This document shows, in pieces, positions 1 to 31,857 of a stretch of 31,857 nt of DNA (position 1 is its first letter; every line of letters starts with the position of its first letter). The DNA is from a virus: positions 1 through 31,857 of the IMG/VR virus record IMGVR_UViG_3300017917_002063; one strand, 5' to 3'. The notes under the pieces are model-generated. The model did not search any database. It had not been told where the DNA came from and saw only the letters and a program-made list of their open reading frames with translations. Both the position numbers and the translations under genes were made by a program.

Positions 1-186
1 GTAACCCTACCTCCACAAGTTGACAGATTTTTAGGTAAATTGGTAGACCAGATTAAAGGATATAACTTACCAAAGAAAAAAGAACAACTAATCGTTGCAA
101 AAATTATTGATGCATTGGGTATGGATAGACAACAGTTGATGATGGCAATTGCTAAAATCAAAAAAGCAGGTGTATTAAAAAAGTAA
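1..186 (+). CDS. C-terminal end of an unknown phage protein (partial)
   Basis: The reading frame is open from the first base and ends in TAA at 184-186, giving 61 residues of a gene whose start lies outside the window. The visible part is rich in Lys, Leu and Ile and looks all-helical (for example PPQVDRFLGKLVDQIKG, then KKEQLIVAKIIDALGMD). It contains no cysteine and no catalytic motif I recognise. The next gene starts 4 nt after the stop, so it is probably the preceding member of the same transcription unit of small proteins upstream of the capsid genes. It could be the C-terminus of another small capsid-associated protein or of a prohead gene, but nothing visible decides this. Confidence 0.6.
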   Translation, partial: VTLPPQVDRFLGKLVDQIKGYNLPKKKEQLIVAKIIDALGMDRQQLMMAIAKIKKAGVLKK

Positions 187-190
187 TCTA

Positions 191-538
191 ATGTTGAAGT
201 TAAAATCTTTATTAAAAGAACAGGATATTGATAATAACTTATCTTTTGAAGAATTTGCTTCTAAAAGATTGCAAGGTGCGAGTAAAATAGCAAGTGATGC
301 CAAAGAAAAGGGAGGACCTGCTATATTAACATACCACCACTTTGTTGTTAAATTACCATATTACAAAAATGCATCAGAAGGAAACTTTGATGTAGAACAA
401 ACTAAACAATTATTAGATTCAAAATCTAATGAGTTTTGCCAGAAAATATATGATATGGATTTGTCCGAAATTGGATTTCAAAGATTAGTTGGAGAAATCG
501 AAGTATTAGGAGAATTATTATTACATAAAAATAAATAA
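191..538 (+). CDS. Small protein with capsid-targeting-like N-terminus
   Basis: This is a 115-residue protein of unknown function. Its first ten residues, MLKLKSLLKE, end in an L-x-E tripeptide at positions 8-10. T4 internal head proteins (IPI-III) carry a ten-residue capsid-targeting sequence ending in I-A-E that the gp21 prohead protease removes. The length and terminal motif match, so I infer that this protein is packaged into the prohead and trimmed. The rest is charged and largely helical with no recognised domain. The start is supported by the matching N-terminus of the next gene. No Shine-Dalgarno is seen and the context is AT-rich. It lies 4 nt after the partial gene and 2 nt before the next start, so the genes are probably co-transcribed. 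An ordinary virion or regulatory protein with a chance N-terminal match is the alternative. Confidence 0.75.
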   Translation: MLKLKSLLKEQDIDNNLSFEEFASKRLQGASKIASDAKEKGGPAILTYHHFVVKLPYYKNASEGNFDVEQTKQLLDSKSNEFCQKIYDMDLSEIGFQRLVGEIEVLGELLLHKNK

Positions 539-540
539 AA

Positions 541-1068
541 ATGATAAGATTAAAGGATATATTGAAAGAAACTGATGAGTTCCAACAACTACCAACGGAG
601 TTGAAAAAACACTTTTTGGAAATCATTTCTACATACGGTGCTCACAGAGAAGCAATGAGTAGAAAATCTGATATCAGACAAGTTGCAGAAACTTTAGGTG
701 GTATTGCAGATGCAGCACAAGAATATACCCTAAGAGAGGGTGGTGATTGGTTCGATAGAGTTACAATCAAAAGAAATATGAATGAGTTGAAAAAACTACA
801 AAAATCTTTTGAGAAAGAAGCAATCGAAGCAAAAGCACAAGAACAAAGATTGGAAGCACTTTACGAAGATATGGGACATGTGTTGGGCAGATATTTCGAA
901 ATCGCAGATGTTAGTGAAGATGTAATGAAAGAAAGATTGGGATTAAAAGAAAAATCACCGGAAGGATGGGAAGATACAGTAAAAGCAATGAAAGATGAGC
1001 CAGGAATAGATAACCCATGGGCATTGGCAAATTATATGAAAAATAAAGGATATAAATCACATAAATAA
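541..1068 (+). CDS. Helical protein with capsid-targeting-like N-terminus
   Basis: This 175-residue protein begins MIRLKDILKE, again a ten-residue stretch ending in L-K-E like the gene before it, so it may be packaged and cleaved by the prohead protease. Residues 60-125 are strongly charged and heptad-like (Lys/Glu/Leu, for example NELKKLQKSFEKEA), suggesting a long helix or coiled coil. The C-terminal 35 residues (SPEGWEDTVKAMKDEPG followed by NPWALANYMKNKGYKSHK) form a distinct short module. From memory, similar Trp- and Lys-rich tails recur in tailed-phage structural proteins, but I cannot name a family. The start context is AAATAAAAATG, typical of SD-less initiation. The next gene starts 1 nt after its stop. 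Function unknown. Confidence 0.75.
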   Translation: MIRLKDILKETDEFQQLPTELKKHFLEIISTYGAHREAMSRKSDIRQVAETLGGIADAAQEYTLREGGDWFDRVTIKRNMNELKKLQKSFEKEAIEAKAQEQRLEALYEDMGHVLGRYFEIADVSEDVMKERLGLKEKSPEGWEDTVKAMKDEPGIDNPWALANYMKNKGYKSHK

Positions 1069-1069
1069 A

Positions 1070-1441
1070 ATGGAACAATTAGCATCAATATTATTACATA
1101 GTAGAACTCAAGCACATACTTTTCATTGGGGAGTAAAAGGACCGGGTTCATTTTCAGCACATTTAGCATTAGGAACTTATTACGAAGAAATCGGTGAGTT
1201 AGTAGATGGTTTAGTAGAAGCATATCAGGGCGAGTTTGGTTTGATTAAACCACAACCTGTTAATGGGTTAGATACAAACGCTGATATTAAAAATATAATT
1301 GCATATTTTGATAAAGTAATTGCGGCAGTTGCAAAATTTAGAAAAGACGAAAAATTACAAAGAAGTTGGTTACAAAACGATATTGATACAATTGTAACAC
1401 TTTTATATCAAACAAAATACAAATTAGTAAATTTAGCATAA
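1070..1441 (+). CDS. Mini Dps/ferritin-like protein
   Basis: This 123-residue helical protein resembles the core of Dps, the DNA-protecting mini-ferritin that oxidises and stores iron. His19, His31, Asp46 and Glu50 fall in the segments HTFHWGVKGPGSFSAH and ELVDGLVEAYQG. Their spacing (12, 15 and 4 residues) is identical to the E. coli Dps ferroxidase residues His51, His63, Asp78 and Glu82, and Trp20 follows the first His as in Dps. The protein is shorter than Dps (about 167 residues): it lacks the N-terminal extension and has a shorter C-terminal helix region. It lacks the L-x-E targeting start of its two upstream neighbours. It starts 1 nt after the preceding stop and is probably co-transcribed with bS21. 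Iron oxidation is inferred from residue spacing only. A Dps-fold protein with another role remains possible. Confidence 0.75.
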   Translation: MEQLASILLHSRTQAHTFHWGVKGPGSFSAHLALGTYYEEIGELVDGLVEAYQGEFGLIKPQPVNGLDTNADIKNIIAYFDKVIAAVAKFRKDEKLQRSWLQNDIDTIVTLLYQTKYKLVNLA

Positions 1442-1446
1442 CATCA

Positions 1447-1635
1447 ATGGGTTACAAAATAATTGTAAAAGTAAAAGACGGCAATTTAGAAAAGGCATTG
1501 AAAGAATACAAAAGAAAATTTCAAAGCCAAAAAATAGGAGATGAGTGTAGAGAACGTAAAGAATTCGTAAAACCATCTCTCAAAAAAAGACTACAATTAA
1601 ACAAAGCAAAATATAAAAATAAAAATATTTTATAA
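1447..1635 (+). CDS. rpsU: Ribosomal protein bS21 (phage-encoded)
   Basis: This 62-residue basic protein has the full bS21 pattern: an N-terminal strand and KDG turn (IIVKVKDGNLEKAL), the KxYKRKF segment, the E-x-R-x-R-K-E-F block, KPS, then a Lys/Arg-rich helix. bS21 sits on the 30S platform near the 3' end of 16S rRNA, where the anti-Shine-Dalgarno lies. Phage-encoded bS21 is known from other environmental phages. Tyr56 aligns, from memory, with the C-terminal tyrosine (Tyr54) of flavobacterial bS21 that contacts the sequestered anti-SD, which suggests a Bacteroidetes host. The gene starts 5 nt after the Dps-like gene without an SD. A hairpin with a T-run follows about 40 nt downstream. The protein probably replaces or competes with host bS21 to bias translation, which is an inference. 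Confidence 0.9.
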   Translation: MGYKIIVKVKDGNLEKALKEYKRKFQSQKIGDECRERKEFVKPSLKKRLQLNKAKYKNKNIL

Positions 1636-1662
1636 TTTTCTTTAGTTTTCTAAAAATTTACA

Positions 1663-1670
1663 TATTTATT
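1663..1670 (+). promoter_or_regulatory. Degenerate AT box (TATTTATT)
   Basis: A 7/8 match to the TATTTATA core found before other late genes in this window. It is the best promoter candidate for the scaffold-capsid unit, but it lies upstream of a terminator-like hairpin, so the assignment is weak. Confidence 0.3.
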
Positions 1671-1677
1671 TTCAAAT

Positions 1678-1706
1678 ATCCCATCTCTATATGGGATTAC
1701 TTTTTT
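1678..1706 (+). terminator. Hairpin plus T-run after bS21
   Basis: A perfect 7-bp stem (ATCCCAT at 1678-1684 with ATGGGAT at 1691-1697) closes a 6-nt loop, and TTACTTTTTT follows. This is the form of a Rho-independent terminator ending the small-gene transcript. It lies just after the degenerate AT box at 1663-1670, so it could instead be a hairpin near the 5' end of a transcript starting here. Confidence 0.55.
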
Positions 1707-1710
1707 AATA

Positions 1711-1819
1711 ATAGTTGGTTAATGAATACCTACCCTTATGTAGAGTGACCGAACAACCAGCATAATATCATTGGAGTTCCTTTCTAAATAACTTCACGAA
1801 CAAATTTAAGGAGAAAAAA
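1711..1819 (+). promoter_or_regulatory. Structured 5' leader with strong Shine-Dalgarno
   Basis: This non-coding leader precedes the scaffold gene. GTTGGTT (1714-1720) can pair with AACCAGC (1755-1761), with CTAC/GTAG inside, forming a long hairpin. AAGGAG at 1808-1813 is a textbook SD six bases before the ATG at 1820. TTCCTT at 1777-1782 can pair with this SD (five Watson-Crick pairs plus one G-T). No other gene in the window has an SD of this strength at correct spacing. Sequestration of the SD is an inference from complementarity. Confidence 0.5.
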
Positions 1820-2998
1820 ATGGCAAATTCAAAATTATTGAAAGAAGCAATCGCTGATGCCAAAGCTGTAAAAGAAACTGCTTTAGCAAACGCAAAATTG
1901 GCTCTTGAAGAAGCATTCACTCCAAGACTTCAATCTATCTTATCTCAAAAATTGAGAGCAGAAGCTGAAGAAGAGGATAATGCAGATTTAAAGACCGAAG
2001 AATTAGATTCATCTGAAATTGGTTCTAAAGTAGATGCAGGATACGCAGAAACACCTGGTACCGAACCATCTTTAGAAGCTGATACAGAAGTTGAATCTGG
2101 TGTAGTAACTCAAACATCTGAACCTGTTGGTACAGAATTAGACGATTATTCAAAAGTAGCCGAAATCAACGAAGAAGAAGGATACGGAGAAGAATCTGAC
2201 AAAGATGCTGAAATCGCTGAACTAAAAGCTAGATTAGCTGAATTAGAAGGTGAAGAAGAACCATCAATGGAAACTGAAGAAGATGAATTCGATTTCGGTG
2301 GAGAAGAAGATGGTGAAGAGTACGATGTAACCGGTGAGGAAGAAGAAGAAACTGAAGAAGATGACATGGATTTGGAATCTATCATCAGAGAGTTAGAAGC
2401 ACAATTAGGGGAAGAAGAAGAATCAACAGAAGAAGAACCTGCAATCGAAGAAGATTTAGCAGATGGTTCAGAAGCTGGTACTGATAAAGGTGAAGACCCT
2501 AAAGTAGTTATTACTACCGAAGAAGAGGAAGCAGAAGATGATACTATCGACTTAGAAGAAATTTTAAGAGAGATGGAAGCTGACATGACTGACGGTGGTG
2601 AAGAAGAGAAAAAAGATGAGTCTTTGAGAGCAGAGTTAAACGAAGCATACTCAACTATCAAATCTCTTCAAAAAACAATCAACGAAGTGAACTTATTGAA
2701 CGCTAAGTTGTTATTCGCAAACAAATTATTCAGAGCACACAACATGACTAACGAACAAAAAGTTAAAGTGATTGAAACTTTGGATAGAACTAAATCAGTA
2801 AGAGAGGTTAAATTGGTGTTCTCTACATTAGCAGAAAACTTCAAATATACTTCATCTAACAAAGTAGCTAAAAAATCAATTTCTGAAGGAATCGCTAGCA
2901 AAGTAACAAAATCTACTAAGCCAGCAGCAAAAGCGGTAATCGCTGAAAATGCAGATTTCTCAAACAGATTTAAGAAATTAGCAGGTATTTTAAAATAA
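1820..2998 (+). CDS. Prohead core scaffolding protein (T4 gp22-like)
   Basis: This 392-residue acidic protein lies immediately upstream of the major capsid gene, the position of the T4 gp22 scaffold. Residues 1-50 form a helix (MANSKLLKEAIADAKAV...) with an L-K-E at 7-9 that could be a prohead-protease site. Residues 50-265 are extremely rich in Glu and Asp and low in complexity. Residues 268-370 form the conserved helical scaffold domain (NEVNLLNAKLLFANKLFR, then NEQKVKVIETLDR and VREVKLVFSTLAE). The family assembles inside the prohead and is degraded by the gp21 protease during maturation. The start follows a perfect AAGGAG SD, unique in this window, which would favour heavy translation. 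It is probably co-transcribed with the capsid gene 34 nt downstream. The acidic stretch has lost detectable sequence conservation, so length is not diagnostic. Confidence 0.85.
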   Translation: MANSKLLKEAIADAKAVKETALANAKLALEEAFTPRLQSILSQKLRAEAEEEDNADLKTEELDSSEIGSKVDAGYAETPGTEPSLEADTEVESGVVTQTSEPVGTELDDYSKVAEINEEEGYGEESDKDAEIAELKARLAELEGEEEPSMETEEDEFDFGGEEDGEEYDVTGEEEEETEEDDMDLESIIRELEAQLGEEEESTEEEPAIEEDLADGSEAGTDKGEDPKVVITTEEEEAEDDTIDLEEILREMEADMTDGGEEEKKDESLRAELNEAYSTIKSLQKTINEVNLLNAKLLFANKLFRAHNMTNEQKVKVIETLDRTKSVREVKLVFSTLAENFKYTSSNKVAKKSISEGIASKVTKSTKPAAKAVIAENADFSNRFKKLAGILK

Positions 2999-3032
2999 TT
3001 ATTAACAACTAAAATTAAAAAAAGTACATAAA

Positions 3033-4652
3033 ATGGACTTAAAAAAATTAATGAACGGAGCTAACCCACAGAGCGTTATGCTTGAGCAAACCAGAGGTTT
3101 GAAAAGCAAGTGGGAAAAAACTGGTTTACTTGAAGGAGTAAAATCAGAAACTACTAAGCATGGTATGGCAGTATTGTTAGAAAACCAAGCTAAACAATTA
3201 TTAGATGAGGCAACAAGAACAGGTACTTCAGCAGGTTCTGAAGAATGGGCAGGTGTTGCATTACCATTGGTAAGAAGAGTATTCGGAAACATCGCTTCTA
3301 AAGAGTTTGTTTCAGTACAACCTATGAACTTACCTTCAGGTCTTATTTTCTACATGGATTTCAAATATGGTACTGATACTGATACAGGTAGACCAGCTAT
3401 CAGCCAATCATTATTTGGTAACGGTGGAACTTTCGGTAAAGATTCATTAGCACCATCAGGTAACAAATTGGGTTCAACTCAAGCAACTGAAGGTGGTCTT
3501 TACGGAGCAGGAAGATTTGGATACACAATCAACGACACAGCAGTTGCAGTTGCTGCAACAGTAGCTAGTGCATCTATCGCTGATTTGGCATTCGATTTAT
3601 CTGATTCAACTTTATCAGCATCATTAGCAGCTGACAAAGTAAGAAAATTAACTGTTGCTTTACCATCTGATGCAGATTTCAATGGTGTAAGAGCATTTGA
3701 TTTAGCACAATCAGGTTCAGGATTCACTTTATATCCACAATTTACTGTTAAAACTGGTACTAACGTATCTTTCGTTGCAGCTTACACTTCAGCTAACCCA
3801 TTAGCAGGTGATGCAACTGTTGGTTCAACTTTAGCATACCACAAACAACCAAGTGCAGCATTGAGAGGTGATTTCGAAGATAGAGGTTCTGATTTAGCGA
3901 TTCCAGAAATCGAATTAGAATTGAAATCTGAACCAATCGTTGCTAAAACTCGTAAGTTAAAAGCAATCTGGACTCCAGAATTGGCACAAGATTTAAATGC
4001 ATACCACAGTGTAGATGCAGAAGCTGAATTAACTCAAATGTTATCAGAGTACATCTCTTTAGAGATTGACTTAGAAATTTTAGAGATGTTACAGCAAAAT
4101 GCATTCTCAACTGAATACTGGTCTGCAAGAGTAGGTTATGACTGGAACGGTGCGGCATTTGCAATTGATTCAAACGCAGCAGCAGCTTCAGCATATACTA
4201 AATCTACTTGGTATCAAACTTTAGGAATCAAATTACAAAAGATTTCTAACAAAATTCACCAATTAACTATGAGAGGTGGTGCAAACTTCGTTGTTGTATC
4301 TCCAAACGTAGCAACTATCTTAGAATCAATGAACGGATTCTCTGCTAATCCTGGTAAAGATGCTTTACAGTTTGCAGCAGGTGTAACTAACATTGGCCAA
4401 ATTTCTAACAGATACGATGTTTACAAAAACCCTTATATGACTGAGAACGTAATCTTATTAGGTTTCAAAGGTTCTAACTTCTTCGAAACTGGAGCAGTTT
4501 ACGCACCATATGTACCATTGATTATGACTCCATTAGTGTACGACCCAACTAACTTCACTCCAAGAAGAGGAGTTATGACTCGTTACGCTAAGAAAATCGT
4601 AAGACCAGAGTTCTATGGTAAAATCATCGTTGATGGTTTGAACACTCTATAA
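3033..4652 (+). CDS. Major capsid protein (T4 gp23-like)
   Basis: This 539-residue protein matches T4 gp23 (521 residues) in length and hallmark segments: EEWAGVALPLVRRVFGN, then VSVQPMNLPSGLIFYMDFKYG, and a C-terminal TPRRGVMTRYAKKIVRPEFYG. It forms the hexameric capsid lattice. T4 gp23 is cleaved by gp21 after Glu65. Here L-D-E at residues 57-59, just before ATRTGTS, is the likely cleavage point, leaving a mature chain of about 480 residues. Residues 140-270 hold a variable, Ala/Ser/Thr-rich segment that may be a surface insertion. The start context is ACATAAAATG without SD, in contrast to the scaffold gene before it. A strong terminator follows within 30 nt, suggesting that the scaffold and capsid genes form their own transcript. 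Confidence 0.95.
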   Translation: MDLKKLMNGANPQSVMLEQTRGLKSKWEKTGLLEGVKSETTKHGMAVLLENQAKQLLDEATRTGTSAGSEEWAGVALPLVRRVFGNIASKEFVSVQPMNLPSGLIFYMDFKYGTDTDTGRPAISQSLFGNGGTFGKDSLAPSGNKLGSTQATEGGLYGAGRFGYTINDTAVAVAATVASASIADLAFDLSDSTLSASLAADKVRKLTVALPSDADFNGVRAFDLAQSGSGFTLYPQFTVKTGTNVSFVAAYTSANPLAGDATVGSTLAYHKQPSAALRGDFEDRGSDLAIPEIELELKSEPIVAKTRKLKAIWTPELAQDLNAYHSVDAEAELTQMLSEYISLEIDLEILEMLQQNAFSTEYWSARVGYDWNGAAFAIDSNAAAASAYTKSTWYQTLGIKLQKISNKIHQLTMRGGANFVVVSPNVATILESMNGFSANPGKDALQFAAGVTNIGQISNRYDVYKNPYMTENVILLGFKGSNFFETGAVYAPYVPLIMTPLVYDPTNFTPRRGVMTRYAKKIVRPEFYGKIIVDGLNTL

Positions 4653-4678
4653 TCTTAACTTTTTAGGATTATAAAAAG

Positions 4679-4708
4679 AAAGGGGAGTAGAAATACTTCC
4701 CTTTTTTT
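4679..4708 (+). terminator. Strong Rho-independent terminator after capsid gene
   Basis: AAAGGGGAGTA (4679-4689) pairs with TACTTCCCTTT (4694-4704) over 11 bp with one G-T pair, closing a GAAA tetraloop and followed by a run of T. A smaller hairpin (TATAATC 4648-4654 with GATTATA 4667-4673) overlaps the stop codon just upstream. Confidence 0.9.
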
Positions 4709-4720
4709 ATTTTATGTTGA

Positions 4721-4728
4721 TACTTATA
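4721..4728 (+). promoter_or_regulatory. Degenerate AT box (TACTTATA)
   Basis: A one-mismatch version of TATTTATA, 14 nt before the ATG of the short-fibre gene and directly after the capsid terminator, so a new transcript must start near here. The assignment is by analogy with the better copies elsewhere in the window. Confidence 0.35.
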
Positions 4729-4742
4729 GTTAAGATAATATT

Positions 4743-5762
4743 ATGGGATTTTATAGAAAACCTTTAGAAGAAGTAGTACCACAGCATGCTCAAATTGAGT
4801 ATAGAGCACCCGATTTGTTACACACAACTGGTGATGAAAGCAAAACATCATCTGTAACTGTTAGACAACAAAACGGACAACTTACTTATATCCCAACAGA
4901 ACAATTTGCATTAACATCATCAAATACATTTAATGGTAATCAAACCATAAACGGAAATTTAGATGTAAATGGTAATATAAATGTAAATACTATAATTTCT
5001 TCATCTACATTATTCCAAAGTGGTTCGACAAGATTTGGAGATACATTTGATGATACTCACCAATTTACAGGTTCAGTTTACATTACAGGTTCAACTACAC
5101 AAATTGGAAATAATACTTTATTAGGTAATACTGTACTAAGTGGTAGTGTTAATGTTAGTGGTTCAACTAATTTTCATAATCACAGTATTACAATGACCGG
5201 TTCAATGTACACAAGTGGTTCACAAACAATTACAGGTTCTTTAGATGTAAAAGGAAATATAAATGTAGCAAGTGGTTCTGAATTCTATTTAGCAGGAAAT
5301 AAACTATTCAATTACGGACAATTTAGTGATACAACTACACAAAGTGGTTCAGCAAATACTGCATATGCAAAAAAATTAAACACAATTGATTTTGCTCATG
5401 AGGTTTTAATTGAAAGTGGTAGTAGAATTAAAGTTTTAAACACCGGAATATACAATTTACAATTTTCATCTCAATTATCAAATAGTGCAAATACAAACAT
5501 CACATTTGATATATGGTTAGCATATACCGGTAGCAATGTTGCAAACTCAAATACTCAACTTGATGTAAACAAATCGGCAGGACAGTTAGGTCGTTCAGTT
5601 GCAGCTTGGAACTTTATGTTACCAATTAAGGCAAATGATTATGTAGAATTGATGTGGAGTTGTAACGCATCTACCGGTCAAATAGTGGCAATAGGAGAAC
5701 AAACTAACCCAAACAGACCAGCAATTCCATCCGTAATTGCAACATTAACCCAAATAGGATAA
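4743..5762 (+). CDS. Short fibre with C1q/TNF-like C-terminal domain
   Basis: This 339-residue structural protein has three parts. Residues 1-60 form a compact N-terminus (MGFYRKPLEEVVPQHAQIEY...) likely to attach to the virion. Residues 60-200 are a repetitive Ser/Thr/Gly/Asn fibre with NGNQTINGNLDVNGN and ITGS/VSGS turns. Residues 205-339 form a jelly-roll of the C1q/TNF type (VLNTGIYNLQFSSQLSNSAN, later AAWNFMLPIKANDYVELMWS, ending RPAIPSVIATLTQIG). Such heads usually trimerise and bind surface ligands. The gene lies alone between the capsid terminator and the neck genes, so a head fibre or collar whisker is more likely than a long tail fibre, but this is inferred from position. No SD is seen. 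Confidence 0.8.
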   Translation: MGFYRKPLEEVVPQHAQIEYRAPDLLHTTGDESKTSSVTVRQQNGQLTYIPTEQFALTSSNTFNGNQTINGNLDVNGNINVNTIISSSTLFQSGSTRFGDTFDDTHQFTGSVYITGSTTQIGNNTLLGNTVLSGSVNVSGSTNFHNHSITMTGSMYTSGSQTITGSLDVKGNINVASGSEFYLAGNKLFNYGQFSDTTTQSGSANTAYAKKLNTIDFAHEVLIESGSRIKVLNTGIYNLQFSSQLSNSANTNITFDIWLAYTGSNVANSNTQLDVNKSAGQLGRSVAAWNFMLPIKANDYVELMWSCNASTGQIVAIGEQTNPNRPAIPSVIATLTQIG

Positions 5763-5780
5763 CAGTTCTTTTTTTATTCT

Positions 5781-5790
5781 TATATTTATA
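5781..5790 (+). promoter_or_regulatory. AT box TATATTTATA, candidate late promoter
   Basis: A perfect copy of the recurring ten-base box, 26 nt before the neck-gene start. No TTTG-type -33 box of the Bacteroidetes housekeeping promoter is seen at the expected distance upstream. Confidence 0.55.
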
Positions 5791-5816
5791 GTAGTAAAAC
5801 TATAAACAATTAGATT

Positions 5817-7004
5817 ATGTCTTTAAACTTAAAATGGCCTGGCAGTGGTTCTGCTATCTCTGGTTCAACTCCATTTGGATTATATGATAATGATACAGAG
5901 TTTCGTGCTGATGGACCTAAAACTGCCGTATGGTGTGCAAAACGATTGGGTTATCCTATTGTAGATGTTGAAATGATTGATGAGCAGTTCTATGCTTGTT
6001 TTGAAGAAGCAACATCTGAATATTCTGCACAAGTAAATCAATTTAACCTCCGAAATAACTTAGATATTCTTAGAGGACAACCAAAGGGTAAAGTATCAAA
6101 CTATTCACAAACTCTTGTAGATGGTTCTTTCTTACCAACTGCAGTTCGTATGGCACAACAATACGGAACATTGGCAGGTGTTGGTGGAAATACGGCAATC
6201 AAAAAAGCATACATTGATTTAACAGCATCAGTTCAGATTTACGATATAATGAAATCGGCAGTTGATGTTGAAAGTAGTAGAAGTTTTTCAGAAATATTTA
6301 GTGGTTCATCAACAATAGATGTTCATAGAGTGTTCCACGAAGCAATTCCGGCAATCACTCGTTTCTTTGACCCGTATTCAGTTGGTGCACAAGGAACACT
6401 AAACTTAATGAGTGAATTGGGATTTGGTAACTATTCCCCTGCGGCACAATTCCTTATGATGCCTCTTTACGAAGATATTTTAAGGATGCAACATATTGAG
6501 TTTAACGACCACATTAGAAAATCGGCACATACATTTAATATAGTTGATAGTAAATTGGAAATATTTCCTGTTCCAACTGAAAATACTATGAAAAGGGTTT
6601 ATATTGAATATATGAGTAGAGATGAGTTCGAACATGATTCTCAAACTATTCAATCCGATTCACTTTCTGATTATTCGGATATTCCATATGATTTTATTCA
6701 ATATAGTAATATAAACGATGTAGGAAAACAATGGATTAGAAAATACACCCTTGCATTATCAAAAGAATTGTTGGGAGCAATAAGGGAGAAATACTCAACT
6801 ATTCCAATTCCTGATGCAGAGGTTAGTTTAGATGGTGCAGCATTAAGAGCAGAAGCACAAGTTGAAAAGGATTTACTAATTACTCAACTAAGAGAAAACT
6901 TAGAAGAAATGAGTAGAAAAAATGTGTTTGAAAAACAGGCACACGAATCCACACACCATCAAGAAATGTTAAGAAAAGTTCCATTAAAAATATATGTAGG
7001 ATAA
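5817..7004 (+). CDS. Neck / head-completion protein (T4 gp13-like)
   Basis: This 395-residue protein is the first gene of a block matching the T4 order 13-14-15. An early segment KRLGYPIVDVEMIDEQFYACFEEATSEYS (given here only as a motif at residues 42-70) resembles the helix-rich N-terminus of gp13-type neck proteins, where a conserved LGxPxxxVEhxxxQh pattern precedes an acidic helix. T4 gp13 is about 309 residues, so this one is longer. Residues 330-385 are charged and helical. gp13 and gp14 close the filled head and provide the tail attachment site. The order, with a 1-nt gap to the next gene, supports the call. A general virion protein is the alternative. An AT box precedes it at 5781. Confidence 0.6.
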   Translation: MSLNLKWPGSGSAISGSTPFGLYDNDTEFRADGPKTAVWCAKRLGYPIVDVEMIDEQFYACFEEATSEYSAQVNQFNLRNNLDILRGQPKGKVSNYSQTLVDGSFLPTAVRMAQQYGTLAGVGGNTAIKKAYIDLTASVQIYDIMKSAVDVESSRSFSEIFSGSSTIDVHRVFHEAIPAITRFFDPYSVGAQGTLNLMSELGFGNYSPAAQFLMMPLYEDILRMQHIEFNDHIRKSAHTFNIVDSKLEIFPVPTENTMKRVYIEYMSRDEFEHDSQTIQSDSLSDYSDIPYDFIQYSNINDVGKQWIRKYTLALSKELLGAIREKYSTIPIPDAEVSLDGAALRAEAQVEKDLLITQLRENLEEMSRKNVFEKQAHESTHHQEMLRKVPLKIYVG

Positions 7005-7005
7005 T

Positions 7006-7461
7006 ATGCCAAAGTTTATATCGGAAAGAGACGTTAATTTTTTTAAGGGTATTGCCAGAGAATTAGTAGATGTTGTAGTTCAGGTAGAAATAGTTCTATA
7101 CAAACTAAATATTTACGAAAGTAAGGTAAATATCTATGGAGAGGCTATAAATAAAACTTGGTATCAGGGAGTAAATATGTACGCATTGGTTGATAAAGAA
7201 CCTGAAAATGTTGTATATGAAGGATTTGGACCGGATAACTCACAGATGATTACATTCAAATTGGACAAAGAAATGTGTGAAGATAGGGGAATATATCCAG
7301 AAATTGGTGATATTATTCTTTTTGACCAATCATATTACGAAATTGATAACACAAATGAGGTTCAATTTGTTGGAGGACAACCTTACAACAATTACAGTAT
7401 AGTTTGTACCGCATTTATGACAAGAAAATCTGATTTAAACATTGAAGAAAGAGTAAGATAA
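7006..7461 (+). CDS. Neck protein (T4 gp14-like)
   Basis: This 151-residue protein starts 1 nt after the gp13-like stop, and its own TAA shares its last A with the ATG of the next gene, indicating translational coupling. Its second half contains YPEIGDIILFDQSYYEIDN and a C-terminal YSIVCTAFMTRKSDLNIEE, which resemble the conserved beta-rich part of gp14 neck proteins of T4-like marine phages. It is shorter than T4 gp14 (256 residues), and the N-terminal helical part of T4 gp14 is reduced. Its role would be in the head-tail connector with gp13. Position between the gp13- and gp15-like genes is the main support. Sequence evidence alone is moderate. Confidence 0.6.
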   Translation: MPKFISERDVNFFKGIARELVDVVVQVEIVLYKLNIYESKVNIYGEAINKTWYQGVNMYALVDKEPENVVYEGFGPDNSQMITFKLDKEMCEDRGIYPEIGDIILFDQSYYEIDNTNEVQFVGGQPYNNYSIVCTAFMTRKSDLNIEERVR

Positions 7462-8579
7462 TGGCAGGAGATTTAATTAGACCACAGTTAAACAGAGCAA
7501 ATCAAATCAAACATGAAAAGGGTGATGTAAAACAATCCATAACCCTCTTTGATATTGATTATGCAATGATGGATTATTTGGAAAATGTTGCCCTACCAAC
7601 TTTGGAAGAAGGTGATGGTAATGTTGTAAAAATTCCTGTAATTTATGGTAATTCCGAAAGATGGAATGGTGCAAGAAGAGAAGGAGTTTACAGAGATATA
7701 AAAGGTAAGATACAATTACCAATAATGATGATAAGAAGAACATCGGTTGCAAAAGATGAAGCAATGCCGTTATTAAATAGACACTTATCATATCCAACTG
7801 TAACCAAGTTCAACAAAAATAACAGATACGATAGATTTACAGTGTTAAATAATACTAAACCATCATATGCAATGTATGATATTGCTATGCCAGATTATGT
7901 AGAAATCAATTATGATTGTATGGTTTGGACATCGTTTACAGAACATCTAAATAAAGTAATTGAGTACCTAACATATACAACTGATTATTGGGGAAATAAA
8001 GATAAATTTAAGTTTAGAACACAGGTTACCGATTACAATGTAATAAATGAAGTAGGTGAGGGTGCAGAAAGAATAAACAGAGTTGAATTTACTTTAAATG
8101 TAAAGGCATATCTTCTTCCTGAAAAATTTGATGGGGAAGCAACTACCAGAAAATCATTTTCTACAAAGAAAGTTGTTGTATCAACTGAAACGGATGTTAC
8201 GAGTGGAAGTGGTAGATTAGAAGGATTACTAACAACTCCATCTCCATATTATGATAATAAAGATTTGGTAGATTTTCTTTCTTTGAATAATAGTAAAGTT
8301 CAAAATCCTATTGCAAATAATACTATTACTTTTACAGATGTAAAATTAATAAAAACTCCATCATTATTATCATCAATAGTTACTGGTAACATTACCGTTG
8401 GTGGGGACACATATGATGTTAAAGTTTATATAAATGGTGTAAGATATTACCATACAACACATTTTAATGTTAGTATAACTTCTTCATCACTTACAATAAA
8501 TTTCATACCAGGAAACATACCATTTACAGTAGATAGTGGAGATGAAATTACAATAACTGGAAAATTCATTGATTTATAA
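7461..8579 (+). CDS. Tail completion / sheath stabiliser (T4 gp15-like) with extra C-terminal domain
   Basis: This 372-residue protein overlaps the gp14-like stop by 1 nt, and its stop overlaps the next start in the same way. Residues 20-235 contain a pattern I associate with gp15: KIPVIYGNSERWNGARR, KIQLPIMMIRRTS, then MPDYVEINYDCMVWTSF and RVEFTLNVKAYLLPE. gp15 caps the tail tube and sheath and joins the tail to the neck. T4 gp15 is 272 residues. The extra 110 residues at the C-terminus (about 262-372) are Ser/Thr/Ile/Val-rich and look like a beta-sandwich, with GDEITITGKFIDL at the end, probably an added surface-exposed domain. The family call depends on order plus these segments. Confidence 0.65.
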   Translation: MAGDLIRPQLNRANQIKHEKGDVKQSITLFDIDYAMMDYLENVALPTLEEGDGNVVKIPVIYGNSERWNGARREGVYRDIKGKIQLPIMMIRRTSVAKDEAMPLLNRHLSYPTVTKFNKNNRYDRFTVLNNTKPSYAMYDIAMPDYVEINYDCMVWTSFTEHLNKVIEYLTYTTDYWGNKDKFKFRTQVTDYNVINEVGEGAERINRVEFTLNVKAYLLPEKFDGEATTRKSFSTKKVVVSTETDVTSGSGRLEGLLTTPSPYYDNKDLVDFLSLNNSKVQNPIANNTITFTDVKLIKTPSLLSSIVTGNITVGGDTYDVKVYINGVRYYHTTHFNVSITSSSLTINFIPGNIPFTVDSGDEITITGKFIDL

Positions 8580-8908
8580 TGAAAAGAAGTATTTTAGATA
8601 TAACACAAAAAATTAGTAGAAAGGTAAATTTAGTAGCTTTAACACCAAAAGATTTATCTGATAATTTATATTGGATTTGGGAAGCAAAAGGTTGGAGGTT
8701 TGTAGAAATATTAAGAGAAATAGAATATAGAAATAATCAAGATAGAATATCTGTAATGATAAATACTCAAAATGTATCAAACAGAGATTTTATAGTTGAA
8801 GAAAAGGGTGGTAGTATTTTAATAAAGTTCATTAAAGATAGATTTGAATATCAATTAGATGAATTTGATTATATAGAAATTAAAGGAGATATAGAAAAAT
8901 ATGCTTAA
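8579..8908 (+). CDS. Unknown virion-cluster protein, 109 aa
   Basis: I do not recognise this 109-residue protein. It is mixed alpha/beta with many charged residues and a segment YWIWEAKGWRFVEILREIEY near residues 31-50 that is rich in aromatics. It contains no cysteine and no membrane segment. Its ATG overlaps the preceding stop (TAATG), and its last 8 nt overlap the next gene, so it is translationally coupled on both sides. This makes a real gene very likely. Its place between tail-completion and fibre genes suggests a small tail or baseplate component, which is only inferred from position. Confidence 0.7.
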   Translation: MKRSILDITQKISRKVNLVALTPKDLSDNLYWIWEAKGWRFVEILREIEYRNNQDRISVMINTQNVSNRDFIVEEKGGSILIKFIKDRFEYQLDEFDYIEIKGDIEKYA

Positions 8909-9449
8909 TCGTTTTTCATCAAATACTAAAAAACTTACAAAAGTAATTCAAAAGATTAATACAAATAATCTTACAGATTTGGATTTAACTGGAAGTTTAA
9001 ATAATATAGAAGTACCATCTTCTAAAAAATTTGCTGCAAAAACTCGTACAAATGAAACTGTTGTAAAATTAGTAAATAATACTCCTAAATTAAATCAGTT
9101 TTATACAGACATATTACAGTATAGTGGTAGATATGTTAAAAGAAAAATTACTGAAATTGATGCTCAAAATAATAAATTGATAATTGAAAATGTTAAATTA
9201 GATTACGGAACAGAAGAAGTTTCTCCTAATAATTTTGAAGTAATTGTTGGAGGATTAAATTTACCTGGTATATATGATATAAATCAGGTTAGTTCAAGTG
9301 TAGAAATAACATTACAACAAGAATTTATAGATTATCAAAGTGTTACAGAAAATGATATTTATGTAATTGGAAAGATATTAGAATTACAATTACTAACAGA
9401 TGAATTACAAGGATTACAGACCGAAGACGGAAAACTTATAATATTATAA
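8901..9449 (+). CDS. Unknown virion-cluster protein, 182 aa
   Basis: I do not recognise this 182-residue protein. It overlaps the previous gene by 8 nt and ends 2 nt before the giant fibre gene. The first 70 residues are Lys/Asn/Thr-rich and probably extended. Residues 75-160 look beta-rich (YVKRKITEIDAQNNKLIIEN, later DYQSVTENDIYVIGKILEL), compatible with a small structural or adaptor domain. Tight coupling to the fibre gene suggests it might anchor or accompany the fibre on the tail, but nothing in the sequence proves it. A fibre-assembly factor is another possibility. Confidence 0.7.
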   Translation: MLNRFSSNTKKLTKVIQKINTNNLTDLDLTGSLNNIEVPSSKKFAAKTRTNETVVKLVNNTPKLNQFYTDILQYSGRYVKRKITEIDAQNNKLIIENVKLDYGTEEVSPNNFEVIVGGLNLPGIYDINQVSSSVEITLQQEFIDYQSVTENDIYVIGKILELQLLTDELQGLQTEDGKLIIL

Positions 9450-9451
9450 CA

Positions 9452-12400
9452 ATGGCAATAACTGGAACAACTACCATTTCACAATTAACGGCTTTAAATA
9501 GTGCATCATTAGATACAACTTTAGTTGGTGTAGATAATGGTGTTACATATAAAATAGAATTAGATGTTGTTGCGGATGCGGTATCCGATAGAATTAATAC
9601 ATTAGATGAACAGAGATTAAATAATTTAGAACAGTTTACATCCTCTGTTAGTGCAACAGACATAATAGTTAGTGGTTCTATTGTTCTTTCTGGAAGTAAT
9701 CAAACCCAAATTAAAAGAGGAGTAGTTTATGCCGGAAAAGGATATTCTACTATGGATAGTTATGATATTGGTGCGATACATTATCCAACATATAATTTTG
9801 GTTCAAATGAATACCACATATTAAGAGCAAATGATACTAACATAAATAGTTCTGGTTCATATTTAAATTTTGAAGAATTTATAACACCATATGGTTCATT
9901 AGTTGTTCAAAATGCATATTCTGCATCAAAAGATGCAAGTGGTGACCCTCGTGCAAGATTTACCGGCTCAACAGTTGCTTACGAAATTGGTGGACATTCT
10001 CCATATATTGCATTGGGTGGTCCACATACTTCAATATCAAATGTATATGGTTCTGCATCTTTTAATGGTGTTGCCCAATTAAGTGCTGGAACTACATTTA
10101 TTAATAATTTCTTTGGAGCAGGTGGAATAAGTGGTAGTGGATTTTTTCAATCTGTTGTTACCGGTAGTAGGTCAATAGGAGGACCATCACAATCTGCATA
10201 TCATACATTTGGTATGATATCAACTGGTTCAGCATCGAATCAAAAAAGAATATTAGCTAAAAACGGTTCTCATTATACCGTTGGTTGGTTTAATGATAAT
10301 TTAAACGGTGGAACTCCTGGTGTAGAAAGATTTGAAATAATCGCGTATGATGAAATTGCAGGTACTACTATACACCCAAATGGGCAAGTGTCGGCATCAG
10401 TATTTCATCATCAAAAATATACAAATAAAATAGGTTTGGGTACAAATCAATTATTAGATACTCAAAACACAATATCTGGTTCTACAACTTTAATTGGTTC
10501 AGTAATTTCTACAAACGGATTTACCGGTTCAATTGCAGCAACCAACGGGGTTATTAGTGGTTCATCACAATTAATATCTTCATTTGATGAGAGATATGTT
10601 TTAAGTGGAAGTATAACACAAACGACTTGGGATAATATTAGTGGTAAACCATCTGGATTAGTTTCACAATCAACAGATTTAACATCACTTAATACATTTA
10701 CAGCAAGTTTTTCAACTGCAAGTTTAGTAAACAGATTGAATTCAATTGAAAGTGTAAGTAGTAGTTGGATTACTGAAAGTGAAACTGGTTCATTTTTAAC
10801 ATCTTTAAATGGTGCAATAAGTGCATCATCACAAATAACCGCATTAGGATTTATTAGTTCCTCTATACCATTAACATCTTTAAATTCTTATACATCTTCC
10901 ACAACTATAAGATTAAATAATTTAGAGAGTGCTACATCTTCTATAAACTCATTAAATACTACACAGACAAGTAGATTAGACCAATTATCAACTTTTACTG
11001 CAAGTAACGGTAATACATCTTTAAACTCTTATACTTCATCTGCAACTATAAGATTAACCAATTTAGAAAGTACCACATCTTCTATAAATTCTTTAAATAC
11101 TACTCAAACAAACAGATTAGACCAACTTTCAACATTTAGTGCAAGTAATTCAAATATATCTTTGAATTCATATACATCAAGTAATGATACAAAATGGAAT
11201 ACATTGGAATTACTAACTGGTTCCTATGCGACTACCGGTTCAAATACATTTAAAGGTAATCAAATAGTATCTGCATCCGTTTATGTTACCGGAGATTTAA
11301 TAGTATTTGGTACATCATCTTTTCAAAATGTAACGGCATCTGTTGTTGAATTAGGAACAAACACCATTGTATTAAATACAGATTCACCGGCAGTTAGGTT
11401 TGCGGGAATATCTGTAATAGATAGTGGTTCTAATGCGGGTACGGGTTCTCTTTGGTGGGACTCTGTTGAAAACCATTGGATTTATGAACATCCATCTGAT
11501 AGTTTAGCACCATATAATTCTGCAATCCTAATATCAGGACCTAAAAATACAGGTTCATTAGGAAATGAAATTGGACTTACAACAGGAAAATTAACAGTAG
11601 CAGTTGGTGAGGACCATATTAGTTCTTCTCAAATTACAGATGATGGTAGAACGGTAACTATTCCTGGTATATTATCTGCATCTGTAATTGCAGGATTTGG
11701 AAATGTTTTATCTTTTTCTACATCGGTAGATAGTAGATTGGATTTAGTAGAATTAACCGCATCTATTTTAAATACTACATTCAGCACATCTGTCGATAGT
11801 AGATTGGATTTGGTAGAATTAACTTCATCAATTTTGAACACTACATTTAGTAGTTCTGTTGATAGTAGGTTAGATAATATAGAAATAGCAACATCTTCAT
11901 ATGAAACTAAAGGTAGAGGAATAGTTAGTGGTTCTTCTCAATTAACTTCATCTTTTGATAACCGATATGTTTTAGAAACCGAAACAGGTTCATTCTTAAC
12001 ATCACTAAATGGTGCTATAAGTTCATCATCACAACTTACATCTTCATACGATTTAAGGTACACATTAAGTGGTAGTGTTCAACCATTACCTTCGGGTGTA
12101 ATAAGTGGTTCATCACAATTAACATCATCATTTGATACGAGATATGCATTAAGTGGAAGTGTTGGTGGCGGTAGTGTGCCTGCTGGAACTATTAGTGGTT
12201 CTTCACAATTGACAAGTTCATTTGATTTAAGGTATTTGGTAACAGGTTCAGTAACCTCATCTATTTTACAATTAAATTCATTTACCGCAAGTAATGGTAT
12301 TACTTCATTAAACACATATACATCAAGTAATAATACAAAGTGGAATACCATAGGTACATTAACTTCATCATTTGCAACTACTGGTTCAAATGAGTTTAAT

Positions 12401-14002
12401 GGAAACCAAACAATAACCGGTTCATTAACAGTTAGTTCTGTTGCAGTAATAAGTTCATCACTTTCTGCAAATAGTTCTTCTTTAACTTTAAGTAGTGGAA
12501 GTAATTTATACATCCATAATAACGGATTTATAGAATTGACGGGGTCTATTATTGTAACAAATGGTGGTATAACTGGTTCAATTGCGGCAACAAATGGTGT
12601 AATCAGTGGGTCTTCGCAATTAACCGCATCATTTGATAGTAGATACGCATTGAGTGGTAGTGTAGGTGGTGGTGCAACAGATATAACTTCATTAAATCTT
12701 TATACTTCTTCAAACGATACAACTAATAATACTCAAAATAGTAGATTAGACCAACTTTCTACATTTAGTGGAAGTAATGGAAACACTTCATTAAACGCAT
12801 ACACTTCAAGTAATGATACAACTAATAATACTCAAAATAGTAGATTAAGTAATTTAGAAACATTTAGTGGAAGTAATAGTAATACTTCATTAAATACATA
12901 CACTTCATCGGCAACTATACGATTAAATAATTTAGAAATCACTTCAGCAAGTTTAAATACTTCAGTTTCAAATTTAAATTTATTTACACAATCTACATCA
13001 CAAAGATTATCATCAATTGAAAATGTAAGTAGTAGTTGGATTACTGAAAGTGAAACTGCATCTTTTGAAAGAACTGGTCAAGGTATTGTAAGTGGTTCTT
13101 CTCAATTAACTTCATCATATGATGTTAGATACATATTAAGTGGCTCTATTGTACAAACTACTTCTGCAAATACATTTGATTTTAACGAAGAAGTATCTGC
13201 GGGTAAAATTGGATTTTTAGAGGATAGTGGAAGTAATTATAGAATATCACCACAAAGTAATAGAATTGATATTAGTTATCAAGGAAATGTTTTTGCAAAA
13301 ATTGATGTAACAAATGGATACAGTGGTTCAGTTTTATTGAAAAATGGAATAATTAGTGGTAGTTCTCAATTAACATCTTCATTTGATTCAAGATATTTGA
13401 TAACTGGTTCGGTAACTTCATCTATTTTACAATTAAATTCATTTACATCTTCATTAAATATTTGGAGTAGTTCGGTAGCAACAACGGGTTCAAATACATT
13501 TAGAGGAACCGAAACAATCACGGGTTCATTATTAGTTAGTGGGTCAGCTACCTTTACCGGTTCAATCAATATTTCAAGTGGGTCAATCACAATGCCAAAT
13601 AGACCTGCGTTTAGAGTAACAGGTGCAGGAGGACCAACTTCGGCAGTAACTACATTATCGGGTAGTATGACAACAGTTGATTATAATCAAGGAAATCATT
13701 GGGATAATGCAACGGGTACATTTACTGCACCAATTGCAGGATTATATCAAGTAAATTTAGTTTGTAGAACAAACTCAAACGCATCTTCTGCAGGACAAAT
13801 TATAGTATTTAAAAATAATACAGGTGGTACTACCGGAACTCCACAAGTGATGATAGAATGGGCAGCAAACACAACAATGAATCATGCTGGAGGTTCTACT
13901 ATATCTAAATTAGCAGTTGGTGATACACTAAAAGCAGTAATTGCAGTGGGGACACTTTCATTTGATGGAAACGATAATTTTTCAGTAGCATACATAGGAT
14001 AA
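9452..14002 (+). CDS. Giant tail fibre / adhesin with C1q-like tip, 1516 aa
   Basis: This is the largest gene of the window. Residues 1-70 form an N-terminal attachment segment with a short helix. Residues 70-340 form a non-repetitive beta domain. Residues 340-1385 are a long mosaic shaft built of eight full ISGSSQL-(S/T)(S/A)SFDxRY-xLSGS modules, NSLNTTQTSRLDQLSTFTAS heptad-like stretches, and one 150-residue cassette (about 596-751) that recurs in two other fibre genes. Residues 1385-1516 form a C1q/TNF-like head (RPAFRVTGAGGP..., GTFTAPIAGLYQVNLVCR, ending DNFSVAYIG), likely a trimeric receptor-binding tip. There is no S74 chaperone end. Shaft composition is dominated by Ser, Thr, Asn and Gly. 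Such proteins bind the host surface. The exact target and the place on the virion are unknown. Confidence 0.85.
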   Translation: MAITGTTTISQLTALNSASLDTTLVGVDNGVTYKIELDVVADAVSDRINTLDEQRLNNLEQFTSSVSATDIIVSGSIVLSGSNQTQIKRGVVYAGKGYSTMDSYDIGAIHYPTYNFGSNEYHILRANDTNINSSGSYLNFEEFITPYGSLVVQNAYSASKDASGDPRARFTGSTVAYEIGGHSPYIALGGPHTSISNVYGSASFNGVAQLSAGTTFINNFFGAGGISGSGFFQSVVTGSRSIGGPSQSAYHTFGMISTGSASNQKRILAKNGSHYTVGWFNDNLNGGTPGVERFEIIAYDEIAGTTIHPNGQVSASVFHHQKYTNKIGLGTNQLLDTQNTISGSTTLIGSVISTNGFTGSIAATNGVISGSSQLISSFDERYVLSGSITQTTWDNISGKPSGLVSQSTDLTSLNTFTASFSTASLVNRLNSIESVSSSWITESETGSFLTSLNGAISASSQITALGFISSSIPLTSLNSYTSSTTIRLNNLESATSSINSLNTTQTSRLDQLSTFTASNGNTSLNSYTSSATIRLTNLESTTSSINSLNTTQTNRLDQLSTFSASNSNISLNSYTSSNDTKWNTLELLTGSYATTGSNTFKGNQIVSASVYVTGDLIVFGTSSFQNVTASVVELGTNTIVLNTDSPAVRFAGISVIDSGSNAGTGSLWWDSVENHWIYEHPSDSLAPYNSAILISGPKNTGSLGNEIGLTTGKLTVAVGEDHISSSQITDDGRTVTIPGILSASVIAGFGNVLSFSTSVDSRLDLVELTASILNTTFSTSVDSRLDLVELTSSILNTTFSSSVDSRLDNIEIATSSYETKGRGIVSGSSQLTSSFDNRYVLETETGSFLTSLNGAISSSSQLTSSYDLRYTLSGSVQPLPSGVISGSSQLTSSFDTRYALSGSVGGGSVPAGTISGSSQLTSSFDLRYLVTGSVTSSILQLNSFTASNGITSLNTYTSSNNTKWNTIGTLTSSFATTGSNEFNGNQTITGSLTVSSVAVISSSLSANSSSLTLSSGSNLYIHNNGFIELTGSIIVTNGGITGSIAATNGVISGSSQLTASFDSRYALSGSVGGGATDITSLNLYTSSNDTTNNTQNSRLDQLSTFSGSNGNTSLNAYTSSNDTTNNTQNSRLSNLETFSGSNSNTSLNTYTSSATIRLNNLEITSASLNTSVSNLNLFTQSTSQRLSSIENVSSSWITESETASFERTGQGIVSGSSQLTSSYDVRYILSGSIVQTTSANTFDFNEEVSAGKIGFLEDSGSNYRISPQSNRIDISYQGNVFAKIDVTNGYSGSVLLKNGIISGSSQLTSSFDSRYLITGSVTSSILQLNSFTSSLNIWSSSVATTGSNTFRGTETITGSLLVSGSATFTGSINISSGSITMPNRPAFRVTGAGGPTSAVTTLSGSMTTVDYNQGNHWDNATGTFTAPIAGLYQVNLVCRTNSNASSAGQIIVFKNNTGGTTGTPQVMIEWAANTTMNHAGGSTISKLAVGDTLKAVIAVGTLSFDGNDNFSVAYIG
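10549..10620 (+). repeat. Fibre repeat module GVISGSSQL...FDERYVLSGS (representative copy)
   Basis: One of about ten full copies of a 20-25-residue module with the pattern hISGSSQL-(S/T/I)(S/A)S(F/Y)DxRYhLSGS. Other copies begin near 11920, 12010, 12095, 12185, 12595, 13080 and 13345 in the same gene, near 15243 in the mini-fibre, and near 19255 in the 229-residue fibre. Codon choice differs between copies, so most duplications are old. Confidence 0.85.
10952..10992 (+). repeat. 41-nt exact repeat shared between two fibre genes, copy 1
   Basis: This 41-base stretch of the giant fibre is identical to 22705-22745 in the 1051-residue fibre. It encodes LNTTQTSRLDQLST and continues as an almost identical sequence for a further 30 bases. 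Confidence 0.9.
11237..11705 (+). repeat. Fibre cassette A, copy 1 (about 155 residues)
   Basis: The segment from NTFKGNQIVSASVYVTGDL to the end of ITDDGRTVTIPG recurs in two other fibre genes. Shared landmarks are the DLIV strand, ASVVELGTNTIVLNT, VRFAGI, a SLWWDS turn, SAILISGPKNTGS and AVGEDHI. It behaves as a shuffled domain. Confidence 0.8.
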
Positions 14003-14006
14003 AGTT

Positions 14007-15098
14007 ATGGCGATAGAATTTTCGAATGGATTTACGATTGGTGCAATTGAATTATATCCATTTACATCATTTACATTTACAACTGCAGGAACAAGTGGTT
14101 CAACTGGTCCTTTAGGAACGAGATTATTGGCAACATATACCGGTTCATCATCGGGAAGTTATTTTTCTAACCCTTCATATTTTACAACAGGTTCTTTTCA
14201 AGGTTATCAAATTTGGACAGTTCCTGAAACTGCAAATTATGAAATTGAAGTAGCGGGTGCGGCAAGTGGTGTTAGTTCATACCCAAGAATATATTCTGGT
14301 TCAATGGGAGCAATTGTTAAAGCAACTATTCCATTAACAAGAGGACAAAAATTTGTAATGGTTGTTGGACAAAGAAGTTTGAATACTGCAACATCTGGAC
14401 TCTCTTATGTTGGTGTTGGTGGTGGGGGTGGTTCATTCTTTGTTCTTTCAGGTTCAAATACTCCTTATTTAGTGGCAGGTGGTGCGGGTGGACAAGGTGC
14501 ATATAGTGGGGACCCACAAGGTGGTGGAATTTTAAGAAGTGGTTCATTGAGTGGAAATGGTTCAACATCAACAACGGGTTCAACATCATTTAGAGGTGCA
14601 CCAGGTGGTACTGGAAGTTTAGGTGGTCGTTCTCATATTAATACTGCATCTGTTATATCAAATAATGCATACGATGCCGGAGGTGGTGGTGGATTTAATG
14701 GTAATGGTTTTAATGGTAGTGGTGTACTTGCAAATACTACAAACGGTTCCACAGGTGGTGGAGGATTGGCATTTATAAGTGGTGCAGTAGGTGGAGTTGC
14801 AGCAACATCATATACTCCTTCAAATGCAACTGTTGGTGGATTTGGTGGTGGAGGAGGTGGAACTCCTATTGCCGGAGGAGGTGGTGGTGGATATGCGGGA
14901 GGTGCGGGTTCATACGCATCATCAAATCCTGTTGCAGATGGTGGTGGTGGAGGTAGTTCGTATATAATATCAAATGCAACTTCAATTGGAACATCAGATG
15001 GAAACTATGCAGGATTATCTACATTTAGTGGAAGTTCTATTACAAATCTTAACTCATACAATAGTGGTAGTGGGTATATACGAATAACTAAATTATAA
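14007..15098 (+). CDS. Glycine-rich adhesin (ALK/LTK-type glycine-rich domain)
   Basis: This 363-residue protein starts 4 nt after the giant fibre. Residues 1-70 are Ser/Thr/Gly-rich. Residues 70-125 form a beta segment (QIWTVPETANYEIEVAGAAS, then GAIVKATIPLTRGQKFVMVV) followed by repeated Gly runs (GVGGGGGSFFVL, GGGGGFNGNGF, GGGGGGTPIAGGGGGGYAGG). This arrangement matches the glycine-rich domain family also found in ALK/LTK receptors, which folds around polyglycine helices. Glycine-run adhesins also occur at T4-like fibre tips (gp38 type), although the N-terminal pattern here is different. The location directly behind a long fibre suggests a tip adhesin that mounts on it or on another fibre. 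Partner and ligand are not visible. Confidence 0.75.
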   Translation: MAIEFSNGFTIGAIELYPFTSFTFTTAGTSGSTGPLGTRLLATYTGSSSGSYFSNPSYFTTGSFQGYQIWTVPETANYEIEVAGAASGVSSYPRIYSGSMGAIVKATIPLTRGQKFVMVVGQRSLNTATSGLSYVGVGGGGGSFFVLSGSNTPYLVAGGAGGQGAYSGDPQGGGILRSGSLSGNGSTSTTGSTSFRGAPGGTGSLGGRSHINTASVISNNAYDAGGGGGFNGNGFNGSGVLANTTNGSTGGGGLAFISGAVGGVAATSYTPSNATVGGFGGGGGGTPIAGGGGGGYAGGAGSYASSNPVADGGGGGSSYIISNATSIGTSDGNYAGLSTFSGSSITNLNSYNSGSGYIRITKL

Positions 15099-15100
15099 GA

Positions 15101-15108
15101 TATTTATA
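15101..15108 (+). promoter_or_regulatory. AT box TATTTATA before mini-fibre gene
   Basis: An exact core box, but it ends only 3 nt before the ATG, so it would leave almost no leader if it were a promoter for this gene. It may be a chance match or may serve a transcript whose first translated gene is further down. Confidence 0.25.
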
Positions 15109-15111
15109 ACT

Positions 15112-15483
15112 ATGGCAAGTTTAATAAGATTAAAACAAATAGAAAGTGGGTCTGCATTACAAACGGCAGCAGATACCGGTACAGATTTTTCACAATCTGT
15201 TATTGATATAGTTGTAGATAATGTTGAAGTAATTCTACCAACGGGTGTTATTAGTGGTTCATCACAATTGACAGCATCATACGATGAGAGATATGTACTA
15301 TCTGGTTCAATTACTCAAACAACTTGGGATAATATTAGTGGTAAACCTGAAGGTATAATTTCATCATCTGCACAGTTAGATGGATTAGGATACGCAACTA
15401 CTTCATCATTAGATGCAATATTCGCAACTGATAATGAATTGGCAGTAACTTCTTCACAAATTATAGACCAGGGAGAGTTCTAA
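15112..15483 (+). CDS. Miniature fibre protein, 123 aa
   Basis: This short protein carries one complete copy of the fibre repeat (GVISGSSQLTASYDERYVLS) followed by QTTWDNISGKPEGII. It is clearly homologous to one segment of the giant fibre shaft at about 10549-10655. A short N-terminus (MASLIRLKQIESGSALQT) precedes it. The C-terminus IIDQGEF resembles the end VIDGGSF of the next, much larger fibre. It has no C1q or S74 end. It could be a short adaptor between fibre segments, a decoy or regulator of trimer assembly, or the remnant of a larger fibre gene. The reading frame is intact and both ends look designed, so I keep it as a gene. Confidence 0.7.
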   Translation: MASLIRLKQIESGSALQTAADTGTDFSQSVIDIVVDNVEVILPTGVISGSSQLTASYDERYVLSGSITQTTWDNISGKPEGIISSSAQLDGLGYATTSSLDAIFATDNELAVTSSQIIDQGEF

Positions 15484-15523
15484 AAATAAAAAAAAAGTTA
15501 TGTTCGTTTCACACAAAATAACA

Positions 15524-15531
15524 TATTTATA
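15524..15531 (+). promoter_or_regulatory. AT box ATATTTATA, candidate late promoter
   Basis: The core TATTTATA lies 36 nt upstream of the 1067-residue fibre start in an 84-nt gap with no terminator. It is preceded by CA rather than TA, so it is a nine-of-ten match to the longest form. Confidence 0.45.
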
Positions 15532-15567
15532 TTGGAATAACTAAACTTAAAAAAAATAGAGAGATAA

Positions 15568-18500
15568 ATGGCACAAATCATTAAACACAGAAGGGGTTCG
15601 TTAGAAGCCCTTTCAGCAGTAACCAGTTCACTACAAAAGGGTGAAATTGTAATAGCAACCGGTTCATCCAATTTAACAACCACAAACGGTACATCGTTAG
15701 TATTTACTGCACCAGAAGCCGGACAGGTTCAGGCAGTAAACCGTTTCCTTATGGGTAATTCCAATCCTGCTACATTTGCAGGTTCTACCTATAATGGTAT
15801 GGTTAATGGAGTTCCTTACTATGCAAGTGGAAGTGCTACTTTATTTTTATTAGGAAGTGATGCCAATACTGCCATAAACTTAATTGGTAACATTCAACCA
15901 TTCTCTACATCGGTAGACAGTAGATTAGACGCATTAGAATTAACAGTAGGTGGTGGAGAAAACGGTAGTTTAGGGGCAAGAGTTATTGGATTAGAATCAA
16001 AAACTGGTTCATATGCAACTACTGGTTCTAATACATTTGATGGTGAACAAACTATAAACAATAATATTATATTAGGTTCCGATGGACAAATTAGAGTAGA
16101 AAGCAATACTGCAAGTACTTTATTTGGACATTATGATGGCTCTAACATTTTAGGTGCTTACTATCAAATGTGGGGTAACAACCACGCATCTACTGGACAA
16201 AGAGGTGGTGCAGAATTTGTATTTGATACAAGAAATGGTGGAACATTAGGATTCAATATTGCAGAATACAATGGTACAACTTGGATAAGAAAATTTGGAG
16301 TTGATACAAATGGAGCAGTAGTAACTGGTTCATTAAATGTAAAAGGTGAAATCAGTGGTTCAACATTAAACGGAATTGGAAATGTTGCAGCATTCTCCCA
16401 AAGTGTTGATAGTAGATTTAATAATTTAGAATCATATAGTGGTTCTAATGATAATACAAATACTGCACAAAATGCAAGATTAACTTCATTAGAAACATTC
16501 AGTGGTTCTCAAGAATCTAAAAACACAACTTTAGCAACTTACACTGCAAGTGTTGATTCTCATATTACGAATGTAAACTCATTTACTTCATCTGCAAGTG
16601 GTAGATTAACAAATTTAGAATCATATACTTCTTCAAATGATACAACTAACACTGCACAAAATAGTAGATTAACTTCGTTAGAAACATATACTGGTTCAAA
16701 TGATGCAAAACATTCAACTTTAGCAACTTACACTGCAAGTGTTGATTCACATATAACAAATGTAAATACCTTTACAGCAAGTGCAGATGGCAGATTAGAT
16801 AATTTAGAATCATATTCTTCATCAAACGATACTACAAATACTGCACAAAACATTAGATTAACTTCATTAGAATCTGCAACAGGTTCATACGCAAAATTAA
16901 GTGGTGGTAACGTATTTACTGGAACTCAAACAATTACGGGTTCATTGTACATTACAAACGATTTAATTGTACAAGGTTCATCATCTTTACAAAATATTAC
17001 AGCATCGGCAGTTGATATTGGTACAAACACAATCATACTAAATACAAACACACCGGCTGTTAGATTTGCGGGTATAAATGTAGTGGATTCAGGTTCTACT
17101 GGAGCAACTGGTTCTTTACTTTGGGATTCATTAAATAACCATTGGTTATATGTACACCCATCAGGTGCAGGAGAAGGATATAACTCTGCAATTTTAATAT
17201 CAGGTCCTAAAAATACCGGTTCAGTTGGTGAAGAAACTACTCTTACAAATGGATATATTCCTGTAGCAGTTGGTGAAGACCATATTGATAACTCAATTAT
17301 CTCTCAAAGTGGTGGTAATAAAATTACAATTGCGGGTGGGTTAGATGTAATTGGAAACATTAGTGGTTCAATTGTTGGAATTGGAAATGTTGCAGCATTC
17401 TCTCAAAGTGTTGATAGCAGATTAGATTCAGTTGAAGCATCTTTAGGTGGTGGAGGAGATATTGGTAGTTCTGTAACACAATTAAACGCATTTACTGGTT
17501 CTCAAGAAGCTAAAAACTCTACATTGGCAACTTACACTGCAAGTGTTGATAGTAGATTATCACAATTAGAAACCGATAGTGGTTCGCAGGATGGAAGATT
17601 AGATGTTTTAGAAACTAAAGCAACAACTTTAGCAACCTATACAGCAAGTGTTGATTCACACATCAGTAATATAAATGCATTTACGGCTTCTCAACAATCT
17701 AAAGATACAACTTTAGAAACATATACTGCAAGTGTAAATAGTAGATTAGACCAATTATCAACAGATAGTGGTTCTCAAAACACAAGAATTACTGATTTAG
17801 AAAATAAAGCAACTACTTTACAAACTTACACTGCAAGTGTAAACAGTAGATTAGACCAACTTTCGACAGATAGTGGTTCACAAAATACAAGAATTACTGA
17901 TTTAGAAAATAAAGCAGGTACATTAGCAACTTATACCGCAAGTGTTGATTCGCATATTAGTAATGTAAATACATTTACAGCAAGTGTAAACGGACATATT
18001 ACAGATATTAACTCATACACTCAATCTGCTAATATTAAGTTTTCTAATTTAGAATCTACAACTGCATCTTTCGCAAATAGAATTACAGCATTAGAAACTG
18101 ATACTGGTTCACAAGATGGTAGATTAGATGTTTTAGAATCGAAAGCAGATACTTTAGGAACTTATACTGCAAGTGTTAATTCTCATATTTCGGCAGTAAA
18201 CACATTTACTTCATCTACAAATGGTAGATTAAATAATTTAGAAGCATTTACATCTTCAACATATTCTACATTTAGTACATCAGTAGATAGTAGATTAGAT
18301 GTATTGGAAGGAACTGGAACTATACAGGGATTAGGACAAGGTGATGCAGTTACATTCGCATCTATCAATTCAGTTGGCAATTTAACAGTTGGTGGTGATT
18401 TAGTTGTAGAAGGTAATACTGTAACATTACATACTAGTGAATTAGTAGTTGAAGATAAGTTGATTACTTTAGCAAGTGGTTCAACTGATGCGGCAACTGC

Positions 18501-18771
18501 TAATGGTGCAGGTATTGAAATAGCTGGTGCAAATGCAACTATTAAATACAATTCTTCTAAAAATGTATGGACTACAAATATACCTGTTAGTGCATCTGCA
18601 TTTACTGGCTCATTAAATGTTCCTGGTGGTGCATCATCTAAGAGAATTGCATTTAGAAATACAAACGATAACATTGATTTTGTAACAGCACCTACAACTT
18701 CTGGTGATTTATTACAATGGGATGGTTCAGATTTTGTAATGAGTAATGTAATTGATGGTGGTTCATTCTAA
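15568..18771 (+). CDS. Tail fibre with Mtd-like N-terminus, 1067 aa
   Basis: Residues 1-30 (MAQIIKHRRGSLEALSAVTS, then KGEIVIATG) match the N-terminal pattern hRRG...GEhhhxT seen in Mtd-type fibre attachment domains and in three further fibre genes here. Residues 110-270 include a non-repetitive domain. Residues 280-440 and 620-920 are long heptad-like repeats (TYTASVDSRLSQLETDSGSQ, NTRITDLENKATTL) predicted to form a trimeric coiled-coil shaft. A 160-residue cassette at about 446-610 and an 80-residue cassette (about 935-1010) recur in sister genes. The C-terminus (LLQWDGSDFVMSNVIDGGSF) has no S74 chaperone. The gene is followed by a UUCG-loop terminator. It is an adhesin component whose receptor is unknown. 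Confidence 0.85.
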   Translation: MAQIIKHRRGSLEALSAVTSSLQKGEIVIATGSSNLTTTNGTSLVFTAPEAGQVQAVNRFLMGNSNPATFAGSTYNGMVNGVPYYASGSATLFLLGSDANTAINLIGNIQPFSTSVDSRLDALELTVGGGENGSLGARVIGLESKTGSYATTGSNTFDGEQTINNNIILGSDGQIRVESNTASTLFGHYDGSNILGAYYQMWGNNHASTGQRGGAEFVFDTRNGGTLGFNIAEYNGTTWIRKFGVDTNGAVVTGSLNVKGEISGSTLNGIGNVAAFSQSVDSRFNNLESYSGSNDNTNTAQNARLTSLETFSGSQESKNTTLATYTASVDSHITNVNSFTSSASGRLTNLESYTSSNDTTNTAQNSRLTSLETYTGSNDAKHSTLATYTASVDSHITNVNTFTASADGRLDNLESYSSSNDTTNTAQNIRLTSLESATGSYAKLSGGNVFTGTQTITGSLYITNDLIVQGSSSLQNITASAVDIGTNTIILNTNTPAVRFAGINVVDSGSTGATGSLLWDSLNNHWLYVHPSGAGEGYNSAILISGPKNTGSVGEETTLTNGYIPVAVGEDHIDNSIISQSGGNKITIAGGLDVIGNISGSIVGIGNVAAFSQSVDSRLDSVEASLGGGGDIGSSVTQLNAFTGSQEAKNSTLATYTASVDSRLSQLETDSGSQDGRLDVLETKATTLATYTASVDSHISNINAFTASQQSKDTTLETYTASVNSRLDQLSTDSGSQNTRITDLENKATTLQTYTASVNSRLDQLSTDSGSQNTRITDLENKAGTLATYTASVDSHISNVNTFTASVNGHITDINSYTQSANIKFSNLESTTASFANRITALETDTGSQDGRLDVLESKADTLGTYTASVNSHISAVNTFTSSTNGRLNNLEAFTSSTYSTFSTSVDSRLDVLEGTGTIQGLGQGDAVTFASINSVGNLTVGGDLVVEGNTVTLHTSELVVEDKLITLASGSTDAATANGAGIEIAGANATIKYNSSKNVWTTNIPVSASAFTGSLNVPGGASSKRIAFRNTNDNIDFVTAPTTSGDLLQWDGSDFVMSNVIDGGSF
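16905..17395 (+). repeat. Fibre cassette A, copy 2
   Basis: Homologous to copy 1 in the giant fibre: NDLIVQGSSSLQNITASAVD, IGTNTIILNTNTPAVRFAGI, SLLWDS, SAILISGPKNTGS and AVGEDHI occur in the same order. Protein identity is high and DNA is clearly diverged. Confidence 0.8.
18370..18590 (+). repeat. Fibre cassette B, copy 1 (about 75 residues)
   Basis: GDLVVEGNTVTLHTSELVVE, DKLITLASGSTD and AGIEIAGANATIKY form a cassette that recurs in the 844-residue fibre. Similar segments are common in long fibres of T4-like marine phages (from memory). Confidence 0.75.
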
Positions 18772-18798
18772 TAATAAAAACCAAATACAAATAAAAAG

Positions 18799-18825
18799 AC
18801 CCTTCTTCGGAAGGGTTTTTTGTTT
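18799..18825 (+). terminator. UUCG-loop Rho-independent terminator
   Basis: ACCCTTC (18799-18805) pairs perfectly with GAAGGGT (18810-18816) around a TTCG tetraloop, followed by TTTTTGTTTTT. It closes the transcript of the 1067-residue fibre. Confidence 0.9.
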
Positions 18826-18831
18826 TTAATC

Positions 18832-18841
18832 TATATTTATA
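18832..18841 (+). promoter_or_regulatory. AT box TATATTTATA, candidate late promoter
   Basis: A perfect ten-base copy directly after a terminator and 48 nt before the next fibre start. Its place between a terminator and a gene is the strongest positional argument that the box initiates transcription. Confidence 0.6.
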
Positions 18842-18889
18842 TCGGTAGTATATACTACTTTTTGTTACTAAAATCAGATTTCCATAAAT

Positions 18890-19579
18890 ATGGCACAAAG
18901 TATTATTCTAAAACGCTCTGCTTTACCAGGCAAAGTACCAACCACTTCATCTTTAAGTGTTGGTGAAATTGCTATAAACACATACGATGGTAAAGTATTC
19001 ATAAACCGTTCAGGTTCTACACAAACTATTCAGGAAATCATAACAACAAATGTTACAAATACTGGTTCAATATCTTTAACACAAACGGGTTCATTTGGAG
19101 AATTAGTAACTATTCAAGACGGTAACATTGGTAGAGATTTATATGTAACAAATGATATAGTAGGTAATGGTGATATTGATATTGCAGGAAATATCACAGG
19201 TAGTTCTGCAATATTTAGCGGAACTATAAGAGGTTCAATTTTAGCAACAAATGGTGTAATCAGTGGTTCATCACAACTAACAGCATCTTTTGATACAAGA
19301 TATTCATTGAGTGGTAGTAGTGGAGCTGCATCGGGTCCTAACACATTTGATTTCAATTTAGACCCGGAAGCAGCAGGAACCGTAAATTTTATAGAGGATA
19401 GTACCGGAAATACTCAAGTAATTGCAAGAACAGGTTCAATGGATGTTGAGATTGAGAGTGTTCAGTATCTATCTTTGGGTGAAACTTTTATGAATGTAAC
19501 AACGGGTAGTATAACCAGAAACTATATGCATTTAGCAAAATATATAACGACAAACGGAGATTTAGATTTTAATATTTAA
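18890..19579 (+). CDS. Short tail fibre with Mtd-like N-terminus, 229 aa
   Basis: Residues 1-45 (SIILKRSALPGKVPTTSSLS, then VGEIAINTYDGKVFINRSG) match the Mtd-type N-terminal attachment domain: a basic KR segment followed by GEIAhNTxDGKhFhxxxG. The middle contains one full repeat module (GVISGSSQLTASFDTRYSLS). Residues 150-175 (NTFDFNLDPEAAG, then NFIEDSTGN) are homologous to a segment of the giant fibre near 13170-13240. The last 55 residues form a beta-rich end without C1q, LamG or S74 features. It is likely a short fibre or a fibre segment that assembles with its larger neighbours. A perfect AT box lies upstream and another follows 1 nt after the stop. Confidence 0.8.
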   Translation: MAQSIILKRSALPGKVPTTSSLSVGEIAINTYDGKVFINRSGSTQTIQEIITTNVTNTGSISLTQTGSFGELVTIQDGNIGRDLYVTNDIVGNGDIDIAGNITGSSAIFSGTIRGSILATNGVISGSSQLTASFDTRYSLSGSSGAASGPNTFDFNLDPEAAGTVNFIEDSTGNTQVIARTGSMDVEIESVQYLSLGETFMNVTTGSITRNYMHLAKYITTNGDLDFNI

Positions 19580-19580
19580 C

Positions 19581-19590
19581 TATATTTATA
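19581..19590 (+). promoter_or_regulatory. AT box TATATTTATA, candidate late promoter
   Basis: A perfect copy starting 1 nt after the preceding stop and ending 19 nt before the next ATG, in a 30-nt gap that contains nothing else. Confidence 0.55.
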
Positions 19591-19609
19591 CATAACACAA
19601 AAGAATTAA

Positions 19610-22144
19610 ATGGCAGCTATATTTCAAATAAGAAGAGGAACAACTGATATTTCATCATCAATTTTTGATGGTGAATTATACTTAAATAAAAGCAAAAACT
19701 CTTTACAGGTTTCAATAGGGGATGGAAATCCAATTACATTAGTACCATTAAATACTGCATCCGTTGGGGATATATATTTAAATGGTAATATAACTGCATC
19801 AAACGCATATTTTAGTGGAGATGTTGCTATTTCTGGAAACCTATTTTTAGGAAACAATTCATCTGATAATATTGCTGCATTGGGTGTATTTACTACAAAT
19901 TTGGTACCAGGAACTACAAATACATATGATGTTGGTACAACTTCGGCAGTTTGGGCAAATGTTTATGCAAACAATGTATCAGCATCATCCATAACAGGAG
20001 CATTTAGTGGAACCATCGGTGGTATAAACATAACTACTTTTTCACAATCAGTAGATAATAGATTAGACCAATTAGAAACAAACACTGGCTCTCAAGATGG
20101 TAGAATTACGGTATTAGAAAACAAAGCAACAACATTACAAACCTACACAGCAAGTGTTGATAGTAGATTAAATCAACTTTCTACTGATACTGGTTCTCAA
20201 AACACAAGAATTACTGATTTAGAAAACAAAGCAAATACTTTACAAACTTATACTGCAAGTGTTGATAGTAGATTAAATCAACTTTCGGTAGATACGGGTT
20301 CTCAAAACAGTAGATTAAACAACTTAGAAGCAACTTCTGCAAGTTTATTAATTGAAACCTCTAATTTAGAATCTTTTACTGCATCTATAAATAATGCAAT
20401 TGATGTAACCGGTGGAAACACAAGAATTAAAGGAAATCTTATTGTAGATGGCACACAAACATCATTAAATACCACAGAAGCATTTATTGAAGATAAAAGT
20501 ATTACTTTAGCAAGTGGTTCTACTACATCAGGAATTGCAGATGGTGCAGGATTTAACATTGCAGGTGCAAATGTTTCAATGAGTTGGCAAGATTCAAACA
20601 CAAGATTATTCTTTAACACAAACATTGCTGCATTAGGTAGTATAAGTTCATCCACAATTGTTGGATTAAATAATGCAAGTGTTTCAGCGTATTCTACATC
20701 TGTTGATAGTAGATTGGCAAATTTACAAACCACATCAGGAAGTGTAAATGGTTCTATTACAGCATTGAACGCATTTTCGGCATCACAGATATCAAAGGAT
20801 TCAACTTTACAAACATATACTGCATCTTTAGATAATACAATTGCAAGATTAAGAGAAGCAACTGCTTCATTAAATACATTTACTTCATCTGCAACTATAA
20901 GATTAAATAATTTAGAAAGCACTTCAGCAAGTTTATTAGTTGAAACATCTAATTTAGAACTATTTAGTGCAAGTGCATTATTAAGATTAAACAGTTTAGA
21001 AACAGATAGTGGTTCTCAAAATACCAGAATAACTGTATTGGAGAATAAAGCAACTACACTTGCACCATTAACTTCATCCATTTTATCGTTTACTTCATCT
21101 GCAAATAACAGATTAAGTAGATTGGAAGAAAGTACCGCATCTTTAAATACATTTACAGGTTCAACTTATCCAACGTTCTCACAATCTGTTGATTTAAGAT
21201 TAGATGATTTGGAATATACTGCATCAATTTCAATTGGAGCAGGATTGACAACAGCATTAAATCAAATAAATGCATTTACTGCATCTGCAACTATAAGATT
21301 AAATAATTTAGAAACAACATCTGCAAGTGTAAACAGTAGATTAGACCAACTTTCAAATGATAGTGGTTCTCAAAATACGAGAATAACAACTTTAGAAACT
21401 AAAGCAACTACATTAGCAACTGTAACTTCATCATTATTGATTGAAACTGCAAACTTAGAATTATTTAGTTCTTCAGCATTATTAAGATTAAGTAGTTTAG
21501 AAACTGATACCGGTTCACAAAACACAAGAATAACAACATTAGAAAATAAAGCTACAACCCTACAAACTTATACTGCAAGTGTTGATAGTAGATTAAATCA
21601 ACTTTCAACAGATAGCGGTTCGCAGGCAGGTAGAATATCTAATTTAGAAAGTTTTACATCTTCTATAAACACTACAATTAAAACAAAATTAGATGTAGAT
21701 GGTGTAATATCTGGTTCAATACAAGTTTTAGGTGGTTCAAGTATTCATAGTGGTTCGGCTGGAGATTATCAGTTTAACTCTATTGGAGTTGGAACGGCAC
21801 CTTCAACCGTTGCAGGAGAGATTAGAGCAGCAGGTGATATTACAGCATTTTATTCTTCAGACTCGAGATTAAAATACGGAGTTGTTCCTATTGAAAACGC
21901 ATTACAAAAAGTTGAAAGTATTAGTGGTAACAGATACCATTGGAAAGAAGGATTTGAAGATGTACACTCACACAAAGGAAGTGATATTGGAGTAATTGCA
22001 CAAGAAATACAAAACATTTTACCAGAAGTGGTAACGGAAAGAGATAGTGGATATTTGGCAGTAAATTATGAAAAATTAGTTCCACTTTTGATTGAAGCAA
22101 TAAAAGAATTATCACAAAAAGTAAAAAAATTAGAAAATAAATAA
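19610..22144 (+). CDS. Tail fibre with S74 self-cleaving chaperone end, 844 aa
   Basis: Residues 1-45 (MAAIFQIRRGTTDISSSIFD, then GELYLNKSKNSLQVSIGDG) form an Mtd-like attachment domain. The shaft contains coiled-coil-like repeats (SRLNQLSTDTGSQNTRITDL) and an 80-residue cassette (about 268-344) shared with the 1067-residue fibre. Residues 740-844 are a peptidase S74 intramolecular chaperone: FYSSDSRLK carries Ser750 and Lys755 with the five-residue spacing of the catalytic dyad, followed by GSDIGVIAQEIQNILPEVV and a terminal helix ending LSQKVKKLENK. In this family the chaperone trimerises the fibre and then cuts itself off before the Ser, so the mature chain would be about 749 residues. Cleavage itself is predicted from motif only. 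Confidence 0.9.
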   Translation: MAAIFQIRRGTTDISSSIFDGELYLNKSKNSLQVSIGDGNPITLVPLNTASVGDIYLNGNITASNAYFSGDVAISGNLFLGNNSSDNIAALGVFTTNLVPGTTNTYDVGTTSAVWANVYANNVSASSITGAFSGTIGGINITTFSQSVDNRLDQLETNTGSQDGRITVLENKATTLQTYTASVDSRLNQLSTDTGSQNTRITDLENKANTLQTYTASVDSRLNQLSVDTGSQNSRLNNLEATSASLLIETSNLESFTASINNAIDVTGGNTRIKGNLIVDGTQTSLNTTEAFIEDKSITLASGSTTSGIADGAGFNIAGANVSMSWQDSNTRLFFNTNIAALGSISSSTIVGLNNASVSAYSTSVDSRLANLQTTSGSVNGSITALNAFSASQISKDSTLQTYTASLDNTIARLREATASLNTFTSSATIRLNNLESTSASLLVETSNLELFSASALLRLNSLETDSGSQNTRITVLENKATTLAPLTSSILSFTSSANNRLSRLEESTASLNTFTGSTYPTFSQSVDLRLDDLEYTASISIGAGLTTALNQINAFTASATIRLNNLETTSASVNSRLDQLSNDSGSQNTRITTLETKATTLATVTSSLLIETANLELFSSSALLRLSSLETDTGSQNTRITTLENKATTLQTYTASVDSRLNQLSTDSGSQAGRISNLESFTSSINTTIKTKLDVDGVISGSIQVLGGSSIHSGSAGDYQFNSIGVGTAPSTVAGEIRAAGDITAFYSSDSRLKYGVVPIENALQKVESISGNRYHWKEGFEDVHSHKGSDIGVIAQEIQNILPEVVTERDSGYLAVNYEKLVPLLIEAIKELSQKVKKLENK
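20410..20640 (+). repeat. Fibre cassette B, copy 2
   Basis: GNLIVDGTQTSLNTTEAFIE, DKSITLASGSTT and AGFNIAGANVSMSW match copy 1 in order and spacing. Confidence 0.75.
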
Positions 22145-22182
22145 CATATTATAATAACCGTACTAAAAAAAAGGTAAACTAG

Positions 22183-25100
22183 ATGGCACTTAAATTTAGA
22201 CGTGGGACAACCGCACAGAAATCAGGTTCGTTACAATTCGGAGAACCATTTGTAAACACGGATTTACAAACATTACAAATTGGATTAGATGGTGGAGATA
22301 TTGAGTTAGTATCAAAAGATGATTTTAACGCATTCACTTCATCGGTAGATTCTGCTGCACAATCAGTAAGAATTGACCAATTAGCAGCGGCAACCGCATC
22401 TATAAACGCATTTACTGCATCTCAATTAACGAAAGATAGTACATTAGCAACAGTAACATCATCTTTACAGATTGAAACTGCAAACTTAGAAAGTTTTTCT
22501 GCAAGTGCTATATTAAGATTAAACAATTTGGAAACCGATACCGGTTCTCAAAATACGAGAATTTCTGTATTAGAAACTAAAGCAACTACATTAGCAACCG
22601 TAACTTCATCTTTACAGATAGAAACATCTAATTTAGAAACATTTAGTGCAAGTGCAATTATTCGTTTAACAAACATAGAAAGTACAACATCTTCTATAAA
22701 TTCGTTAAATACTACACAGACAAGTAGATTAGACCAATTATCAACATTTACTGCAAGTAATGGTAATACATCATTAAATAGTTATACAGCAAGTAATGAT
22801 ACTACAAATACTGCACAAACGGGTAGATTAAATAATTTGGAAACTACTTCAGCAAGTTTATTAGTTGAAACATCTAATTTAGAATTATTTAGTGCAAGTG
22901 CAATAACTAGATTAGACCAATTATCAACCGATACTGGTTCACAGAATACAAGAATTTCTGTTTTGGAAACAAAAGCTACAACTTTAGCATCAGTAACTTC
23001 ATCCCTTCAGATTGAAACTTCCAATTTAGAAACTTTTTCTGCAAGTGCATTATTAAGATTAAGTAGTTTAGAAACTGATACCGGTTCTCAAAATACAAGA
23101 ATTACTACATTAGAAAGTAAAGCAACAACTTTGCAAACTTATACTGCATCTGTTGAAGGAAGATTTTCAACATTAGCAACTTATACCGGTTCTAATGATA
23201 CAACTAACACTACTCAAAATAGTAGATTGGACCAATTATCAACATTTACTGCAAGTAACGGTAATACATCTTTAAATTCTTATACTTCATCAAACGATAG
23301 TAAGTGGAGTACATTAGGTACATTGAGTGGTTCATTTGCAAGAACAAATTCATCAAACATATTTAACGGTAACCAAACAATTACGGGTTCATTATTTATA
23401 TCACAAGATTTAGTAGTAGCAGGTTCGTCATCAATTCAAAACATTAGTTCTTCTAATTTAGTAATTGGTACAGCATTCGTAACTGTAAATACAAATAATC
23501 CATCATCAAGATATGCGGGGTTAATATTTGTAGATTCTGGTTCAGTTGGAGGTAGTGGTTCATTATTCTATGATTCTATCGAGGATGAAATGATATTCAT
23601 TCATAGAGGAAATGGTACAAATGTAACATCTTCTGTGATATTAATGGGACCACAAACTTACGATAATATTGGAAACGAAACATATCCAACTACAAATAGA
23701 GTTTTAAAATCAAACGGATTAGAACATGTTGGAAACTCAAACATTAATGATGATGGAACAACCGTATCTATAAACAGTAATACTCAAATTACTGGCTCAT
23801 TAACAGTAAGTAACGGAATAATTGGTTCAATAAATGCAACAAACGGAGTAGTATCGGGTTCGGCACAAATTACACCTCTATTACCAACTGGAGTTGTTAG
23901 CGGTTCCTCACAAGTTGTTGGTATATTATCATCATTAAACTCTTACACTGCATCAAACGATACAACAAATGCAACTCAAAACAGTAGATTAGACCAATTA
24001 TCCACAGATAGTGGTTCTCAAAATACAAGAATTACAACATTAGAAACTAAAGCAACAACTTTAGCGAGTGTAACTTCATCTTTACAGATTGAAACAGCTA
24101 ATTTAGAAACTTTCTCTGCAAGTGCATTGATTAGATTAAATAATTTAGAAACCACAACATCTTCATTAGCAACAACTTATGAAGGAAGAGCAAGTGGTGC
24201 AAAAACATTATTCTCCGGTTCATCACAAGTAAACTATACACAACTAAGTGGAATTTCGGCAAATATCATATCAGCATCAGCAGATAGTTCAACCGTAGAT
24301 TTCACAATCACTGGTGGAAGTATAAGTGCAAACTTAATTGGTGGTGTGGTTTCGGGTTCATCTCAAGTTTCATATACCGGTGTATCCAACATACCAGCAG
24401 GAATTGTAAGTGGTTCATCACAAGTAAACTTTACACAATTGGCAGGAATATCTGCAAATATCATATCAGCATCAACTGATAGTTCAACGGTAGACTTTAC
24501 AATAAGTGGTGGTAGTATAACCGCAAATTTAATTGGTGGTGTAGTTTCTGGCTCATCTCAAGTTGTGGGTATATTGGCATCGTTAAATACTTATACCGGA
24601 AGTACTGGTAACATTACTTCATTAAACTCTTACACATCATCTGCAACTATAAGATTAAACAACTTAGAAACCACTTCGGCAAGTTTAGTAATTGATACTA
24701 ATAATTTAGAAACTTTTTCTTCGAGTGCATTAATTAGATTAAACAACTTAGAAAGTACTACTGCATCATTAGCAACAACTTATGAAGGAAGAGCAAGTGG
24801 AGCAAAAACATTATTCTCCGGTTCATCTCAAGTTTCATATACTGGATTGAGTGGAATACCAGCGGGAATTGTAAGTGGTTCATCTCAAATTACTCTTTCA
24901 TCAACAACTGGTGGTGGTACTGCAGCAAGTGTTCAATTTGGTTCATTGGGAATTGGAACTGCGGCAAGTGGTGTGAGTGGTGAGATTAGAGCAACTGCGG
25001 ATATTACAGCATACTATTCTTCGGACATTCGTTTGAAAGAAAATATCAGACCAATTGACAACGCATTAGATAAAATCAGAAAAATCAGCGGTAATACTTA

Positions 25101-25338
25101 CGATTGGAAAGATGGATTTGAAGAAATTCATTCTCATAAAGGAGAAGACATTGGTGTAATTGCGCAAGAAGTTGAAGCAGTATTACCAATATTAGTAACA
25201 ACGAGAGAGCATGGATATAAAGCAGTTCAATACGAAAAAATCGTAGCATTACTAATTGAAGGTATTAAAGAACAACAATTACAAATAGAACAATTAAGAA
25301 TAGATTTAGATAATTGCAGAAATAACAAAGGGTTATAA
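22183..25338 (+). CDS. Tail fibre with S74 self-cleaving chaperone end, 1051 aa
   Basis: Residues 1-40 (MALKFRRGTTAQKSGSLQFG, then EPFVNTDLQTLQIGLDGGD) are an Mtd-like attachment domain. Residues 50-390 are coiled-coil-like repeats. Residues 390-545 hold the 150-residue cassette shared with two sister fibres, though more diverged here. Residues 560-925 contain VSGSSQV-type beta repeats with a near-exact internal duplication. Residues 935-1051 are an S74 chaperone (YYSSDIRLKENIRP, catalytic Ser947 and Lys952, then GEDIGVIAQEVEAVLPILV) ending in a long helix (KEQQLQIEQLRIDLDNCRNN). Self-cleavage before Ser947 is expected from the family. The last gene-internal residues NNKGL overlap an AAGGG that could weakly serve the next gene as an SD. 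Confidence 0.9.
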   Translation: MALKFRRGTTAQKSGSLQFGEPFVNTDLQTLQIGLDGGDIELVSKDDFNAFTSSVDSAAQSVRIDQLAAATASINAFTASQLTKDSTLATVTSSLQIETANLESFSASAILRLNNLETDTGSQNTRISVLETKATTLATVTSSLQIETSNLETFSASAIIRLTNIESTTSSINSLNTTQTSRLDQLSTFTASNGNTSLNSYTASNDTTNTAQTGRLNNLETTSASLLVETSNLELFSASAITRLDQLSTDTGSQNTRISVLETKATTLASVTSSLQIETSNLETFSASALLRLSSLETDTGSQNTRITTLESKATTLQTYTASVEGRFSTLATYTGSNDTTNTTQNSRLDQLSTFTASNGNTSLNSYTSSNDSKWSTLGTLSGSFARTNSSNIFNGNQTITGSLFISQDLVVAGSSSIQNISSSNLVIGTAFVTVNTNNPSSRYAGLIFVDSGSVGGSGSLFYDSIEDEMIFIHRGNGTNVTSSVILMGPQTYDNIGNETYPTTNRVLKSNGLEHVGNSNINDDGTTVSINSNTQITGSLTVSNGIIGSINATNGVVSGSAQITPLLPTGVVSGSSQVVGILSSLNSYTASNDTTNATQNSRLDQLSTDSGSQNTRITTLETKATTLASVTSSLQIETANLETFSASALIRLNNLETTTSSLATTYEGRASGAKTLFSGSSQVNYTQLSGISANIISASADSSTVDFTITGGSISANLIGGVVSGSSQVSYTGVSNIPAGIVSGSSQVNFTQLAGISANIISASTDSSTVDFTISGGSITANLIGGVVSGSSQVVGILASLNTYTGSTGNITSLNSYTSSATIRLNNLETTSASLVIDTNNLETFSSSALIRLNNLESTTASLATTYEGRASGAKTLFSGSSQVSYTGLSGIPAGIVSGSSQITLSSTTGGGTAASVQFGSLGIGTAASGVSGEIRATADITAYYSSDIRLKENIRPIDNALDKIRKISGNTYDWKDGFEEIHSHKGEDIGVIAQEVEAVLPILVTTREHGYKAVQYEKIVALLIEGIKEQQLQIEQLRIDLDNCRNNKGL
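22705..22745 (+). repeat. 41-nt exact repeat shared between two fibre genes, copy 2
   Basis: Identical to 10952-10992, about 11.7 kb away and in another gene. Confidence 0.9.
23350..23810 (+). repeat. Fibre cassette A, copy 3 (diverged)
   Basis: The same order of landmarks is recognisable (QDLVVAGSSSIQNISSSNLV, SSRYAGLIFVDSGS, SLFYDS, VILMGPQTYDNIGNE, GLEHVGNSNINDDG), but identity to copies 1 and 2 is much lower. Confidence 0.7.
24163..24230 (+). repeat. 68-nt internal repeat, copy 1 (1051-residue fibre)
   Basis: Differs at only 2 of 68 positions from 24766-24833 in the same gene and encodes SLATTYEGRASGAKTLFSGS. The high DNA identity marks a recent duplication or gene conversion. Confidence 0.9.
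24766..24833 (+). repeat. 68-nt internal repeat, copy 2 (1051-residue fibre)
   Basis: Second copy of the 24163-24230 repeat, 66 of 68 bases identical. Confidence 0.9.
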
Positions 25339-25339
25339 T

Positions 25340-26338
25340 ATGTATGATGTATATTACACCACCGCAGGAGGACCCTGGTTCAATAGTGGTGCAGATATGT
25401 GGGTAACACAATGGATAGAAGAGGTAGCACCAAAATTAGAGGTGAAACCTCTTCTACTATTCCATAGAAAAAAACCTGATAATTATACCGATTTCCAAAT
25501 AAACATAGATACGGTTTGGGAAACGGATGATAACGAAATCATAAAAATATTTGAAGGTGCGAGAAAAATACATATATTACATGGATACTATACTCCCACA
25601 AGAGCAATACATCAAAACTTAGAAAAAATTGATTCAATCGTATTTCATAATCTCACAAAAATATCGGTAATATCACAACAACATAAAAGTGATTTTTTAC
25701 ATTGGACAGCAGATTTACAATACGAAACAGAACTAATAGATAAAATTAAAAATAAAATTTGGGTAGGATTGTATCATTTTCCATATAAAACAGATAATCT
25801 ACATCATATTCCAAATGTTTATCAGTTTACTAAAAACAAAGAACTCTCAAATTCTATTAAAGTTGGATTTGCAGCAAGAAGTGAAGGTAGAAAGAATGTG
25901 GAGTTTTTAGATGGTTTGGAAAGTTTTATATTTACAAATTCCGAAACATTTAACAAATATTACAGAGTAAAATATGGATACAAATTCCAAAAAGGAAAAG
26001 TTTATAAATTTGATTACAAATTCAAAGAAAGGTTTTACGAACTTGATTGGGGTATATCTCACTCTTGTTTTGAATCAGAACCCTTCGGATACAGCATATT
26101 TGAGGCAGTGGATTGGGGTAAATTACCGATATTACACCAAAATTGGCATGTTCCTCTTGATTACAAATATAAAGCAAGTAATAGAGAAGAATTTATCAAA
26201 ACCTATGAAACACTTTGTAATGATGATTACGAAACAAAGAAAATAGAGCATCAAAAATTAAAGAATTGGATGCAAACTTATTTTTCGGACAAAGAAGAAT
26301 GGAAACAAAAACTTTTAGATATTTATAACGGAGAATAA
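25340..26338 (+). CDS. GT-B glycosyltransferase (EX7E motif)
   Basis: This 332-residue protein starts 1 nt after the fibre stop. It is the only clear enzyme within the adhesin island. Residues 175-190 (KVGFAARSEGRKNVEFLDG) resemble the nucleotide-sugar domain entry of GT4-type enzymes. FESEPFGYSIFEAVDWGKLP contains Glu247 and Glu255 in the EX7E arrangement typical of retaining GT-B glycosyltransferases. An N-terminal half with a GG-rich start (YYTTAGGPWFNSGADMW) and HGYY loop would form the acceptor domain. There is no signal peptide or membrane segment, so it is cytoplasmic. By position it may glycosylate a fibre protein or the adhesin encoded next, but it could act on DNA or host glycans instead. 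Confidence 0.75.
   Translation: MYDVYYTTAGGPWFNSGADMWVTQWIEEVAPKLEVKPLLLFHRKKPDNYTDFQINIDTVWETDDNEIIKIFEGARKIHILHGYYTPTRAIHQNLEKIDSIVFHNLTKISVISQQHKSDFLHWTADLQYETELIDKIKNKIWVGLYHFPYKTDNLHHIPNVYQFTKNKELSNSIKVGFAARSEGRKNVEFLDGLESFIFTNSETFNKYYRVKYGYKFQKGKVYKFDYKFKERFYELDWGISHSCFESEPFGYSIFEAVDWGKLPILHQNWHVPLDYKYKASNREEFIKTYETLCNDDYETKKIEHQKLKNWMQTYFSDKEEWKQKLLDIYNGE
26320..26327 (+). promoter_or_regulatory. AT box TATTTATA within end of glycosyltransferase gene
   Basis: An exact core (TATTTATA) preceded by GA, 18 nt before the Hint-adhesin start. It lies inside codons for LDIYN, so it may be a coincidence of coding sequence. Confidence 0.3.
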
Positions 26339-26345
26339 TACAATA

Positions 26346-28088
26346 ATGGCAAGAACTAATTTATCTTTAGGAAATTTATACAGAGCAGTAAGTGGTTCAG
26401 CGAGACCTGGAGCAGTATCTCTTAGTGGATTAGCAGGTGGTGGAACTAATATAAACTTACAATCATTCTCAATTGATGCAGTAACCGCATCTGTATTATA
26501 CACATATATTGTAGAAGGAACTTCTGAAAGTGCATCATTTACATTTACATCACAAGGTAGTAGACATCAATCAAAAGTTGCACCAGTAGTTGCAAATTAT
26601 TCTGTAAGTAGTAGTCAGTTTACTACCGGTTCATTAACTGCAGGAAGTGGAGTATCATCATTTGCATTTACAGCAGGAACTATTGCCGGTTCTACTTACG
26701 GTACAGAAAGAACTGATACAATGGTTTTGAAATATGCAGATGGGTATAATATAAATGCAACTAATTATAACTCAAACGTAAATGTAACACTTATATTAGT
26801 AGATGTTTACAATACGGTCAATCAACCAGATTTTTGTTTAGTATTTGGAACAAAAGTTAAATTAAGTGATGGAACTGAAATAAATGTTGAGGATATAAAT
26901 GTTGGAGATGAAATAAAAGCATGGGTTCCTGATGGGTTGCCTGATGAAAATCAAGATCCAGAAAGTGAAGGAGTAGATTGGACACTTTATCAATTAGAAG
27001 AATTAAGTGGAACACCTCAAAATGTAACTGTAAAAGATTTAACATTCAACTTTGCAGATGGATATTATTCTATAAACGGTGGTTTAATAAAAGCAACCGG
27101 AACTCACCCAATATATGTTTGGAACAGTGAAATTCAAAAATATAAATTCAAAACCATTGAAGAACTTATTTCTGGTGATAAATTAATTAAATACACAGAA
27201 GAAAATGGAGAAGAAGAAATTGTTGTTGATACCGTAGATTACATAGAAGAAGCAGTTGAAATCGTAACAATAAACGTTGAAAACTCCGACGTATTTATTT
27301 CAAATAATTTAATTTCTCATAACAAAGGAACAAAAACTCAACCAATGATTCCTGGTAACGGATTGGTAATGTATTTAGACCCATCAAAAACGGCATCATT
27401 TGCGGCAGGTTCATTACCTGCAACCGGAACACCATCAGTAGATTGGTTAGATTTAACTGGCTATGGAACCGGTGTTAGACCAGGTGCACAACCACCATTA
27501 TCATTAGCAAACTCTAACCCATCGTATAACAACGGTGCAGATAGAACTACAAGATATTATTCTTTTGATGGTGGTGATTTATTTTACAAAGATACTACAT
27601 CAAATATTAATGGTGGTATAACTCAATTTAATACCAATACCGGAACTATACATATTCTTATTCAACCTACAACAACATTAGGAACATCTACAAGACATAT
27701 ATTTGATTATGGTGGATATTATGGATTGGCAATAGAATCAACGGATAATTCAACACTAAACAGAGTTAAATTTTATGGAAGTTCTTTAGGTAATAGTTCC
27801 CAATTTACAACTTCTTTATCAACAACGGGGTTATGGTATATGATTTCGGCAACTTTTCAACCATCTGGAACCGTAACTGTTTATGTAAACGGAAGTTCAG
27901 TAGGAACATTTACAGCAGCAGCATTTTCAGCACCATCATCTACAAATTATCTAACAATAGGTGCAAATAGTGCAAGAACTTCATTTTGGAATGGTAGGAT
28001 TGGTCCAGTACTATTTTATAATGTTTTGCAATCAGCGACAAATATATCACGTGTATATAATCACTTTGCACAAACTTATATAATCTAA
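26346..28088 (+). CDS. Tail adhesin with internal Hint (intein-like) module and LamG-type lectin domain
   Basis: This 580-residue protein has three parts. Residues 1-163 are a beta-rich Ser/Thr/Gly virion domain ending YNTVNQPDF. Residues 164-326 are a Hint module: Cys164 in CLVFGTKVKLSDG followed by INVEDINVGDEI, the TxxH site Thr251-His254 in ATGTHPIYVW, a C-terminal strand VEIVTINVENSDVFISNNLI and the closing His325-Asn326. The next residue is Lys327, not Cys, Ser or Thr, so it resembles bacterial intein-like domains more than a canonical intein. There is no homing endonuclease. Residues 335-580 look like a LamG/concanavalin-type lectin (GNGLVMYLDPSK, later GLWYMISATFQPSGTVTVYV). Self-cleavage or splicing would separate or rejoin the 163- and 254-residue flanks. 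Confidence 0.85.
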   Translation: MARTNLSLGNLYRAVSGSARPGAVSLSGLAGGGTNINLQSFSIDAVTASVLYTYIVEGTSESASFTFTSQGSRHQSKVAPVVANYSVSSSQFTTGSLTAGSGVSSFAFTAGTIAGSTYGTERTDTMVLKYADGYNINATNYNSNVNVTLILVDVYNTVNQPDFCLVFGTKVKLSDGTEINVEDINVGDEIKAWVPDGLPDENQDPESEGVDWTLYQLEELSGTPQNVTVKDLTFNFADGYYSINGGLIKATGTHPIYVWNSEIQKYKFKTIEELISGDKLIKYTEENGEEEIVVDTVDYIEEAVEIVTINVENSDVFISNNLISHNKGTKTQPMIPGNGLVMYLDPSKTASFAAGSLPATGTPSVDWLDLTGYGTGVRPGAQPPLSLANSNPSYNNGADRTTRYYSFDGGDLFYKDTTSNINGGITQFNTNTGTIHILIQPTTTLGTSTRHIFDYGGYYGLAIESTDNSTLNRVKFYGSSLGNSSQFTTSLSTTGLWYMISATFQPSGTVTVYVNGSSVGTFTAAAFSAPSSTNYLTIGANSARTSFWNGRIGPVLFYNVLQSATNISRVYNHFAQTYII

Positions 28089-28112
28089 AATTGTTGTTTT
28101 GAAATAAAAGTT

Positions 28113-28122
28113 TATATTTATA
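28113..28122 (+). promoter_or_regulatory. AT box TATATTTATA, candidate late promoter of sheath gene
   Basis: A perfect copy 36 nt before the tail sheath ATG. An AGGAG directly after it is 30 nt from the start codon and therefore too far to act as a ribosome binding site. Confidence 0.55.
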
Positions 28123-28158
28123 AGGAGATAATAGAAAAATTAAACAATCATAAATAAA

Positions 28159-30390
28159 ATGGCAGAAAAAATTGTATCACCTGGTGTTTTTACAAAAGAA
28201 AACGACCTTTCATTTTTACAACAAGGAGTAGCTGAAATTGGTGCAGCATTTATTGGACCTTTCAAAGAAGGACCAGTAGTTCCTACAATCGTAAATACTC
28301 AAGCTGAATTCGAAACTCTTTTCGGAACAGTTGATGGAACATACTATACTCCTTTAGCAGTACAAAATTATTTAAGAGAAGCAGGAACTGTAACCGTTTG
28401 TAGAGTAGCGGGTATCGGTGGATATACCGAAACTGCACCTTTATTATTAACTGCAACTTCAGGAGCAGTATCTCAATCGTTGGGTATTCTATTTAATACT
28501 ACATCTGGTTCAAACGCAGGTTTTGTAGGTACTACTGTAACTACCGATACTGCTGGTGACTTTTTATTATCAGGTTCAAATGCCGGTTTATTATCAGCAT
28601 CTTTGGACTCAACCGATACAAACGATATTGAAGCAGTATTTGGTACATCTCCATACGGTTCTAAAAAACCATATGTTTATGGATTCTTTAAAAATTCTTC
28701 AATGAGTTTCAACTCTAATACGGCAGTATCTGTAACAGTATTAGGAAACCAAAACTTTGGATTTGATGCACAAGAAGCATTAACACCTACAATTCAATCA
28801 CAATTGATTAGTGGTGAAAGATATAACCTTTTCCAATTTGAAACTTTGGGAGTAGGAAATGCTGCAAACACAAAAGTTAAAATTGGTATTACAAATATCA
28901 AAGCGGCAGGAACTGTAAGTGGAACTGATTATGGTACATTCACAGTAGTTGTTAGAGCATTCGGTGATACTAATAAGAAAAAGAATGTATTAGAAACTTG
29001 GTCAAATGTAAACTTAGACCCTAATTCTCCTAACTATATTAGTAGAGTAATTGGTGATAGAAAATTATCAATTGATTCTGAAGGAAAAATAACTGAAACA
29101 GGTGATTGGGTAAATAACTCAAAATACATTAGAATTGCAAACTTAAACGAATCGGCACCTGTACAAGCAGTACCATTCGGACATGGTGCATATAAATTAC
29201 CAATTTCTGCATCATCTGCAGTTGGAGCATTAGTTCCAGAGGTAACATACATCACATCATCTGCAACTCAATATGGTGGTATTGATTTAGATGGTAATAC
29301 TGATAACTCAATTTACTTAAAACCAATTCCAACTGGAGCAGGTAACGGTGAAAACTTAGCATTTGGATTAGATGCGGCAAACGGAGGTTCATTATCAGTA
29401 GGTTCATCTTCAGCACAATTCATCGTTGGATTCCAAGAAGGATTTGATGGTGTAAACCCTGCAACACCTATTTATAAAGGTTCTGATATAACTGCAGGAA
29501 ACTCACAAGGTTTTGACCTTTCTACTTCAACCTCAAGTGGTTCGGTAGCATATGGTAAAGTAATCGCGGCACTATCAAATGCAGATGAGTTTGATATCAA
29601 TATGGTTGTGGCACCTGGTGTTATTAGAAGATTACACAGTGCAGTTGCAACTGATATATTGGATTTAGTTGAACAAAGAGATGATTGTTTCTATATTATG
29701 GATACAACCTCTCAAGGTGATTCTGTATCACAGGCAGTAACACAAGCTGAAGCAATTGATTCAAATATGGCAGCGACTTACTACCCTTGGGTTAAAACAA
29801 TTGATATCAATACTAACAAATTGATTTCAGTTCCACCATCAGTATTATTACCTGGCGTATTCGCAGCAAACGATAGAGTAGCAGCAGAATGGTTCGCACC
29901 AGCAGGTTTAAATAGAGGTGGTTTAATCGGAGCAGTTAGTGTATTAAACAGATTAACTCAATCTGAAAAAGATACCCTATACGAAGCAAAAGTAAACCCA
30001 ATCGTACAATTCCCTGGACAAGGTATTGTAGTATTCGGACAAAAAACATTGCAAGATAAACCATCAGCATTAGATAGAATCAACGTAAGAAGATTGTTAT
30101 TAACTGTAAGAAAATACATTGCATCTACATCAAGATACTTAGTATTCGAACAAAACACATCTACTACAAGAAATAGATTCTTAAATATTGTAAACCCTTA
30201 TTTGGAATCAATCCAACAAAGACAAGGTTTATACGCATTTAGAGTAGTAATGGATGAATCAAACAACACTCCGGATGTAATTGATAGAAACATTTTAAGA
30301 GGAGCTATCTACTTACAACCAACTAAGACAGCTGAATTCATACAAATTGATTTCAACATCTTACCGACCGGAGCAAGTTTTGGAGCATAA
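28159..30390 (+). CDS. Contractile tail sheath protein (T4 gp18-like)
   Basis: This 743-residue protein begins EKIVSPGVFTKENDLSFL and has QGVAEIGAAFIGPFKEGP and FGTVDGTYYTPLAVQNYL, the conserved N-terminal part of T4-like sheath proteins that links neighbouring subunits. The C-terminus (LESIQQRQGLYAFRVVMDES, then GAIYLQPTKTAEFIQIDFN) is the strongly conserved sheath core. It polymerises around the tail tube and contracts to drive the tube into the host. It is longer than T4 gp18 (659 residues), with variable Ser/Thr/Gly-rich insertions at about residues 95-200 and 370-470 likely on the outer surface. It is followed by the tube gene under its own AT box. Confidence 0.95.
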   Translation: MAEKIVSPGVFTKENDLSFLQQGVAEIGAAFIGPFKEGPVVPTIVNTQAEFETLFGTVDGTYYTPLAVQNYLREAGTVTVCRVAGIGGYTETAPLLLTATSGAVSQSLGILFNTTSGSNAGFVGTTVTTDTAGDFLLSGSNAGLLSASLDSTDTNDIEAVFGTSPYGSKKPYVYGFFKNSSMSFNSNTAVSVTVLGNQNFGFDAQEALTPTIQSQLISGERYNLFQFETLGVGNAANTKVKIGITNIKAAGTVSGTDYGTFTVVVRAFGDTNKKKNVLETWSNVNLDPNSPNYISRVIGDRKLSIDSEGKITETGDWVNNSKYIRIANLNESAPVQAVPFGHGAYKLPISASSAVGALVPEVTYITSSATQYGGIDLDGNTDNSIYLKPIPTGAGNGENLAFGLDAANGGSLSVGSSSAQFIVGFQEGFDGVNPATPIYKGSDITAGNSQGFDLSTSTSSGSVAYGKVIAALSNADEFDINMVVAPGVIRRLHSAVATDILDLVEQRDDCFYIMDTTSQGDSVSQAVTQAEAIDSNMAATYYPWVKTIDINTNKLISVPPSVLLPGVFAANDRVAAEWFAPAGLNRGGLIGAVSVLNRLTQSEKDTLYEAKVNPIVQFPGQGIVVFGQKTLQDKPSALDRINVRRLLLTVRKYIASTSRYLVFEQNTSTTRNRFLNIVNPYLESIQQRQGLYAFRVVMDESNNTPDVIDRNILRGAIYLQPTKTAEFIQIDFNILPTGASFGA

Positions 30391-30402
30391 AAATAAAAGT
30401 AA

Positions 30403-30412
30403 TATATTTATA
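30403..30412 (+). promoter_or_regulatory. AT box TATATTTATA, candidate late promoter of tube gene
   Basis: A perfect copy in the 49-nt gap, 27 nt before the tube ATG. TTTG at 30379-30382, 20 nt upstream, would fit a Bacteroidetes -33 box, but other copies lack this, so it may be chance. Confidence 0.55.
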
Positions 30413-30439
30413 GTAAGAAACAATTAAATAAAAAATAAA

Positions 30440-30928
30440 ATGGCAGAAGTATTAGAGTTTGATAAAATGTTTTATACCAATTTTGAACCAAAGTTAGGAA
30501 ACAGGTTCATTATGGAAATTGATGGTATAGAATCTTATTTAGTTAAAACTGCTAACAGACCGACTTTCACATCTGAAATCGTTGAGTTAGACCACATCAA
30601 CGTAAAAAGAAAGATTAAAGGTAAATCTAACTGGGATGATTTAGAAATCACTTTATATGACCCAATTGTTCCTTCAGGAGCACAGCAAGTTATGGAGTGG
30701 GTTAGACAATCACATGAATCATTGACAGGTAGAGATGGATATGCAGCGTTCTATAAGAAAGATATTACTTTCTATTTATTAGGACCAGTTGGTGATAAAG
30801 TAGAGCAGTGGACATTAAAAGGAGCATTTATCTCTCAAGCAAACTTTGGAGAATTAGATTGGGCATCAAACGACCCATTATCAATATCTTTAACTCTAAC
30901 ATATGATTACGCAATTCTTGAATTCTAA
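30440..30928 (+). CDS. Tail tube protein (T4 gp19-like)
   Basis: This 162-residue protein is almost the length of T4 gp19 (163 residues) and lies directly after the sheath gene, as gp18-gp19 do in T4. Visible family features are FEPKLGNRFIMEIDGIESYL near residue 14, the basic VKRKIKGKSNWDDLEITLYD block, and a C-terminal FGELDWASNDPLSISLTLTY strand pair. It stacks in hexameric rings to form the inner tube through which DNA passes. The start context AAATAAAATG lacks an SD. A strong terminator lies about 27 nt after the stop, consistent with a highly expressed gene with its own transcript end. Confidence 0.95.
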   Translation: MAEVLEFDKMFYTNFEPKLGNRFIMEIDGIESYLVKTANRPTFTSEIVELDHINVKRKIKGKSNWDDLEITLYDPIVPSGAQQVMEWVRQSHESLTGRDGYAAFYKKDITFYLLGPVGDKVEQWTLKGAFISQANFGELDWASNDPLSISLTLTYDYAILEF

Positions 30929-30954
30929 TAACTGAATTGTAAAACTTAAAACGG

Positions 30955-30985
30955 AAAGGGGAGACAGAAATGTTCTCCCTTTTTT
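30955..30985 (+). terminator. Strong Rho-independent terminator after tube gene
   Basis: AAAGGGGAGACA (30955-30966) pairs with TGTTCTCCCTTTT (30971 onward) through about 12 bp with a single T bulge, closing a GAAA loop and followed by a T-rich tract. It closely resembles the terminator behind the capsid gene. Confidence 0.85.
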
Positions 30986-31001
30986 ATTTTTTTGAAAATC
31001 A

Positions 31002-31011
31002 TATATTTATA
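31002..31011 (+). promoter_or_regulatory. AT box TATATTTATA, candidate late promoter of baseplate gene
   Basis: A perfect copy between the tube terminator and the baseplate gene, 23 nt before its ATG. Its position between a terminator and a gene supports a promoter role. Confidence 0.6.
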
Positions 31012-31034
31012 TATAAAATAAGAGTTATTATATT

Positions 31035-31850
31035 ATGGAACAAAACGTAGAACAACAAGTTACAAGAGGATTAGGTTCAACTCCTACTCAATCTCAAAAA
31101 AATTACCCATTCCCAACTGAAGTTATAAGTTTACCTTCAAAAGGATTATGTTATCCTGAATCATCTCCATTATCAAAAGGAGAACTTACAATCAAATTAA
31201 TGACGGCAAAAGAGGAAGATATTCTTACTTCAACTAATTTAATACGTAAGGGTATTCATTTGGATAAATTATTAGAATCAGTTGTAGTTGAAAGTGGTGT
31301 TAATATAAATGACCTCCTAATAGGTGATAAAAATGCAATTTTAGTAACATCAAGAATGTTAGCATTTGGACCAGAATACCAAGTTACAGTGAATGACCCA
31401 GGTGATGGAGAGCCGGTTGAAGTTACAGTAGACCTTTCTAAAATAAAAATAAAAGAAATTGATGAATCTAAATTAAATAGAAATAACGAATACGATTTTG
31501 TTTTACCTATTTCTAAAACTCCAATTAAATTCAAATTAGTTACTCATGGTGATGAACTTGCAATCAATAAAGATATAGAAGCAAGTGAAAAAACGTTAAA
31601 ACAAAGCAATGAAATCACTGCAAGATATAGAAGAATAATTGTAGAAGTGGATGGTAATAGAGATTTTGGATATATTAGTAATTTTGTATCCAATAGATTA
31701 TTAGCAGGTGATTCAAAAGCACTTCGTAAATATATTGCAGAAATTACTCCTGATTTAGACCTTAAATTTGATTATGAATCACCTCTGACAGGAGAGACGG
31801 AGGCTCTTCGTATTCCCTTTGGGATTGACTTTTTTTACCCTACCGAGTAA
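31035..31850 (+). CDS. Baseplate hub protein (T4 gp26-like)
   Basis: This 271-residue protein has the arrangement of the T4 gp26 baseplate family: a short extended N-terminus, then EVISLPSKGLCYPESSPL with GELTIKLMTAKEEDILTS and LIRKGIHLDKLLESVVV, a central beta region, and a C-terminal FDYESPLTGETEALRIPFGI ending FFYPTE. It would take part in assembly of the central baseplate hub. T4 gp26 is 208 residues, so it is somewhat longer. From memory, many homologues carry a Cys pair in the last segment (CPxC followed by a second pair) where this one has ESPLTGE, so a zinc knuckle seems absent. It lies after the tube gene with its own AT box. Confidence 0.8.
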   Translation: MEQNVEQQVTRGLGSTPTQSQKNYPFPTEVISLPSKGLCYPESSPLSKGELTIKLMTAKEEDILTSTNLIRKGIHLDKLLESVVVESGVNINDLLIGDKNAILVTSRMLAFGPEYQVTVNDPGDGEPVEVTVDLSKIKIKEIDESKLNRNNEYDFVLPISKTPIKFKLVTHGDELAINKDIEASEKTLKQSNEITARYRRIIVEVDGNRDFGYISNFVSNRLLAGDSKALRKYIAEITPDLDLKFDYESPLTGETEALRIPFGIDFFYPTE

Positions 31851-31857
31851 CTATTCA

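Follow-up and report, generated by a model that had tools for sequence, protein, structure and literature searches.

A predicted Hint module inside a lectin-bearing protein of phage tail gene clusters, a candidate for self-processing

Type A bacterial intein-like (BIL) domains end in His-Asn and can join their flanks without a nucleophile at the +1 position; in the proposed ligation step the freed amine attacks the thioester, and cleavage products usually dominate over splicing (PMC4031507). The known BIL domains occupy variable stretches of bacterial proteins (PMC5874633). The module described here shares with type A BIL domains a Hint fold as predicted, Cys as the first residue, a TxxH motif, His-Asn as the last residues and the absence of an endonuclease. 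Type A BIL domains also often carry no Cys, Ser or Thr at +1, where Lys stands here, and they provide the best structural matches. The differences lie in the setting, a phage tail gene cluster instead of a cellular protein, in the strongly conserved flanks with an invariant Lys at +1 as opposed to insertion in a variable region, and in a sequence identity of only about 20%.

Three further systems were compared. The Hog/Hint domain of Hedgehog proteins has the same fold, and the N-terminal thioester chemistry is expected here from Cys and TxxH; here, however, Asn closes the module and a large domain (LamG) follows. Class 1 mini-inteins resemble the module in fold and motif order, but here the +1 nucleophile is absent, no empty sites were found and the module is not mobile on the evidence. 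Phage tail maturation is known to involve proteases and self-cleaving S74 chaperones. The Peptidase_S74 chaperones of tail fibres, present in two neighbouring fibres, are likewise a case of self-processing in phage tails, but they differ in fold and chemistry and are removed from the C-terminus.

The C-terminal Hints of jumbo phages (NCTB, Alexandravirus, Yoloswag, Y3, fHe-Yen9-02; phrog_38766) belong to the same Hint subgroup as the module studied here. They also occur in tail gene clusters, end in His-Asn and mostly lack a canonical +1 residue. They close their proteins with a tail of only 2–12 residues, whereas here the module is internal and is followed by a 254-residue part that carries the lectin domain; no similarity was detected between the N-terminal parts of those proteins and that of the protein described here. 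C-terminal Hint tail proteins are thus already annotated in cultured jumbo phages and the kind is not wholly new; what is new is a Hint internal to the chain, ahead of a lectin head, with an invariant His-Asn-Lys. In the open-licence literature, no description of Hint modules in tail or virion proteins of phages was found (subscription journals may hold some), nor any discussion of the function of the annotated jumbo-phage tail Hints, and two jumbo-phage overviews mention inteins solely as selfish elements.

The window, that is, the whole stretch of 31,857 nucleotides analysed, contains the following features of the Hint-containing gene.

26346..28088, + strand: 580-aa Hint-containing tail-region protein, ATG start; architecture shared by 127 distinct full-length homologues
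26346..26834, + strand: N-domain, residues 1–163, beta-rich; best PDB profile match E 0.05
26796..26834, + strand: conserved N-flank, residues 151–163 (LVDVYNTVNQPDF); invariant at 9/13 positions, n = 127
26835..27323, + strand: predicted Hint module, residues 164–326; AlphaFold model, Foldseek matches to BIL, Hedgehog and inteins
26835..26837, + strand: Cys164, predicted N-terminal nucleophile; 127/127
27096..27107, + strand: block B TxTH, Thr251 to His254 (T-G-T-H); Thr251, Thr253 and His254 each 127/127
27288..27290, + strand: Asp315, block F region; 127/127, also in five distant phage virion Hints
27318..27323, + strand: His325-Asn326, predicted Asn-cyclisation site; 127/127
27324..27353, + strand: conserved C-flank, residues 327–336, beginning with Lys327-Gly328; Lys 127/127
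27621..28046, + strand: LamG/concanavalin-like lectin domain, residues 426–567; PF13385, E 1.6e-13

The initial annotation had read an open reading frame at 26346–28088 with Cys164, a TxxH site from Thr251 to His254, His325-Asn326 and a following Lys, and the sequence bears out each of these, the TxxH site reading Thr251-x-Thr253-His254 and the Lys being Lys327. Its 163-residue module without an endonuclease has the right length, and no endonuclease family was matched. The C-terminal LamG-like lectin domain it had proposed is matched by PF13385 at residues 426–567, the window protein scoring 51.5 bits where the cut-off is 27.6, and the same model matched in 40/40 family members scanned. The order of N-domain, Hint and lectin was found in 249 open reading frames of relatives with a closed 3′ end, 244 of them closed at both ends; incomplete relatives are explained by contig ends, by local rearrangements or, in one case, by an in-frame TGA. 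All relatives with this architecture come from metagenomic contigs. The proposed ‘virion-type’ character of the N-domain, however, found no support from homology: AlphaFold places strands between residues 45 and 152, and no known family or relative was recovered for the domain, its best PDB profile match having an E value of only 0.05. The Hint reading, the LamG domain and the position in a tail cluster are borne out, but not this label. Since the N-domain has no known relative, calling the protein a putative adhesin draws on the lectin domain, the position in the tail cluster and the fibres encoded nearby.

That residues 164–326 have a Hint fold is supported by modelling. The AlphaFold model of the Hint module, built from a 40-sequence alignment, reached a pLDDT of 88.6 and a pTM of 0.85. 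When this model was compared with the PDB by Foldseek, the top five matches were BIL domains, with Hedgehog and inteins next, and all of the matches listed (50/50) were Hint-fold structures of the BIL, Hedgehog or intein type. The top five included Tetrahymena BUBL1 BIL2 (PDB 6y75, E 8.5e-9) and the C. thermocellum BIL 2lwy, with a TM-score of 0.79 by target length; for the top eight the target TM ranged from 0.72 to 0.79, and BIL is not clearly separable from Hedgehog or intein by these scores. Foldseek with the model of the whole 580-aa protein likewise ranked BIL domains before Hedgehog and inteins. Among predicted viral structures (BFVD), the best matches were Hint domains of other phage proteins (TM 0.79–0.84).

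Profile comparisons pointed in the same direction. The window protein scored only 13.5–13.8 bits with the Pfam Hint/intein models, short of the curated cut-offs of 32–36 bits (PF05203, E 0.059; PF14890, E 0.063), the best value among family members being E 4.9e-4, and a search of the window record with Hint_2 (PF13403), a model too distant, gave no match. Residues 146–327 were matched by phrog_38766 (‘virion structural protein’) with E 3.3e-9. By hhalign, the module aligned with distant phage virion Hints at 99.4% probability and, at 98.3%, with the intein-type Hint modules of the relatives’ second Hint proteins, of the kind recognised by Pfam in contigs L262 and L264. The Hint-containing virion proteins retrieved by tblastn came from Erwinia jumbo phages, Yersinia phage fHe-Yen9-02 and phage NCTB; inteins in uvsX and terminase genes were weaker matches. 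Structure prediction, Foldseek and profile comparisons thus agree with the earlier Hint reading, which is strengthened by the strict conservation of the active site.

Cys164, Thr251, Thr253, His254, Asp315, His325, Asn326 and Lys327 are invariant in the 127 distinct full-length relatives from IMG/VR. Invariant positions make up 38 of the 163 in the Hint module; if these 38 were placed at random, they would cover the seven Hint motif residues with a probability of 2.4e-5, so that conservation of the motif exceeds chance. The module has a median dN/dS of 0.25. Both flanks are also conserved: residues 151–163 are 69% invariant, compared with 21% (31/150) in the remaining N-domain, and residues 327–336 are 50% invariant, compared with 7% in the head. 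Gly328 directly follows Lys327 in all but one lineage, which reads KIGG. Retention of the invariant residues for structure alone is conceivable in principle; the conserved flanks and the invariant Lys327 favour a role for both junctions, without proving it. In one relative (L283, near 9305), a single in-frame TGA lies within the Hint, a few codons before His-Asn, and the lectin head stays in frame; it was put down to sequencing or to an event in a single genome. Natural split Hints were considered in L204, L213 and L114 and rejected, as these cases are local deletions or contig-edge rearrangements.

The gene is embedded in a tail gene cluster, between the following two neighbours.

25340..26338, + strand: 332-aa gene directly upstream of the Hint gene; adjacent in 125/125 loci longer than 9 kb
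28159..30390, + strand: tail sheath gene directly downstream; PF04984, phrog_23 with E 1.6e-70; 125/125 loci

The sheath gene is followed by tail tube and baseplate hub genes. The upstream 332-aa gene is about 75% identical across the relatives’ loci and gave no match in Pfam, PDB and NCBIfam searches; its motif SHSCFExEPFGYxIFEA gives the impression of what is possibly a glycosyltransferase. Further upstream, two tail-fibre-like proteins (19610–22144 and 22183–25338) end in a Peptidase_S74 domain (E 2e-14 and 3e-18, respectively), and such neighbours fit a tail module that uses self-processing. A 363-aa glycine-rich protein is encoded at 14007–15098 (PF12810, ALK/LTK glycine-rich domain, E 2.3e-7; phrog_22713). 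The major capsid protein is of the T4-like type (phrog_138). The nearest named phages are Microcystis phage Mel-JY01 (capsid 53% and sheath 47% identity) and Flavobacterium phage immuto (52% and 41%, respectively). The annotated sheath regions of these two phages list no intein or Hint gene, and neither phage was among the matches of a search with the full-length Hint protein.

The unchanged active site in the relatives points to a protein that cuts, and perhaps re-joins, itself during virus maturation. On our analysis, self-processing of some kind is likely, and processing by a competent internal Hint in the manner of type A BIL domains is, on balance, probable. In this mechanism, the Phe163-Cys164 bond would be converted to a thioester with the assistance of the TxTH motif, and Asn326, aided by His325, would cyclise and cut the chain ahead of Lys327, so that the LamG head is released and its new amino terminus reads Lys-Gly. 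In a fraction of the molecules, the freed amine of Lys327 would then attack the thioester, yielding the N-domain joined to the LamG head (417 aa, about 44 kDa) and an excised Hint of 18 kDa; in the remaining molecules, hydrolysis would leave pieces of 17 kDa and 27 kDa. The masses computed from the sequence are 62.3 kDa for the precursor, 16.9 kDa for the N-domain, 18.3 kDa for the Hint, 27.1 kDa for the head, 35.2 kDa for N-domain plus Hint, 45.4 kDa for Hint plus head and 44.0 kDa for the spliced product. The computed tryptic peptide spanning the spliced junction of N-domain and head is YADGYNINATNYNSNVNVTLILVDVYNTVNQPDFK, with a monoisotopic mass of 3964.9 Da; the corresponding peptides of the unspliced chain would be residues 130–170 and 283–327. 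Canonical splicing is not expected with Lys at +1, as the initial annotation had argued; because type A BIL domains can ligate without a +1 nucleophile, the 580-aa protein may still re-join its flanks, although ligation as the major product is less likely than not. We infer that the chemistry runs, in what order its steps occur, how ligation and cleavage are balanced and that the protein is present in the virion. If active, a Hint fixed in the middle of a lectin-headed tail-region protein in many environmental T4-like phages would bring thioester chemistry into tail maturation, and protein engineering may gain from the module a new domain for ligation or cleavage.

If the module were an ordinary mini-intein, a selfish insertion in the gene that is removed by splicing, one would equally expect the Hint fold, Cys first, His-Asn last and conserved flanking sequence. 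Mini-inteins may be without a homing endonuclease. This explanation is nevertheless very unlikely here: an endonuclease is absent, the +1 residue is Lys and never Cys, Ser or Thr in 127/127 sequences, and no empty site or Hint-less homologue was found among the distinct relatives. A degenerate DNA pattern, consisting of the N-junction followed by a codon not starting with T (non-Cys T-codons lay outside the pattern), found a Hint-less N-junction in 0 of 2.9 million viral contigs, compared with at least 119 occurrences of the same N-junction followed by Cys-Leu/Phe, which argues for an obligate inherited domain and not an optional mobile intein. The mean identity across the 127 sequences is 0.68 for the Hint and 0.69 for the N-domain; the Hint thus diverges at the rate of the N-domain, as vertical descent with the gene gives. 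A scan of bacterial and archaeal genome contigs for the family returned zero relatives, and hence no bacterial copy. Being strictly conserved and an inherited part of the protein, not a selfish one, the Hint should have an activity that serves the phage.

The outcome of such activity could also be cleavage without ligation, in which one or both junctions are cut after folding or assembly and the pieces stay non-covalently together or the head is shed. Lys at +1 is incapable of transesterification via a hydroxyl or thiol, type A BIL domains yield mainly cleavage products (PMC4031507), and the related phage virion Hints are C-terminal, a position for which cleavage or transfer are the only sensible outcomes; yet both flanks are strongly conserved and the Lys is invariant, which is more than cleavage needs, and shedding the sole recognisable binding domain seems wasteful, so that we regard this outcome as somewhat unlikely. 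A direct part for Lys327 is unlikely: its side-chain or freed main-chain amine would attack the Cys164 thioester, so that N-domain and head become linked through an isopeptide bond or a newly formed peptide bond, or the N-domain would pass to another virion amine, the low estimate covering joining and transfer together. With Lys327 as a chemical participant, the Hint would drive covalent assembly of a phage tail. If an amine or hydroxyl on another virion component, or on the host surface, attacked the Cys164 thioester, the N-domain would become anchored through a new covalent bond. Such attachment draws on the Hedgehog Hint, whose acceptor is cholesterol and which ranks right behind BIL domains in Foldseek, and on the Hedgehog-like order of the C-terminal phage tail Hints, with a Gly-Cys junction in 5/6 and 5/6 members of two sets. 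Here, however, the junction is Phe-Cys, the Hint is internal and the acceptor is hypothetical, making this speculative reading quite improbable. An inactive Hint, decayed or purely structural, has precedents in some modules of related phages without the N-terminal Cys and in one distant virion Hint (L084) without the block B His. Such decay shows that an unneeded motif erodes, yet here all seven residues stay the same across the 127 sequences, and there is little reason to expect inactivity. Self-processing in the type A BIL manner is the preferred reading.

The C-terminal parts of the relatives fall into two head groups of 95 and 32 sequences. Identity of this part dropped from 0.76 within the larger group to 0.47 between the groups, whereas the N-domain and Hint were as similar between the groups as within the larger one (0.69 and 0.67). 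The simplest reading of these sequences is a lectin head replaced, or diverging fast, behind a constant N-domain and Hint. The apparent head exchange suggests a modular way of altering binding specificity.

Other phage Hints were also surveyed. In Alexandravirus, Yoloswag, Y3, AD1 and Afa-NA1, the Hint forms the C-terminus of a tail protein of ~480 residues, with a tail of 10–12 residues. Lys is present in most of the short tails after His-Asn of phage virion Hints; these are few and mostly from one clade, so that no weight was given to them. Five distant phage virion Hints retain the Asp315 equivalent. When viral contigs were scanned with the Hint of L084, no relatives were found.

A second Hint protein of 476–773 residues was found in five of the nine large contigs of relatives (L261, L262, L263, L264 and L265). 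Its first module has lost Cys and kept His-Asn in all five, one or two Hint modules of the Pfam-recognised type follow it in 4/5, and two copies end in His-Asn-Lys; such a tandem-Hint protein is unusual. The tail cluster of phage NCTB contains three Hint genes, annotated ‘intein domain’. NCTB gene 135 (L266, 17698–18159) encodes a nearly stand-alone Hint of 153 residues and adjoins a tail protein with a C-terminal Hint, a layout that raises the possibility of action in trans.
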